Source of the DNA: Planctomycetota bacterium
GTDB taxonomy: Bacteria; Planctomycetota; Planctomycetia; Pirellulales; UBA1268
Reading direction: 5' to 3'
Length of the DNA: 64,000 nucleotides
Assembly (NCBI GenBank): GCA_018970785.1
Contig: JAGWVR010000006.1
Coordinates: 1 to 64,000 of the forward strand
The notes under the pieces are model-generated. The model was given only the letters and a program-made list of their open reading frames with translations, did not search any database and had not been told where the DNA came from. Positions 1 through 64,000 of this stretch are shown piece after piece. Every line of letters starts with the position of its first letter. Position 1 is the first letter of the stretch. Both the position numbers and the translations under genes were made by a program.

Positions 1-794
1 TGGGCGCCGCCCGGTCCGAACAGCACCGCGCTGACACGGCGGCCGTTCCGCCACACGAACGGCCGGCCTGCCGACTCGAGGACCGCGATCGTCTTCGACA
101 GTCCGTCGGTGACGTCCTTGAAAGCCACGCGGGCGTTCTTGGGGAGCATGCCGTTGGTCGGCCGGCTCGCCGTCGACGTCAGCGACGCACTGGGAACGAT
201 CTGGCTGGCGATCGACGCCGGAACCGCCGCGGGCAAACGCGGGTCGATCCCCAACGACGCCCCGTAGTCACCGATTTCGACGATCCCGTTCTGCTGCGCA
301 GGGGTCGCGCCGGACGGATTCCACGGGCCGGTAGCGCCATTGAAGCCGTCGGGATTGTGGTCAAGCTGCGCCCCGCGCGGGGACGACGGGCACTCGTAGA
401 CAGCGACCTTGCTGCCGGTCACGGGGAGGTTCCGGGCATGGCCCCAGTTGACACTCGTGTCGTAGGCATCCCACTTGTTCTTTTCCTCCAGCCAGGGCAG
501 GAGGTAGACGAACACGCCGCAGCGGACCGTGGCGGCGTCCGGCGGCCGTCCGCCCGACGGGAGGCGCTTCCGCGCGTCGTGGAACCCGTGGATCGCCAGG
601 CCGATCTGCTTGAGATTGTTGCCGCAACTGGACCGGTTGGCGGCCTCGCGCGCGGCCTGCACGGCCGGCAGGAGCAGGCCGACGAGCGTACCGATGATCG
701 CGATGACCACCAGCAGCTCGACGAGGGTGAAGCCGCGCTGGCGCGGTCGCGCGGGAGCCGCAGCACGGGAACGGGTTTCGGTCACGACGGACAT
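1..794 (-). CDS. DUF1559 / prepilin-type N-terminal cleavage-methylation domain protein (truncated at window edge)
   Basis: Reverse strand from ATG at 794: MSVVTETRSRAAAPARPRQRGFTLVELLVVIAIIGTLVGLLLPAVQAAREAANRSSCGNNLKQIGLAIHGFHD, the typical planctomycete pseudopilin-like N-terminus; runs off the window. Confidence 0.9.
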   Translation of the reverse strand, partial: MSVVTETRSRAAAPARPRQRGFTLVELLVVIAIIGTLVGLLLPAVQAAREAANRSSCGNNLKQIGLAIHGFHDARKRLPSGGRPPDAATVRCGVFVYLLPWLEEKNKWDAYDTSVNWGHARNLPVTGSKVAVYECPSSPRGAQLDHNPDGFNGATGPWNPSGATPAQQNGIVEIGDYGASLGIDPRLPAAVPASIASQIVPSASLTSTASRPTNGMLPKNARVAFKDVTDGLSKTIAVLESAGRPFVWRNGRRVSAVLFGPGGA

Positions 795-885
795 CGATCA
801 CCTCCTCGGGGAAATGGAAACACCAACGGGCATGGCTTCTCAACCGACTCGCCTGCCGACCGGCGCGACCCCGGACCGCCCGGGA

Positions 886-1401
886 TCAGCGCGAGGCCGG
901 GGCCTTCTTCGGTGGGTCGAGCCGGAACACCGGCAGGTCGTTGTGCCCCTCGCGAATCGTCGCCTGGAGGGGCGAAGCGGCACGGTTGGCAAACGACTTG
1001 TGCAGCGCGTTGACGCCGACCGAGCCGTCGGCACCGACGGGAAACCACTGCGCGGTGACCACGTAGTGGCCGGCCGGGGCACCGTCGCCGTCGCGGTAGG
1101 TGCTCACCGTGAACGTGCCGTCGGCCTTGACGACCGCGCTGGGGAGGCCGTCGCGATCCTCCTGGTCGGGATCGGGATGGAAGATCAAATGGGCGCCGAC
1201 GGCCGGTTTGCCGCCGAACTCGGCGGAGCCGGTGACGGGATGGGTCTGGCGATGATTGCCGCCCCCCCACCCACAGCCGCCCGACGAGGCCAAAAGGAGA
1301 GCGAAGACGACGCCGAGTCGGAGTTTCGGCAGGGCGTGGGGTGGTGGTGCGACCCGGCGGGATCGCGACCGACGGTGGGCGACGGACGGGGCGGGGATCA
1401 T
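886..1401 (-). CDS. small secreted/lipoprotein-like protein, carboxypeptidase-regulatory/transthyretin-like
   Basis: 171 aa; hydrophobic N-terminus ending SSGGCG, then PVTGSAEFGGKPAVGAHLIFHPD...AVVKADGTFTVSTYRDGDGAPAGHYVVTAQW. Confidence 0.7.
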   Translation of the reverse strand: MIPAPSVAHRRSRSRRVAPPPHALPKLRLGVVFALLLASSGGCGWGGGNHRQTHPVTGSAEFGGKPAVGAHLIFHPDPDQEDRDGLPSAVVKADGTFTVSTYRDGDGAPAGHYVVTAQWFPVGADGSVGVNALHKSFANRAASPLQATIREGHNDLPVFRLDPPKKAPASR

Positions 1402-1497
1402 CGGCGGACTCCTGGGAGCCGTCGCGGTCCTCCGGTTCTTCCGGTCAGTGCGGGGCGGGGCGATCAGTTCAGGGACGATGCCTAGGAACGGGGACGG

Positions 1498-1695
1498 TCA
1501 ACGCGAAAAACGGATCTTCTCGGTCCGCTCGACCTGGACGACGACTCCGTCCTGGACGATCGCCAGCACGGAGCCGAAGCGGATGCCACGCAGCGCGTCG
1601 GCGATCCTCCGCAGAGCGGCGTCGGTGGCGGGGGGAACGCCGCCGGTCTCTCCGTCGGGGCGGGAGGCTTCGGGGTGGTCGGACGGGACGGTCAT
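1498..1695 (-). CDS. YezD/DUF2292-like small protein
   Basis: 65 aa, ...ALRRIADALRGIRFGSVLAIVQDGVVVQVERTEKIRFSR; directly downstream of cysA-like gene, same strand. Confidence 0.7.
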   Translation of the reverse strand: MTVPSDHPEASRPDGETGGVPPATDAALRRIADALRGIRFGSVLAIVQDGVVVQVERTEKIRFSR

Positions 1696-1713
1696 GGCCG
1701 CGGTTCCTCGGGG

Positions 1714-2787
1714 TCAGATCACGTAGTCGTGGTCGACGGGAAATACCCGCGCGGTCCGCGGCGTGATCCGCACGGTTTCCCCCGGCCGCAGGCCGAGATC
1801 GCGCGCCCGATCCGACGGCAGGTCGACCTGCACCGGTTCATCGGCCCCGGCGGGGCGGCAGGCCACGCGGGTGACGGCTCCGCCGGGGGCGATCCGCAGC
1901 ACTTCGGCGCTCAGGCTGGCGCCGTCGGTGGCGGAACCGGAGCGGTGGATGTCGAGCTCGTGGGGGCGGAGGTAGACGCGCGCGGCGCGCGGCCCGGCAA
2001 CGCCGGCGCTCCCCGCGACCGGGATCGGGATCCCGTGCCAGAACGCGCGCCCGTTCTCGATCCGGCCGTGGAACAGGTTGACCGTCCCGAGGAAGTCCAT
2101 CACGAACGGTGTCGCGGGCCGGTCGAAGACCTCGTCCGGAGCCCCCCGTTGCTCGATCCGGCCCTGATTCATCACCACCACCTCGTCGGCCAGCTCGAAC
2201 GCCTCCTCCTGGTCGTGTGTCACGAATACGCTGGTCATCCCGATCTCGTCGTGGAGTCGCCGCAGCCATTGGCGCAGTTCGACCCGCACCTTGGCGTCGA
2301 GGGCCCCGAACGGCTCGTCGAGGAGGAGGATCCGCGGGCGGATCGCCAGCGCCCGCGCCAGCGCCACCCGCTGCCGCTGCCCGCCGGAGAGCTGGGCGGG
2401 GCGCCGGCCACCGAGCCCTTCGAGCCGCACGAGGCGGAGGAGCTCGTCGACGCGCCGCGTCACTTCGGCGCGGGCGACGCGGCGGATCCGCAGCCCGAAG
2501 GCCACGTTCTCGAACACACTCATGTGGCGGAACAGCGCGTAGTGCTGGAACACGAAGCCCACGCCGCGAGCCCGGGCGTGCCGGTCGGTGACGTCGGTGC
2601 CGTCCTCGGTGATCGTGCCGCTGTCGGGCTGCTCGAGACCGGCGATCACACGCAGCAGCGTCGTCTTGCCCGATCCCGATGGCCCGAGCAGGGCGACGAG
2701 CGCCCCGTCGGCGATCTCGAGGGACACGCGGTCGAGGGCCCGGAAGGAGCCGAAGGCCTTGGACACGTCACGGACATGGATGCTCAT
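1714..2787 (-). CDS. cysA: sulfate/thiosulfate ABC transporter ATP-binding protein
   Basis: [25 protein letters not shown]; Walker A GPSGSGKT, signature LSGGQRQR, Walker [13 protein letters not shown]; operon context. Confidence 0.93.
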
Positions 2788-3680
2788 CGTTGCCCGGCCC
2801 CCTCCGCTGCAGTGCCGTCGGCCGCGCGGGCAGCCTGGCGCTCGCGTGCCTCGGCCTCGACGCGGCGTTCGATCACGTATTTCGCCACCAGCGTCACCAG
2901 CGCCAGCCCGGCGAGGACGCTTGCCACCGCCATCGAGGCCGGCTGGCGGTATTCCTGGAAGAGCTTCTCCACCCGCAGCGGCATCGTGTCGGTGACCCCG
3001 GCGATGTGGCCACTGACCACCGAGACGGCGCCGAATTCCCCCAGTGCCCGGGCGTTGGCCAGGACGACGCCGTGGAGCAACGCCCAGCGGATGTTGGGGA
3101 GCGTGACCCGGGTGAAGACCTGCCAGCCGTTGGCCCCGAGGCTGACGGCGGCCATCTCTTCCTCGGGGCCGATCGACTCCATCACCGGAAGCACCTCGCG
3201 CACCACCAGCGGCAGGGTGACGAACGTCGTCGCCAGCACGAGACCCGGCCAGGAGAAGATCACCTTCCACCCGAGGGCCGCCAGTGTCGGCCCGAGCAGC
3301 CCCTGGCGACCGAAGATCAACACCAGTGCCAGGCCCGCGACCACCGGCGACACGGAGAACGGGAGGTCGAACAGCGCCACCAGCAGCGATCGGCCGGGGA
3401 AGCGGAACCGGGCCACGAGCCACGCCGCGGCGATGCCGAACACCGTGTTGAAGGCCACTGCCACCGGCGCCACCGTCAACGACAGCCAGATCGCGTGGCG
3501 GGTGTCGGCGTCGTGGGCGAGCGTCGCCCACCAGGCGCCGAAGCCGCCAGAAAAAGCCTCGAGGAACACGCTCGCCAGCGGCACGACCACCAACACGCCG
3601 ACGATCCCCCAGGCTGCCGCCACCAACGCCACGTTGCCGGAGCGCGTCGTCGCGGTGATCGGGGAAGCGGGCCTGGACAT
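2784..3680 (-). CDS. cysW: sulfate ABC transporter permease CysW
   Basis: 298 aa, permease with EAA-like loop ...[35 protein letters not shown]; overlaps cysA start by 4 nt. Confidence 0.92.
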
Positions 3681-3707
3681 GGCGACGACCTGGTCGGAGA
3701 ACGGGGG

Positions 3708-4616
3708 TCAATGACCGCTGGCGGCGAGGCGCTGCTGGAGGACGTTGATGACCACCAGCAGCGTCACCGACAGGGCGAGCAGGACGACGGCGATCGCAGT
3801 CGCCTCGGCGTAGGCGAACTCCTCGAGCCGGGCCACGATCAGCACCGGAGCGATCTCGGTTCGGAACGGCATGTTGCCGGAGATGAAGACCACTGAGCCG
3901 TACTCCCCTAGAGCCCGCGCCAGCGACAGGGCGAAGCCGGTGACGACCGCCGGCGCCAGCGCTGGGAGCACGACGCGGAAGAAGGTTTGCCAGCGCGTCG
4001 CGCCGAGGATCCGGGCGGCCTCCTCGGTGTCGCGGTCGAGGCTCTCGATCACCGGCTGCACGACGCGCACCGCGAACGGCAGGCTGACGAACACCAGGAC
4101 CAGCACGATGCCGAGAAACGAATACGCGCCGTGGATGCCGACCGGCACCAGCCACTGGCCGAGCCACCCGTTCTTGACGTACAGCGCCGAGTAGACGAGC
4201 CCTGCCACCGCGGTGGGCAGTGCCAGGGGCACGTCGACCAGCGCGTCGAGGAGCCGCCGGCCCGGGAATTCGATCCGTGCCAGCACCCACGCGACCACCA
4301 AGCCGAGGAACGAGCTGGCGACCGCGGCGATCACGGCGGCGGACAGGGACACCCCGTAGGCGGCGCGGGCCCGCGCGGTCCACGCGGCGGCGACGAATCC
4401 CGCCGGGCCGAGCGCCGCCGCCCGGAAGACGAGCACCGTCAGCGGCAGGATCACCATGGTCGTCACGACCAGCGACGTGACCGCTGCGCTCGGCCAGAAG
4501 CCGGGCAGAACGGCGCTGCGCCGGCGGCGCAGCACTGGGGCCAGAGCAACGGCGTCGGACGGCGGCGCGTGTGGCGGTGGGGCAAGCGCGATCATCGGAC
4601 GGTCTGGGGTGGTCAT
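3708..4616 (-). CDS. cysT: sulfate ABC transporter permease CysT/CysU
   Basis: From ATG at 4616 ([15 protein letters not shown]...): ...[41 protein letters not shown]. Confidence 0.92.
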
Positions 4617-4635
4617 GCCGATGGCTGGCAATCGA

Positions 4636-5676
4636 TCAGTTGGCGGCGGTGGGTTGGTACATGGCGTCGAACTCGCCCCCTTCGGCGAAGAACGCCGTGG
4701 TGGCGTGCTGCCAGCCCCCCACGAACTCGACGTCGAACGTGTCGATCGCCGGGAGCGCCTCTGCCGTGCCGGACGACGGGGAATCACCCCACGGGCGGAA
4801 GTGGTGCCGGGTGATGATCGCGCGGGCCTCGGGCGTGTACAGGAAGCCGAGATACGCCTCGGCCGCGTGCCGCGTGCCACGCTGGTCGACGGTGCGATCG
4901 ACGACCGCGACGGGCGGATCGACCCTGATCGAACAGCTCGGGTAGACGATCTCGAGATTCCCACGGGCCTCCGCGACCTCGAGGTGGGCCTCGCTCTCGA
5001 ACGTCAGGTGGACGTCCCCGATGCCCTTCTGCGAGAAGGTCGCGGTCGCCCCGCGGGCACCGGTGTCGAGAACCGGCGTCCGCCGGTAGAGCTCGGCGAC
5101 GAATCGCCGGGCGTCATCCGCGCTGCCTCCCGCTTTGAGGACGCTGCCCCAGGCGGCGAGGAAGCTGTATTTGCCGTTGCCCGACGTCTTCGGGCTCGGG
5201 GTGACGATCGAGACGTCCCCGCGGAGCAGATCGGGCCAGTCGCGGACATTTTTCGGGTTGTCCTTGCGGACGACGAACACCACCACCGAGTGATAGGGCA
5301 CTGACCGGTTGTCGTAGCGTCGTTCCCAGTCGGGGTGCACGAGGCCCGCCCGGGCCACCGCGTCGACGTCGGGCCAGACGGCGAGCGTGACGACGTCGGC
5401 CTCCAGGCCGTCGATCACCGCGCGGGCCTGGCTTCCCGACGCGGCGTGCGATTGGCGGATCGTGATCGGGCGCCCATGTTCTGCCGCATAGCGCTCCGCG
5501 AACGCGGCGTTGATATCGCGGTACAGTTCGCGCGTCGGGTCGTAGGAGACGTTGAGCAGTTGCAGCGGAGCGTCGCCGGTGGATGACCCCGCGCCGCAGC
5601 CGGCCAACGCCACCAGGAACGGGCCGACCGCGGCCAGCACCAGGTCCTTCCAGCCCCCACGACGCCGCTTTGTCAC
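4636..5676 (-). CDS. sbp: sulfate-binding periplasmic protein
   Basis: 346 aa from GTG 5676 with GGAGAG 6 nt upstream; lipoprotein-like N-terminus; LLNVSYDPTRELYRDINAAF...SHAASGSQARAVIDGLEADVVTLA...SIVTPSPKTSGNGKYSFLAAWG. Confidence 0.93.
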   Translation of the reverse strand: MTKRRRGGWKDLVLAAVGPFLVALAGCGAGSSTGDAPLQLLNVSYDPTRELYRDINAAFAERYAAEHGRPITIRQSHAASGSQARAVIDGLEADVVTLAVWPDVDAVARAGLVHPDWERRYDNRSVPYHSVVVFVVRKDNPKNVRDWPDLLRGDVSIVTPSPKTSGNGKYSFLAAWGSVLKAGGSADDARRFVAELYRRTPVLDTGARGATATFSQKGIGDVHLTFESEAHLEVAEARGNLEIVYPSCSIRVDPPVAVVDRTVDQRGTRHAAEAYLGFLYTPEARAIITRHHFRPWGDSPSSGTAEALPAIDTFDVEFVGGWQHATTAFFAEGGEFDAMYQPTAAN

Positions 5677-5716
5677 GCGTTTCTCTCCGCGGGCAAGAAA
5701 CTCTCCTTGTGTTGAA

Positions 5717-5734
5717 GAGCAATCAGCATGCCAA
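5717..5734 (-). promoter_or_regulatory. candidate sigma-54 (-24/-12) promoter of the sulfate transporter operon
   Basis: Reverse strand TTGGCATGCTGATTGCTC; compare TGGCACG-N4-TTGCW; GG and GC dinucleotides 12 nt apart; about 40 bp upstream of the sbp start. Confidence 0.75.
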
Positions 5735-5888
5735 CGGCCGATGGGATCCCGGCTAGCGGGTGGTTCGGGAATAGATCTTGCGTCCCCTGCCCAAAACCCC
5801 GAGAAAGCGATGTTTCTTCACGTATTTCTGGTTTCTATGAACATGTCACGGGTTTTCATCGATCAAATATCACGGCTGTCTGTGCAAT

Positions 5889-7517
5889 GTGATGGATAAT
5901 GAAGATTCCATGATCCAACCAACCCCCGGCTCCATCGAGTCCGATCCGCTCGCTGCGGTGTGGCGCGAAACCGGCCGGCACCTCGAGATCGCCACCGCGG
6001 TCGCCGCCATCGCCGACGTGCTCGTCGGCAGGTTTCCGCTGACCGGCATCCATCTGGTGCGGCTGGTCGCTGAATCGCACGGCTGCGAAGTCGTCGCCAG
6101 TGCCGGATCGGTGGGTGCCAACCCGCCGGGTGCCCCGGCCGTCGCCCTGGCTCCAGCGCCCTGGCGGCGGCTCGTGGCCTGGGTGCGGAGCGGCGCGGTG
6201 TCCGGCACCGACGAGGAAGCGGTCGCTCCACTCGTCGCGGCCACCCGGCCGGAACGCGGCGGCGTGGCCGGCGGGCTGTGCGGCGTCGATGGCCCGATCG
6301 GTGCGGTCGTATTCGTGCCGGCGCCGGGCGCGGCGTTCTCCGCGGCCGATCGGGCGCTGGTCGCCCGGCTCCTCGAGCCGTTCGCGGTGGCGCTGGAGAA
6401 CGACGCCCGCCTCCACGAGCTGCGCTCGCTGCGCCAGGCGGCCGAGGCCGATCGGCGCTCGCTGCTGTCGCGGCTCGGCCGCCAGGAGATCGCCGAGGAT
6501 GTCGTCGGCGCCCGCACCGGGCTGCGGCACGTGATGGAGCGGGTCGAGCTGGTCGCCCGCTCCGACGTCCCGGTGCTGATCCTCGGCGAGACCGGGACCG
6601 GCAAGGAGGTGGTCGCCCGGGCGATCCACACCCGCTCGAAGCGCGCCGACGGGCCGTTCATCCGCGTCAATTGCGGGGCGATCCCGCCGGAACTGGTCGA
6701 CTCGCAGCTCTTCGGCCACGAGAAGGGGAGCTTCACCGGGGCCGCCGACCAGCACCAGGGATGGTTCGAGCGCGCCGACCGTGGCACGCTGTTCCTCGAC
6801 GAGATCGGCGAACTACCCCTGCCCGCGCAGGTCCGCCTGCTCCGCGTGCTCCAGGACCATCAGATCGAGCGCGTCGGCGGCAAGGCACCGGTGCGGGTCG
6901 ACGTGCGGATCGTCGCCGCCACCCACCGCGATCTCGCCGCGATGGTCACCGAGCGCTCGTTCCGCGAGGATCTCTGGTACCGGATCAACGTTTTCCCGAT
7001 CCTCCTTCCCACCCTCCGCGAACGCCGCGAGGACATCCCGGCACTCGTCCGTCACTTCGCCCACCGGGCGGCGGTGCGGTTCGGCCTTCCCGAGGTCGAC
7101 CCGACCAGCGCCGACCTCCTGCTGCTCGGCGAATATGACTGGCCAGGCAACATCCGTGAGTTGGGCGCGGTGATCGACCGGGCGGCGATCCTCGGGGGAG
7201 GACGGCGGCTCGACGTGGCGGCGGCGCTGGGGCTGGGAAGGCGTCCGCCGCCGCCGGCACCGGCCACCGATCCGACGCTGTTCGAGGTCGTCCCCGAGGG
7301 GGTGCCACCTGCGTCCGCCGCCGAGCCGGCTCCGTCCGCGGCCGACATCGTCCCCTTGGCCGTGGCGATGCGCCGCCACGTCGAGCGGGCTTTGGCAGCG
7401 ACGCGCGGGCGGATCGAGGGCCCGCGCGGCGCCGCGGCGCTGCTCCAGATCAATCCCCACACGCTCCGCGCCCGGATGCGGAAGCTGGGGATCGACCCGG
7501 GCCGGTTTCGGGAGTGA
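5889..7517 (+). CDS. sigma-54-dependent transcriptional activator: GAF sensor, AAA+, Fis-type HTH (NorR-like architecture)
   Basis: GETGTGKEVVARAIH, GSFTGA (variant of GAFTGA), GTLFLDEIGELP, C-terminal GPRGAAALLQINPHTLRARMRKLGI; an alternative start at 5910 is possible. Confidence 0.93.
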   Translation: MMDNEDSMIQPTPGSIESDPLAAVWRETGRHLEIATAVAAIADVLVGRFPLTGIHLVRLVAESHGCEVVASAGSVGANPPGAPAVALAPAPWRRLVAWVRSGAVSGTDEEAVAPLVAATRPERGGVAGGLCGVDGPIGAVVFVPAPGAAFSAADRALVARLLEPFAVALENDARLHELRSLRQAAEADRRSLLSRLGRQEIAEDVVGARTGLRHVMERVELVARSDVPVLILGETGTGKEVVARAIHTRSKRADGPFIRVNCGAIPPELVDSQLFGHEKGSFTGAADQHQGWFERADRGTLFLDEIGELPLPAQVRLLRVLQDHQIERVGGKAPVRVDVRIVAATHRDLAAMVTERSFREDLWYRINVFPILLPTLRERREDIPALVRHFAHRAAVRFGLPEVDPTSADLLLLGEYDWPGNIRELGAVIDRAAILGGGRRLDVAAALGLGRRPPPPAPATDPTLFEVVPEGVPPASAAEPAPSAADIVPLAVAMRRHVERALAATRGRIEGPRGAAALLQINPHTLRARMRKLGIDPGRFRE

Positions 7518-7535
7518 CGCACCCCGCCACCGCGC

Positions 7536-8879
7536 TCACGCGGCCGGTGCGGCGGCCGGCTGCTTCTTTTTCTGGTTGGCCGGCTTGTCGCGCGCCGACG
7601 GCGGCGCCTGCTCGGCGTTCCAGGCGTCGTAGAGCTTCTGGAGCTCGGCAACCTTCGCCGGCTCGGCGGCTGCACGGTCGCGCTGCTCGCCGACGTCGCT
7701 CGACAGGTCGTAGAGCTCGGGCTTGCCGCTGCCCCCCTTGGAGACCACGAGCTTCCAGTCCCCCTTCCGAACCGCCCACTGCTCGCCGCAGCGCCAGTAG
7801 AGGGTCTCGTGGGGGCGTCCGGGCGCGCGGCCGGTCAGGTGGGGGAGGATGTCGACGCCGTCGAGACGCGCTGCCGCGTCGACGGGCTTCCCGGCGGCGG
7901 CGAGCACGGTGGGGACGACGTCGAGGTTCATCACCGGCAGGTCGTAGACCTTGCCCGCCGGCAGCGTCCCCTTCCACTTCACGAGGAACGGCACGCGCGG
8001 GCCCCCTTCGAACGTCGTCATCTTGAAGCCGCGGAGCGGGCCGTTGCCCGACGTCGTCCCGGCGGTCGGGCCGCCGTTGTCGGCGATGAACCAGACCAGC
8101 GTGTTCTCCTCCTGGCCGAGGGCCCGGACCGTCTCCAGGACGCGGCCGATCGCGTCGTCCATCGCCGACATCATCGCCGCGAACGTGCGCCGCTTCCCCT
8201 CGGGGATCGCGGCGAACCGGTCGAGATACTTCTGCGGGGCCTCGAGCGGCGCGTGCTGGGCGTTGAACGGGAGGTAGAGGAACCACGGCTCCCCCTTGCG
8301 GTCCTTCAGCCATTCGACGGCGCGCTGGGCGTAGGCCTCGGTCGTGTAGAAGGCGGGATCGTCGACCGGCACGACCTCCGTCGAGCGGCGCGAGTCGATG
8401 AACTGCTTGGGATGGAAGAACGGCGTGTTCCCCAGCGTGCCGTAGAACTGGTCGAAACCCCGCGCGGTCGGCAGGTAGGGAGGCTTGCCGCCGAGGTGCC
8501 ACTTGCCGATGCACACCGTGGCGTAGCCGAGCGCCTTGAGGCGCGTGGCGAGCGTCGTCTCGTCGAGGTGCAGGCCGGTCTGCTGGGCGACGGCGTTGAA
8601 CTCGTGGCCGAAGCGCGTCGGGTAGCGGCCGGTGAGGAGGCCGGCGCGCGACGGGCTGCAGTAGGTGGCGGCGACGTAGCCCTGCGTGCAGCGCACGCCG
8701 TCGCGGGCCAGCGAGTCGATGTGCGGCGTGGGGATCTCGCGGTTCCCCTGGCAGCCGAGCTCGCCCCAGCCGAGGTCGTCGGCGTAGATCACCAGCACGT
8801 TGGGCGGGGCGGCCGTGGCCGTTCGGGCCGCGACCAGATACGCCGACAGCGACAGCAGGATCCACGGCACGGCGCGCAT
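7536..8879 (-). CDS. secreted sulfatase (arylsulfatase A family)
   Basis: Signal peptide then PPNVLVIYADDLGWGELGCQGN; FGly motif CSPSR in YCSPSRAGLLTGRYP. Confidence 0.95.
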   Translation of the reverse strand: MRAVPWILLSLSAYLVAARTATAAPPNVLVIYADDLGWGELGCQGNREIPTPHIDSLARDGVRCTQGYVAATYCSPSRAGLLTGRYPTRFGHEFNAVAQQTGLHLDETTLATRLKALGYATVCIGKWHLGGKPPYLPTARGFDQFYGTLGNTPFFHPKQFIDSRRSTEVVPVDDPAFYTTEAYAQRAVEWLKDRKGEPWFLYLPFNAQHAPLEAPQKYLDRFAAIPEGKRRTFAAMMSAMDDAIGRVLETVRALGQEENTLVWFIADNGGPTAGTTSGNGPLRGFKMTTFEGGPRVPFLVKWKGTLPAGKVYDLPVMNLDVVPTVLAAAGKPVDAAARLDGVDILPHLTGRAPGRPHETLYWRCGEQWAVRKGDWKLVVSKGGSGKPELYDLSSDVGEQRDRAAAEPAKVAELQKLYDAWNAEQAPPSARDKPANQKKKQPAAAPAA

Positions 8880-8916
8880 GATCGACCTCCGGCGGAGACT
8901 TCTCAATTTCTGGCAG

Positions 8917-8945
8917 CCCCGCTAAGGTACGCAAACCTTGCGGGG
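8917..8945. promoter_or_regulatory. inverted repeat in the divergent sulfatase/cysK intergenic region
   Basis: CCCCGC-T-AAGG tacgcaaa CCTTGCGGGG; 10-bp stem with one bulged T. Confidence 0.4.
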
Positions 8946-9063
8946 TTCCGTCAACCGAAACCCTGAACCGGGCGACACCAGCGCCCGTCGACAATCCGTT
9001 TTTCCGCGTCGCTGACCGGTCGACTTGGAGGCACGCCCGCGCCGCTCCCCTGGGGAGCGGGAG

Positions 9064-9993
<930 letters not shown>

Positions 9994-10034
9994 CCCCGCC
10001 ACCCGCACACGATTCCCTCCGGAGCCCGCCCGCC

Positions 10035-11495
10035 ATGTCCGACAGCCTCCTCCAGCGCAGCGTGACCACCGCCGTCGCCCGCAACTTGGCCACCACGACC
10101 AAGACGCGGCCGATGATGATGTCGATCACCCCGCGGCACCTGCTCCACCTCCTCCCCTGGGTTCAGGTGGAAGGGGGCGTGTACCGCGTCAACCGCACCA
10201 AGGTCGAGCTCTCCAAGGCGGAGCGGATCGAGATCGTGCCCGCGGCGGCGGGGGGGCTGTCGTTCGCCCACGGCGAGCTGCGCAACGTCCCGCTGTTCTC
10301 CCGGTTTCCCGAGACGCTGCTCGAGCGGATGCAGCAGCGCTTCCGCACCGAGGAGGTGCCGCTGGGCAGCGACCTGCTCATCGAGGGGCAGGACCGGAGC
10401 ACGTTTTTCCTCATCGCCCAGGGGCAGGTGGAGATCCTCTCCAAGGGGGTCCATGGCCGTGACCTCCGCGCCGCCCTGCTCACCGAGGGGGAGTTCTTCG
10501 GCGAAGTCGATCTGGTCAGCGACAAGCCGTCGGGGATCACCGTCCGCACCATCACCCCCTGCGTGCTGCTCACGCTCTCCCGCCAGGACCTCGAAGGGGT
10601 GCTCGACGAGCTCCCCGCGCAGCGCGACTCCTTCCGCCAGGCGGTCGACGAGCACCTCGCCCTGCGCTCGAGCGTCAACCGCTACGGCGAGCGCAACATC
10701 GACCTCGTCTCCGGCTTCGCCGAAAACGTCGAGATCCCCGAGACGTTCGTCGACTACGCCGCCAACCCGCGCGAATACGCCCTGGCCGCGATCCAGACCG
10801 TCGTCCGCGTCCACACCCGCGTCTCCGACCTCTACAACGGGCCCTACGACCAGCTCGAGGAGCAGATCCGCCTCACCATCGAGGGGATCAAGGAGCGTCA
10901 GGAATGGGATCTGGTCAACAACCAGAAGTTCGGGCTGCTCCACTCGGTCGATCCGGCGATGCGCGTCAGCACCCGCTACGGCGCCCCGACCCCCGACGAC
11001 CTCGACGAGCTGCTGTCGCTGGTCTGGAAGAAGCCCGCCTTCTTCCTTGCCCACCCCAAGGCGATCGCCGCCTTCGAGCGCGAGTGCACCCGCCGCGGCG
11101 TGCCGCCGGTGACGACGACGGTCCACGGCTCGCCGGTGATCATGTGGCGCGGCGTGCCGCTGGTCCCGTGCGACAAGCTCGAGGTGAAGAGCCGCAACGG
11201 CTACAGCCAGTCGTCCGGCACGACGAGCATCCTCCTGCTCCGCGTCGGCGAGGACGACCAGGGGGTCGTCGGGCTCCACCAGACGGGGATCCCCGGTGAG
11301 ATCATGCCGAGCCTGTCGGCACGGTTGATGGGGCTCGACAGCCTCGGCGTCGCCTCCTACCTGCTGACCAACTATTTCTCGCTGGCAGTCCTCACCGACG
11401 ACGCCCTCGGCGTGCTCGAGAACGTCGAGGTGGGTTATTACCACGACGACCGGGCGATCGCCCGGGGTGCGCAGGCCGAGGGATCGGGGATCTGA
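10035..11495 (+). CDS. Family 2 (2B-type) encapsulin nanocompartment shell protein with internal cyclic-nucleotide-binding-like domain
   Basis: 486 aa; N-terminal arm ...PRHLLHLLPWVQVEGGVYRVNRTKVELSK; cNMP-like LFSRFPETLLERMQQRFRTEEVPLGSDLLIEGQDRSTFFLIAQGQVEILS...LLTEGEFFGEVDLV; C-terminal HK97-like part WKKPAFFLAHPKAIAAFERECTRRGVPPVTTTVHGSPVIMWRGVPLVPCDKLEV...GTTSILLLRVGEDDQGVVGLHQTGIPGE...SLGVASYLLTNYFSLAVLTDDALGVLENVEVGYY. Confidence 0.9.
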   Translation: MSDSLLQRSVTTAVARNLATTTKTRPMMMSITPRHLLHLLPWVQVEGGVYRVNRTKVELSKAERIEIVPAAAGGLSFAHGELRNVPLFSRFPETLLERMQQRFRTEEVPLGSDLLIEGQDRSTFFLIAQGQVEILSKGVHGRDLRAALLTEGEFFGEVDLVSDKPSGITVRTITPCVLLTLSRQDLEGVLDELPAQRDSFRQAVDEHLALRSSVNRYGERNIDLVSGFAENVEIPETFVDYAANPREYALAAIQTVVRVHTRVSDLYNGPYDQLEEQIRLTIEGIKERQEWDLVNNQKFGLLHSVDPAMRVSTRYGAPTPDDLDELLSLVWKKPAFFLAHPKAIAAFERECTRRGVPPVTTTVHGSPVIMWRGVPLVPCDKLEVKSRNGYSQSSGTTSILLLRVGEDDQGVVGLHQTGIPGEIMPSLSARLMGLDSLGVASYLLTNYFSLAVLTDDALGVLENVEVGYYHDDRAIARGAQAEGSGI

Positions 11496-11531
11496 CGGCC
11501 GACCGGCACACGCAGTCGGGAAGGAACGAGC

Positions 11532-13118
11532 ATGAGCATGTCCGACGCCACCGGCCCGACCGGGTTCGGGGCCACGCCCACCGACGAGATCGGCACGGCT
11601 GCCGCGCGGCTGGCACGCGAGGCCCTCGCGACGGCCGTGGCCGGTGCCGCGCCGCCGGTTCACGGAGCGGCCACGCCGCCGGCGCCGACCATTCCCACCC
11701 CGATCGCAGGCCAGCCGGTCGCCCCCGTGCTGCGGCCCGGGCCCGTGACCCCCCGGCCTCCAGGGCACGGCGGCACGACCGACTGGACGGGGCTCCGGCG
11801 CTTCGTCGGCGAGGTCCGCGGCCTCGACCACCGGCGCGCCGCCGAGCTCCCCGTGTGGCGCGGCGCCGGGCCGATCGGCCGTTCGCCGGTGGAGGCGGGG
11901 TTCGGCGCGGCGTTCGACGTCGAACGCGTGCGGCACGATTTCCCGATCCTCGGTGCGCGGATCCACGGTCATCCGCTGGTCTGGCTCGACAACGCCGCCA
12001 CCACCCACAAGCCGCAGGCGGTGATCGACGCCCTCGCGCGGTTCTATGCCACCGACTATTCCAACATCCACCGGGGAGCCCACACGCTCGCCGCCCGGGC
12101 CACCGAGGCCTACGAATCGGCCCGTGCGACCGTGGCGACGTTCCTCGGTGCGGCAACGCCGGACGAGATCCTCTTCGTCCGCGGCTGCACCGAGGGGATC
12201 AATCTCGTCGCCAACGTCCTCGCCCCCCGGCTGCACCCCGGCGACGAGATCGTGGTGATGGAGCTCGAGCACCACGCCAACATCGTCCCCTGGCAGATGG
12301 TCGCCGAGCGCACCGGTGCCGTCCTCCGTGTCGCCCCGATCGACGACCGCGGCGAGGTGATCGTCGAGGCCTACGCGCGGCTCCTCGGCCCGCGGACGCG
12401 GCTGGTGGCGATGTCGCACGCCTCCAACAGCCTTGGCACGATCCTCCCGGTGGAGGTGCTGACGGGGCTGGCGCGGGCCCACGGGGCGCTGGTGCTGGTC
12501 GACGGTGCCCAGAGCGTGTCGCATTTCCCCGTCGACGTCCGCCGGATCGGCTGCGACTTCTACGTCTTCTCAGGCCACAAGATCTTCGGGCCCACCGGCA
12601 TCGGCGCCGTCTACGCCCGCGGCGACCTGCTCGCCACGCTGCCCCCCTGGCAGGGCGGCGGCAACATGATCCGCGACGTCTCCTTCGCGCGGACGACGTA
12701 TGCCGATCCGCCGGCCCGGTTCGAGGCGGGCACGCCGAGCATCGCCGACGCAGTCGGCCTGGCCGCGGCGCTCGACTACGTCACGGGACTGGGGCGCGAG
12801 CGGATCGCCGCCTACGAGCACGGCCTCCTCCACCACGCCACGCGCCGCCTCGAGGCGATCGACAAAGTGCGCCTGGTGGGGACCGCGCGGGACAAGGTCG
12901 GCGTGCTGTCGTTCGTGCTCGACGGCCACGATCCGGTCGCGATCGGGAGGCGGCTCGACCGCGCCGGCATCGCCGTCCGGGCCGGCCACCACTGCGCCCA
13001 GCCTTCGCTGCGTCACTTCGGGCTCGAGGCCACCGTGCGGCCGTCGCTGGCCTTCTACAACACCCCTGCCGAGATCGACCGGCTCGCCGACGTCGTCGCC
13101 GGGATCGCCGCCGGCTGA
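11532..13118 (+). CDS. SufS-like cysteine desulfurase with ~128-aa Ala/Pro-rich N-terminal extension (probable encapsulin cargo)
   Basis: 528 aa; catalytic core from about residue 129 (FDVERVRHDFPIL...LDNAATTHKPQAVIDAL); PLP Lys FSGHKIFGPTG; active-site Cys GHHCAQP; 37 bp after shell gene with AAGGA upstream. Confidence 0.93.
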   Translation: MSMSDATGPTGFGATPTDEIGTAAARLAREALATAVAGAAPPVHGAATPPAPTIPTPIAGQPVAPVLRPGPVTPRPPGHGGTTDWTGLRRFVGEVRGLDHRRAAELPVWRGAGPIGRSPVEAGFGAAFDVERVRHDFPILGARIHGHPLVWLDNAATTHKPQAVIDALARFYATDYSNIHRGAHTLAARATEAYESARATVATFLGAATPDEILFVRGCTEGINLVANVLAPRLHPGDEIVVMELEHHANIVPWQMVAERTGAVLRVAPIDDRGEVIVEAYARLLGPRTRLVAMSHASNSLGTILPVEVLTGLARAHGALVLVDGAQSVSHFPVDVRRIGCDFYVFSGHKIFGPTGIGAVYARGDLLATLPPWQGGGNMIRDVSFARTTYADPPARFEAGTPSIADAVGLAAALDYVTGLGRERIAAYEHGLLHHATRRLEAIDKVRLVGTARDKVGVLSFVLDGHDPVAIGRRLDRAGIAVRAGHHCAQPSLRHFGLEATVRPSLAFYNTPAEIDRLADVVAGIAAG

Positions 13119-14968
13119 GCGCCCGGCCCGCCGAGGGGCGGAGCGGGAGCGAGCGCGGCCGCCGGCCGGGGCACGGTGGCCGTGGGTGCGGTCGCCCGGG
13201 CACCGTACGGCCAGATCAACGGCGCCAGAGCCACCGTGACCGCCATCACGAGGAGGTTGAGCGGTCCGCCGAAGCGCAGGTAGTCGGAAAACCGGTAGCC
13301 GCCCGGGCCATAGATCATGAGGTTGGTCTGGTAGCCCATCGGCGTCGCGAAGCCGCAGCTGGCGGCGACCGTGATCGCCATCACGAACGGCAGCGGATTG
13401 ACGCCGAGGTCCGCCGCCGCCTGCCAGGCGATCGGGAACACGAGCACCGCCGCGGCGTTGTTGCTCATCAGCTCGGTGAACAGCATCGCCACGAGGTAGA
13501 CGGCCGCCAGCACGGCGGTCGGATTCGATCCGGCGGCCGCGATCGTTCCCTGCGCCAGTGCCGCGGCCACGCCGGTCTTCTCCAGCGCCCGGGCGAGACC
13601 GAAGCTGGCGGCGATCAGCAGCAGCGATTCCCACTCGATCGCCCGCCGCGCCTCGCCGGCGGAGATGCAGCGCGTGGCGATCACGACGCCGGCGGCGACC
13701 AGCGCGGCGGCGACCATCGGCACCAGATCGGTGGCGGCGGCGAGGACCATCGCCACCAGCACGCCCCCGGCGATCCAGGCGCGGTCGTGCCGCGGGGGCT
13801 GGGCGCCGGCGATCTCGCTGACGAGGTAGAAATGACGCCGCGAGCGTTGGCGCTCGAGGAATCCGGGGCTCGCCTCGAGGAGGAGCGTGTCGCCCGGCTC
13901 GAGGACGATGTCGCCGAGCTTCCCCTGGAGCCGCTCGCCGTTGCGGGCCACGGCGATCACCACCGCGTCGTAGGCGGTGCGGAAACGGCCGTCGCGGATC
14001 GACAGACCGACGACCGGGCAGGCCGGCGAGACGACCGCCTCCACAAGCACGCGCTCGCTGCGCGGCCCGTCGAGCTGGAACACCTGGTCGGTGGCGGGGC
14101 GCAGGCCGCGGATCTTCTGCAGCTCGACGACGCTGTCGATCACGCCGACGAACACCAACCGGTCGCCGGCCTCGAGGCGTTCGCTGGGGGCGACCGCGGC
14201 GAGCACGTGGCCGGCCCGGTCGATCTCCATGAGGAACAGGCCGTCGAGGCCGCGGAGCCCCGCCTCCTCGATCGTCCGCCCCACCAGCGCGCTGGCGGGA
14301 TCGACCTCCATCTCGACCGAATACTGGCGCGGGTCGTCGGCCTCGCTGATCGCCGGGCGCCGGTCGACGAGGAGGTGCCGGCTGGCGACGAGCAGGTAGA
14401 CGAATCCCGCCGCCAGCAGCGGCACGCCGAGCCAGGAGATGTCGAACATCCCCATCGGCTCCCCGGTCTTGGCCTTGAGCAGGCCGCTGACGACGACGTT
14501 GGTGCTCGTGCCGATCAGCGTGCACAGACCGCCGAGGACGACCGCGGCGTTCATCGGCATCAGCAGCTTCGACACACTGAGCCGGTGCTTGGCGGCCCAG
14601 GTGCGGATCGCCGGCACCATCAGGGCGACGACGGGGGTGTTGTTCATGAACGCCGACACCAGCGCCGGCCCGGCCATCGTGCGGAACTGCGCCGCTTCGA
14701 GCGACTTCGGCCTGCCGAGCACCCGGTCGACGACCAGCGCCAGGGCGCCGGTGCGCTCGACCGCCGCGGCCACCACGAACAGCGCCGCGACGGTGATCAT
14801 CCCCTCGTTGGCCATGCCCTTGAGGGCCTCGTCGGGGGTGAGGACCCCGGCGGCGAGGAGCACCACCACGCCGCCGATCATCGCCATGTCGGGGGCGCGC
14901 TGTGCCGACGAGAGCAGCACCAGCGTGACGATGACGACCGCCGCGGTGAGGAGGCTCTGCCAATCCAC
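13055..14968 (-). CDS. SLC13-family permease with TrkA-C-type regulatory domains (candidate sulfate/anion transporter)
   Basis: From GTG 14968: VDWQSLLTAAVVIVTLVLLSSAQRAPDMAMIGGVVVLLAAGVLTPDEALKGMANEGMITVAALFVVAAAVERTG...FMNNTPVVALMVPAI...GTSTNVVVSGLL; central LEAGDRLVFVG / LEPGDTLLLEA. Confidence 0.87.
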   Translation of the reverse strand: MDWQSLLTAAVVIVTLVLLSSAQRAPDMAMIGGVVVLLAAGVLTPDEALKGMANEGMITVAALFVVAAAVERTGALALVVDRVLGRPKSLEAAQFRTMAGPALVSAFMNNTPVVALMVPAIRTWAAKHRLSVSKLLMPMNAAVVLGGLCTLIGTSTNVVVSGLLKAKTGEPMGMFDISWLGVPLLAAGFVYLLVASRHLLVDRRPAISEADDPRQYSVEMEVDPASALVGRTIEEAGLRGLDGLFLMEIDRAGHVLAAVAPSERLEAGDRLVFVGVIDSVVELQKIRGLRPATDQVFQLDGPRSERVLVEAVVSPACPVVGLSIRDGRFRTAYDAVVIAVARNGERLQGKLGDIVLEPGDTLLLEASPGFLERQRSRRHFYLVSEIAGAQPPRHDRAWIAGGVLVAMVLAAATDLVPMVAAALVAAGVVIATRCISAGEARRAIEWESLLLIAASFGLARALEKTGVAAALAQGTIAAAGSNPTAVLAAVYLVAMLFTELMSNNAAAVLVFPIAWQAAADLGVNPLPFVMAITVAASCGFATPMGYQTNLMIYGPGGYRFSDYLRFGGPLNLLVMAVTVALAPLIWPYGARATAPTATVPRPAAALAPAPPLGGPGAQPAAIPATTSASRSISAGVL

Positions 14969-15179
14969 GATCGTGAGTCCGCCCGTCGATGAAAGCGTGC
15001 CGCTCGGGGCCGGGGGTCGGCGACGTGTGCCGATTCCGCCACGGGGGCGATGCGGAGGTTTTCCCGTCCCGGGCGGCCCCGGTGCAAGGGCAACCATCAC
15101 CCCGGTCGGCGATTGGCGGAGCCGACGCGGGCCATGGTACCCTGCCGCTCCGATTCACCATTCCCGGGGGGAGGCACCG

Positions 15180-15824
15180 ATGGCCCGCTCGACGATCGAT
15201 CAGCTGCTCGACGGCAACGCCGGCTTCGTCACGGAGGAGTGGGCCCCCAACGCCGAGTACTACAAGTCGATCGCCGCCCGGCAGACGCCGAAAGTCCTGT
15301 GGATCGGCTGCTCCGACTCGCGCGTCAGCGAGCATCAGATGACCGGCTCGAAGCCGGGCACGATGTTCGTCCACCGCAACGTCGCCAACATCGTCGCCTT
15401 CAACGACGTCAACATCTCGGCGATCCTCGAATACGGCGTCGTCCACCTCAAGATCGAGGACATCATCGTCTGCGGCCACACCCGCTGCGGCGGCATCGCC
15501 GCGATCGAGGACGGGGTCCACGAGAATTACATCGCCGACTGGCTGTGCATCGCGACCGGCGCCAAGGAGGCCGCCGACCGGATCGCCAAAGAGCGGAAGC
15601 TGTCGCGCGAGGAGAAGTTGGCGGTACTCACGGAGGAGAACGTCAAGCTCCAGATCAAGCACCTGCGGAACCTCGCCCTGATCAAGAACATGCACGCCAA
15701 GGGGAGCCTGCCGCGGATCCACGGCTGGCTGTACCGGGTGGAGAGCGGCACGATCGACGTCCTCGTCGACGGCCAGGGTGCCGTGAAGCCGGCCGCGAAG
15801 AAGCCGGCGAAGGGGCGGCGGTAG
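15180..15824 (+). CDS. beta-carbonic anhydrase
   Basis: VLWIGCSDSRVSEHQMTGSKPGTMFVHRNVANIV...IIVCGHTRCGGIAA. Confidence 0.96.
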   Translation: MARSTIDQLLDGNAGFVTEEWAPNAEYYKSIAARQTPKVLWIGCSDSRVSEHQMTGSKPGTMFVHRNVANIVAFNDVNISAILEYGVVHLKIEDIIVCGHTRCGGIAAIEDGVHENYIADWLCIATGAKEAADRIAKERKLSREEKLAVLTEENVKLQIKHLRNLALIKNMHAKGSLPRIHGWLYRVESGTIDVLVDGQGAVKPAAKKPAKGRR

Positions 15825-15833
15825 CAGGCGACC

Positions 15834-16454
15834 ATGACCAGCCGCAGCGACACGGCGCGCGAGCGCTTCAGCGACTATTACGCCCTCCCCACCGCACCGT
15901 GGGACATCGGCCGGCCGCAACACGCCTTCGTCGCCGCCGGCGACCGGATCGGCGGCCGGATCCTCGACTGCGGCTGCGGGAGCGGCGACCTGGCGATCTG
16001 GCTCGCGGCGCGCGGCCACGCCGTGACCGGCGTCGATTTCCTCGCGGCGCCGCTCGCGGCTGCGCGCGACAAGGCGCGCCGCGCGGGTGTCGAGGTGACC
16101 TTCCTGGAGATGGATGCCCTGGCCGTCGGCGAGATCCCCGCGCGGTTCGATGCCGTCACCGACTCGGGGTTGTTCCATTCGTTCGACGACGCGGCCCGCG
16201 CCCGCTACGTCGCGGCGTTGCGCCGGCTGCTCGAGCCGGGGGCGCGGGTCTTCATCCTCTCGATGTCACCGGCCGAGCCGGGCGAGCAGGGACCGCGGCG
16301 CGTGTCGGAGGAGGAGATCCGCGCGGCGTTCGCCGACGGGTTCACCGTCGAGTCGATCGAGCCGGCCCGGTTCGAAGTCGTGCCGGGGATCGCCGGCGCC
16401 GAGTTCTCCCCCGGCGGTGCCCACGCCCTGTTCACCACGCTGCGGCGGGCCTGA
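15834..16454 (+). CDS. class I SAM-dependent methyltransferase
   Basis: ILDCGCGSGDLAIWLAARGHAVTGVDFLAAPLAAARDKA...FDAVTDSGLFHSF. Confidence 0.88.
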   Translation: MTSRSDTARERFSDYYALPTAPWDIGRPQHAFVAAGDRIGGRILDCGCGSGDLAIWLAARGHAVTGVDFLAAPLAAARDKARRAGVEVTFLEMDALAVGEIPARFDAVTDSGLFHSFDDAARARYVAALRRLLEPGARVFILSMSPAEPGEQGPRRVSEEEIRAAFADGFTVESIEPARFEVVPGIAGAEFSPGGAHALFTTLRRA

Positions 16455-16536
16455 GCCGGACGGCGCCTGGTCCGGCGGCGCCGCGCGGAGTAGAAATCGG
16501 TGCGGGCCGGGAGGGCGCGGCCGCGGAGGGTGGCTG

Positions 16537-17478
16537 ATGGCACGCGTTCGCAACGGCGGCCCGGGGGCGTCGGGCTTCCTGTGGCTCGTGGTCGTGGGAC
16601 TGGCGCTGGTCGCCCCGACCGCCCCCGCGGTGGTCATCCAGACGACCACCGGCACCGGCAACACCACCGCCCCGGCCGACGACCCGGGCTGGTCGGCCGT
16701 CGGCGCCCGGGGGATCGGCACCGGCGTCTACGTCGGCGGTGGCTGGGTCCTCACCGCGGCCCACGTCTGGTCGGGGCCGATCACCCTCTCGGGCAGCACC
16801 TACTTCGCCGTCCCCGGCTCCGAGGTCCGCCTCACCAACGCCGGCCTGCCGGGGATGTCGGCGGACACCGATCTGATGATGTACCGGCTCACGGTCGTTC
16901 CCTCCGGCATCGCCGCCCCGCGGATCGCCGCGGCGACGCCGGCGGTGGGGGCGGCGGTGACGATGATCGGCGCGGGGCGCGACCGGCAACCGGGGCTCAC
17001 GGAGTGGAGCGTGAACACGGCGGCATCGCCGTGGACATGGACCGAGGTCGCCTCGGGGGGCGACGCCGCCGGCTACAAGGCGAACATGGCCGCCCGCTCG
17101 ATGCGCTGGGGCACCAACACGCTCTCCGGGACCGGGGCGTGGATCTCCTACGGCTACGGTGACGTGAAGACGGTGGTGACGACGTTCGACCTCCTGCCGG
17201 GCAGCTCCGAGGCTCAGGCGAGCTACGGCGATTCCGGTGGCGGCGTATTCACGAAGAACGGTGCCGATTGGGAACTGGCGGGGCTGATGCTCACCGTCGA
17301 CGGCTACTCCGGCCAGCCCGACGCCGGGGCCAATGCCGTGTTCGGCAACGTGACCTTCTCCGCCGATCTCGCGCTCTACCGCCCGCAGATCATGGCGATC
17401 GTCCCCGAGCCGTCGGCGCTCCTGCTGGCCGGGATCGGCGCGGGCTGGCTGCTCCTGCGCAGCCGCCGCCGGCGCTGA
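16537..17478 (+). CDS. trypsin-like serine protease with PEP-CTERM sorting tail
   Basis: Triad-like segments LTAAHVW, DTDLMMYRL, YGDSGGGVF; C-terminus VPEPSALLLAGIGAGWLLLRSRRRR. Confidence 0.83.
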   Translation: MARVRNGGPGASGFLWLVVVGLALVAPTAPAVVIQTTTGTGNTTAPADDPGWSAVGARGIGTGVYVGGGWVLTAAHVWSGPITLSGSTYFAVPGSEVRLTNAGLPGMSADTDLMMYRLTVVPSGIAAPRIAAATPAVGAAVTMIGAGRDRQPGLTEWSVNTAASPWTWTEVASGGDAAGYKANMAARSMRWGTNTLSGTGAWISYGYGDVKTVVTTFDLLPGSSEAQASYGDSGGGVFTKNGADWELAGLMLTVDGYSGQPDAGANAVFGNVTFSADLALYRPQIMAIVPEPSALLLAGIGAGWLLLRSRRRR

Positions 17479-17553
17479 GAACGGGGGGTGGGGCGGCGAC
17501 GGTCCATGGCCGGGTGGGACCGACGGAATGGTCAGCGTGGAGCGGGGCGCCCG

Positions 17554-18453
17554 ATGCGGCTCTATCCCTGTGATCGCTATCCGCTGCCGTTGCCCGAAGG
17601 GCACCGCTTCCCGCTGGTGAAATACCGGCGGCTGCGCGAGCGGCTCGAGGCCCACGCGGTTGCGGGCGCGGCTCTGGAGTTCATCGAGCCCCATGCGGCG
17701 ACCGCCGACGAGCTGCTCCGCGTCCACGACCGCGGCTACGTCGGGCGCGTGCTGTCGGGCGGCCTGTCGGCGGCGGAGGTGCGCCGGATCGGGTTCCCCT
17801 GGAGCCCGGAACTGGTCGAGCGCTCGCTGCGCAGCACCGGCGCCGCCGTCGACGCCGCCGCGGCCGCGCTCGAGGACGGCGCGGCGGCGAGCCTCGCCGG
17901 TGGCACCCACCATGCCGGCAGCGACTTCGGCGAGGGGTATTGCGTGTTCAACGACACCGCCGTCGCCGCCCGCGAACTGCAGGCCCGCAACGCCGTCCGG
18001 CGCGTGCTGATCCTCGACTGCGACGTCCACCAGGGGAACGGCACGGCGCAGATCTTCGCCGCCGACCCGACGGTGTTCACGATGTCGATCCACGGCGCCC
18101 GCAACTTCCCGCTCCGCAAGCACCCCGGGTCGCTCGACGTGCCGCTCGACGACGGCTGCGACGACGCCGGTTACCTGGCGGCGCTGGTGCCGGCGCTGGC
18201 GGAGTCGATCGACCGGGCGCGTGCCGACCTGGTGCTCTACATCGCCGGTGCCGATCCCTACGCCGGCGACCGGCTGGGGCGGCTGGCGCTGTCCAAGGAA
18301 GGCCTCCTCGCCCGCGACCGGGCGGTCCTGGCGGCCACGCGCGGCGCCGGCCTGCCGGTGGCGATCGTCTGCGGCGGCGGCTACTGCGCCGACGTCGACG
18401 AGATCGTCGACATCCACGCCGCGACGATGCTCCTCGCCGCCGGCTGGGGCTGA
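17554..18453 (+). CDS. histone deacetylase-family (acetoin utilization-like) protein
   Basis: AGGTHHAGSDFGEGYCVFNDTAVAARELQ...VLILDCDVHQGNGTAQIF...YIAGADPYAGD. Confidence 0.92.
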   Translation: MRLYPCDRYPLPLPEGHRFPLVKYRRLRERLEAHAVAGAALEFIEPHAATADELLRVHDRGYVGRVLSGGLSAAEVRRIGFPWSPELVERSLRSTGAAVDAAAAALEDGAAASLAGGTHHAGSDFGEGYCVFNDTAVAARELQARNAVRRVLILDCDVHQGNGTAQIFAADPTVFTMSIHGARNFPLRKHPGSLDVPLDDGCDDAGYLAALVPALAESIDRARADLVLYIAGADPYAGDRLGRLALSKEGLLARDRAVLAATRGAGLPVAIVCGGGYCADVDEIVDIHAATMLLAAGWG

Positions 18454-18483
18454 CGGGTGTCGCGGCGGCACGGGAGCCGGCGC

Positions 18484-21147
18484 TCAGCCGCCGTCGCGCT
18501 CCCCGGCTTCCTCCGCGTCGTCGTCCTCCTCGAGGCCCGTGAACACGAACGCCGCGCGGCGCGGCGGCGGCATCGGCGAATCGGCGCCGCGGACGCTCTT
18601 CCACACGATCTCGTTGAGGAGCAGGTCGTCGGCGGCGTCCTCCCGCGAAAAATCCATCGCCAGCGAGGCCTCGGCGCCCCACGCGGAGGCGACGTTGCGC
18701 TCGTCGAGGGGCACGCCCGCCGGCCGGCAGGCGTAGGGGGCGGGGTCAGCCGTCTTCGCGAACGACCGGACCATCGGCAGCGCCGCGGCGTCGAACTGCG
18801 ACATCGGCTCGAGGCCGAGGATCAGCCCGATCGAGCGGAGCATCGAGCTGGTCGAGTAGAGCGTCGAATCGACCGCCCCGCGCCGCGCCCACGGGCTGAT
18901 CATGAAGGCGATCGTGCGGTGGGCGTCGACGTGGTCGGAGCCGTTCTGGGCGTCGTCCTCGACGACGAAGATCGCCGTCGTCGGCCAATAGCGCGACCGG
19001 CTCACCGCCTCGACGATCCGCCCGAAGGCGAGGTCGTTCTCCGCCATGAACGCCGTCGGCGTGAGCTTGCCGGGGCTCGCCCCGCTCGTGTGGTCGTTGG
19101 GGAGGCGGACGATCTGCAGCCGCGGCATCTCCCCGTCGCGCTCGAAGCGCGCCAGTTCGGCGATGAACCGGTCGGCACGCTTGAGATCGGAGTAGTCCTG
19201 GTCGAAGCTGCGGTAGCCCGGGTCGAAGCGCCCCTCGAGCGCCGGCACCTTGGCGGTGCAGGGGGCGTCGGGTGTCGGGCCGTTGGCGACCCATTCACCG
19301 TAGCTGCGGAACGAGACCCCGGCGGCGATCGCCCGGTCCCAGATGTAGCCCCCCGCCGGCCGCGCGGCGGCGAAGTTCCCCTCGCTGGGATAGGGGAACT
19401 TCTTGGCGCGGTTGTGGCCGTAGGAGAGCGGCCAGTTGCGCTCGACGAAATCGGTGGCGTAGGCCCCCATGCTCCATTCGTGGCCGTCGGCGCTGACCTC
19501 GCTCTCGACGTAGAAGTTGTCGAGGAGGACGAACTCCCGGGCCAGGGCGTGGTGGTTTGGGGTGACACGCTCGGGAAACAGGCACAGCGTCGGGTCGCCG
19601 TGCCCCTCGGGCATGTCGCCGAGGACCTGGTCGTAGGTCCGGTTCTCCTTCACCACGTAGATCACGTGGGTGATCGGGCTCTTCCGTCCGGGGGTGAGCG
19701 GGATCGGGTGGCCGTCGAGCTCATCGGCGGTGAACACGTCGTCGGCCGCCGGCGGCCGGCAGGCGAAGGCGCGCTGCGTCCACTCCGCGAGCCGGGCCCG
19801 GCCCGCCTCGTCGTCGGCGGGCAGGTCGATGAACGACACCGTCCCCTCGAACAGCCCGCCGATGTAGTCGGGGGTCGGCGCGTCGCGGTCGTAGCCGGGG
19901 CGCGGGCCGTTGCGGTTGGAGTCGGAGATCACCCCCTTGCCGTTGGCGACCAGCAGCGTGCGGCCGTCGGCGGTGACGCGGACGCAGGTCGGATACCAGC
20001 CGACGGGGATGAACCCCAGGCTCCGCGAGCGCCCCGGTTCGGCGACGTCCCACACCGAGAGGGCGTTGATCGTGGCGTTGGAGACGTAGAGCCGCGCGCC
20101 GTCGGGGGAGAGGGCGAGGGAGTTGGGGGTGTTGCCCGGCGGCGCGTCGGGCGACAGCGTGGCGACGAGCGTCTCGGTGACCGCGAGCGTGTCGGGGTCG
20201 ATCACCGACACGCTGTTGCGGTTGGCGTTGGCGACGAACAGGCGCTCGCCGTCGGGGGTGAGGAGCATCTCGTTGGGGTGCTCCTCGACCTCGACCCGGC
20301 CGACGACGCGCGGCGCGTCGGGTGTGGAGATGTCGAGAACCGCGACGGCGGCCTGGGCCCACAGCGAGACGTAGAGCCGCCGCCGCGCGTTGTCGACGAC
20401 GCAGGTCCAGGGATGGGGGGCGTCGGCGATCACGCGCTCGAGCAGCGCGTCGGCGCGCTTGGTGATCGACGGGTCGTCGGTCGTCGGCCGTGGCACCGGC
20501 GCCGGCGCCGGCGCCACGGCGCCGAGGAGCAGCTCGGGATGGACGACGGCGGCATGGTCGGCCGTGGCCGGCGAGACGACCGAGACGGTGTGGCCCCAGA
20601 CGTTGGCGGCGTAGAGGTGGCCGCCGGGGCCGAGGGCGATCCCGCAGGGGATGCCGCGGACCGTCGGCTCGCGCAGCGCCACCGCTCCGGCCGGCACGAG
20701 CACGCCGGCCTCGAAGCGGAAGGCGAGGATCGTCTCCGCCGACCCTCCCGAGACGTACAGCCGCGCCCCGCCGTCGGTGAACGCCAGCCCCTGGAACGCG
20801 TCGTCGAGCCGCGTCCGTGACAGGATCCGCCGCGTACCGATGTCGAGGACCGCCAGCTCGTGGGGCCCGTAGCCGCAGTGGAGGACGACGGCGTGGCGGC
20901 CGTCGGGGTGGAGGGCGATGTTGACCGGGAAGTCGCCGACCACGGTCTGCCGGCCGACCGGCCGCAGCGACCACTGGTTGGGGAGGACGACCGAGCCGTC
21001 GGGCTGCGGGCCGGGCGTGCGCCGGCCCGGATGGGGGGCGGTTTCGGGAGCGGTGGTGCCGCTGGGCTGCCAGGCGTTGGCCGGGTGCATTGCGGCCAAG
21101 CCGCTGCCGATGATCGCCGCCGCCAGGATCGTGCGCGCGTGGTGCAT
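18484..21147 (-). CDS. YncE-type beta-propeller plus alkaline-phosphatase-superfamily phosphoesterase
   Basis: Repeated YVSNATINALSVWDV / LFVANANRNSVSVIDPDTLAV; IYVVKENRTYDQVLGDMPEGHGDPTLCLFPERVTPN; paralogue at 44247-46931; start taken at the MHHARTIL signal peptide. Confidence 0.88.
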   Translation of the reverse strand: MHHARTILAAAIIGSGLAAMHPANAWQPSGTTAPETAPHPGRRTPGPQPDGSVVLPNQWSLRPVGRQTVVGDFPVNIALHPDGRHAVVLHCGYGPHELAVLDIGTRRILSRTRLDDAFQGLAFTDGGARLYVSGGSAETILAFRFEAGVLVPAGAVALREPTVRGIPCGIALGPGGHLYAANVWGHTVSVVSPATADHAAVVHPELLLGAVAPAPAPVPRPTTDDPSITKRADALLERVIADAPHPWTCVVDNARRRLYVSLWAQAAVAVLDISTPDAPRVVGRVEVEEHPNEMLLTPDGERLFVANANRNSVSVIDPDTLAVTETLVATLSPDAPPGNTPNSLALSPDGARLYVSNATINALSVWDVAEPGRSRSLGFIPVGWYPTCVRVTADGRTLLVANGKGVISDSNRNGPRPGYDRDAPTPDYIGGLFEGTVSFIDLPADDEAGRARLAEWTQRAFACRPPAADDVFTADELDGHPIPLTPGRKSPITHVIYVVKENRTYDQVLGDMPEGHGDPTLCLFPERVTPNHHALAREFVLLDNFYVESEVSADGHEWSMGAYATDFVERNWPLSYGHNRAKKFPYPSEGNFAAARPAGGYIWDRAIAAGVSFRSYGEWVANGPTPDAPCTAKVPALEGRFDPGYRSFDQDYSDLKRADRFIAELARFERDGEMPRLQIVRLPNDHTSGASPGKLTPTAFMAENDLAFGRIVEAVSRSRYWPTTAIFVVEDDAQNGSDHVDAHRTIAFMISPWARRGAVDSTLYSTSSMLRSIGLILGLEPMSQFDAAALPMVRSFAKTADPAPYACRPAGVPLDERNVASAWGAEASLAMDFSREDAADDLLLNEIVWKSVRGADSPMPPPRRAAFVFTGLEEDDDAEEAGERDGG

Positions 21148-21239
21148 GCCGGGAACCTCCTCGGGGAGCACCGTTGTACTGCGGAGCCGGCGCCCGATCA
21201 GCCCGGCAGCGAAAAACTCGCTGCGGCCTCATCGGCCCT

Positions 21240-22763
21240 TCAGCGGCCCGCCGTGCGGAGTCCGGCCGGCACCAGCCAGCGCTCGAGCCGGTCGAAGCCG
21301 CGCTCGAGGCCGATTGCCAGCAGCGCCGCCGGGATCGCCCCCTCCATCAGCCGGGCGGCGTCGGCGAGCCGGATCCCCGAGAGGATCGCCTCGCCGTAGC
21401 CGCCGGCGCCGATCAGGCCGCCGATCGTGGCGGTGCCGACGTTGATCACCGCGGCGGTCTTGATGCCGGCGAGGATCGAGCGCGACGCCATCGGCAATTC
21501 CACCAAGCGGAGCCGCTCCCACGGCGTCAGCCCCAGCGCCAGCGCCGCCTCGCGGAGATGGCCGGGGATCGACGCCAGGCCGGTCGCCGTCCCGCGGACG
21601 ATCGGCAGGAGGCTGTAGAGGAACAGCGCCAGCGCCGCCGGCCGCCAGCCGAGGCCGAGCAACGGCACCATGAACACCAGCACCGCCATCGAGGGGATCG
21701 TCTGGATGATCCCCGCCGCGCCGAGGATCCAGCGCCCCGCGGCAGGATGCCGCTCGGCGAGGATTCCCGCCGGCACGCCGACGACGACCGCCGCCGCCAG
21801 CGACACGAGGACCAGGAGGAGGTGCTGGCCGGTGGCGCGGAGGATGTCGTGGACGAGCCGGCGGAAGCCGTCGGCGGCGACCGGCGCGACGTCCCAGCCG
21901 ACGCGCTCGCGGAGGAACGCCGTCGCCACCTCCGCCTCCCCCTGCTTGTCGACGCGCACGGCGGCGTTCATCCCCGCCATCGTCGGACCGTCGATCGTCC
22001 CGGCCAGCTCGGCCAGCGCCGCGGCCACGGCCGGCGCCCGCTCGTGCAGGTCGGCCCGGGTGAGGATCAGCGCCCGGTACTCACGGAAGGCGCGGCGGTC
22101 GTCCTCGAGCAGCACCAGGTCGTGGAGGCGCGGTTCGGGATCGGTGGCGTAGAGGTCGGTGACCTGGATCGATCCGGCGTCGATGCCTTTGTAGGCCAGG
22201 GCATGGTCGACGACGCGCGGCGTCTGCCGCAGGCCGTAGGCGGCGCGGACGGCGGGCCAGCCGTCGGCGCGGCGGACGAACTCGTCGCTGAAGGCGAACT
22301 CGAGCGCCGCGATCGCCGGCTCGTCGGCGCGGGCGACGAGGTCGCCGATCGTGCGGATCCCGAGCCGCTCCGCCAGCGCGCGCTTCATCGCCAGGCCGTA
22401 GGTGTTGTCGAAGCCCAGCTCCGCACCGGCGGCGATCCCGCGCGCCGCCAGCGCCGCGCCGAGCTGCTCGGGCGCGGCGGCCGCGTCGTCGCGGAGGATC
22501 TCGGCGGCCAGCGTCCCGGTGTATTCGACGTAGCAGTCGATCTCGCCGCGTTCGAGCGCCTGGAAGACGATCTGCGTTCCCCCCAGCGCCTTGCGGTGAA
22601 CCGGCTCGCCGCCGGCGTGGCGCACGGTGGCAGCGAGGATCTCCCCGAGGATGATCCCCTCGGTGAACCCCTTCGAGCCGATCACGACGCGCTCCGCCGC
22701 GCCCGCCGGACCGGCCAGGCAGGCCGCGGCCACCAGCCCCCAGATCGTCGCCCGGCGCGTCAT
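21240..22763 (-). CDS. osmoprotectant (OpuBC/ProX-type) substrate-binding domain fused to ABC permease
   Basis: AERVVIGSKGFTEGIILGEILAAT...DCYVEYTGTLAAEIL then ILAERHPAAGRWILGAAGIIQTIPSMAVLVFMVPLLGLG...GLIGAGGYGEAILSGI. Confidence 0.9.
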   Translation of the reverse strand: MTRRATIWGLVAAACLAGPAGAAERVVIGSKGFTEGIILGEILAATVRHAGGEPVHRKALGGTQIVFQALERGEIDCYVEYTGTLAAEILRDDAAAAPEQLGAALAARGIAAGAELGFDNTYGLAMKRALAERLGIRTIGDLVARADEPAIAALEFAFSDEFVRRADGWPAVRAAYGLRQTPRVVDHALAYKGIDAGSIQVTDLYATDPEPRLHDLVLLEDDRRAFREYRALILTRADLHERAPAVAAALAELAGTIDGPTMAGMNAAVRVDKQGEAEVATAFLRERVGWDVAPVAADGFRRLVHDILRATGQHLLLVLVSLAAAVVVGVPAGILAERHPAAGRWILGAAGIIQTIPSMAVLVFMVPLLGLGWRPAALALFLYSLLPIVRGTATGLASIPGHLREAALALGLTPWERLRLVELPMASRSILAGIKTAAVINVGTATIGGLIGAGGYGEAILSGIRLADAARLMEGAIPAALLAIGLERGFDRLERWLVPAGLRTAGR

Positions 22764-23509
22764 CGGTGATCTCCTGCGGTCATGCCCGGGAGCCGGTGGG
22801 CGAGGATGAAGCGGCGCACCGAATCGTCGGCGGGGGAGTGGATCAGGGCGTCGAGCGTGCCGCGCTGGACGATCGTGCCGCCGCCGAGGAGGACGATCTC
22901 GTCGCCGAAGAAGCCGGCCTCGCCCATGTCGTGGGTGACGAGGACGACCGTCTTGGCGAGCTCGCGGAAGATCCGCCGGAGGTCCTCCTGGAGGTCGTAA
23001 CGGACCAGCGGGTCGAGGGCCCCGAGTGGCTCGTCGAGGAGCACCACCGGCGGGTCGAGCGCCAAGGCGCGCATGATGCCGAGGCGCTGCCGCTGGCCTC
23101 CCGAGAGGGCGGCGGGGGGGCGGTCGAGGGCCGCCTGGGGGAGCCGGACGAGATCGGCCAGCTCCTCGACGCGGCGCCGGATCCAGTCGGGGTCGCGCCC
23201 CAGGCGCCGCGCCAGCAGCGTGACGTTGTCACGGCCGCTGAGGTGGGGAAACAGGCCGCCGTCCTGGATCACGTAGCCGATCCGGCGCCGCAGCTCGAGG
23301 GCGGTGGCCGCGGTCATCGGCGCGCCGTCGATCGTGACGCCGCCGCTGTCGGGGGTGATCAGGCCGACGATGATCCGCAGCAGGGTGCTCTTGCCGCAGC
23401 CGCTCGGGCCGATCAGCACGGTCGTCCGCCCGCGCGGCACCTCCAGATTCGTCGGCGCGAGGACGCGCTGCCCGGCGAAGCTCTTCGAAACGTCGCTGAC
23501 GACGATCAT
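22760..23509 (-). CDS. osmoprotectant ABC transporter ATP-binding protein
   Basis: [57 protein letters not shown]; 4-nt overlap with downstream gene. Confidence 0.92.
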   Translation of the reverse strand: MIVVSDVSKSFAGQRVLAPTNLEVPRGRTTVLIGPSGCGKSTLLRIIVGLITPDSGGVTIDGAPMTAATALELRRRIGYVIQDGGLFPHLSGRDNVTLLARRLGRDPDWIRRRVEELADLVRLPQAALDRPPAALSGGQRQRLGIMRALALDPPVVLLDEPLGALDPLVRYDLQEDLRRIFRELAKTVVLVTHDMGEAGFFGDEIVLLGGGTIVQRGTLDALIHSPADDSVRRFILAHRLPGMTAGDHR

Positions 23510-23586
23510 CCGGCGCTCTCCGATGGCGGGGGAACTGCCTTCCCGGGGACAGGGCGGTGCGGCCGCGACAATGTCACGCTGCGGGG

Positions 23587-25368
23587 TTACCGTGCCGGCA
23601 GGCCCGCCGGGAGCGGCTCGAGCGACACCCGGTGGAACCGCCAGCGGCAGTCGTAGGCGCCGAGAAACAGCCGGTCGGCGTGCGGCGTCGACCAGTACTC
23701 CGACAGCGACAGGCTGCCGGGGTCGCCGTGCCAGTCGATCCTCGTCCGGCCGTCGACGTCGACCCGCACCCCGCCGGCGGTGACGCTCACCACCACCGTC
23801 GCCGGCCGGCCGCGGGCGAAGAGCTCGGCGGCGAAGCGCGTCGGGTTGTCGGGCGCGGCGACATTGCCGCCGGCGACGTTCTCCAGCGCCCCCAGCTGCG
23901 CCCCATCCGGCGTGAACCCGAGCAGGACGACGAACCGGGCGTCGCCGGCCCGCTGCCCGAGGATCAGGCCGTCGGGGTCGTCGAGCGGTTCGGCGATCAC
24001 CGTCAGCCGATAGGCGGCCGGCGGCACGGTCGGCAACTCGACCCGGGCGCCGAACTGCCGCGGCGCGGTGAGCCGCGCGCCCCCGTCGTCGCCGGCGGGC
24101 TCGAGCGACCAGGTGCCACTGACGGCGTCGCGGGGGGGATCGACCGCGGCGAGGAGGTCGACCGGAGGGGTGTCGGCGGCGCCGGCCGGCACGGCGTGCT
24201 CGAGCGGATCGACGCCGGTCGGGAGGGGAGGGGTGCCCGGTTCGCTCCGGACCTGGAAATACCCCCACAGTTCGGCGGCGTCGTCTGCCGTGCCTTGCGG
24301 CTGCGCCCGGCGCACGCGCGCCCGCCAGGCGACGGGGCAGGGGCGGTCGAAGCGCCCCAGGGGCACCACGCCGTCGGCGAGCGCCGTGGCCGGAACCGCG
24401 ACGGTCGTCCACGGGCCGCGGAGCGCCGTCTGGATCTCGACCACCGGCGCGGTGACCGCGAGGCCCTCGGGGAGTCCGAGGCGCAGCGTGACCGGCTGGC
24501 CCGGCCGGGGCACCGCCGGCTCGGGAGCCGCCGTGAACGAGGAGAACAGCGCGTGGGCGGCGGCGTCGAATCGCGCGACCGGCTGCCAGCCGAGCCGGCG
24601 TTTCTGGGCAGCGTCGACCCATGACTGGCCGAGCGTGACGCGGTACTGCCCCAGGCTCATCACGTCGGCGGCGGCGCCGTCGGGATGGGGCAGGCCGATC
24701 GCGTGGCCCACCCCCTCGTGGTAGACGACGCAGTCACTCCCGCGGTAGGGCACGCGCCAGCCGTCGGCACTCACCAGCCCCCAGCCCTTGCCGGCCTCGG
24801 CGAGGTAGGTGGCTCGGGCTCCCCCCGACGCCGCACCGGGAACGTGGATCCCCTCGGGGGACAGGGCCCCCTCGAACTCCCACCCCGCGCCGCGCGGGGC
24901 GAGGCGGTGGAAATCGTCGAGCGGCCGCCAGTTGATGTCGCTGAGGACGACGAGGACGGGAAACGCCGCCCCCGTCTCGCGCGCGAACGAAAGCCGCTCG
25001 TCGGCCTCGCGGAGGGTCCGGAAGAAGATCGCGTCGGCATCCCCTTCCCGCAGGGCCGCCGTCGGGAGCCGCGACACCAGCGCCGCCTCCTCGACACGGG
25101 CCACCAGTTCCGAGCGCCCCTGGAACTCGCGCGCGTGGAACGCCTCGATCCGCCGCGCGAACCACTCGGCGCGCTCCCGCCAGTCGGGGAGCACCTCTCG
25201 GTCGGCGGGCACGAAATGGACGACCGTCGCCTCGATCCGCGCGATCGGGTGGCGGCCGTCCCACGTCGTCAGCGACGGCGCGGGTTCGGCGGCGACCAGC
25301 GCCAGGCTGCACAGCACGGCGCCGGCGAACGCCGCGCCCCGAAGCGATCGTGCGGCCGGTCGGTTCAT
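23587..25368 (-). CDS. secreted metzincin-like zinc metalloprotease candidate
   Basis: 593 aa from ATG 25368; signal peptide; VVYHEGVGHAIGLPHPDG fits HExxHxxGxxH; ADVMSLGQYR could be a Met-turn. Confidence 0.65.
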   Translation of the reverse strand: MNRPAARSLRGAAFAGAVLCSLALVAAEPAPSLTTWDGRHPIARIEATVVHFVPADREVLPDWRERAEWFARRIEAFHAREFQGRSELVARVEEAALVSRLPTAALREGDADAIFFRTLREADERLSFARETGAAFPVLVVLSDINWRPLDDFHRLAPRGAGWEFEGALSPEGIHVPGAASGGARATYLAEAGKGWGLVSADGWRVPYRGSDCVVYHEGVGHAIGLPHPDGAAADVMSLGQYRVTLGQSWVDAAQKRRLGWQPVARFDAAAHALFSSFTAAPEPAVPRPGQPVTLRLGLPEGLAVTAPVVEIQTALRGPWTTVAVPATALADGVVPLGRFDRPCPVAWRARVRRAQPQGTADDAAELWGYFQVRSEPGTPPLPTGVDPLEHAVPAGAADTPPVDLLAAVDPPRDAVSGTWSLEPAGDDGGARLTAPRQFGARVELPTVPPAAYRLTVIAEPLDDPDGLILGQRAGDARFVVLLGFTPDGAQLGALENVAGGNVAAPDNPTRFAAELFARGRPATVVVSVTAGGVRVDVDGRTRIDWHGDPGSLSLSEYWSTPHADRLFLGAYDCRWRFHRVSLEPLPAGLPAR

Positions 25369-26759
25369 CACTCGTCGGCCGCTGCGGGGGGCACCGGCTG
25401 ACGGCGTCGTGGCTGCTGCCGCTGCCGGGCGGGATTGCCGCGGCCCCAGCGCGGCTCTTCGAGGGTGGCATTCCATGCCTTCCACGCCTCCTCGAGGCGC
25501 TGCCGCGTCTGCGGTTCGGCGGTGCTTCTGTCGATCTGTTCGGCGCGGTCGGCGGCGAGGTCGACGAGCAGCGGCGCCGGAGCTCCGGTCGCCTCGACCA
25601 GCTTCCAATTCCCCATCCGGATCGCGCGCTGCTGGCCGAAGCGCCAGTACAGCGCCTCGTGCGGCGCGCCGGTTCGGTCGCCGGTGAGGAACGGGCGGAG
25701 GTCAACGCCGTCGAGCCCGTCGGGGATCGCGACACCGGCGGCGGCCAGCGCCGTCGGGGTGACGTCGAGCTGGATCACCGGTTGGTCATACGCCTTCCCG
25801 GCCGGGAGCGTGCCGGGCCAAGAGACGACAAACGGCACGCGCACGCCCCCTTCCCAGGTCGTCGCCTTGTGGCCGCGCAAGGTCCCGTTGCTCGAGGCGT
25901 TGACCGGCGGGCCGCCGTTGTCGCTGATGAAGAACACGATCGTGTCGTCGGTCAGCTTCCGCTCGGCCAGAGCCGTGGTCACCTTCCCGACGGCGTCGTC
26001 CATCGCCGCGAGCATCGCCGCGTAGGTCCGCCGGCGCGGCGGCGTGATGCCGGCGAAGCGTTCCTCGGCGCCGGCGCGGCCTTCCATCGGCGTGTGGACG
26101 GCGTTGAACGTGAGCAGCAGCAAGAACGGCGCGGCGGCGTGGCGGTCGATGAACGCCACCGCCTCGCGTGCGAAGGCGTCGGTGAGGTACTCCTTCTCCG
26201 CCACCGGCTCACGGCCGCGGCGGATCGCGTTGGGGCCCGTGTCGCCGTCGGGAAACGGCCCGTAGCCGTGGGCGCCGCCGAGGAATCCGAAAAATTCGGC
26301 GAACCCCCGCGACTGCGGGTGGAATTCCGGCCCGTTGCCAAGGTGCCACTTGCCGACCAGGCCGGTCGCGTAGCCCGCCTTGGCGAGCCGGTCGGCGAGC
26401 GTGGTCTCGGTGAGCGGCAGGCCGATGGCGGTGGTCTCGGGGCCGGGGGGGCCGGGGTTGAACTCGTGGCCGAAGCGCTGCTGGTAGCGGCCGGTGAGCA
26501 GCCCGGCGCGCGTCGGGCTGCAGTAGGGGCCCGAGACGTAGCCCGACGTGCAGCGCACGCCCGAGGCGGCCAGCGCGTCGAGATGCGGCGTGGGGACGTC
26601 CCGCCCCCCCTGGAAACCGAGGTCGGCGTAGCCGAGGTCGTCGGCGACGATGACGACGATGTTGGGGCGGCGCGGCGCGTCGGCGGCCCGCGCGGGGCCG
26701 GGGACCCCGGCGAGACCGAGGCACAGGCCGCCGAACAAGACCTGGAGCGAGCGGTGCAT
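25368..26759 (-). CDS. secreted sulfatase (arylsulfatase A family)
   Basis: RPNIVVIVADDLGYADLGFQGG; FGly motif CSPTR in YCSPTRAGLLTGRY; ATGA overlap with 23587-25368. Confidence 0.95.
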   Translation of the reverse strand: MHRSLQVLFGGLCLGLAGVPGPARAADAPRRPNIVVIVADDLGYADLGFQGGRDVPTPHLDALAASGVRCTSGYVSGPYCSPTRAGLLTGRYQQRFGHEFNPGPPGPETTAIGLPLTETTLADRLAKAGYATGLVGKWHLGNGPEFHPQSRGFAEFFGFLGGAHGYGPFPDGDTGPNAIRRGREPVAEKEYLTDAFAREAVAFIDRHAAAPFLLLLTFNAVHTPMEGRAGAEERFAGITPPRRRTYAAMLAAMDDAVGKVTTALAERKLTDDTIVFFISDNGGPPVNASSNGTLRGHKATTWEGGVRVPFVVSWPGTLPAGKAYDQPVIQLDVTPTALAAAGVAIPDGLDGVDLRPFLTGDRTGAPHEALYWRFGQQRAIRMGNWKLVEATGAPAPLLVDLAADRAEQIDRSTAEPQTRQRLEEAWKAWNATLEEPRWGRGNPARQRQQPRRRQPVPPAAADE

Positions 26760-26937
26760 CGAATTCCCCCGTGAGTGGACAGCGCCGCCAGAACCCCCGG
26801 GCGCACGGACAGGGATTGTCGGCGGCACCGCGAAGGCCGGTCAATCGGGGCTGGCCCGGTCGGGTGGTTCGCCGGCGCCGCGCCCACCCGGGCCCCTTCT
26901 CTCCCCGTCACGGGACCCGCGAAGCCCCTCCGCCGTC

Positions 26938-27050
26938 GCCCTTGCATCGGCCCGTCGCAACTTCGTGCGGGTCGATGCGAGGGCAAAGGCGCGGGGGGCG
27001 TCCCCTCTGCAGAGCCCGAGCAGAGGCTGGGGCGCGCTCGCCCCAGCCTC
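26938..27050. other. cluster of strong intergenic inverted repeats (hairpins)
   Basis: 17-bp stem with 2 G-T wobbles 26938-26954/26968-26984; 7-bp 27004-27010/27020-27026; perfect 12-bp stem with 4-nt loop 27023-27034/27039-27050. Confidence 0.75.
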
Positions 27051-27165
27051 ATTCCCGCAATCCCTTCCTCCGTTCGGCCCGGAATCCCGAGCCGATCAAT
27101 CGGCGCGATCGAGCCGTATACTCGTCCACAGCAAGGTCTATTTGCTTCGCACGGAGACGGCATCG

Positions 27166-29217
27166 ATGAGTCGCCCCGCCCGCCGCAGCCGGCGCCGCCC
27201 CAGCCCCCTTGGTCCGGGAGAATCGCTCGAGCCGCGGCTCGCCCTGGCCGTCTCGGTCGTGACTCCCCTTCCCGACCTCACCGTTCCCGCGACGGCGACT
27301 TCGCAGACGATCCCGCTCGCCGGCCGCTACGACGACACGGCCGTGACCGGCACCGTGGTGCGGTTCACGACCAATTCCGCAGCCCCCAACGACCGGATCT
27401 TCGTCGAACTGTTCGACCAGCCGGGCCCGGGGCGCACCCGGACCACGCCGCAGACGGTCGCCAACTTCCTCGCCTACACCGACGAGGGACGCTACGCCAA
27501 CACGATCATCCACCGCCGCGTCACCGGCTTCGTCGTCCAGGGGGGCGGCTTCACGGCGCCGACCGCCCCCTACGGTGGACCGGGGGGAGCGCCGACGGTG
27601 ATCGCCTCCAAGCCGCCGGTCGTCAACGAGCCGGGCAACACCAACGTCCGCGGCACGGTCGCGATGGCCAAACTCGGCGGGAACCCCGACAGCGCCACCA
27701 ACCAGTGGTTCTTCAACCTCGCCGACAACTCTTCGAATCTCGACAACCAGAACGGCGGGTTCACCGCCTTCGGCCGGGTCCTCGGCAACGGCATGGCGGC
27801 CGTCGACTCGCTCGCGGCCGTCCCCACGTACAACGCCTCCGGCTATTACGGCTCGTATGGCGCCGCGGTCTACCCCAACGGTGAGAACGGCGCGTTCACC
27901 GACCTGCCGCTCCGCGACGTCCCCAATCCGATTCCCAATCCGCTGGTCATCCAACCCGCGCAATTCGTCGCGTTCCCCTCGGTGAGCCGGGTCGGTGAGT
28001 TGGTCTACACGGTAACCAGCAGCAATCCGACGCTCGTGTCGGCGAGCATCGCCGACGGCGCCCTGCAGTTGACCCATGGGGCGTGGCAGTCAGGCACGGC
28101 GGTGGTCACCGTCCGGGCCACGTCGGTGCTCGACCCGACCGACTTCAAGGAGGATGAGTTCACGGTCGTCCGCCAGGCGCCGATGGCCGGCGGCCTGATC
28201 GGCCGGGCGGGGAACGAGATGTGGATCAGCCGCCGCACGGCCGCCGGAGCGACATCGACGCTCTTGGCGACGCTCGCCAGTGCCACCGTGACCGCCACGC
28301 TGACCGGCGACTTCAACGCCGACGGCCGTGAAGACACGGCGCTGCGCAACGGCAGCGGCCAGTGGCAGGTCGTCCTCACCCCGGCCAGCGGCACCGCCAA
28401 CCCGCAGACCTGGTCGACCTGGCCGACGAGCGTCAACTGGACCGACTACGTCTCCGGCGACTTCAACGGCGACGGCCGCACCGACATCGCCGCCCGCAAT
28501 CCCACCAATGGCAACTGGCGGATCGGCGTCAGCACCGGCGCCGCCTTCACCGACGGCGCCTACTGGAACTGGCCGGCAAACGTCGCCTGGACCAACGTCA
28601 TGACCGGCGACTTCACCGGCGACGGGCGAACCGACCTCCTCGGCCGCGATCCGGCCACCGGGCAGTGGCGGCTGTCGCGGTTCAACGGCTCGAGCTACGT
28701 CAGCAGCACGGTCACCACCTGGACCAACGCCGTCAGCTGGACGAACTTCGTCACCGGCGACTTCAACGGCGACAAGCGCCTCGACTTCGCGGGGCGCAAC
28801 CCCATCACCGGCAACTGGCGTCTGGCGCTGTCCACGGGCGCCGGCTTCAGCGACCTCTACCAGTGGAATTGGTCGCCGGCCGTGACCTGGATCAACGTCA
28901 TGACCGGTGATTTCGACGGCGACGGCCGGACCGACATCACCGGCCGCGACGCGCTGACCGGCACGTGGCGGGTGTCGCGGATCAGCAACGCCGTCGCCGT
29001 GAGCAGCGCCTTCGGCACCTGGGGGGCGGCCATCCCCTACGACTTTTTCGTCGTCGGCGACTTCAACGGCGACGGCCGGGCCGACATCAGCGCCCGTAAC
29101 CGCACCACCGGCACGTGGCGGGTCGGTCTCGGTGGCCCGAGCGGCTTCACCGACACCGCCTACTGGAACTGGTCGACGAACAAGAGCTGGTCGTGGGGAG
29201 CGGCGGCGCGGACCTGA
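27166..29217 (+). CDS. cyclophilin-type peptidyl-prolyl isomerase fused to FG-GAP/VCBS-like repeats, with LEPR-type N-terminus
   Basis: GESLEPRLALA N-terminus; cyclophilin TVANFLAYTDEGRYANTIIHRRVTGFVVQGGGF...TVAMAKLGGNPDSATNQWFFNLADN; six xTGDFNGDGRTDIxxR repeats. Confidence 0.9.
   Translation: MSRPARRSRRRPSPLGPGESLEPRLALAVSVVTPLPDLTVPATATSQTIPLAGRYDDTAVTGTVVRFTTNSAAPNDRIFVELFDQPGPGRTRTTPQTVANFLAYTDEGRYANTIIHRRVTGFVVQGGGFTAPTAPYGGPGGAPTVIASKPPVVNEPGNTNVRGTVAMAKLGGNPDSATNQWFFNLADNSSNLDNQNGGFTAFGRVLGNGMAAVDSLAAVPTYNASGYYGSYGAAVYPNGENGAFTDLPLRDVPNPIPNPLVIQPAQFVAFPSVSRVGELVYTVTSSNPTLVSASIADGALQLTHGAWQSGTAVVTVRATSVLDPTDFKEDEFTVVRQAPMAGGLIGRAGNEMWISRRTAAGATSTLLATLASATVTATLTGDFNADGREDTALRNGSGQWQVVLTPASGTANPQTWSTWPTSVNWTDYVSGDFNGDGRTDIAARNPTNGNWRIGVSTGAAFTDGAYWNWPANVAWTNVMTGDFTGDGRTDLLGRDPATGQWRLSRFNGSSYVSSTVTTWTNAVSWTNFVTGDFNGDKRLDFAGRNPITGNWRLALSTGAGFSDLYQWNWSPAVTWINVMTGDFDGDGRTDITGRDALTGTWRVSRISNAVAVSSAFGTWGAAIPYDFFVVGDFNGDGRADISARNRTTGTWRVGLGGPSGFTDTAYWNWSTNKSWSWGAAART
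28300..29199 (+). repeat. six tandem 150-bp (50-aa) FG-GAP-like coding repeats
   Basis: Units start LTGDFNADGR, VSGDFNGDGR, MTGDFTGDGR, VTGDFNGDKR, MTGDFDGDGR, VVGDFNGDGR; each counted as 50 residues. Confidence 0.93.
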
Positions 29218-29241
29218 GCGAGCGGGGTGCCCGCGACGCCG

Positions 29242-30138
29242 TCACTCGGCCATCAGCTTCCGTCGTGCCTCCTCGATCGCCTGCTTCTTGTCGGCCGTGA
29301 CCTCGGGCCAGGCGAGGCCGAGCTGGCCGATCGTGCCGGCGAGCACCGCAGCCACGACCGCGCGGCTGACCCACTTGCGATCGGCGGGCACGACGTACCA
29401 CGGCGCGTGCTCGGTACTCGTCGCGGCGAGCATCGCCTCGTAGGCGGCCATGTATTCGTCCCAGTGGCCGCGCTCGGCGACGTCGGACGCCGAGAATTTC
29501 CAGTGCTTGGCCGGCTCGTCGATCCGTGCCAGGAAGCGCTTCCGCTGCTCCTCCCGCGAGACGTTGAGGAAGAACTTCAGGACCACCGTGCCGTTGCGGG
29601 TGAGATGGCGCTCGAAGGCGTTGATGTCGTCGAACCGCCCCTCCCAGGTCTTCTTCTTCGCCTCGACGCCGGGGATCCGCTGGGCGGCGAGCAACTCGGG
29701 GTGGACGCGGACGATCAGGACCTCCTCGTAGTAGGAACGGTTGAAGATCCCGATCCGGCCCCGTTCCGGCAGCCGCTTCATGCAGCGCCACAGGAAGGTG
29801 TGGTCGAGCTCCTCGGCCGACGGGTGCTTGAAGCTCGTCACCTCGACCCCCTGCGGGTTGATCCCCGACATGACGTGCTTGATGACGCCGTCCTTCCCGG
29901 CGGCGTCCATCGCCTGGAAGATCGCCAGCACGCTCCAGGTGTCGGCCGCCCAGAGGAGCTCCTGCATCCGCGCCAGTTCCTCGACGTCGGCGGCGAGGAA
30001 CTGCTCGGCCTTCTCACGCCGCTTCTTCTCCGGCTCCTTCGGGTCGCCGGCCCAGGCGGGATCGTGGTCGGCGAGGCCGAACTTCCTCCCGGGGCGGACG
30101 CGGAACAGGTCGTCGATGCGTTCGAGGTCGACGGGCAT
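29242..30138 (-). CDS. ppk2: polyphosphate kinase 2 family protein
   Basis: VLAIFQAMDAAGKDGVIKHVMSGINPQGVEVTSFKHPS...WRCMKRLPERGRIGIFNRSYYEEVLIVRVHPE. Confidence 0.95.
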   Translation of the reverse strand: MPVDLERIDDLFRVRPGRKFGLADHDPAWAGDPKEPEKKRREKAEQFLAADVEELARMQELLWAADTWSVLAIFQAMDAAGKDGVIKHVMSGINPQGVEVTSFKHPSAEELDHTFLWRCMKRLPERGRIGIFNRSYYEEVLIVRVHPELLAAQRIPGVEAKKKTWEGRFDDINAFERHLTRNGTVVLKFFLNVSREEQRKRFLARIDEPAKHWKFSASDVAERGHWDEYMAAYEAMLAATSTEHAPWYVVPADRKWVSRAVVAAVLAGTIGQLGLAWPEVTADKKQAIEEARRKLMAE

Positions 30139-30153
30139 GGGAGCCTCCTGGGG

Positions 30154-31338
30154 TCAGTCGCGGGCGGCAGGGGCCCGGCGGTCGAGGTCAGCGGCGGTGA
30201 ACCGGACCGACACGATCCACGGCGGGGCATCCCTCGTCCAGTGGCCGTAGGTCGTGGCGACGACCGTGCCGTCGGGAAGCAGTTCGAGCGCCGGGTAAGC
30301 GCAGTCGGCCCCCTTGGTGTTGTCCATCAGCCGCACGCGGTACTGCCCCTCGCGGCCGGAGGCGATGTCGTCGTAGCGACCGACCCAGGCGACCCAGTCG
30401 CCGCGGGTCGGGCTGTCGAGCGTCGTGTCGCGGAAGCTGACGAGCAAGCGCCCGTCGGGCAGGTACTTCCCGACGTGCCGGTCGCCGGTGAGGGCCCCGG
30501 GCAGCTCGCGCGGGACGGTCCAGGTGCGCCCCTCGTCGCGCGAGAACATGACGTGCGAATTGGCCCGGCGGGCGTTTTCGCGGAGGAGCATCGCCAGCTC
30601 GGTGCCGTCGGGGGAGCGCACGATCCCCGGCTCGCAGAGGTGGACGTCCTGCGCGGCGTGGAGCACCTCCGGCCGCGACCAGGTCAGGCCGCCGTCGGTC
30701 GAGCGCGTGGCGAAGAGCGTGAACGTGACCGGTTTGGTGACCTGGGGCGTCGCCACGAAGAACCGGCCGTCGTCGTGGAACACCGCGAGATAGTGCCCCG
30801 GCGCGCCGCGCAGTTTTTCGACCGATGCCATCACGACGATCCCCCCCCAGTCGCCGGCCGGGGCGAGGTCCGACCAGGTCAGTCCGTCGTCGTCGCTCGT
30901 CGCCAGCCGCGCCGGGTGGAGCCCCGACCAGACGATCAGCCGGCGCTTCCCGGCGGCGTCCTCGACGCGGTGGATCGTCGGCACCTCGCGGCTGGTGGCC
31001 CACGACGCCGGCACGCGCAGCCGCTCACTCCAGGTACGGCCGCCGTCGACGGAGCGCTTGAGGACGATCGCCCCCTGACCGTGGCCTTTGGGATAGACGC
31101 AGAGGATCGTCTTGCCGTCCTCGAGGAGGACGGTCGTCGGGTGGCCGAGATACTGGCCCTCCTCACGGTCGACGACGACCTGCCGGTCGGTCTCCCCGGC
31201 GAGGTCCACAAGCGGGATCGAGTAGCCGCGCGGCGGTCGGGCGAGCTCCTGACCGACCATGGTCGCGGTGGGGAGCCCGACGACGAGCAGCAGCGCGGCC
31301 GGCACTGCACGGAACGGACGAGTGCGGAGTACAGGCAT
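30154..31338 (-). CDS. secreted sialidase/BNR-repeat family protein
   Basis: Signal peptide (MPVLRTRPFRAVPAALLLVVGLPTA); Asp-box-like SVDGGRTWSE, SDDDGLTWSD, STDGGLTWSR, SRDEGRTWTV. Confidence 0.87.
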   Translation of the reverse strand: MPVLRTRPFRAVPAALLLVVGLPTATMVGQELARPPRGYSIPLVDLAGETDRQVVVDREEGQYLGHPTTVLLEDGKTILCVYPKGHGQGAIVLKRSVDGGRTWSERLRVPASWATSREVPTIHRVEDAAGKRRLIVWSGLHPARLATSDDDGLTWSDLAPAGDWGGIVVMASVEKLRGAPGHYLAVFHDDGRFFVATPQVTKPVTFTLFATRSTDGGLTWSRPEVLHAAQDVHLCEPGIVRSPDGTELAMLLRENARRANSHVMFSRDEGRTWTVPRELPGALTGDRHVGKYLPDGRLLVSFRDTTLDSPTRGDWVAWVGRYDDIASGREGQYRVRLMDNTKGADCAYPALELLPDGTVVATTYGHWTRDAPPWIVSVRFTAADLDRRAPAARD

Positions 31339-31639
31339 CGAGGCTCTCTGGAATCCGGGTGACACCGCCTGTCACTCTACCGGTGTGATCGGTCTGGTAT
31401 CGCTGCGGGAATTCGTCACCGAGCGGCGCTGTCGGTACCGACTGGTGATCACCAACGACAGCGAACCGCGGCGGCTCGACGAAGCCATCGTCGCCGTGCC
31501 GTTCTCACACCTCTGACCGGCAGCCGAGCCGGCACACTACCCGGCACAGTCAGCGTCCGCCGGAGGCCTTCTGGAGCCTTCACGGCGGGAGACGGAGACG
31601 CGTTTTCCTCGGGAAAACGCGAAAAACGCGGGAACCGAG

Positions 31640-31713
<74 letters not shown>

Positions 31714-31786
31714 GTGGACCAAAAGTCTACCAGCCTGCAAAACGGCTCACCACCTCCCCGCGACACCCGCCCACCACTGGCGACCG

Positions 31787-32773
31787 TCAGGCCGAGCGGC
31801 GAAGCGGCTGCGCCGTCACAGGCGCTCCATCGGCCCGGCCCCCGATCGGGATCGTCGCCGGGGCGGTCGCCTGGGCTTCGGCGACAAGGGACTCCAGGTG
31901 CCTGTGGCGCGCCCTGTAGCCCCACGGCGTGCCCGCCGCGACCAGCCGGCCGAGGAGCATCGGCACCGTTCCCAGAGGGGCCGTCGCCACCGTGTGCCGG
32001 AGGACCTCCCAGGCATGGGCGGCGTGGGCGGTGATGCCCCCGCCCCCGACCCGCGAGCGCCAGAAAAGCCGCTCGGCGTGGAGGCCTTGGACGAACGCCG
32101 GAACGCGCGCCGCCGGCAGGACGGGCGCGAGAACTTGGCTGGCAGGTTCGATGGCCGTCGTCGCACCGGCGCGCGACAAGGCCACCGCGAGATCGGCGTC
32201 GGCCACGGTGGCACATGCCGCGGCGAAGCCCGGGCCGCCGCGCGACAGCACGTCCCGCGACCAGAACCCTGCTTCGAGGACCGGACCGACCGGCGACCGG
32301 ACCGGCACCGCCGGCGCCTCGACGGCCCCGCGCCGCGGCACGATCGCCACGCGCCGGCCGCCCGCCGTGACACGCAGGCCGGCACCGACGATCCGGGTGC
32401 GGTCCTGCTCCGCCACCGTCACCGGGATCACCGCGTCGGCCTCGCCGGCGACGATCCGCTCCACCGCGGCGTCGGTCCATCCCGGGGTGGCGCGCCACCC
32501 GGCGGCGAGGACGTGGATCACCGTCCCGGTCGCCGCGCCGAGGGCGCCGTTCACGCAGCCGACGAGCCCGCCGCGCCGCGGTGTGGCGACGAACGTCACC
32601 TCCTCCGCGATCTGCCAGGGATCGGCGTAGTCGCAGCCCAGGCCGACGATCACCTCGGTGTCGGCAGGACGGTTTTCCAGCACGCTGACGAGCGTCTCCT
32701 CCAGTGCGGCGGTGTCGCCGGTCACAGGTATGACGATCGACAGCCTGCGCCCCGTGCAGGCGCGCGGCATCAT
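31787..32773 (-). CDS. glycosyltransferase family 2-like protein
   Basis: RLSIVIPVTGDTAALEETLVSVLENRPADTEVIVGLG...RGGLVGCVNGALGAATGTVIHVL. Confidence 0.77.
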   Translation of the reverse strand: MMPRACTGRRLSIVIPVTGDTAALEETLVSVLENRPADTEVIVGLGCDYADPWQIAEEVTFVATPRRGGLVGCVNGALGAATGTVIHVLAAGWRATPGWTDAAVERIVAGEADAVIPVTVAEQDRTRIVGAGLRVTAGGRRVAIVPRRGAVEAPAVPVRSPVGPVLEAGFWSRDVLSRGGPGFAAACATVADADLAVALSRAGATTAIEPASQVLAPVLPAARVPAFVQGLHAERLFWRSRVGGGGITAHAAHAWEVLRHTVATAPLGTVPMLLGRLVAAGTPWGYRARHRHLESLVAEAQATAPATIPIGGRADGAPVTAQPLRRSA

Positions 32774-32840
32774 CCAGGCCCCCCGATCCCGGAACCCCCC
32801 CGAGCCCCTCCGCCGGGCCAGACGCCCGGCCCACGCCGCG

Positions 32841-33110
32841 TCAGGCGGCGACGCGCTGCGGCTGCAATTCGGTGAACAGGTTCACCGTCTGCAGCATCTC
32901 TCCTCCCGCGTCGTAGAACTGCAGGACGCCGACGTCGATCAGCCACATCGCGAACATTTCCGAAGCCCGGTAGCAGCGGGCCACGCAGCGGCCGCGGTCG
33001 ATGCGGATGTTTTCCTCGACCTCGGCGGCTTCGACGGCGTCGATGCCCATGTCGAGGAAGTACCTGACGACGAGCTGACGCACGTCGGCGGCATGCATGT
33101 GCAGACGCAT
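32841..33110 (-). CDS. small hypothetical protein
   Basis: 89 aa from ATG 33110: MRLHMHAADVRQLVVRYFLDMGIDAVEAAEVEENIRIDRGRCVARCYRASEMFAMWLIDVGVLQFYDAGGEML. Confidence 0.68.
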   Translation of the reverse strand: MRLHMHAADVRQLVVRYFLDMGIDAVEAAEVEENIRIDRGRCVARCYRASEMFAMWLIDVGVLQFYDAGGEMLQTVNLFTELQPQRVAA

Positions 33111-33346
33111 GGACGCAACCTCCTGTCGCGGTCTCTCGAACGACGTCCTGTCGATCGGGGGCGGGGACCCTACCGGGAATCGGCCCTCGGCAGAAGGTGG
33201 ATTTCCGGTGCCCGTTCCGCCCGCCCTCCGGCCATGGAGAGAATCGTCATCGCGACCCCGAGCGGATGATGTTGTCTTTTCGGAGACTGGGCAGGCGGCG
33301 CCAGACGCCAGGTCTGCCCCATTTGCCCACCCGCCCCGACCGGCAC

Positions 33347-34114
33347 TCACTGCCGCTCCGTCCAGGCGACCGTCGCGTACCGCTCGGTGACGAGTCGGTC
33401 GACGGCAGCCACCGGCCAGTCCGTCCGGTGCGACCGGGCGTGGAACGCGGCGCGGACGGCGTCCTCGAGGGCCTCGCGCGGCTGGGGCAGGGAGGCGACG
33501 AATTCGCCATGCGGTCGCCCGGCACGGTAGCCCGGCTCACGAGGCGGGTGGCGGAGGAGGCGGGCGAGGAGATCGAGGTCGAGCCCGTGGAGCAGCGTGC
33601 CGTGGTAGAGCACCGCCTGGCGGCGGATCCGCAGGGCGTTGCCGCCGACCTTGCGGCGCCCGACGGGCCCGGCGATCGACAGATCACAGCTGCCGGACAC
33701 CTCGACCGACCGGCGATCGGGTCCGAGCGCCGACAGCATCGCCGCCAGCGGGGTGAGGATGCCGCGGTGCAGCGCTTCGACCGGCGGCACACCGGCCGGG
33801 CAGGGCATCACCACGCTCCAGGCCAAACAACCCGGGCCGAGGAGGACGGTGAGCCCGCCGCTGGGGCGGCGGAGGATGGCGACACCTGCCGTGGCGCAGG
33901 CCTGGCGATCGACCTCATCGTCGATCCGGCTCGACGATCCGACCACCACCGTCGGCCGGTCGGCCGCCCAGCAGCGCACGACCGGCCGCGGCAGGAGCCC
34001 GTCGTTGGCTGCTGCCAGCAGTGCGTCGTCAAGGGCCAGCTGGCCGGAGACCTCCGCCGGGCCTCCGGAGAGCCAGTCGGCGACGTGCTCGGCGGAGGGA
34101 AAGGGCGCGGCCAT
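33347..34114 (-). CDS. lipoate-protein ligase A / biotin-lipoyl ligase family protein
   Basis: NDGLLPRPVVRCWAADRPTVVVGSSSRIDDEVD...VAILRRPSGGLTVLLGPGCLAWSVV...GSCDLSIAGPVGRRKVGGNALRIRRQAVLYHGTLLH. Confidence 0.85.
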   Translation of the reverse strand: MAAPFPSAEHVADWLSGGPAEVSGQLALDDALLAAANDGLLPRPVVRCWAADRPTVVVGSSSRIDDEVDRQACATAGVAILRRPSGGLTVLLGPGCLAWSVVMPCPAGVPPVEALHRGILTPLAAMLSALGPDRRSVEVSGSCDLSIAGPVGRRKVGGNALRIRRQAVLYHGTLLHGLDLDLLARLLRHPPREPGYRAGRPHGEFVASLPQPREALEDAVRAAFHARSHRTDWPVAAVDRLVTERYATVAWTERQ

Positions 34115-34191
34115 GGTGGCTTGCCGGTGGGGCGCGGGGGAAAAACCGGTCTGGGGCGGACTTTTGCGCCGCGCCGCCTACACTGCCGGGT

Positions 34192-35196
34192 ATGAGCGAC
34201 AAACCCTCCCGACCGCTGGCCGCCGACGACCTGCTTCCGCCCGTCGAGCCTCCCAGCGCCGCGTTCCTCGTGCAGCTGTTCCTCGTGCCGGGGGTGATCG
34301 TCGCCATCATCGTCTGCGTCTGGCTCGCGTTCCACTGGCTGGCACATCTCGGCAACGATCCCCAGGCGTACGTCCGCACGCTCCGCCGGCCCAACGAGGG
34401 GCGTTGGCAGGCGGCGCTGAACCTCGCCAACGACATCCGCGGGCCGCGCGGCGACGTCCTCAAGCGCGATGCGGCGCTGGCGACCGAACTGGGGCGGATC
34501 CTCGAAGACGAGGTCGCCAGCGGGCGGACCGGCGAGCAGACCGAGATGCTCGAGCTGTACCTCTGCCGGGCACTCGGCGAGTTCGCGATTCCCGAGGCCG
34601 TCGATCCCCTCGTCGCGCAGGCCCGTGACGTCGCCGCGCCGAAGCGGGCCCGCGCCGCCGTCGAGGCGCTGTCGGTGCTCACCGCCAACCTCGCTGCCGC
34701 CGGCACCCGGTGGGACGAGGGGCGCGTGGCCGAGGCGGTGATCGCCGCGTCGCGATCCTCCGACCGCGCCCTGACGTCTGCGGCCGCGTTCACGCTCGGC
34801 GTCGTCGGCGGCCCCGGGGCCACCGAGCGGCTCCTCGAACTGGTCACCGATGCCGACGACGACGTCCGCGCCAACGCGGCCGTCGGGCTCGCCCGTCTGG
34901 GGCGCAGCGAAGCCTACCCGACGCTCGCCGAATTCCTCGCCCTCCCCGACGTCGCCGCTGCCGCGGGCGACACCGAGGCGCTGTCGGCCCGCTACAAGCG
35001 GGCGCTGGTGGTGGTCAACGCGCTGCGGGCCACAGCCCTGCTCGTCGATGCCGGGGCCGAAGAACCGCCGGCCGAGGTGATCCGGCTCGTCGACGCCCTG
35101 GTGTCGGATCCGATCGCCGACGTCCGCACGGCCGCGGCGGCCGTCGTGCAAAAACTACGACGCGTCGGGACGGCGCCCTCCGCCGGACGCGGCTGA
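34192..35196 (+). CDS. membrane-anchored HEAT-repeat protein
   Basis: TM segment VQLFLVPGVIVAIIVCVWLAF; alpha-solenoid-like DRALTSAAAFTLGVVGGPGATERLLELVTDADDDVRANAAVGLARLG. Confidence 0.8.
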   Translation: MSDKPSRPLAADDLLPPVEPPSAAFLVQLFLVPGVIVAIIVCVWLAFHWLAHLGNDPQAYVRTLRRPNEGRWQAALNLANDIRGPRGDVLKRDAALATELGRILEDEVASGRTGEQTEMLELYLCRALGEFAIPEAVDPLVAQARDVAAPKRARAAVEALSVLTANLAAAGTRWDEGRVAEAVIAASRSSDRALTSAAAFTLGVVGGPGATERLLELVTDADDDVRANAAVGLARLGRSEAYPTLAEFLALPDVAAAAGDTEALSARYKRALVVVNALRATALLVDAGAEEPPAEVIRLVDALVSDPIADVRTAAAAVVQKLRRVGTAPSAGRG

Positions 35197-35205
35197 CCGG
35201 CCGGC

Positions 35206-36123
35206 TCAGGCGTCGAGGAATTCGTCGAGGGCCTCGCGGAGCAGGTCGGTGTCGGTTGCCCGGCCGGTCCAGGCCTGGAAGTCGATCGCCGTCCGATGGC
35301 AGTGGACCTCGAGGCCGTCGATCAGGCACGCTCCGGCACGGGCGGCACCCTGGGCGAACGCCGACGGCGTCGCACCGAGCGCCGTGTCGACGACCACCAG
35401 ATCGCCACGCAGCGCCCGCAGGTCGAGTCCCTTGCGCACGCCGCTCTCGGGCAGCGCCGCGACCACGATCCTCGTGCGGTCCGGGATCTCGAGGACCTGC
35501 CCCCACGGCACGACGTCGGCCGCGGCCCGGCCGAGCCCGGCGACGTCGCCGACGAGCGCCTCGGCCCGCGCGGCCGTGCGGTTGGTGACGAGGATCTCGC
35601 GGGCTCCGGCGAGCGCCAATTCCAATGCCGTGGCCCGGGCGACCGCCCCGGCGCCGACCACGAGCACGTGCGCGTCACCGACGTCGGCGTGCATTCGCAG
35701 CGCCGACAGGATGGCGCGGCCGTCGGTCATGTGGCCGACGAGGGCGCCGGCCGGTTCGGCAGCGACGAGGCTGACCGCGCCGGCGAACGTCGCCGCCGGC
35801 GACAGGTGCCCGACCAGCGGCACCGCGGCGTGGCGGAGCGGGCCGTCGAGGATGCAGCCCCGGAAGCCGAGTGCGGAGACGCCGGCCAGGGCCTCGGCGA
35901 GGCGCTCGGGGGCGACGTCGAGCGACAGGAAGCGCCAATCGAGACCGGCCGCGGCGAACGCGCGTTCGAACAGGTACTGCGCGGGGTTGCCGGCGGCCGG
36001 GCAGCCGAGCAGCGAGACGACATCCTGCAGGGCTGTGCTGGCGGCGGTGGTCATGGCGAGGATTCCGTATCCCGCCATGAAAGCATGCCGTCGCAGCGAC
36101 GGAAAGGGGACCGCCACGGGCAC
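35206..36123 (-). CDS. shikimate dehydrogenase-like protein (AroE family, divergent active site)
   Basis: Rossmann DAHVLVVGAGAVARATALELALAGAREILVTNRTAARAEALV; catalytic Lys/Asn positions look substituted (see findings); starts at 36051 or 36078 are also possible. Confidence 0.75.
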   Translation of the reverse strand: MPVAVPFPSLRRHAFMAGYGILAMTTAASTALQDVVSLLGCPAAGNPAQYLFERAFAAAGLDWRFLSLDVAPERLAEALAGVSALGFRGCILDGPLRHAAVPLVGHLSPAATFAGAVSLVAAEPAGALVGHMTDGRAILSALRMHADVGDAHVLVVGAGAVARATALELALAGAREILVTNRTAARAEALVGDVAGLGRAAADVVPWGQVLEIPDRTRIVVAALPESGVRKGLDLRALRGDLVVVDTALGATPSAFAQGAARAGACLIDGLEVHCHRTAIDFQAWTGRATDTDLLREALDEFLDA

Positions 36124-36149
36124 CGCCGCCGGCCGGGCCGGAAGATGCC

Positions 36150-36713
36150 TCAGACGACCTGTTTGGTCGCCTCGAGAAACAGCGGATCGGCGCGGATCGG
36201 GTCGAAATCACGCTCCCGGGCGGTGAGCGTGCGGTAATGGCTCTCGCGGGAGATCGCGCTTGCAAGGTGCTCGACCGCCCCCTTCGCATCCCCCGACAGC
36301 GACAGGTAGCAGGCAAGATTGTAGTGGAGGAGGGGCTCGTCGGGTGATGCCTCGAGCGCCTGGCGGAGGGCCCCGATCGCCGTGTCGAGCCGCCCGAGCC
36401 GCTTGTGGCACCAGCCGAGACCGACCCAGGCGGCGACCGCGTCGCGATCGCGGTGGACGACCGTGTCAAACGCCACGATCGCCTCCTCCAGCCTCCCCAG
36501 GGCGCGGAGCGCCTCGCCGCGCAGCAGGGCGGCGAACACCGAGTCGCGGGTGTCGCTGCCGAGCCGATCGAGGCGGTCGAGCACCGAGGCGAGGAGCCGG
36601 CGGACCGCCGGCGCGGGGGGCGTGTCACCCTGGAGAAGGCCCTCGGCCAGTTCGATCGCCCCGGCTGCCTCCTTGAGCGAGAAGGCGTCGCGGAGGGTGT
36701 GCAGGTCTTCCAT
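36150..36713 (-). CDS. tetratricopeptide-repeat protein
   Basis: From ATG 36713: ...RGEALRALGRLEEAIVAFDTVVHRDRDAVAAWVGLGWCHKRLGRLDTAIGALRQALEASPDEPLLHYNLACYLSLSGD. Confidence 0.87.
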   Translation of the reverse strand: MEDLHTLRDAFSLKEAAGAIELAEGLLQGDTPPAPAVRRLLASVLDRLDRLGSDTRDSVFAALLRGEALRALGRLEEAIVAFDTVVHRDRDAVAAWVGLGWCHKRLGRLDTAIGALRQALEASPDEPLLHYNLACYLSLSGDAKGAVEHLASAISRESHYRTLTARERDFDPIRADPLFLEATKQVV

Positions 36714-36918
36714 GGCGGCACCTTGGACGCGGGGCGCGGCGGGCCTGGGGGCCACGAAAAAGTTATACGCAGCCCGCCGGCACGGGGATCGAGGGTCGAG
36801 CCGCAGCCTGTTTTTTCCGCCGCCGTCACGAAAACACGCCGTCGACGCCACTCCTTTCCAGACGGCGGCGTCGTGCGGGCCCGCCACCGTGGCGAATGCG
36901 AACGACAGGGGGGGGGCG

Positions 36919-38931
36919 ATGCGCTTGACGCTGCGAACGCTGCTGGCCTGGAAGGACGGCGTCTTGCCGGAGGCAGAACTGCGTGCGCTGGGCGAAAAAG
37001 TCACCGCCAGTCCGGTGGCCGGTCCGCTCCTCGAACGCATCGACGAGGTCGTCGCCCGCCCGCAGGTGGGCGCGGCGCGGACCGATGCCCGCGGACTGGG
37101 GGGCGATCCCGTGTCGGTCGCGCGGTACCTCGACAACACGCTGCCGGACGAACAGCTCGAGCCGTTCGAACGGATCTGCCTCGAGTCCGACATCCACCTC
37201 GCCGAAGTCGCTTCGTGCCATCGGATCCTCGCCGGCCTCGGGCAAGAGCCGACCGGCCTTCCCCCGCTCGATGCCACCACCCGTGCCCGCCTCCTGGCGG
37301 CCCTGGCGCAGGCGTCGGCGGCACGGCCCGTCGACGGGGGCACGGTGGTCGTGGAGAGCGCGGAACGCGGCGCCACGGCGACGACACGCACGCCGTCGAG
37401 GCGTGGCCGTGTGCCCTGGTTGGCGTGGGGGACCGCGGCGCTCGCACTTGCGACCGTGGCGGCGCTGGTCGGCGTCTTGGTGACCGCGCTCAGCGCTCGC
37501 CCGGGCGCCGGGGCCGGGCGCCGCCCCGGGCAGCCCGACGCCCTGGCTGCCGCCGGCGGTCGGGCCGTCGCCGAACCGGCCGCACCGGTCGCGGCGGCGC
37601 CGCCCCTGGGCACGGCCGTGCCGACCGCCTCCGAGCCTTCGCCACCCGCGGTCCCTGAAACCGCCCCCGTTCCTGCGGAGGGTGCCGCGCCGGCCGTCAC
37701 GGTGAGCGTGCCGGTGGCCCCGGCCGCCGGCGCGGCGGCCGGGGGCGAACGGCCGCCAGGGAGCGATCAGCCTGACGCCGCAGCGGCGAGGGCCAGCGTG
37801 ACCGGCACGGGGGCCCTGGTGTGGCGACCGGCAGGGCGAGGGGGCGAGTGGACTGCGGTACTGCCGGGTGCCGAGATCGGTGCCGCCGCGGACCTGGTCG
37901 TGCCACCCGGTGCGGAACCGGCCGTGACGGCCCTGGGGATCACCGTGCGGCCGCGGCCGGGGAGCCGCTGCGTGATCACCGTCGACGCCGCGGCCAGTCC
38001 GCGACTGGAGGTCCTGTTCGGCGGATGCGTCGTCACCGCGGATCGGCCCGATGCCACGCTCCGCATCGCGGTGGCCGGTCTGGAAGCCATGGTCGGCGGT
38101 TCTCTCGCCGCCGGTGTCGAGGTGGAAGCGTCACGGCTCCTCCCGGACGGTGCCGATCCGGCGACCACCGTGGCGACGGTCAGCGGTCGAATCACCGCGC
38201 TGGGCGACGGCATCCGGCTGTCGGTTGCGGCTTCCGGCGAGGGGATCCAGCTCGAGGCGGGCCGCACGCTCGCCTGGGACGGGGCTGATCCCGGGGCCGC
38301 CACCGTGGTCGCCGTCGCGCGGCCGATCGTCCGGGAGGATGCGGCCCGCGAGCGCCTCGAGCGCTCCGCCGCGGCGGCGTTGGCGGCGCGGCTGGCGGCC
38401 GGAGCCGATCTCGACGCGGCGCTGACGGCGTTGGCCGGGTCACGGCGCGTCGAGCAGCGCGCGCTCGCCGCCCACACCGGCGCGCTGCTCGGACGGTACG
38501 ACGATCTGGTCGACCTGTTGGTCGCCGACGGGCCTCCCCGTGGGCTCCGCGACGGGCAATGGGAGGAGGTGTTCGCCGCCGCCGTGCCGTTGGCGCTGGC
38601 CCGGGGTGCCAACGCGGCGGCGGCGTTGCGCCAGGCCGTGGGGTCACGCGCTCCCCCGGGCCGCGGCGACCTGCTCTGGGGGCTGGTCACAGGGCCCGAC
38701 CCGGGGGCCGACCGCGCGACCGCGCTGGCGGCGCTCGTCGATCTCCTCGACGACGAGACGCTGGTGGTCCGTCGCGCGGCGTACGTTCAGCTGTGCCGTC
38801 TGTCGGTTCCGACGGCCGCGGACCGCGCCCGGTACCAGCCCGATTCACCCCCCGAGCGGCGGCGTGACGGCGTCGCATGGTGGCGCCGCCAGGTCGATCG
38901 TCGGCCTGCCGGTGCGGCACCGCGCGAGTGA
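36919..38931 (+). CDS. large hypothetical membrane protein
   Basis: MRLTLRTLLAWKDGVLPEAELRALGEKV...VARYLDNTLPDEQLEPFERICLESDIHLAEVASCHRIL; TM LAWGTAALALATVAALVGVLVTAL; Ala/Pro-rich linker. Confidence 0.75.
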   Translation: MRLTLRTLLAWKDGVLPEAELRALGEKVTASPVAGPLLERIDEVVARPQVGAARTDARGLGGDPVSVARYLDNTLPDEQLEPFERICLESDIHLAEVASCHRILAGLGQEPTGLPPLDATTRARLLAALAQASAARPVDGGTVVVESAERGATATTRTPSRRGRVPWLAWGTAALALATVAALVGVLVTALSARPGAGAGRRPGQPDALAAAGGRAVAEPAAPVAAAPPLGTAVPTASEPSPPAVPETAPVPAEGAAPAVTVSVPVAPAAGAAAGGERPPGSDQPDAAAARASVTGTGALVWRPAGRGGEWTAVLPGAEIGAAADLVVPPGAEPAVTALGITVRPRPGSRCVITVDAAASPRLEVLFGGCVVTADRPDATLRIAVAGLEAMVGGSLAAGVEVEASRLLPDGADPATTVATVSGRITALGDGIRLSVAASGEGIQLEAGRTLAWDGADPGAATVVAVARPIVREDAARERLERSAAAALAARLAAGADLDAALTALAGSRRVEQRALAAHTGALLGRYDDLVDLLVADGPPRGLRDGQWEEVFAAAVPLALARGANAAAALRQAVGSRAPPGRGDLLWGLVTGPDPGADRATALAALVDLLDDETLVVRRAAYVQLCRLSVPTAADRARYQPDSPPERRRDGVAWWRRQVDRRPAGAAPRE

Positions 38932-39060
38932 CGGCGGCAGCCTTTCGGCAGCGATTCCCGCCGTCGTTTGCCAAGTCGCGGCCGGTCGATGGGGACGGTT
39001 TGTCGTCGCCGCGCGGGGGGTGATATGCTCTTGGTCACCGCCGTCGACAGGAAGGGACTC

Positions 39061-39381
39061 ATGCAGATCAACGTGTCGGCCCGTCATGGACACCTGAGCC
39101 CGGCCACGCAGTCGAAAATCGAGGCCAAGGTCTCGCGATTGAAGCGGTATTTCGACCGCCTCACCGCCCTCAACGTCACCGTCGACCTCGAGCACTCGGC
39201 CCAACCCGCGGTGGAGATCGTGGCTTCGGCCGAGCATTTCCACGATCTGGTGAGCCACGAGGTCTCGGGCCAGTTGTGGCGCAGCATCGACGCCGCGACG
39301 CAGAAAATGGAGCAGCAGCTCCGCAAGCACAAGGAAAAGGTTCGCGATCACAAGCACGTGCAGTCCTCGCGGCACCCCTGA
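39061..39381 (+). CDS. hpf: ribosome hibernation promoting factor, short form
   Basis: MQINVSARHGHLSPATQSKIEAKVSRLKRYFDRLTALNVTVDLEHSAQPAVEIVASAEHFHDLVSHEVSGQLWRSIDAATQKMEQQLRKHKEK. Confidence 0.92.
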   Translation: MQINVSARHGHLSPATQSKIEAKVSRLKRYFDRLTALNVTVDLEHSAQPAVEIVASAEHFHDLVSHEVSGQLWRSIDAATQKMEQQLRKHKEKVRDHKHVQSSRHP

Positions 39382-39485
39382 GCCGTGGGACGCCCCAGGG
39401 AGGCGGGCCCGCGGCGCCGGCCCGGTCGCCGGCGGTTCGCCACCGGAGACGAGCGACGGCAGCCACAAGACCGGAAGCGTTTCGC

Positions 39486-39962
39486 ATGAAGTTCTCCGAT
39501 TTCGTCGTCGTCGACGCCATCCGTTCCGACGTCGAGGCGACCACGAAGGAAGCCGTGATCCGGGAGATGGCATCGGCGCTGGTCGACGCCGGACGGATCA
39601 AGGCGGCCGACCTCGACGGGATCGTCCGCGCGATCATGAAGCGCGAGGATCTGGGGAGCACCGGGATCGGTCGGGGCGTCGCCGTGCCCCACACCAAGCA
39701 CCCCGGGGTCGGCAAGCTGGTGGGCACCGTCGCCGTCAGCCACGAAGGGATCGACTTCGACAGCCTCGACGGCGATCCCGTGCAACTGATCTTCCTCCTC
39801 GTTTCGCCTCCCGACCGGCCCGGGGATCACCTCCGGGCACTCGAGAACATCTCCCGTCAACTGCGCGACGACGCGTTCTGTCGGGAGTTGAAGGCGGCCC
39901 GGGCCCCTGGCGAGATCCAGCAGTTGCTCGAGGCCGCCGACAGCCATGGCCTCGTGCCATGA
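39486..39962 (+). CDS. ptsN: PTS EIIA, nitrogen-type
   Basis: MKFSDFVVVDAIRSDVEATTKEAVIREMASALVDAG...REDLGSTGIGRGVAVPHTKHPGVGKLVGTVAVSHEGIDFDSLDGDPVQLIFLLVSPPDRPGDHLRALENISRQL. Confidence 0.93.
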   Translation: MKFSDFVVVDAIRSDVEATTKEAVIREMASALVDAGRIKAADLDGIVRAIMKREDLGSTGIGRGVAVPHTKHPGVGKLVGTVAVSHEGIDFDSLDGDPVQLIFLLVSPPDRPGDHLRALENISRQLRDDAFCRELKAARAPGEIQQLLEAADSHGLVP

Positions 39963-40267
39963 GCGAACGCGGGTTGCGGGAGAACGGCACGGGGCGACAC
40001 CGGGCCACCGGCGGCGGCGAATCGCCCGGCCGCCGACGGAGCCGGGCGGTGCGTGGTTCGCCAATCCACCGCGCCGCTCGGGGTGGGGGCTTCGGGGGCG
40101 CGGCCCCGCCGCCGTGGCTTGCCGGGGCACGACAATGGGGGCTCCCGGGGGCGGAACCGCGCGGCGGAGCAGGGGCACGGGACGAAGCAGCGCTTCGGTG
40201 TGGGACGGCGGGAGCAGCGGACCAACGGTGGACGATGGCTGACGGCAGGGGCGACGGAAAGGGAGCG

Positions 40268-40594
40268 ATGGTCGAGCAGACGGTGACCCGGGAATTCGTC
40301 GTCGGTTTGGCGAAGGGACTGCACCTTCGCCCGGCCGACATGCTCGCCCGCGAGGCGCGGCGCTGGCGATCCCGCGTCGAGGTGATCGCCAACCGCCAGC
40401 GCGTGGACGGCAAGAGCATCCTCGACGTGATGACCCTCGCGGTCGAGTCGGGCAGTCGGGTGGCGATCGAGGTCACCGGCCCCGACGCCAGCGAGGCGCT
40501 CGACGCGATCGGGGGGTTGTTCGCGAGAAACTTCGACGAGACGGGGGGCGGCGACGAGGCCGACGGTGAACCGTCGGCTCCCGACGCCCCATAG
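40268..40594 (+). CDS. HPr-family phosphocarrier protein
   Basis: EFVVGLAKGLHLRPADMLAREA (His site) and DGKSILDVMTLAVESGSRVAIEVTGPDASEALDAI; start may be 40235 or earlier. Confidence 0.88.
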   Translation: MVEQTVTREFVVGLAKGLHLRPADMLAREARRWRSRVEVIANRQRVDGKSILDVMTLAVESGSRVAIEVTGPDASEALDAIGGLFARNFDETGGGDEADGEPSAPDAP

Positions 40595-40759
40595 CGATTC
40601 GATCGGCACGATACACACACGACCAAGACGAGGAGCCGCAACGAACGCCTGGCGCGAGTCGCCCGGAGCCGAACCGCGCGAGCCGGCGGGAGCCTTGGTC
40701 TCCCCCGATCCGCTCCCGGTGGCCCGGCCGATGACGCAGCCGGCGGACGCGATGCGCCC

Positions 40760-42502
40760 ATGCTGAAACTCCAGGGTATCGCCGTATCCCCCGGCGTCAC
40801 GATCGGTGAAGCGCTGGTCCTCGATACCGAGGGCTTCCGGATCCCGCGCCGCTTCGTGGCGCGGAGCGCCGTCGACACCGAGCTCGAACGGCTCTCGCGG
40901 GCCGTCGCCGAGACGTCGGCCGAGATCGAGCGCAACCGCGACGCGATCCGCAGCGAGTTGGGGGATCAGTACGCCGCGATCTTCTCCGCCCACCAGGCGA
41001 TGCTCCACGACCCGCGGCTGCAGGAGGAGCTCGTCAGCGCCGTCCGCGACCGCAACTTCTGGCCGGAATACGCGGTCAGCCGGACCCTGCGCCGCTACGC
41101 CAAGGTTTTCCAGAGCCTCGACGACCACGTCGCCCAGCGCGCCCACGACATCTACGACATCGAGAAGAGCCTCCTCCGTCACCTTCTCGGGCAGGAACGC
41201 GAGACGCTCGCGGCGATCTCCCAGCCGGTGATCATCCTCGCCCACAACCTCACCCCGAGCGAGACCGCCAACCTCGACCGCCGTTTCGTCCAGGGGTTCG
41301 CCACCGAGCTCGGTGGCCCCGGCAGCCACACCGCGATCGTCGCCGAAGGGCTGGAGATCCCCGCGGTCGTCGGGCTCGGACCGTTCCTCGCCGACGTCTC
41401 CGGAGGCGAGCCGGTGATCCTCGACGGCCACCAGGGCGTGGTGATCCTCCAGCCCGACGAGGAGACGATCGCCCGCTACCGTCTCGAAGTCGAGGCGGCG
41501 CGGACGGTGGCGGCGCGGCTCCACGGTCTCCGCGACCTGCCCGCCGAGACCCTCGACGGCGTGCGCGTGCAGATCACGGGCAACATCGAGTTTCCCAACG
41601 AGGCCGAGCACTGCCTGGCACGCGGGTGCGACGGGATCGGGCTGTACCGCACCGAGTTCCTCTACCTCACTGCCCGCCGCGAGCCGACCGAGGAGGACCA
41701 CTACGCGGCCTATGCCGAGGTCGCCCGGGTGATGGCCGGACGGCCGGTGGTGATCCGCACGCTCGATCTCGGCGCCGACAAGATGCTCACCGAGTCGACG
41801 CCGGAGGAGGAGCGCAATCCCTGCCTCGGCCTGCGGAGCATCCGCCTCTCGCTGCGGCAGCTGCCGATGTTCCGCACGCAGCTTCGCGCCATCCTCCGCG
41901 CCAGTGCCCTCGGTGACGTGCGCGTCCTGTTCCCGCTGGTCTCGACGATCGTCGAGCTGCGCCAGGCGCGGATGGTGCTCGCCGACGTGATGGAGGATCT
42001 CGCCGAGCACGGCATCCCCTTCAACCGCGACCTGCCGGTCGGGATCATGGTCGAGACGCCGGCGGCGGTGATGATGCTCGACGTGTTCATCAAGGAGGTG
42101 GATTTCGTCTCGCTCGGGACCAACGACCTGATCCAGTACACGCTGGCGGTCGACCGGAGCAACAAGGAGGTTGCGGAACTGTACAACGCGTGCGACCCGG
42201 CCGTGCTGCGCCTCCTGCAGCGGTCGTTCGACATCGCCCGCGAGGCCGGCGTGCCGGCCAATGTCTGTGGACAGATGAGCGGCAGCGTGATGTACACGCA
42301 GCTTCTGCTGGGATTGGGTCTGCGGCAGCTCAGCGTGCCGGCCAGCGCCATCCCCGAGGTGAAGCAGGCGTGCCGAAGTGTTTCGGTCGCCGAATGCCGC
42401 GGGATCGCCGAACGGGCCCTGCAGATGGAGGGGGCACGCGAGGTGAAGGCCTACTTGACCGACCAGATGCGTCGTCGGGGGGCGGCCGCGGGCGCACGCT
42501 GA
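40760..42502 (+). CDS. ptsI: phosphoenolpyruvate-protein phosphotransferase (EI)
   Basis: LQGIAVSPGVTIGEALVL; ELGGPGSHTAIVAEGLEIPAVVGLG; GIGLYRTEFLYL; VDFVSLGTNDLIQYTLAVDRSN; NVCGQMSG. Confidence 0.96.
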   Translation: MLKLQGIAVSPGVTIGEALVLDTEGFRIPRRFVARSAVDTELERLSRAVAETSAEIERNRDAIRSELGDQYAAIFSAHQAMLHDPRLQEELVSAVRDRNFWPEYAVSRTLRRYAKVFQSLDDHVAQRAHDIYDIEKSLLRHLLGQERETLAAISQPVIILAHNLTPSETANLDRRFVQGFATELGGPGSHTAIVAEGLEIPAVVGLGPFLADVSGGEPVILDGHQGVVILQPDEETIARYRLEVEAARTVAARLHGLRDLPAETLDGVRVQITGNIEFPNEAEHCLARGCDGIGLYRTEFLYLTARREPTEEDHYAAYAEVARVMAGRPVVIRTLDLGADKMLTESTPEEERNPCLGLRSIRLSLRQLPMFRTQLRAILRASALGDVRVLFPLVSTIVELRQARMVLADVMEDLAEHGIPFNRDLPVGIMVETPAAVMMLDVFIKEVDFVSLGTNDLIQYTLAVDRSNKEVAELYNACDPAVLRLLQRSFDIAREAGVPANVCGQMSGSVMYTQLLLGLGLRQLSVPASAIPEVKQACRSVSVAECRGIAERALQMEGAREVKAYLTDQMRRRGAAAGAR

Positions 42503-42565
42503 CGTGCGCCCGCCCCCGGGCGGTCCGCCGCCCGGCAACCGAGGAAGGAAAGAATCGGAAACGTC

Positions 42566-44200
42566 ATGAAACAGGAAATGCTGATCAACGTCTCGCAGCC
42601 GGAGGAGTGCCGGATCGCGATCCTCGAGGACGGTGTCCTCGAGGAGCTGTACGTCGAGCGCACCAGCCAGGACAACCACGTCGGCAACATCTACAAGGGG
42701 CGGATCGTCAACATCGAGCCCTCGATCCAGGCGGCGTTCGTCGACTTCGGCGTGGGCCGCAACGGCTTCCTCCACATCTCCGACGTCGAACCGCAGTACT
42801 ACCGCCAGGGAGGGCTCGACCCTGACAAGGCGTTCGACCTCGGTGACGCGGCACGGGCGGGGAGCGAAGCACCGCGCCCCGCCGAGGGGGGCGCCGAGGA
42901 GGGAGATGGCCGATCCCGGACGGCCGTGCGGCGGCGCCCGCGGCTCGGCGACCGTCCGCGGGTCAAGCCGCCGATCCAGGACATCCTCCGGCGTGGCGAC
43001 GAAGTCCTCGTCCAGGTCATCAAGGAGGGGTTCGGCACCAAGGGGCCGACGCTCTCGACCTACATTTCGATCCCCGGCCGGTACCTCGTGCTCATGCCGC
43101 CGCTGGGGCGCGTCGGGATCTCGAAGAAGATCGACGACGAACGTGACCGGCGCGAGCTGCGCGACATCATGCTCGACCTCAAGCCGCCGAAGGGGGTCGG
43201 GTTCGTGGTCCGCACGGCGGGGACGGAACGGACCAAGTCGGAGATGGCCCGCGACATGGCCTACCTCCTCCGCCTCTGGAAGAGCATCGTGCGGCGGATG
43301 CGCAAGTATTCCGCGCCGATCGACATCTACCAGGAAAGCGACATGATCATCCGCACGATCCGTGACATGTTCACGGAGGATGTCGGGCGGATCCTGATCG
43401 ACGAGCCGGCCGCCTACGAGCGGGCCCGCGAGTTCCTCGAACTGGTGATGCCGAAATACGCCCCACGGCTGCAGTTCTACGACGGCAAGGAACCGCTGTT
43501 CCACCGCTACGGCCTCGAGGACGAGATCGCCCGGATCCACCAGCGCAAGGTGCCGCTCAAGGGAGGCGGGTCGATCGTCATCGACCAGACCGAGGCGCTG
43601 GTGGCGATCGACGTCAACTCCGGCTCGTTCCGCACCGAGAAGAGTGCCGAGGAGAACGCCTACCAGATGAACCTGATCGCCGCGAAGGAGATCGCCAGGC
43701 AGCTCCGCCTCCGCGACCTCGGCGGCGTGATCGTCAACGACTTCATCGACATGCGCAAGGAGAAGTACCGGCGTGGCGTCGAGAAGGCGCTCCACGACGC
43801 CATGAAGCGCGACCGGGCGCGGACCAAGATCCTCCGCACCAGCCCGTTCGGCCTGGTGGAGATGACGCGGCAGCGGATCCGGCCGTCGCTGCGGAAGAGC
43901 ATCTTCCGCGACTGCCCGACCTGCACCGGCACCGGAATGGTGAAGACGGCCGAGAGCATGGCGATCGAGGTGATGCGGACGCTGCAGCTGGCGGCCACGC
44001 GGACCGACATCGCCCGCCTCAACGTCACGGTGCACGAGGAGGTGGCGACCTGGATCAACAACCGGAAGCGGCGCGAGGTGGCGCAGTTCGAGGACTCGGT
44101 CCACGTCCAGCTCCACGTCGTCGGCAAGGAGAGCGTGTCGCCGGAGCATCTGGTGTTCGAGGCCTGGGACTCGTCGGGCCGCACGCTGCGGTTTCCCTGA
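42566..44200 (+). CDS. rng: ribonuclease E/G family protein
   Basis: MKQEMLINVSQPEECRIAILEDGVLEELYVER...NHVGNIYKGRIVNIEPSIQAAFVDFG; GGSIVIDQTEALVAIDVNSGSFR; FRDCPTCTGTGMVKTAESMA. Confidence 0.96.
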   Translation: MKQEMLINVSQPEECRIAILEDGVLEELYVERTSQDNHVGNIYKGRIVNIEPSIQAAFVDFGVGRNGFLHISDVEPQYYRQGGLDPDKAFDLGDAARAGSEAPRPAEGGAEEGDGRSRTAVRRRPRLGDRPRVKPPIQDILRRGDEVLVQVIKEGFGTKGPTLSTYISIPGRYLVLMPPLGRVGISKKIDDERDRRELRDIMLDLKPPKGVGFVVRTAGTERTKSEMARDMAYLLRLWKSIVRRMRKYSAPIDIYQESDMIIRTIRDMFTEDVGRILIDEPAAYERAREFLELVMPKYAPRLQFYDGKEPLFHRYGLEDEIARIHQRKVPLKGGGSIVIDQTEALVAIDVNSGSFRTEKSAEENAYQMNLIAAKEIARQLRLRDLGGVIVNDFIDMRKEKYRRGVEKALHDAMKRDRARTKILRTSPFGLVEMTRQRIRPSLRKSIFRDCPTCTGTGMVKTAESMAIEVMRTLQLAATRTDIARLNVTVHEEVATWINNRKRREVAQFEDSVHVQLHVVGKESVSPEHLVFEAWDSSGRTLRFP

Positions 44201-44246
44201 CCGGAGGCATGGTCGGGGCGACGGTGGCTCCCCGGGAGGACGACCG

Positions 44247-46931
44247 ATGCGGCAGCGGCTCGGCGGCTTGGCGGCGGTGACGGTCCTGGCGGCGCTGGCG
44301 GCCCAGCCGGCACGCGCGCAGCCCCCCGAACCGGCCGAAGCGGCCGTCGGCCGGCAGGCCGACGATTCCGTGGTCACGCCGGTCGATCAGGTGCTCACGC
44401 CGCTGGGCACGCTCGTGTCGCTCCCCGGCCTGCGCCCGCAGGCCGTCGCCCTGTCGCCCGACGGCCGGTTGCTCGTCACGGCGGGGAAGACACCGGACGT
44501 GGTCGTCGTCGATCCCGACGGCGGTGCGGTGCGGCAACGAGTCGCGCCGGTCGCGGCGCCGGCCGCCGGCACCGCCAACCGGACGGCCGAGCGGAACCTC
44601 GCCCCCGACACGAAGGCGCTGGCGAGCCTGACAGGCCTGGTGTTCTCGCCGGACGGCACGCGGCTGTTCATGAGCGACGTGCAGGGAGCGGTGCAGGTGT
44701 TCGCGGTCTCCGATGGGCGCTTGACCGCCCTCGGGCCCCTGCCGCTGCCCCCCGCCCGCGCTCCCGAGCGCGCCGCGGAGGTGCCTTGCGGTCTCGCCCT
44801 GTCGGCCGACGGCGCGCGGCTGTACGTCTGCGGCAACCTCTCCAACAAGCTCCTCGAGCTCGAGGCCGCCACCGGCACCGTGCTCCGCACGTTCGACGTC
44901 GGCGTGGCCCCGTTCGACGTCGTCCTCGTTGGCGGCCGGGTGCTGGTCACGAACCTCGGCGGGCGCCGCCCCCGCCCCGGCGACCTCACCGGTCCGGCGG
45001 GGAAGGGGACGCGCGTCCGCGTCGACCCGGTCCGGCACGTTGCCACGGAGGGCACGGTCAGCCGGATCGACCTCGAAACCGGCACGGTCGACGAGATCGC
45101 GGTCGGGCTCCATCCCTCGGGGCTGGCCGTCGCCCCTGGCGGAGCGATTGTCGTCTGCGCCAACGCCGGATCGGACACGCTGTCGCTGATCGACGTCGCC
45201 GCCGGGCGGGTGATCGAGACGGTGTGGACGAAGCGGACGCCGGCCGAACTGTACGGGGCGATGCCGGCCGCACTGGCGTTCGCCCCCGACGGCGAGCGGC
45301 TGTACTGCGCCAACGCCGCCCAGAATGCGATCGCGGTCTTCGACTGGGAGCCCGCCGAACGGGGCGCCACCCGGCTCCTCGGCCTGATCCCGGTCGGCTG
45401 GCATCCGTCGGGGGTCGTGGTCGACGCCGCCCGCGGGCAGTTGCTCGTCTCCAACATGAAGGGGCTGCCGACCGAGCGGCGCGGTCAGAAGGGGGGCGGG
45501 GAGGGATTCAATTCGCACCAGCACGCCGGGAGCGTCGGGCTGGTGCCGCTTCCCGACGACGACCTGCTCGCGGCCTGTTCGGAGCGCGTCGCCCGAAACC
45601 TCCGCGCCGGGCGGATCGCCGCCTCGCGGCTGCCGCCGCGCCAGGGCGTCGCCCCGCGTGCCATCCCCGAGCGGATCGGCGAGCCGAGCCTGATCGAGCA
45701 CGTCGTCTACGTCATCAAGGAGAACCGGACGTTCGACCAGGTGCTCGGCGACCTGCCCCAGGGCAACGGCGATCCGGAGCTGTGCATCTTTCCCGAGCGG
45801 ATCACCCCCAACCAGCACGCCATCGCCAGGCGATTCGTGCTCCTCGACAACACCTACTGCTGCGGGATCCTCTCCGCCGACGGCCACAACTGGAGCACCT
45901 CGGCGCTGGCCAACGACTACCTCGAGCGGAGCTTCGCCGGTTTCCCACGCAGCTACCCCGACGGCATGGAGGATGCCGACGCCGACGCGCTGGCCTGGTC
46001 GTCGGCGGGATTCATCTGGGACGCCTGCCTGCGGCACGGCCGGTCGGTGCGCAACTTCGGCGAGTTCATGATGCCGCGCGTGGCGTGGAAGGATCCGGGG
46101 CGCAAGGGGCAGCCCGATTTCCGCGCCTGCTACGCCGCCTGGAAGGCCGGCGGCGGCGACGTCACGTTTGCCAGCGAGCCGGCGGTTGAGTCGCTCCGCG
46201 CCGTGTCGGCGACTGACACCGTGGGGTGGAACATGAGCGTCCCCGACCAGTTCCGTGCCGACCGCGTGCTCGCCCACCTCGCCGCCTGCGAGGCCGCTGG
46301 CCGCTACCCCAACCTCGTGATCATCTGCCTGCCGCAGGACCACACCAGCGGCACGACGAAGGACTGCCCGACTCCCGAGGCCTGCGTGGCCGACAACGAC
46401 CTCGCCCTCGGGCGGATTCTCGAAGGGCTGTCACGGAGCCGGTTCTGGCCGCGGATGGCGCTGTTCGCGATCGAGGACGATCCCCAGGCCGGTTGGGACC
46501 ACGTCAGCGGCTTCCGCACGACCGCCTACGTCGCCAGCCCGTTTGCGCGCCGCGGCGTCACGGTCAGCACCCACTACAACACCACCAGCGTCCTCCGCAC
46601 GATCGGCCAGATTCTCGGGCTCCAGCCGCTCAACCAGTTCGACGCGGCGGCGACGCCGATGTTCGACTGCTTCACCGACCAGCCCGACCTGACGCCGTTC
46701 GCCGCCCTGCCGGCCGCCGTTCCCCTCGACCTGATGAACGGGGCCCCGCAGTCGCTCGGCGATCCGCTCCTCGAGGCGCACGCGATCGCCAGCGCCGCGA
46801 TCGATTTCTCGGGGGTCGACCGGGCCCCCGAGGACCTGCTCAACCGGATCCTCTGGCATGCCGTGAAGGGGAGCGCCGCCCCCTACCCTGAATGGGCCAC
46901 GGCGGCGACCGTCGACGATGACGACGACTGA
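44247..46931 (+). CDS. YncE-type beta-propeller plus alkaline-phosphatase-superfamily phosphoesterase (paralogue of 18484-21147)
   Basis: HVVYVIKENRTFDQVLGDLPQGNGDPELCIFPERITPNQHAIARRFVLLDN; propeller LVFSPDGTRLFMSDVQGAVQVFAV. Confidence 0.9.
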   Translation: MRQRLGGLAAVTVLAALAAQPARAQPPEPAEAAVGRQADDSVVTPVDQVLTPLGTLVSLPGLRPQAVALSPDGRLLVTAGKTPDVVVVDPDGGAVRQRVAPVAAPAAGTANRTAERNLAPDTKALASLTGLVFSPDGTRLFMSDVQGAVQVFAVSDGRLTALGPLPLPPARAPERAAEVPCGLALSADGARLYVCGNLSNKLLELEAATGTVLRTFDVGVAPFDVVLVGGRVLVTNLGGRRPRPGDLTGPAGKGTRVRVDPVRHVATEGTVSRIDLETGTVDEIAVGLHPSGLAVAPGGAIVVCANAGSDTLSLIDVAAGRVIETVWTKRTPAELYGAMPAALAFAPDGERLYCANAAQNAIAVFDWEPAERGATRLLGLIPVGWHPSGVVVDAARGQLLVSNMKGLPTERRGQKGGGEGFNSHQHAGSVGLVPLPDDDLLAACSERVARNLRAGRIAASRLPPRQGVAPRAIPERIGEPSLIEHVVYVIKENRTFDQVLGDLPQGNGDPELCIFPERITPNQHAIARRFVLLDNTYCCGILSADGHNWSTSALANDYLERSFAGFPRSYPDGMEDADADALAWSSAGFIWDACLRHGRSVRNFGEFMMPRVAWKDPGRKGQPDFRACYAAWKAGGGDVTFASEPAVESLRAVSATDTVGWNMSVPDQFRADRVLAHLAACEAAGRYPNLVIICLPQDHTSGTTKDCPTPEACVADNDLALGRILEGLSRSRFWPRMALFAIEDDPQAGWDHVSGFRTTAYVASPFARRGVTVSTHYNTTSVLRTIGQILGLQPLNQFDAAATPMFDCFTDQPDLTPFAALPAAVPLDLMNGAPQSLGDPLLEAHAIASAAIDFSGVDRAPEDLLNRILWHAVKGSAAPYPEWATAATVDDDDD

Positions 46932-47096
46932 CGCGGCCGCCGCACCGCCTTCCTGAACCTGGTCGCGGGGGAGGTGAGAGCGGGTTTTTCCGGAGTCTTC
47001 CACCCGGACTCGACCCGCCGGCGGCGGTGCGATACTCTCTGGGATTCCTCCCGGCGGCAGTATGCCCCGCCGGTTCCTCCGACCCTCCGACCCGCC

Positions 47097-47465
47097 ATGG
47101 CCAAGCAGAACCCCACCGACTCCTCCGCCGCCGGCATGGCCGGCACCGGCCATCATTACGCGATCGTCGTCGACGGCGGGCGCCAATACCGCGTCATGGA
47201 GGGGCAGGAGGTGGCGATCGACTTCCGTCACCTTCCGGCGGGCAGCGAACTGGTGTTCGACGAAGTCCTGGCGGTGAGCCACGCCGGGAAGCTCACGATC
47301 GGTGCGCCGCTGGTGAAGGGGGCGACCGTCAAGGCCGAGGTGCTCGGCTCCGAACAGGGCAAGAAGCTGTTCGTGCAGAAGTTCGCTCGCCGGAAGAACT
47401 ACCGCCGGCGCACCGGACACCGCGCCCTGGTCACGCGGGTGAAGATCGCGTCGATCTCGGCCTGA
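47097..47465 (+). CDS. rplU: 50S ribosomal protein L21
   Basis: HYAIVVDGGRQYRVMEGQEVAIDFRHLPAGSELVFDEVLAV...KGATVKAEVLGSEQGKKLFVQKFARRKNYRRRTGHRALVTRVKIASI. Confidence 0.93.
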   Translation: MAKQNPTDSSAAGMAGTGHHYAIVVDGGRQYRVMEGQEVAIDFRHLPAGSELVFDEVLAVSHAGKLTIGAPLVKGATVKAEVLGSEQGKKLFVQKFARRKNYRRRTGHRALVTRVKIASISA

Positions 47466-47521
47466 TCGTGGCGGCGTGATCCCCCGGCCGCGAAAGGCCG
47501 CTGCCGAGCCACGCCCCCTGC

Positions 47522-49411
47522 TCACTCGACGATGCCGTGCAGCGGTCCGCCGCGCGCGCAGAGGGCGTCGACCCGCGCCGAGACCTGCGGATCCTCTTCG
47601 ACCGGCGGGGCGTGGTGTGGCTTGAGCCGGGCGTCGATCACCAGCGGACCGCGGCAGCCCCAGTGCTTGTGGCGGATGCCGGCGCCGACGCCGTGGACGT
47701 CGGTGGCGGGATTGGAGCGGGTGAAGGTCAGCCAGAGGAAGTTCTCGAGACGGGCCGCGGCGAAGCCGGGATCGTCGACCACCACCACCAGCGGCCAGGC
47801 GCCGAGCGCGTGATCGGGCCCGATGGCGGCGGTGAGCCGGTCGATGTCGGCGGTCCAGTCGGCGGTGGCGCAGCGGCTCCAGATCGCCCGCTCGTCGGGG
47901 GCCGCCAGCGCCGGCTGCGGCGCGATCGCCGGCCCGCCGACCGCGACGATCCCCGGCAGGCAGACGCGCGGGGAATGAAAACCCGACGGGAGCGGCACGT
48001 CCGCGGGCATGTCGGTGCCCAGCGTGCGCCGGGCCGGGCCGCGCGCCGCCACGACCAGCTTGCTCCCGGCGTTGAAACCGCTGCCGGAGTAGTCGAGGGT
48101 GTCGATCGTCGTCTCGGTGTGGAAGTGGCAGTCACGCTGCCAGTCGACGCGCTGGAGGAGATGCGCGAGGAACGCCGGCACGTCGTGGGCGTCGAGGCCG
48201 GGCGCACCCAGGCCGTCGACGATCAGCAGGTACTTCGCCAGCGACAGCTGCCCCTGGCCGAGGATCGCGGAGGCCTGGGTGAGCAGCTCGGCGGGGCGGT
48301 CGCTGCGCCGCCACGGGAGGTAGCGCTCGCTCCCCACCGCCAGGAGCAGCGGATGGACACCGGCGGCATCGACGGCGTGGACGCTCGACACCCCGGGCAG
48401 GACGGTCGGGATCACCGGCCCGGTGAGCTCGTGGACGAGCCAGCCGAACAGCGTGTCCTCCTGCGGCGGCCGACCGACGACCGTCGCCGGCCAGATCGCC
48501 CCGGGACGGTGGCGGACCTGGTCGACGCGGAGGACCGGGAACTCGTGCTGCCGGGCGTAGTAGCCGAGGTGGTCGCCGAACGGCCCCTCCGGCTTCGTGC
48601 CGGGGAGGATCGTCCCTTCGATGGCGAAGTCGGCGTCGGCGTAGACGGCCGGCCCGCCGGGGCGGCGCACCATCGGGATCCGATGACCGGCCAGCGCCCC
48701 GGCGAACGTCAGCTCCGACAGCCCCTCGGGGAGCGGCATCATCGCCGCCACGGTCATCGCCGGGGCGCCGCCGACGGTGATCACGACACGCAGCGGCACG
48801 CCGCGCTCCAGCGCCCGCGCGTGATGGACACCGATGCCGCGGTGGATCTGGTAGTGGAGGCCGACCTCGTGGAGCGGGTCGTAGTCGTTGCCCGCCAACT
48901 GGACCCGGTACATGCCCAGGTTCGAGGCACGCGTGCCCGGTGCGGCGGGATCCTCGGAGTAGACGCACGGGAGGGTCACGAACGGCCCGCCGTCGCCCGG
49001 CCACGAGACCAGGTGCGGCAGCCGGTCGAGCGCGATCGCGTGGGCCATGATCGGGCCGGAGCGGACCCGGCGCGGGAGCATCGTGAGGGCGTCGAGCGGC
49101 GCCCGCCAGTAGCGCCACGGCCGCTCGAGGGCCCGCTGGGGCTCGATCTTCAGTTCGACGAGCCGGCGCACGCGTTCGAGGGTATCGGCGAAGATCCGCT
49201 CCACGCGCCGCCGCGTGCCGAACAGATTGACGAGGATCGGAAACGACGAGCCGCGCGGGTTGGAAAACAGCAGCGCCGGGCCCCCGTCCCGGAACAGCCG
49301 CCGCTGGATCTCCGCGATCTCGAGCCGGGGATCGACCGGATGGTCGATCCGCACCACTTCTCCCGCCGCCGCCAGCGACCGGACGCAATCCTGGAGCGAG
49401 CGGAATCCCAT
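47522..49411 (-). CDS. UbiD-family decarboxylase
   Basis: MGFRSLQDCVRSLAAAGEVVRIDHPVDPRLEIAEIQRRLFRDGGPALLFSNPRGSSFPILVNLFGTRRR...ILPGTKPEGPFGDHLGYYA. Confidence 0.9.
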   Translation of the reverse strand: MGFRSLQDCVRSLAAAGEVVRIDHPVDPRLEIAEIQRRLFRDGGPALLFSNPRGSSFPILVNLFGTRRRVERIFADTLERVRRLVELKIEPQRALERPWRYWRAPLDALTMLPRRVRSGPIMAHAIALDRLPHLVSWPGDGGPFVTLPCVYSEDPAAPGTRASNLGMYRVQLAGNDYDPLHEVGLHYQIHRGIGVHHARALERGVPLRVVITVGGAPAMTVAAMMPLPEGLSELTFAGALAGHRIPMVRRPGGPAVYADADFAIEGTILPGTKPEGPFGDHLGYYARQHEFPVLRVDQVRHRPGAIWPATVVGRPPQEDTLFGWLVHELTGPVIPTVLPGVSSVHAVDAAGVHPLLLAVGSERYLPWRRSDRPAELLTQASAILGQGQLSLAKYLLIVDGLGAPGLDAHDVPAFLAHLLQRVDWQRDCHFHTETTIDTLDYSGSGFNAGSKLVVAARGPARRTLGTDMPADVPLPSGFHSPRVCLPGIVAVGGPAIAPQPALAAPDERAIWSRCATADWTADIDRLTAAIGPDHALGAWPLVVVVDDPGFAAARLENFLWLTFTRSNPATDVHGVGAGIRHKHWGCRGPLVIDARLKPHHAPPVEEDPQVSARVDALCARGGPLHGIVE

Positions 49412-49526
49412 CGGTGCGGTCCGTGACGTGGTCGCGCCGACCGCCACGGGCCGGTACACTCCGGTGAGGATTTATAGTCGTGCCGCCGCTCCGGGCCGCC
49501 GGAGTGGTGCGGCTCCGGGGAGATTC

Positions 49527-49943
49527 ATGGCGATGGTCACGATCACCAGCACGTACCAGGGGGGGCTTCGCTGCCGGGCCGTCCACGGACCGTCGGGGGC
49601 GACCCTGCTGACCGATGCCCCCGTCGACAACCACGGTCGCGGCGAGAGCTTCTCGCCGACCGACCTGGTGGCGACGGCGCTGGGGACGTGCATGATGACG
49701 ATCATGGGGATCGTGGCGGACCGTCATGGGATCGATCTGGCCGGGACGACGGCCGAAACGACCAAGGAAATGTCGACCAGCCCGCCACGGCGGATCGCCA
49801 CGCTGCGGACGCGGATCACCGTCCCGCTGCCGGCCGACCATCCGCAGCGCGAGTTGCTCGAGCGCGCGGCGCTCACCTGCCCGGTCCACGAGAGCCTCGG
49901 CGGCGGCATCGAGTCGCCGGTGGAGTTCGTGTGGCGCGGCTGA
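49527..49943 (+). CDS. OsmC-family protein
   Basis: LLTDAPVDNHGRGESFSPTDLVATALGTCMMTIMGIVADRHGIDL...ERAALTCPVHESL. Confidence 0.93.
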   Translation: MAMVTITSTYQGGLRCRAVHGPSGATLLTDAPVDNHGRGESFSPTDLVATALGTCMMTIMGIVADRHGIDLAGTTAETTKEMSTSPPRRIATLRTRITVPLPADHPQRELLERAALTCPVHESLGGGIESPVEFVWRG

Positions 49944-49968
49944 TGCCGCCGGTGCGGGAGCGACCGCC

Positions 49969-50589
49969 ATGGCAGATGGGGAATCGTCGGATGGGCGGCG
50001 GATCGCCGACTGGCTCGCCCGGGCCCGGCGCGGTGATGCCGCGGCCCGCGAGGAGTTGTTCGCCGCCTGCCGCAGCTACGTCGCCACGGTCGCCCGCTGC
50101 CACCTGCAGCGCGGTCTCGCGGCCCGCGTCGATCCTTCGGACGTCGTCCAGCAGTCGTTGCTCGAGGCCCACCGCGGTTTCGACCGATTTGCCGGCGAGT
50201 CGCCGGGGCAGTGGCTGGCGTGGCTGCGCGGGATCGCCACCCACAACGCGCTCGATGCCGCCCGCGGGCACCGCGTCGCCGCGCGCCGTGACGCCGGCCG
50301 CGAGCGCTCCCTCGAGGGCGCGGTGGGCGATGGCGACCCCGCCGCCGACCCGGGGTCGTCACCGAGCCAGCGCGTGCTGCGGTGGGAGCGCGAGTGGCAC
50401 CTCGCTGCCGCCGTCGACCGGCTCGCCGACGACCACCGCCGGGTGATCGAACTACGGCACATCGAGCGGCTGCCGTTCGACGAGGTGGCGCGGCGCATGG
50501 ACCGCTCCGCCGGGGCCTGCCGGATGCTGTGGATGCGGGCCCTCGAGCAGCTCCGCGCCCAGCTGGCCGACGCGGGGGTGGGGCCGTGA
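49969..50589 (+). CDS. ECF-type RNA polymerase sigma factor
   Basis: RVDPSDVVQQSLLEAHRGFDRFAGESPGQWLAWLRGIATHNALDAARGH; sigma4 AAAVDRLADDHRRVIELRHIERLPFDEVARRMDRSAGACRMLWMRAL. Confidence 0.92.
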   Translation: MADGESSDGRRIADWLARARRGDAAAREELFAACRSYVATVARCHLQRGLAARVDPSDVVQQSLLEAHRGFDRFAGESPGQWLAWLRGIATHNALDAARGHRVAARRDAGRERSLEGAVGDGDPAADPGSSPSQRVLRWEREWHLAAAVDRLADDHRRVIELRHIERLPFDEVARRMDRSAGACRMLWMRALEQLRAQLADAGVGP

Positions 50590-52172
50590 GCGGGGCCCCC
50601 GGCGCGGGTGGCGGCGCTTCGGTCTCCGCCGACCTCCTCGACCGCTACCTGGCCGCGCTCCAGGCCGGCGACGACGAGGCGCGGCGGGCCCTCCTCCGCG
50701 ACGAACCGCGCCTCGCCGAGTGGGACGAGTGCCTCGAGGAACTCGATCTCCTCGCCTCCGGCCTCGAGCCTGGTGCCGATCCGGTCGCGGTGCCCGCCGG
50801 CACCCGGTACGGCGCCTACCGGATCGTCGCCGAGATCGGGCGCGGTGGGATGGGGGTCGTGTACCGGGCGCGGCAGGCGGGGCTCGACCGCGACGTGGCC
50901 CTCAAGGTGCTCGCCGCCGGGATGCAGGCCTCCGACGAGCAGCGCCGCCGGTTCCTCGCCGAGGCCCGGCTCGCCGCCCGGATCCGTCATCCGGGGATCG
51001 TCGTGATCCATGACGCCGGCGAGGACCATGGCCAGTTGTACTACGCGATGGACCTCATCGACGGCGAGGATCTGGCGGCCCGGCTCGCCCGCGGTCCGCT
51101 GCCGTTGGCCGACGCGGTCCGGCTCGTGGCCGACGTCGCCCGGTCGGTCGCCCACCTCCACGCTGCGGGCGTGCTCCACCGCGATCTCAAACCGCGCAAC
51201 ATCCTCCTCGACGGCGACGGGGCGCCGATCGTCACCGACTTCGGCCTCGCCCGCGACGAGGCCGGCGACGGCGATCCCACCGCCACCGGCACGATCCTCG
51301 GCACCCCGGCCTACATGCCTCCGGAACAGGTCACCGGGAGCCGCGCTGCCGACGCGCGCGGCGACGTCTATTCGCTCGGCGCGATCCTCTACGAGATCCT
51401 CGCCGGCCGCCCCGCCTTCTCGGCGCCGACGCGCCTGGCGACGCTGCTTCAGGTCCTCGAGCGCGAGCCGGTGTCGCCGCGGCGCTGGAATCGGGGCGTA
51501 CCGCGGGCGCTGGCCGCGATCTGCCTGCGGGCGCTGGAGAAGGCCCCCGACCGCCGGCCGGCGTCCGCCGCGGCATTGGCCGACGAGCTCGAGGCCTTCC
51601 TCCGCGGCGAGCGCGGGCCGGCCGTGGGCGGGAACCTGGGCCACCGGATCGTCCGCGCCGTGCGCCGTCATCCGGCGGCGGGGTTCCGCCTCGTCGGGAT
51701 CGTCGGCACCGCGGCGGTGGTGGTGGTCCGCTGCCTGCTCGCGCCCGACACGATCGGCTTCTACGCGCCGGTGCTCGTCGGCCTGGGCGCCTGGGGAACG
51801 CTGGCCGCGGCCTGGGAGTGGGCCGGAGTACGCGCGCTGCCGGTGGGCACCGTGGCGCGGTTGTTCACGCTCACCGACGGTGTCTTCGTCAGCTTCCTGC
51901 TGTGGCTGGTGGACGGCGCCAACGGCCCGCTCGTCGCGGTCTATCCGGTGCTCGTCGCCGCGGCGGGGGTCTGGCTCGAGGGGGGGCTGGTCCGCCTCGC
52001 CGCCGTGGTGTCGCTCGTCGGCTACGTCGCCGTGCTCCTCGCCCGCCCGGCCGCCGTGGAATGGCACCTCGTGGCGATCGTCTCGCTCCTGATATCCGTG
52101 GCCGCGGCGATCACCGACCTGCAGCTCGGCCGGCTGTCGCTCCGTGAGCGGGGGGGACGGCCGCCGGGCTGA
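50586..52172 (+). CDS. membrane-associated serine/threonine protein kinase
   Basis: GTG start overlapping sigma stop (GTGA); YGAYRIVAEIGRGGMGVVYRARQAGLDRDVALKVL; VLHRDLKPRNILL; VTDFGLARD; C-terminal TM segments. Confidence 0.94.
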   Translation: MSGAPGAGGGASVSADLLDRYLAALQAGDDEARRALLRDEPRLAEWDECLEELDLLASGLEPGADPVAVPAGTRYGAYRIVAEIGRGGMGVVYRARQAGLDRDVALKVLAAGMQASDEQRRRFLAEARLAARIRHPGIVVIHDAGEDHGQLYYAMDLIDGEDLAARLARGPLPLADAVRLVADVARSVAHLHAAGVLHRDLKPRNILLDGDGAPIVTDFGLARDEAGDGDPTATGTILGTPAYMPPEQVTGSRAADARGDVYSLGAILYEILAGRPAFSAPTRLATLLQVLEREPVSPRRWNRGVPRALAAICLRALEKAPDRRPASAAALADELEAFLRGERGPAVGGNLGHRIVRAVRRHPAAGFRLVGIVGTAAVVVVRCLLAPDTIGFYAPVLVGLGAWGTLAAAWEWAGVRALPVGTVARLFTLTDGVFVSFLLWLVDGANGPLVAVYPVLVAAAGVWLEGGLVRLAAVVSLVGYVAVLLARPAAVEWHLVAIVSLLISVAAAITDLQLGRLSLRERGGRPPG

Positions 52173-52182
52173 GGGTCGGGCT

Positions 52183-53814
52183 TCAGGGGAGGATCCGCAG
52201 GCCGACGGCGGTGTTGAGGTCGAGCATCGCGCGGCGGTGACGGACCGCGGCGTCGCGCAGCGCCTCGACCGTCTCGCCGGCCTCGTCGAGGGCCGCCGCA
52301 TGGTCGGCGGCGGAGCGCCGGCCTGCGGCACGCTCGGCCTCGGCGCGGGTGACCTGGTCCTTGACCCGGGGAAGGAGGACCTCCTCGACATGGGTCAGCG
52401 CCGCCCGGGAGCGCTCGTACTCGCGGCGGGCCAGACGGACCTCGGCGACGACGCGGCGCTCCAGGGCCGACAGTTCGAGCTTCGTCTGCGTCACGTTGCT
52501 CTCCGCCTTCGCGATGTTGCCCTGGTTGCGGTTGTAGATCGGCAGGGCGAAGGTGAGTCCCACCGCCCAGCTCTGCGAGTTGGGCAAGCCGACCGGGCGG
52601 TTGTCCTGGATCGTGATCGGGTCGTAGAAGAGGTAGATGTCGTCGAACCGGTTGGCGCGCTGGAGATTCACCTCGGCCCCGGCCCGCGCGATGCCATGGC
52701 GCGCCGCGGCGAGGTCGGGGCGGCAGCGGAGGGCGAGAGCGGCGAGCTCGTCGGTTCCCGGCGGCGGGGGCACGCCATCGCGCAGCGTGCCCTGCGGCTC
52801 CAGGCTGGCGACGTCGTCGGCGGGGATCGCGAGGAGGACGGCGAGGCCGTCCTGGGCGTCGCCGTACGCTCCCCGGGCGTCGTCGGCCGCATCCCGCGCG
52901 CGGGCGACGGCAAGCCCGAGCGCCTCCGCGGCGTCGGCATCGGCCGCGGACCCACCGCGCCGCGCCTCGCGGAGCAGCTCCTCGCGCCGGCGGAGCCGGG
53001 CCTCGGCCAACGAGAGGTCGATCCGGGCCGACTGCAGGTTCACGAATCCCCGGCCGACGGCGTCGAGCTGACGGCGGACCACGTCCTGGAACTGGGCTTC
53101 GATCGTCGACCGTGCCATCCGGGCGACGACCGTGCGCGCCTGCCGCTTCCGCGAGACGTCGAGGGGATAGGTGATGTTGAGGTCGTACTGCGTCGGGCCG
53201 CCAGGTGTCTGAGGCGTGTAGCTGCCGTAGGGGATGAACTGCGAGTCCATGTACAGCAGCGGATTGGTGCGGAGGCCCGCGGTGAGGACGTCGGCGTCGG
53301 CCTGCGCGAGCTCCTCGCGCAGGGCGCGGATGTCGAGGTTGGACGTCATCATCCGCTCGATGGCGGCGTCGAGGGAGAGACCGTCGGCGGGCCCGGGCCC
53401 GAACACCAGCCCGGCGTCGGCCGGGTCGGCGCCGGCAGACGCCGATGGAGTGGCCTCCGGCGTGGGCAGCGCTTCGGGAAGATCGATCTCGCGCCGCAGG
53501 CCGGCCGCCACGGTTCCCGGCCGTGTCTTGCCGCGTGGGATCCGCCCAGTGCGCTGCCGCCCGCCGAGCACGCCCGACCCAGCGGTCGATGCGTTGCCGT
53601 CGAATGACGTCGACAGCGCGCCGGGGGCCGGTCCGAGGGCCGATTCGATCGCGCCAGGCGTGGGACCGAGGACGGGGAGTTCGAGGATCGCCGTCCGCTG
53701 CGGGGACTGGACCGCGCCGGAGTCCTGCTGGGCGGTCGCCGATCGCGGGGCGAGCAGCAGGATCAGGGCGACCGCCACCTGCAATCGGCTCGGGATCGGG
53801 AGCGGTCGGGGCAT
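52183..53814 (-). CDS. TolC-family outer membrane efflux protein
   Basis: RPDLAAARHGIARAGAEVNLQRANRFDDIYLFYDP...SQSWAVGLTFALPIYNRNQGNIAKAESNVTQTKLELSALERRVVAEVRLARREYE. Confidence 0.9.
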   Translation of the reverse strand: MPRPLPIPSRLQVAVALILLLAPRSATAQQDSGAVQSPQRTAILELPVLGPTPGAIESALGPAPGALSTSFDGNASTAGSGVLGGRQRTGRIPRGKTRPGTVAAGLRREIDLPEALPTPEATPSASAGADPADAGLVFGPGPADGLSLDAAIERMMTSNLDIRALREELAQADADVLTAGLRTNPLLYMDSQFIPYGSYTPQTPGGPTQYDLNITYPLDVSRKRQARTVVARMARSTIEAQFQDVVRRQLDAVGRGFVNLQSARIDLSLAEARLRRREELLREARRGGSAADADAAEALGLAVARARDAADDARGAYGDAQDGLAVLLAIPADDVASLEPQGTLRDGVPPPPGTDELAALALRCRPDLAAARHGIARAGAEVNLQRANRFDDIYLFYDPITIQDNRPVGLPNSQSWAVGLTFALPIYNRNQGNIAKAESNVTQTKLELSALERRVVAEVRLARREYERSRAALTHVEEVLLPRVKDQVTRAEAERAAGRRSAADHAAALDEAGETVEALRDAAVRHRRAMLDLNTAVGLRILP

Positions 53815-54050
53815 CGGCGCGTCCTTTCGGACACAGGGCAGCCCGGCACTGGACCAGGACCAGACCCTTTCTCATCGGGAAAGCCGGCTGGAGTTCTCCA
53901 AACCTCCCGATCGGCACGGCCCGTCGAGCGGCTGCGGTCGCCCGCCGGAGGGGGCCGGCACGGCGGCGGGGGCAAGCGGGGGTGGCCGTGGGCTCCGGGC
54001 AAGGGACAATCACCGATGCCGCCGATCCCCCGAGGCTCCGGAATCCCGTG

Positions 54051-55409
54051 ATGGCCGATCTGTTCGCCGCCGCGCGGGCCGCCCACGTCGCCCGTGCCGC
54101 GCCCCTGGCGGCGCGGATGCGGCCGCGCCGGCTCGCCGACTACGTCGGGCAGGACCACGTCGTCGGTCCCGGGCGGCTGCTCCGTCGGCTGATCGAGTCG
54201 GACCGGCTGGGGTCGGTGATCCTCCACGGTCCACCGGGCGTGGGGAAGACGACGCTCGCCGAGATCATCGCGCGCGAGACGAAGCGCCGGTTCGTCGAGC
54301 TGTCGGCGACGGCGGCGGGAGTGAAGGAGGTTCGCGAGGTTCTCGACGCGGCGCGGCGCCGGCTCGAGGACGACGGCGGCCACACCTGCTTGTTCGTCGA
54401 CGAGATCCACCGCTTCAACAAGGCGCAGCAGGACGTGCTCCTGCCCGACGTCGAGGCCGGCGTGGTCGCGCTGATCGGCGCGACCACGCAGAATCCCTAC
54501 TTCTCGCTCACCAGCGCGCTGGTGAGCCGCAGCCGGCTGTTCGCCCTCGAACCCCTCACCGCCGCCGAGATCGCCACGATCCTCGACCGCGCCCTGGCCG
54601 ATGCCGAACACGGCCTGGGGCGCGAGCAGGTCGTGCTCACGGCCGCCGCCCGGGATTTCCTCGCCGCCTCGGCCGACGGCGACGCGCGCCGCGCCCTGGG
54701 CGCCCTCGAGGTCGGCGTGTTGTCGAGCGGCACGCGGCCGCTGGAGTTCACGCTCGAACTGGCGCGTGAGAGCGTGCAGCGCAAGGGGGTCGTGTACGAC
54801 GACGGCGACACCCATTACGACTGTGCCAGCGCCCTGATCAAGAGCATCCGCGGCAGCGACCCCGACGCCGGCCTGTACTGGCTGGCGCGGATGCTCGAGG
54901 GGGGGGAGGACGTGCGCTTCCTGGCCCGGCGGCTGGTGATCCTCGCCAGCGAGGACGTCGGCAACGCCGATCCCCGCGCCCTGGTGATCGCCGTGGCGGC
55001 GATGCAGGCCACCGAGTTCGTCGGTCTGCCGGAGTGCCAGTTGACGCTCGCCCAGGCGGTCACATACCTGGCCGTCGCCCCCAAGAGCAACGCCTGCACC
55101 AGCGCCATCGCCGCCGCGCGGCGCGACGTCCGTGAGCAGGCGGTGATTCCGGTGCCACGACACCTCCGCGACGGCCACTCCGCATCAACGCGGGCCCTCG
55201 GCCGTGGCGCCGGCTACCGCTACGCGCACGACGCCCCGGACGCGATCGCCGCCCAGGAGTACCTCGGGGTGCCGCGGCGCTACTACCAGCCGACCGACCG
55301 CGGCGAGGAGCAGCGGATCGCGGTGCGTCTGGCCGAGATCCGCCGGCGGCTCGGCGCGGCGGGCGACGACGGCCCCGGCGAGGATGGCGGGGGCGCGGCG
55401 GCACCGTGA
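54051..55409 (+). CDS. rarA: replication-associated recombination protein A (RarA/MgsA)
   Basis: PLAARMRPRRLADYVGQDHVVGPGRLLRRLIESDRLGSVILHGPPGVGKTTLAEIIA; FVDEIHRFNKAQQDVLLP; ATTQNPYFSLTSALVSRS. Confidence 0.95.
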   Translation: MADLFAAARAAHVARAAPLAARMRPRRLADYVGQDHVVGPGRLLRRLIESDRLGSVILHGPPGVGKTTLAEIIARETKRRFVELSATAAGVKEVREVLDAARRRLEDDGGHTCLFVDEIHRFNKAQQDVLLPDVEAGVVALIGATTQNPYFSLTSALVSRSRLFALEPLTAAEIATILDRALADAEHGLGREQVVLTAAARDFLAASADGDARRALGALEVGVLSSGTRPLEFTLELARESVQRKGVVYDDGDTHYDCASALIKSIRGSDPDAGLYWLARMLEGGEDVRFLARRLVILASEDVGNADPRALVIAVAAMQATEFVGLPECQLTLAQAVTYLAVAPKSNACTSAIAAARRDVREQAVIPVPRHLRDGHSASTRALGRGAGYRYAHDAPDAIAAQEYLGVPRRYYQPTDRGEEQRIAVRLAEIRRRLGAAGDDGPGEDGGGAAAP

Positions 55410-55439
55410 GGAGCCCGGCGGCGACGTCGGGAAAAAGGG

Positions 55440-55892
55440 ATGCGTGCGGTGGTCCAGCGGGTGAGCGAGGCGGAGGTCACGATCGACGGGGCCGCCGTGG
55501 GCACGATCGGTCTCGGGCTGATGGTGCTGGTCGGGGTCGAGGTCGGCGACACCGGCGCGGACGTCGGCTGGCTGGCGGGCAAAATCGTCCGGTTGCGTAT
55601 CTTCCCGGACACGGCGGGGCTGTTCGACCGGAGCGTCATCGACGTCGGGGGGGAGGTGCTGGTGGTCAGCCAGTTCACCCTCCACGCCAGCACCGCCCGC
55701 GGGAACCGTCCGAGTTTCCTCGCCGCGGCCCGCCCCGAGGAGGCGATCCCGCTCTACGCGTCGTTCCTCGACACGCTCGCCGCGCAGCTCGGTCGCCCGG
55801 TGCAGTGCGGCCGGTTCGGGGCGGCGATGGCGGTCCGTCTGGTCAACGACGGGCCGGTCACGATCCCGCTCGACTCCCGGCGGCGTGACTGA
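55440..55892 (+). CDS. dtd: D-aminoacyl-tRNA deacylase
   Basis: MRAVVQRVSEAEVTIDGAAVGTIGLGLMVLVGVEVGD...VVSQFTLHASTARGNRPSFLAAARPEEA. Confidence 0.96.
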   Translation: MRAVVQRVSEAEVTIDGAAVGTIGLGLMVLVGVEVGDTGADVGWLAGKIVRLRIFPDTAGLFDRSVIDVGGEVLVVSQFTLHASTARGNRPSFLAAARPEEAIPLYASFLDTLAAQLGRPVQCGRFGAAMAVRLVNDGPVTIPLDSRRRD

Positions 55893-55979
55893 CGGTCCCG
55901 GCACCGCCGGCCAGGGGTGGCGGGCGGAGGCTCGCGGACGTGATACACTCTCCCGGCGATCGGCAAGCGAACGTCGATG

Positions 55980-56053
55980 GTGGCTGTAGCTCAGTTGGTT
56001 AGAGCACCAGATTGTGGTTCTGGGGGTCGCGGGTTCGAATCCCGTCAGCCACC
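55980..56053 (+). tRNA. tRNA-His (anticodon GTG)
   Basis: GTGGCTG TA GCTC AGTTGGTTA GAGC A CCAGA TTGTGGT TCTGG GGGTC GCGGG TTCGAAT CCCGT CAGCCAC C; genomic G at 55979 could supply G-1. Confidence 0.97.
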
Positions 56054-56377
56054 CTTCCTGCCGCGACCGGCGCGGTGCCTCGGGGCGGCGGCGCCCCGCT
56101 GGGCGTGCTTTGCCCTGCCGCGGCGTGGTGTCTCGTGTCGTCGTCCGTTCCGCAGGGCCGGCGGCCGTTGCGACGGCGCTTTCGCGGAGGCTATCCTCTT
56201 GCCCGAGGCGACGCGTCGGCCCGGTGGGCGGGCCATCACCTCCGGACGCCATGCGTGCCGGCTTCGGTGTCACGCCGATCGGTCTTCGCGGCTCCACGGT
56301 TCGATCAGCCATTCACGGTGTTGAATCAGATCCCGATCCCGGCGGGGCCTGCGGTCCCGTTCACAGGAGATGTTCCG

Positions 56378-57793
56378 ATGGCCACGCGTCGTTCCCGTTC
56401 CAGCGCCTCCCGTCGTGACTTCATCGCCACCGGTGCCACCGGTGCCGGAGCGCTGGCCGGCATCGCCGGTGGCGTGTGGATCGCTCCCGAGGTCCGCGCC
56501 GACGACAAGCCGGCGACGAGCGCCAACTCCGAGATCCGCTTCGCCTGCATCGGCATCGGTGGCAAGGGGCAGAGCGATTCGGCCGACGCAGCCCGCAACG
56601 GCAAGGTGGTCGCGGTCGCCGACGTCGACAGCAACCAGTTGAAGCGCGGCGAGAAGGCCTTCGAGGGGGCGAAGACGTTCCAGGACTACCGGAAGATGCT
56701 CGCCGAGGTCGGCAAGGAGATCGATGCCGTCACCGTCAGCACGCCCGACCACACCCACTTCGCCGCGGCGATGATGGCGATGGGGATGGGGAAGCACTGC
56801 TTCTGCCAGAAGCCGCTGACCCGGGCGATCTCCGAGGCGCGGCTGATGGGTGAATTGGCCCGCGCCAAGAAGCTCGCCACGCAGATGGGCAACCAGGGCA
56901 CCGCCGAGAGCTCGCTGCGGAAGGCGGCCGCGTTCATCAAGTCGGGAGGGTTGGGCACGGTCAAGGAACTGCACGTTTGGACCAACCGGCCGGTCTGGCC
57001 GCAGGGCGGGGGGCGCCCGGCGGAGGCTCCGGTTCCCGCCAACCTCGACTGGAATCTCTGGCTCGGCCCGGCGCCGGTCCGGCCCTACGGCACCGGCTAC
57101 CACCCCTTCAGCTGGCGTGGCTTCTGGGATTTCGGCACCGGTGCGCTCGGCGACATGGCCTGCCACACCTTCAACATGCCGTTCATGGCGCTCAACCTCC
57201 GCGACCCGTCGAGCGTCCAGGCGCTGACCAGCGGCCACAACAAGGAGACCTATCCGAAGTGGTCGATCATCGACTTCGATTTCCCGACGATCGGAGCCCG
57301 ACCGGGGTTGAAGGTGGTGTGGTACGACGGCGGCAAGCTCCCCGAGGAGGGTTTGTTCGCCGGCTTCCCCGGTGAGACCAAGAAGGACGCCGACGGAAAG
57401 GAGGAGACACTGCCGTTCAAGACCGCCTCGAGTGGCATCCTCTGCATCGGCGACAAGGACACGCTCTACGCTCCCGGCGACTACTGTGAGAAGGGCTTCA
57501 AGCTCAAGAGCGGCAAGGCACCCGCCGACGCCGAGTTCACGCCGTCGCCGGGCCATTTCATCGAATGGGTCAACGCCATCAAGGGTGGCCCGCAGCCGAT
57601 GTCGAACTTCCCCGACTACGCCGGGCCGCTCACCGAGACGATCCTGCTGGGGAACCTCGCGGTCTGGGCCGCCGACGTGGCGGAAACCAAGGGGAAGAAG
57701 ATCGAGTGGGATCCGGTGAAGTTGGTCGCCAAGAACGCCCCCGAGGTGGAGGCGATCATCCGGCCGACCGCACGCGATGGCTGGTCGGCCTGA
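56378..57793 (+). CDS. Gfo/Idh/MocA-family oxidoreductase with TAT signal
   Basis: SRRDFIATGATGAGALAGIAGG; RFACIGIGGKGQSDSADAARNGKVVAVADVD; VSTPDHTHFAAAMMAMGMGKHCFCQKPLT. Confidence 0.94.
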   Translation: MATRRSRSSASRRDFIATGATGAGALAGIAGGVWIAPEVRADDKPATSANSEIRFACIGIGGKGQSDSADAARNGKVVAVADVDSNQLKRGEKAFEGAKTFQDYRKMLAEVGKEIDAVTVSTPDHTHFAAAMMAMGMGKHCFCQKPLTRAISEARLMGELARAKKLATQMGNQGTAESSLRKAAAFIKSGGLGTVKELHVWTNRPVWPQGGGRPAEAPVPANLDWNLWLGPAPVRPYGTGYHPFSWRGFWDFGTGALGDMACHTFNMPFMALNLRDPSSVQALTSGHNKETYPKWSIIDFDFPTIGARPGLKVVWYDGGKLPEEGLFAGFPGETKKDADGKEETLPFKTASSGILCIGDKDTLYAPGDYCEKGFKLKSGKAPADAEFTPSPGHFIEWVNAIKGGPQPMSNFPDYAGPLTETILLGNLAVWAADVAETKGKKIEWDPVKLVAKNAPEVEAIIRPTARDGWSA

Positions 57794-57839
57794 GCCGACC
57801 GGCCGGCGGACGCAGGGATCGAGGAGTGAAGGAGGGGCT

Positions 57840-59138
57840 GTGACACGCGACGGTGGAACTGGCTCGCGGTCTGCGCTCGTGACGCGGCGTGGAGCAACGC
57901 TGATCGTGGCGCTGGCCCTCGCGGCCGGCGGCGCCCCGGCCCGGGCCCTGGAGCCCCTCCCTGCGGAGGCCGCCGCCGTCGCGCTGGTCAAGTCGCGCGG
58001 CGGGAGCGTCGAGTACGGGACCGACGGCCGGGTGACGAAGGTGAACCTCGCCAACCGGCCCGCCACCGATGCCGACCTCCGTGTCCTCGGCACGCTCCCG
58101 GGTCTGCAAGCGCTCGAGGTCTGGGGCGCCGAGATCGGCGATGCCGGCATGCCCGCGCTGGCGGCGATCGGATCGCTGCAGCAGTTGGTCCTCGAGAACA
58201 CCGACGTCACCGACACCGGCATCGGGGAACTGGCGAAGCTGCGGAACCTCAAGATCCTCAACCTCCGCCGCAGCTCGAACCTGTCCGATGCGGCGCTCGA
58301 GACCGTGGCGAAGCTCACCGGCCTCGAGCAACTCGTCCTGCTCTACAACAATTTCACCGATGCCGGGCTGGCCCATCTCCTGCCTCTGACAAAGCTCCGC
58401 GTGCTCGATCTGCGCGGTTGCTCGCTGATCGGCGACGCGGGGCTGGAGCACGTCGCCGGGATGACGAGTCTGGAGCGGGTCAAGCTCCGCTGCCCCGGGG
58501 TCACCGACCGCGGTCTGGCGGCGATCGCCCGGCTGCCGAAGCTCCGCGGGTTCGCCGCCGAGGACGGCCAGATCACCGACGCCGGACTGGCGCCGTTCGC
58601 CACCAAGGGGGACATCGACGAGATCAACGTGATGCGGACGTTCATCGGCGGCGACGGGCTCGCCCATCTCAAGGGGCTCGGCAAGCTCAAGCGCCTCGAG
58701 CTGCGCGGCACGCTGATCGACGACGCAGCGCTCGTCCACGTCGCCGGCCTCACCAATCTCGTCCTCCTCGACCTGGCGGAGACGGGGATCGGCGACGCCG
58801 GTGTCGCCCACCTCGGCCGACTCGAAAAGCTCGCCGACCTCGACCTGTGGGACACGAAGGTCGGCGACGAGGGGCTGACCACGATCGGTCGGCTGCCGGC
58901 CCTCACCAAGCTGGTGCTGCGGAACACCCGCATCACCGACGCGGGGCTCGGGCGACTGACCGGTTCGACGAAGCTGGCCACGCTCGACCTGGCCGGCACC
59001 AAGGTCGCCGGACCGGGCCTGGCGGCGGTGGGACGGCTGCCGGCGCTGCGGGCCCTCGACCTCAGCTTTGCACCGGTCAGCGACGATGCCCTGGCGGCTC
59101 TCCGCGCGGCCCGTCCTGAGATCGTCGTCACGAAGTGA
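57840..59138 (+). CDS. secreted leucine-rich-repeat protein
   Basis: GTG start; repeats LQQLVLENTDVTDTGIGELAKLRNLKILNL, LVLLDLAETGIGDAGVAHLGRLEKLADLDL, LVLRNTRITDAGLGRLTGSTKLATLDL (period about 24 aa). Confidence 0.9.
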   Translation: MTRDGGTGSRSALVTRRGATLIVALALAAGGAPARALEPLPAEAAAVALVKSRGGSVEYGTDGRVTKVNLANRPATDADLRVLGTLPGLQALEVWGAEIGDAGMPALAAIGSLQQLVLENTDVTDTGIGELAKLRNLKILNLRRSSNLSDAALETVAKLTGLEQLVLLYNNFTDAGLAHLLPLTKLRVLDLRGCSLIGDAGLEHVAGMTSLERVKLRCPGVTDRGLAAIARLPKLRGFAAEDGQITDAGLAPFATKGDIDEINVMRTFIGGDGLAHLKGLGKLKRLELRGTLIDDAALVHVAGLTNLVLLDLAETGIGDAGVAHLGRLEKLADLDLWDTKVGDEGLTTIGRLPALTKLVLRNTRITDAGLGRLTGSTKLATLDLAGTKVAGPGLAAVGRLPALRALDLSFAPVSDDALAALRAARPEIVVTK

Positions 59139-59185
59139 ATTGTTCCGCCCGTCCACGCCGGTGCTGGGCCTGCCGACCCTGCCGA

Positions 59186-59201
59186 AGGCAGCGGTGTTGC
59201 A
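59186..59201 (+). promoter_or_regulatory. weak candidate sigma-54 promoter upstream of pspA
   Basis: AGGCAGCGGTGTTGCA; GG/GC spaced 12 nt; 3 mismatches to TGGCACG-N4-TTGCW; about 200 nt from the ATG. Confidence 0.3.
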
Positions 59202-59403
59202 GGACGTTTGACGGTCGTGGCGCGGGGGGGTAAGACGATGATCCCTGGGGAATCTCGCTGAAATGGCGGACGGAGGGTCCTGTCCGCCCGTTCCAGCGGG
59301 CCCGGCCCCGGCACCGCCCGCGGAGGCCGCTGGCTCTCGGGCGATTCGCCGACGGCTCCGGGGAAACGCTCCCGCTCCCGACCCGCACACTGGAGATGAT
59401 CCG

Positions 59404-60153
59404 ATGATCCTCGGCAAGCTGTGGAAGGCGATGGCCGCCCAGGTCAACAAGATCGCCAATTTTTTCTGGACGGCCGATCCGATCGCGCAACTGCAGTACG
59501 AATACGACAAAGCGGTCGATCAGATGAAGGAGGGGCGCGAGGGGCTGGAGCAGTACCGGGCCCTCGTCGAGCGGGTCGCTCGGCAGGTCGAGGGTGACCG
59601 CCAGCATGTCGCCAAGCTCGAGGCGCAGGTCAAGGCCTACCTCCAAGCCGGCGAGCGCGAGACGGCGGCGAAGTTCGCGCTCGAATTGCAGCGCGTCCGC
59701 AAGGACCTCGAGGAGAACGAGGCCCAGCTCAAGCTCCACGAGACCGCCTATGGCAACAACGTCACCAAGGTCAAGCACGCCTCGAAAAAGCTCGCCGACC
59801 TCAAGCACAAGATCCAGAAGTACGACGCCGACCTGAAAATGTCGCGGGCCGAGGCGGAGCTGGCGAAGCTCGCCACGACCTTCAAATTCGACGTCACCAC
59901 CGACTTCGGCCAGATCGAGGACGTGATCCAGGACAAGATCGGGCTCAACCGCGCGAAGGTCCGCGTCGCCGCCGACCTGTCCGGCGAGGGGCTCGACAAG
60001 ATCAAGGACGAGCAGCGTGTCGAGGCGCAGATGGCCGACGCGGCCCTCCGTGAGTTCGAGCGCGAGTTGGGGATGGTGACTCCCGAGACGTCGAAGGTCA
60101 CGGACGACGAGAAGCTGCTCGGGTCCGAACGGCTCCGACAGATCTCAGGCTGA
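59404..60153 (+). CDS. pspA: PspA/IM30 (Vipp1) family protein
   Basis: MILGKLWKAMAAQVNKIANFFWTADPIAQLQYEYDKAVDQMKEGREGLEQYRALVERVARQVEGDRQHVAKLEAQVKAYLQAGERETAAKFALELQ; coiled coil. Confidence 0.85.
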   Translation: MILGKLWKAMAAQVNKIANFFWTADPIAQLQYEYDKAVDQMKEGREGLEQYRALVERVARQVEGDRQHVAKLEAQVKAYLQAGERETAAKFALELQRVRKDLEENEAQLKLHETAYGNNVTKVKHASKKLADLKHKIQKYDADLKMSRAEAELAKLATTFKFDVTTDFGQIEDVIQDKIGLNRAKVRVAADLSGEGLDKIKDEQRVEAQMADAALREFERELGMVTPETSKVTDDEKLLGSERLRQISG

Positions 60154-60349
60154 GGCGCCCCGTTCGCCACGGCGACGCCCCCGGCTTTTCCGTGGAGACC
60201 GTGGCGGCCAGCCTGGCGACGGATCGTGCAGCCCATCGGTGGCCGTGCCCCGTCCGGTCGGCGTGGCCCGTACCCCATGCGACCGACGGTCCGGCGTCAG
60301 TGGGACCCATGGCCAGACGAGGCGTGCGCCCGGGCGCACGGAAAGTGCC

Positions 60350-62287
60350 GTGAACGACGATTCATCGAGGGCGTCGGCGATCGGAGGCTCTCCGGCCCAC
60401 CGGGACCGCCTCCCCGCCGATACCGGCGCCGCGCCGGCCGCCAATGGCCAGCGGACCGGGCTGGGCACCGGGACCCGTCCCGGCGGTGCCCTGCCTGATT
60501 GGTGTCCGTCGTGGGCGGAGCGGCTCGGCGACGCCTACCTGTCGGGCACGAGTTGCGTCTTCCTGGTGCATGGCAACGTCCGCGATCTGGTGCCGCTCGG
60601 CCCCGAGTCGGCGGCGACGACGACACCTGCGGCCGATCCGGCGGCGGCTTTCGGAACCGTCGGTGACTTCCTCGCCCGCGAGGTCTTCGGCAGCTGGGAC
60701 GTGGTCCTGGCCTACGACGTCGGCAAGGGGCTGCGGCCGTTGGCCGGATCCGATCCGTCGCGGTTGCGCACGATGGTGCAATGGCTTTCCGAGCGGCTCG
60801 GCAACGCCTCGGCCTGGCCGCGCGAGCCCGATGCCGCCCTGGCCGCGATCGACGCGATCCTCGACCGGAATCTCACGGATCCTCCCGAGCAGCGCAAGAA
60901 GATCGCCGTCTTCCTCGACCATGCCCAGTACCTCGTGCCCGACGGCGATACCGCGAGCGCCTCGCGCGGTACCGCCGGCAGGCTCGTCCGGGTCGTCGGC
61001 TGGGCGACCAATCCACTGCTCCGTCGTGTCAACGTCGCGATCGTGCTGCTCGCCGAGACGATGGCCGAGGTCCACCCGCGTCTCGTCACCAATCCGGCGG
61101 TGACTGCGATCGAGGTGCCGCTCCCAGACGCCGACGAACGGCGCCGCTTCGCCCTGGCCACCGCGAGTGCCGTGGGCGTGCCGGCCGGACAGATGGACGC
61201 CGTCGAGCGCATGGCGAAGCTCTCCGCCGGCCTCTCGCTCGAGAGCATCAGGGCGATCGTCACGCTGTCGGCGCGGGAGGGCACGGCGCCCGACGGAGCC
61301 GAATTCGGCGCCAAGAAAAAGGATCTCATCGAGCGGTCGTGCCGGGGGCTGATCGAGTTCATCCAGCCACGCCTGACGCTCGACAACGTCGCCGGTCACG
61401 AGGCCGCGAAGGCACGCCTCGAGGCCGATGCCAAGGCGATCCGTCGTGGCCAGCTCGATGCCGCACCGATGGGCTACCTGATCTGCGGGCCGGTGGGTAC
61501 CGGCAAGAGCTTCATCGCCGAGTGCTACGCCGGCAGCGTCGGGATCCCGTGCGTGGAGTTGAAGAACTTCCGCAGCAAGTACGTCGGCGAGACCGAGGGC
61601 AATCTCGAGCACGCCCTCGGCGTGCTCCGCAGCCTCGGCCCGGTGGTGGTGATCATCGACGAGGCCGATGCGGCCCTCGGCAACCGTGAGTCCGGTGGTG
61701 ACTCAGGAACCAGCGCCCGGGTGTTCTCGATGATCGCCCGGCAGATGGGAGACACCCGCTACCGCGGCAAGATCGTCTGGATGCTCCTCACCAGCCGCCC
61801 TGATCGCCTCCCCATCGACCTCAAGCGACAGGGGCGGGCGGAGGTCCACATTCCCCTCTTCTATCCACACGATCAGGCTGAGATGGAGGCGATGTTCCAG
61901 GCGATGGCGCGGAAATGCCGCGTGAAGCTGGCGCCGGGCCTGCCGGGGCCGGTGGATCTCGAACTCGGCCTGTCCGGGGCCGACATCGAGAGCATCGTCC
62001 TGGCGGCGCGCCGCAAGGGGCTCGAGCGCGCCGCCGCCGCTGCCGAGGAAGGGCGACCGGCTCCCGGCGGCGACGAGATCGGCGTTGCCGATTTCCAGGA
62101 GGCACTCACCGACTTCCTTCCCTCGGCGCAGGGCTTGGAGAAGGAAGCCCAGGAGATCGCCGCCGTCCTCGAATGCACCGAAAAGCGCTTCCTGCCCGAG
62201 CGCTGGCGCGAAGCCGTCAGCCGCCCCGGCGGGCGCGCCGACCTGCAGGAGCGGATGGCTGAGCTGCGCGACATGGCGGGCACCTGA
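60350..62287 (+). CDS. AAA+ ATPase (FtsH/Vps4/CDC48-like AAA module) with N-terminal AAA-like region lacking an obvious Walker A
   Basis: YLICGPVGTGKSFIAECYAGSVGIPCVELKNFRSKYVGETEGNLEHAL; VVVIIDEADAALGNRES; LLTSRPDRLPIDLKRQGRAEVHIPLFYP; N-terminus CVFLVHGNVRDLVPL...; GTG 60350 or ATG 60239 start. Confidence 0.88.
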   Translation: MNDDSSRASAIGGSPAHRDRLPADTGAAPAANGQRTGLGTGTRPGGALPDWCPSWAERLGDAYLSGTSCVFLVHGNVRDLVPLGPESAATTTPAADPAAAFGTVGDFLAREVFGSWDVVLAYDVGKGLRPLAGSDPSRLRTMVQWLSERLGNASAWPREPDAALAAIDAILDRNLTDPPEQRKKIAVFLDHAQYLVPDGDTASASRGTAGRLVRVVGWATNPLLRRVNVAIVLLAETMAEVHPRLVTNPAVTAIEVPLPDADERRRFALATASAVGVPAGQMDAVERMAKLSAGLSLESIRAIVTLSAREGTAPDGAEFGAKKKDLIERSCRGLIEFIQPRLTLDNVAGHEAAKARLEADAKAIRRGQLDAAPMGYLICGPVGTGKSFIAECYAGSVGIPCVELKNFRSKYVGETEGNLEHALGVLRSLGPVVVIIDEADAALGNRESGGDSGTSARVFSMIARQMGDTRYRGKIVWMLLTSRPDRLPIDLKRQGRAEVHIPLFYPHDQAEMEAMFQAMARKCRVKLAPGLPGPVDLELGLSGADIESIVLAARRKGLERAAAAAEEGRPAPGGDEIGVADFQEALTDFLPSAQGLEKEAQEIAAVLECTEKRFLPERWREAVSRPGGRADLQERMAELRDMAGT

Positions 62288-62371
62288 GCCACGCCCGCGA
62301 AGCACCGACGCCGTTCCGCCCGTCGAGACCGTTTTCCCGTTGGCCGATCCGAAACCCCCGAGGAGTTCACC

Positions 62372-62677
62372 ATGGCCCGTGGTTCCAGCCCCAGCACCCC
62401 CTGGTTCGACGCCACCACCGAGGCGCCGCTGCTGCAGGAGTACGCGCGGAAGCTCGACTCGTTCGTCGACGCGGTCGCCGACGGGCGTGTCGATTCGAAG
62501 GAAGTCGAGGACCAGGAGAAGCGGCTCGTGGCCCTGATGAAGGAGGTCGAGCCACTCCTCTCCCCCGAGGCCCACGAGAAGGTGACCAAGCTGCTGTGCG
62601 AGGTCACGGCCTACGACCTGATGAACATGCTTCACATGGCGGGCCGGGCGCGGCCGCGGACCCGGTTTCAGGGTTGA
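62372..62677 (+). CDS. small acidic hypothetical protein
   Basis: 101 aa: STPWFDATTEAPLLQEYARKLDSFVDAVADGRVDSKEVEDQEKRLVALMKEVEPLLSPEAHEKVTKLLCEVTAYDLMNMLHMAG. Confidence 0.8.
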   Translation: MARGSSPSTPWFDATTEAPLLQEYARKLDSFVDAVADGRVDSKEVEDQEKRLVALMKEVEPLLSPEAHEKVTKLLCEVTAYDLMNMLHMAGRARPRTRFQG

Positions 62678-62721
62678 TCTGACGGCGGTCACGATCCGGT
62701 CGGTTTTTCACGAGGGACACG

Positions 62722-64000
62722 ATGGCGAACGAACCCAAGGCTCCGTTCTGGCTGGCGGTGTGGGCGGTGATCCTCGGACTGGTCGCCCTGGCCGCGTGGC
62801 GGGCCGGGATGTTCGGCGACCGCCCCGTGCCGGCGCCGCGTGCCGCCCCGATGGCCGGGGGGCCCGGCCCGGGCGGTGGTGGACCGGCGCCGGGGGGGGA
62901 CGGTGGGAGCGGCACCGAGGGGCCCATGTCCGAGGCCCCCGACGTCGCCGTGCCCACAACCGTGAAGGAATACACCTTCAAGCCCGCCGAGCGCCTGCCG
63001 CCGGTGAAGGGGGTCAGCGCCTACAAGCCGCTGGAAAACGACACCGTCCGCTTCGCCCTCAACGTCTGGGCCGGTTGGAGCCCGATCATCCTCGCCAACG
63101 ACGGCTTCAAGCCGGGCAAGGTCTGGCAGGCGCCGGGGGGGCGTCCGTTCAAGGTCGAGCTGGTGCTGATCGACGACCCTGTCCAGATGCGGGATGCCTA
63201 CGCGGCCGGTGAGGTCCACGTCGGCTGGGCGACGCTCGACATGCTGCCGTTGTTCGTCGACAGCTTCGCCAAGGATTCGCGGATCATGCCGCGCGTCTAC
63301 CAGCAGGTCGACTTCTCCAACGGTGGCGACGGGATCGTCGTCCGCGACACGATCAAGACGGTCAAGGATCTCGCCGGCAAGAAGCTCGTGATGGCGCAGA
63401 ACTCGCCGAGCCAGTTCTTCGCCCTCAACATGCTCGTTGCCGGCGGGCTGCAGCCGGCGGACGTGGAGATGATCTACGTCACGACGGCGTTCGAGGCCGC
63501 CGCCGCCTTCAACCGCGACAAGAGCATCGCCGGTTGTGTGTCGTGGGCCCCGGACATCTACAACCTCGCCGAAGCCAAGGGCAACCGGATGCTGGTCACG
63601 ACCAAGACCGCCAACCGGCTGATCGCCGACGTCTGGTTCGCCCGGGCGGACTTCGCCAAGGATCACCCCGACAAGGTCGAGGCCCTCGTGCGCGGCATCT
63701 TCGACGCGATGAGCGAGCTGAATCGCGAAGATGTCCGGGCCCGCGTCGCCCAGCTGATGGCCGACGGGTACACGATCCCGGCCGCCGACGCGCTGTCGAT
63801 GCTCGGCGATGCCCACTCGACCAACTGGGCCGAGAACTACCAGTTTTTCCTCAACCGCAACAATCCCGCCAATTTCGAGCGGATCTGGAAGCAGGCTTAC
63901 TACCTGTACCGGAAGGTCGGGGCGATCTCCAACAATCCCGTGCCGTTCGATCAGGTGATGGATTTCTCGGTCCTGCAGAAACTCGGTACCGAGCCGAAAT
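62722..64000 (+). CDS. membrane-anchored ABC-type solute-binding protein (truncated at window edge)
   Basis: MANEPKAPFWLAVWAVILGLVALAAWRAG; Gly/Pro linker; VRFALNVWAGWSPIILANDGFKPGKVW...VQMRDAYAAGEVHVGWATLDMLPLFVDSF...SPSQFFALNMLVAGGL; open to window end. Confidence 0.83.
   Translation, partial: MANEPKAPFWLAVWAVILGLVALAAWRAGMFGDRPVPAPRAAPMAGGPGPGGGGPAPGGDGGSGTEGPMSEAPDVAVPTTVKEYTFKPAERLPPVKGVSAYKPLENDTVRFALNVWAGWSPIILANDGFKPGKVWQAPGGRPFKVELVLIDDPVQMRDAYAAGEVHVGWATLDMLPLFVDSFAKDSRIMPRVYQQVDFSNGGDGIVVRDTIKTVKDLAGKKLVMAQNSPSQFFALNMLVAGGLQPADVEMIYVTTAFEAAAAFNRDKSIAGCVSWAPDIYNLAEAKGNRMLVTTKTANRLIADVWFARADFAKDHPDKVEALVRGIFDAMSELNREDVRARVAQLMADGYTIPAADALSMLGDAHSTNWAENYQFFLNRNNPANFERIWKQAYYLYRKVGAISNNPVPFDQVMDFSVLQKLGTEPK

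Follow-up and report, generated by a model that had tools for sequence, protein, structure and literature searches.

The window, the whole stretch of 64,000 nucleotides analysed here, ends within a unit of seven co-directional genes. They encode a PspA protein, a double-AAA ATPase, a 101-aa helical protein, an anchored solute-binding/OmpA protein, a permease, an ABC ATPase and a membrane coiled-coil protein. The original prediction had described the first four as consecutive genes of one direction and expected the module to run past the window edge. Both points proved right: all four genes lie on the plus strand where they had been placed, the solute-binding protein gene extends to C111:64491, and the last three genes follow beyond the edge on the 67305 bp contig, with intergenic gaps before them of –4, –4 and 30 bp, respectively. 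The unit shares PspA with the classical psp operon (pspF-pspABC), but a Pfam scan of the operon genes revealed no PspB, PspC or PspF. An anti-phage role was discarded: the matches amounted to weak AAA-domain hits to IetA and an OmpA/MotB hit to ZorB.

The first gene (59404..60153, plus strand) encodes a 249-aa protein of the PspA/IM30 family, which belongs to the ESCRT-III superfamily. It matches PF04012 with 51.3 bits over residues 1–165, above the curated cut-off of 33.9, in agreement with its earlier identification as a PspA homologue. The protein represents a subtype distinct from the second PspA of the same genome (G000:C34), and other PspAs of related genomes reach about 0 to 7 bits with an HMM of this subtype. 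Its tail carries the sequence KLLGS (60112..60126, plus strand; consensus [KR]-x-[LIM]-G-P/S/T), a candidate ATPase-recruiting motif.

The second gene (60239..62287, plus strand) encodes a tandem AAA ATPase, identified by Pfam AAA, a family alignment (A1) and Foldseek, with a length of 682 aa if translated from a GTG. This start codon is uncertain and the true start is probably located downstream, because conservation in A1 begins only near residue 85. The first AAA-like domain (60479..61333, plus strand) is degenerate: it lacks a Walker A motif and carries a conserved HGNVRD in its place, and the one GxxxxGK[ST] found per ATPase protein is located in the second domain. The model shows alternating strands and helices in the first domain, with low confidence for this domain and for the N-terminal half of the protein. 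The second domain is of the active type and accounts for the Pfam AAA match (82 bits, residues 414–539). It contains classical AAA motifs on the plus strand: Walker A GPVGTGKS (61487..61510), invariant in A1 except for S/T, the likewise invariant pore loop 1 SKYVG (61574..61588), Walker B DEAD (61658..61669) and the arginine fingers RQGR (61826..61837). At the sensor-1 position, a Ser replaces the Asn of classical AAA proteins. Walker A, Walker B, KYVG and RQGR are conserved throughout the A1 set, which was assembled without selection on these motifs. For loci L060–L139, the conserved KYVG and DEAD were left out of the evidence, because these loci had been found with the patterns RSKYVGET and DEADAALG. 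Pore loop 1, which can be compared with SKWMG of Vps4, has a sequence compatible with substrate threading.

Foldseek matches over both AAA domains are Cdc48/p97, Rix7 and AFG2, which were the best matches in both structure and sequence and likewise have two AAA domains in series. They differ from the ATPase described here, whose first domain has no Walker A and in which no N-terminal Cdc48 domain was found; identity in the structural alignments is about 16–18%. A Pfam scan of the ATPase detected neither an MIT domain nor Vps4_C, and the protein scored 49.8 bits against the CdvC equivalog NF041006, far below the cut-off of 650. These three observations rule out an assignment as Vps4. The original prediction had named an AAA ATPase with Vps4/CDC48-like motifs; in its architecture the protein is not Vps4-like.

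The third gene (62372..62677, plus strand) encodes a small acidic protein (pI 5.4) of 101 aa from a family without a Pfam match, which is conserved in 86 loci. The AlphaFold model (pLDDT 78) predicts three helices (residues 21–36, 42–62 and 65–93). No fold match to this protein was obtained in the PDB, nor an MIT match by fold or sequence, and the gene is missing in deep relatives that retain PspA and the ATPase. The protein is therefore not a universal adaptor, and the idea of an MIT-like adaptor was dropped, leaving an acidic protein with helices as predicted. An apparent fusion of the ATPase and the small protein in L050 reads through a stretch of Ns and lacks the AAA C-terminus; we thus attribute it to an assembly gap.

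The fourth gene (62722..64000 within the window, plus strand) encodes a 589-aa NMT1/SsuA-like solute-binding protein with a single N-terminal TM helix (residues 7–25) and a C-terminal OmpA domain (Pfam NMT1 and OmpA). The anchored binding protein that had been proposed is thus present, but as a single subunit within a complete ABC importer that includes a peptidoglycan-binding OmpA domain. The coiled-coil protein at the end of the unit contains a TM region and belongs to no clear Pfam family. Its assignment as a further PspA/Snf7 protein found no profile support, as a comparison with PspA gave a probability of 0.1.

A neighborhood survey found the locus conserved in four phyla, in two gene orders. 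Planctomycetes show the order PspA-AAA-small-SBP/OmpA-permease-ABC-coiled coil, and Myxococcota, Acidobacteriota and Gemmatimonadota the order PspA-SBP/OmpA-permease-ABC-coiled coil-AAA-small. Among 38 loci with sufficient flanking sequence, PspA is present in 37, the small gene in 35 and the transporter-side genes in 29 to 31, which argues against a chance grouping. The PspA subtype occurs in 11 of 294 planctomycete genomes, all 11 of which also encode the ATPase. Four genomes that are 92–96% complete (G011, G012, G022 and G035) encode the ATPase and lack an SBP/OmpA gene altogether, and three of them (G011, G012 and G035) read as intact PspA-AAA-small triads; the importer part is thus dispensable. 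PspA-AAA-small also occurs in the isolate Aquisphaera insulae JC669 (L101). In five others (G118, G078, G114, G107 and G117), the ATPase and the tail motif are kept while the small and coiled-coil genes were undetected with the profiles used, which leaves the ATPase as the only constant PspA partner found. One exception (G066) has the ATPase, small and coiled-coil genes without a detectable PspA. Eleven loci harbor an extra gene for a VWA protein. No regulator gene was conserved with the unit in this survey.

The distribution of the PspA tail motif was scored within the last 40 residues, using a wide form ([KR]x[LIM]G[PSTAGE]) and a strict form ending in P. The wide form occurs in 80 of 81 AAA-linked PspAs, in 8 of 9 deeply divergent AAA-adjacent PspAs (cores about 19–40% identical to the window PspA) and in all seven AAA-type PspAs encoded apart from the ATPase in ATPase-bearing genomes. 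The motif thus persists at core identities of only about 25%. It is found in none of 42 other PspAs, which include paralogues from ATPase-bearing genomes, and in 2–3% of shuffled tails. Since the motif-bearing PspAs may form one clade, these sequences are not independent. The wide class was broadened from G-P to G-[PSTAGE] after inspection of the data, and the strict form is less complete (49/81, 7/9 and 4/7, respectively, with 0/42 in the other PspAs). A looser motif, [KR]x[LIM]G, gave additional matches where the last helix ends and in seven of the 42 other PspAs and was therefore replaced by the versions with a fixed fifth residue. Two loci deviate from the pattern: L130 has PspA and the ATPase without the motif, and in L177 the motif is doubtful. 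G040, a genome assembled as one contig, retains PspA and the small protein without the ATPase, and the motif is gone from this PspA; this is the single case of joint absence. Across genomes, the tail motif accompanies the ATPase. By its sequence it is neither MIM1 nor MIM2, judged against the MIM consensus. The literature search did not turn up a previous description of a C-terminal motif for these PspAs.

Operons combining PspA/Snf7, a double-AAA ATPase and an ABC ATPase/permease/PBPB-OmpA set have been described, with an ESCRT-like role and, additionally, a role in membrane-complex assembly proposed for them (Ravi et al. 2024, mSystems, PMC11237479). Our locus is a further instance of this operon type. 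Both comprise PspA, an AAA protein with an inactive N-terminal copy (here a first domain that rests on a low-confidence model), and an ABC ATPase, permease and solute-/peptidoglycan-binding protein encoded in one operon. The “Snf7 with a TM segment” mentioned there possibly, but not necessarily, corresponds to the coiled-coil protein of our locus. We found neither the 101-aa protein nor the PspA tail motif in the main text of that paper, and likewise no mention there of two gene orders or of triads without the transporter. The core of the original prediction, a bacterial ESCRT-III-like protein served by its own AAA ATPase, is well supported by linkage in four phyla, co-occurrence and the ATPase-tracking tail motif; it is not novel, having been proposed by Ravi et al. 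for this operon type.

From gene content, linkage, co-occurrence, motif conservation and motif absence in an ATPase-free genome, all observed directly, we infer with a probability of roughly 60% that the locus encodes a bacterial ESCRT-III/ATPase pair with an attached transporter, in which a tail-recruited tandem AAA protein extracts PspA subunits. The PspA subtype would polymerize on the inner membrane and display the [KR]-x-[LIM]-G-P/S motif on its disordered C-terminal tail. This tail would be recognized by the tandem AAA protein, with a degenerate first and an active second ring and an aromatic pore loop, which would thread PspA subunits through its pore and thereby remodel or recycle the polymer, comparable to Vps4 acting on ESCRT-III. 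The small protein would be a frequent yet dispensable co-factor. In most lineages, though not in all, the ABC importer and the membrane coiled-coil protein could make this activity responsive to envelope state or to a periplasmic ligand.

Alternatively, the ATPase could act as a chaperone in the assembly or recycling of the ABC transporter or of some other envelope complex, with PspA as a membrane platform instead of a substrate. The transporter and coiled-coil genes next to the pair in most loci would fit such a function, as would the position of the ATPase directly behind the coiled-coil gene, not PspA, in three phyla and the membrane-complex assembly role suggested in the main text of Ravi et al. 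(2024; PMC11237479). But several nearly complete genomes keep PspA-AAA-small without the transporter, and the tail motif tracks the ATPase and not the transporter side, so we regard this explanation as unlikely. Even less probable is a different reader of the motif (general chaperone, protease or envelope regulator), with ATPase and PspA linked only functionally. In its favor, Hsp70-type chaperones are involved in disassembly of the related Vipp1 (PMC13051332); against it, the motif is missing in the PspA of the ATPase-free genome G040 and in the 42 other PspAs, among them paralogues that share a genome with the ATPase. We give very little credence to a signaling module, in which a receptor ligand alters PspA assembly to set an envelope stress response and the ATPase resets the switch: a TM-anchored receptor, an OmpA peptidoglycan-binding domain and importer subunits are indeed combined in one operon, to which 11 loci add the VWA gene, but the receptor is dispensable and a conserved regulator gene is missing from the unit.

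The proposed ESCRT-III/ATPase pair resembles ESCRT-III/Vps4 (archaeal CdvB/CdvC) in combining a polymer protein of the ESCRT-III superfamily with a classical AAA ATPase and in a tail motif that tracks this ATPase. It differs by its tandem AAA protein with a degenerate first domain and without MIT or Vps4_C. We see about even chances that the locus represents an independently built bacterial ESCRT-III/ATPase machine, with a tandem-AAA unfoldase in place of Vps4, MIM-like recruitment through the tail and, as an optional coupled part, an ABC importer tethered to peptidoglycan. It is little understood how bacteria dismantle PspA/Vipp1 polymers. In chloroplasts, this task apparently falls to Hsp70-type chaperones (PMC13051332), and no Vps4 counterpart acting on PspA is reported in PMC13051332, PMC11746142 or PMC11520248. 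If the tandem AAA protein performs this disassembly, the principle of ESCRT-III with a dedicated ATPase would extend to bacteria, with another ATPase and another docking motif, and its convergent or very ancient evolution would become testable with two purified proteins and a short peptide.

The four genes originally predicted at the right end of the window were found by gene calls and profile matches at the proposed positions; they encode PspA, a double-AAA ATPase, a small 101-aa protein and a TM-anchored solute-binding protein. The window comprises bases 1-64000 of a 67305-bp contig (genome 69% complete), and the module indeed runs beyond its edge: the remaining contig finishes the receptor gene and adds three more. 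These encode a binding-protein-dependent permease, an ABC ATPase and a long coiled-coil protein with a membrane region at its N terminus; in the last, profile comparison detected no likeness to PspA or Snf7. Behind its single TM anchor, the receptor (SBP/OmpA) has a binding fold of the NMT1/SsuA type and, encoded past the window edge, a C-terminal OmpA domain. Since the intergenic gaps measure only -4 to 85 bp, the seven genes very likely form one operon. An LRR protein gene directly upstream of PspA (window 57777-59138) is kept in the same genus and at loci L041, L048, L049 and L050 (~55-62% identity); elsewhere, it is not PspA-adjacent.

Some AAA match was present in 57/59 related genomes, among which only near-full-length matches were counted as family members. 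The order PspA-AAA-small is unchanged in 20 neighbourhoods of the same genus, family and order, most of which continue with the four transporter-side genes (SBP/OmpA, permease, ABC ATPase, coiled coil). Across 84,980 species genomes, a scan yielded 80 loci, mainly from Planctomycetota, plus Myxococcota, Gemmatimonadota and Acidobacteriota; in the latter three phyla, the order is PspA-SBP/OmpA-permease-ABC-coiled coil-AAA-small. Flanks of at least 6.5 kb upstream and at least 6 kb downstream were available for 38 loci, of which 37 contain PspA, 35 the small gene and 25 all seven genes. The occurrence of one gene set in two orders is good evidence for a functional unit. Because the second order also appears on deep branches of the ATPase tree (L182, L177, L132, L136), a FastTree-only phylogeny containing long branches, it may be the older one.

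Four genomes of 92-96% completeness (G011, G012, G022, G035) possess the ATPase but no SBP/OmpA gene anywhere, and the transporter is therefore an optional module. In G011, G012 and G035, intact triads (PspA-AAA-small) are followed by unrelated genes. Such transporter-free triads are scattered over several places in the ATPase tree and look like losses. The ATPase family occurs in 27/294 sampled planctomycete genomes (23/279 among the best genomes) and the ATPase-linked (AAA-type) PspA subtype in 11/294, all 11 of which also have the ATPase. One genome (G066, 90% complete; L173:8116-11424) contains the AAA, small and coiled-coil genes, with no PspA detected in the genome.

Each ATPase protein has a single Walker A, located in the second domain, and a conserved HGN motif at this place in the first. 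AlphaFold modelled the N-terminal half at low confidence (pLDDT often <50), as alternating strands and helices. Foldseek matches to p97/Cdc48, Rix7 and AFG2 spanned the full protein, and AFG2 and Cdc48 were the top matches in a PDB sequence search. In architecture, the protein does not resemble Vps4: a Pfam scan found neither MIT nor Vps4_C domains, and the CdvC score was far under the family cut-off. Conserved in the second domain are Walker B, a KYVG pore loop and the two arginine-finger positions. Vps4 and Cdc48 carry Asn at sensor-1, whereas this domain has Ser (TSRP). Judged by sequence, the protein would be a functional threading ATPase whose first ring does not hydrolyse. A distant double-AAA relative in G254 (L169:8117-18999) adjoins a PspA-like-looking coiled-coil protein without Pfam match and a 1935-aa DUF3686/AAA protein, perhaps representing a different system with the same kind of ATPase.

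The 25 C-terminal residues of the window PspA read VTPETSKVTDDEKLLGSERLRQISG. In 91 AAA-linked PspAs, the tail shows conserved G...P.T and K.LG elements. Far ATPase-adjacent relatives, with PspA cores mostly 19-30% identical to the window's, retain only the second element, following an Ala/Pro-rich linker of variable length (EKTIGP, EKTMGP, TKSMGP, GKSMGP, AKTMGP, PRTMGP and, twice, KEMGP). From this retention, we predicted that where an ATPase lacks an adjacent PspA, the motif should occur in an AAA-type PspA encoded at another place in that genome. Seven PspAs encoded away from the ATPase were examined (two from G114, the second copy of G118, and one each from G065, G107, G072 and G091), about six of them independent given the close relationship of G072 and G091. 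Four carry [KR]x[LIM]GP and three KT[LI]GE, compared with 0/42 other PspAs of the phylum, several of which come from those same genomes (Fisher test, p = 1.7e-4 for the strict form and 1.2e-8 for the wider form [KR]x[LIM]G[PSTAGE], both optimistic owing to kinship and post hoc widening).

One PspA (L167:4374-5174) carries two motif copies, QKEMGPG and VKEMGPA. In some PspAs (L101:7031-7780, L188:4214-4975), the motif is followed by a further element, KALEPLPE or KAFEPVPE; L130:6511-7323 keeps this element and lacks the motif. The second PspA-family protein of the window genome (C34:118853-119467, L147) has an N-terminal hydrophobic segment, is not of the AAA type and is common to G003 and G019.

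The small protein is modelled as three helices (pLDDT 78, AlphaFold), with no relatives in Pfam or PDB by sequence or fold. A role as universal adaptor was not borne out: profiles detected neither its gene nor the coiled-coil gene in G118, G078, G114, G107 and G117, which retain ATPase and motif. The single-contig genome G040 has PspA and the small gene side by side, no ATPase, and a PspA tail, QKEPVQIEETPATEETEK, without the motif. Taken together, the simplest reading of these gene and motif patterns would be that the ATPase itself binds the tail motif.

Other genes also accompany the unit. A VWA-domain gene adjoins it at varying positions in 11 loci from several phyla (L117:524-1315, with an apparent lipoprotein signal, L081:10089-10877, L133:10320-11258 and eight others), a possible eighth member. 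A ~180-aa family without Pfam match lies behind the small gene in Myxococcota (L110:10056-10601, L112, L121, L122, L123) and upstream of PspA in L080:6283-6846.

Bacterial PspA paired with a protein that contains two AAA copies, the N-terminal one inactive, has been described, including longer operons with an ABC ATPase, a permease and a PBPB-OmpA protein, for which ATP-dependent membrane remodelling was proposed (Ravi et al. 2024, PMC11237479). Based on that description, our locus belongs to the same, already known operon type; in the main text of the paper, we found no reference to a PspA tail motif, the small protein, transporter-free triads or alternative gene orders. Of the ESCRT-like system originally predicted, the PspA/ATPase pair itself is likely, with a partner other than Vps4, a small protein that is not a universal adaptor and a dispensable transporter, and the PspA tail motif provides the strongest new lead.
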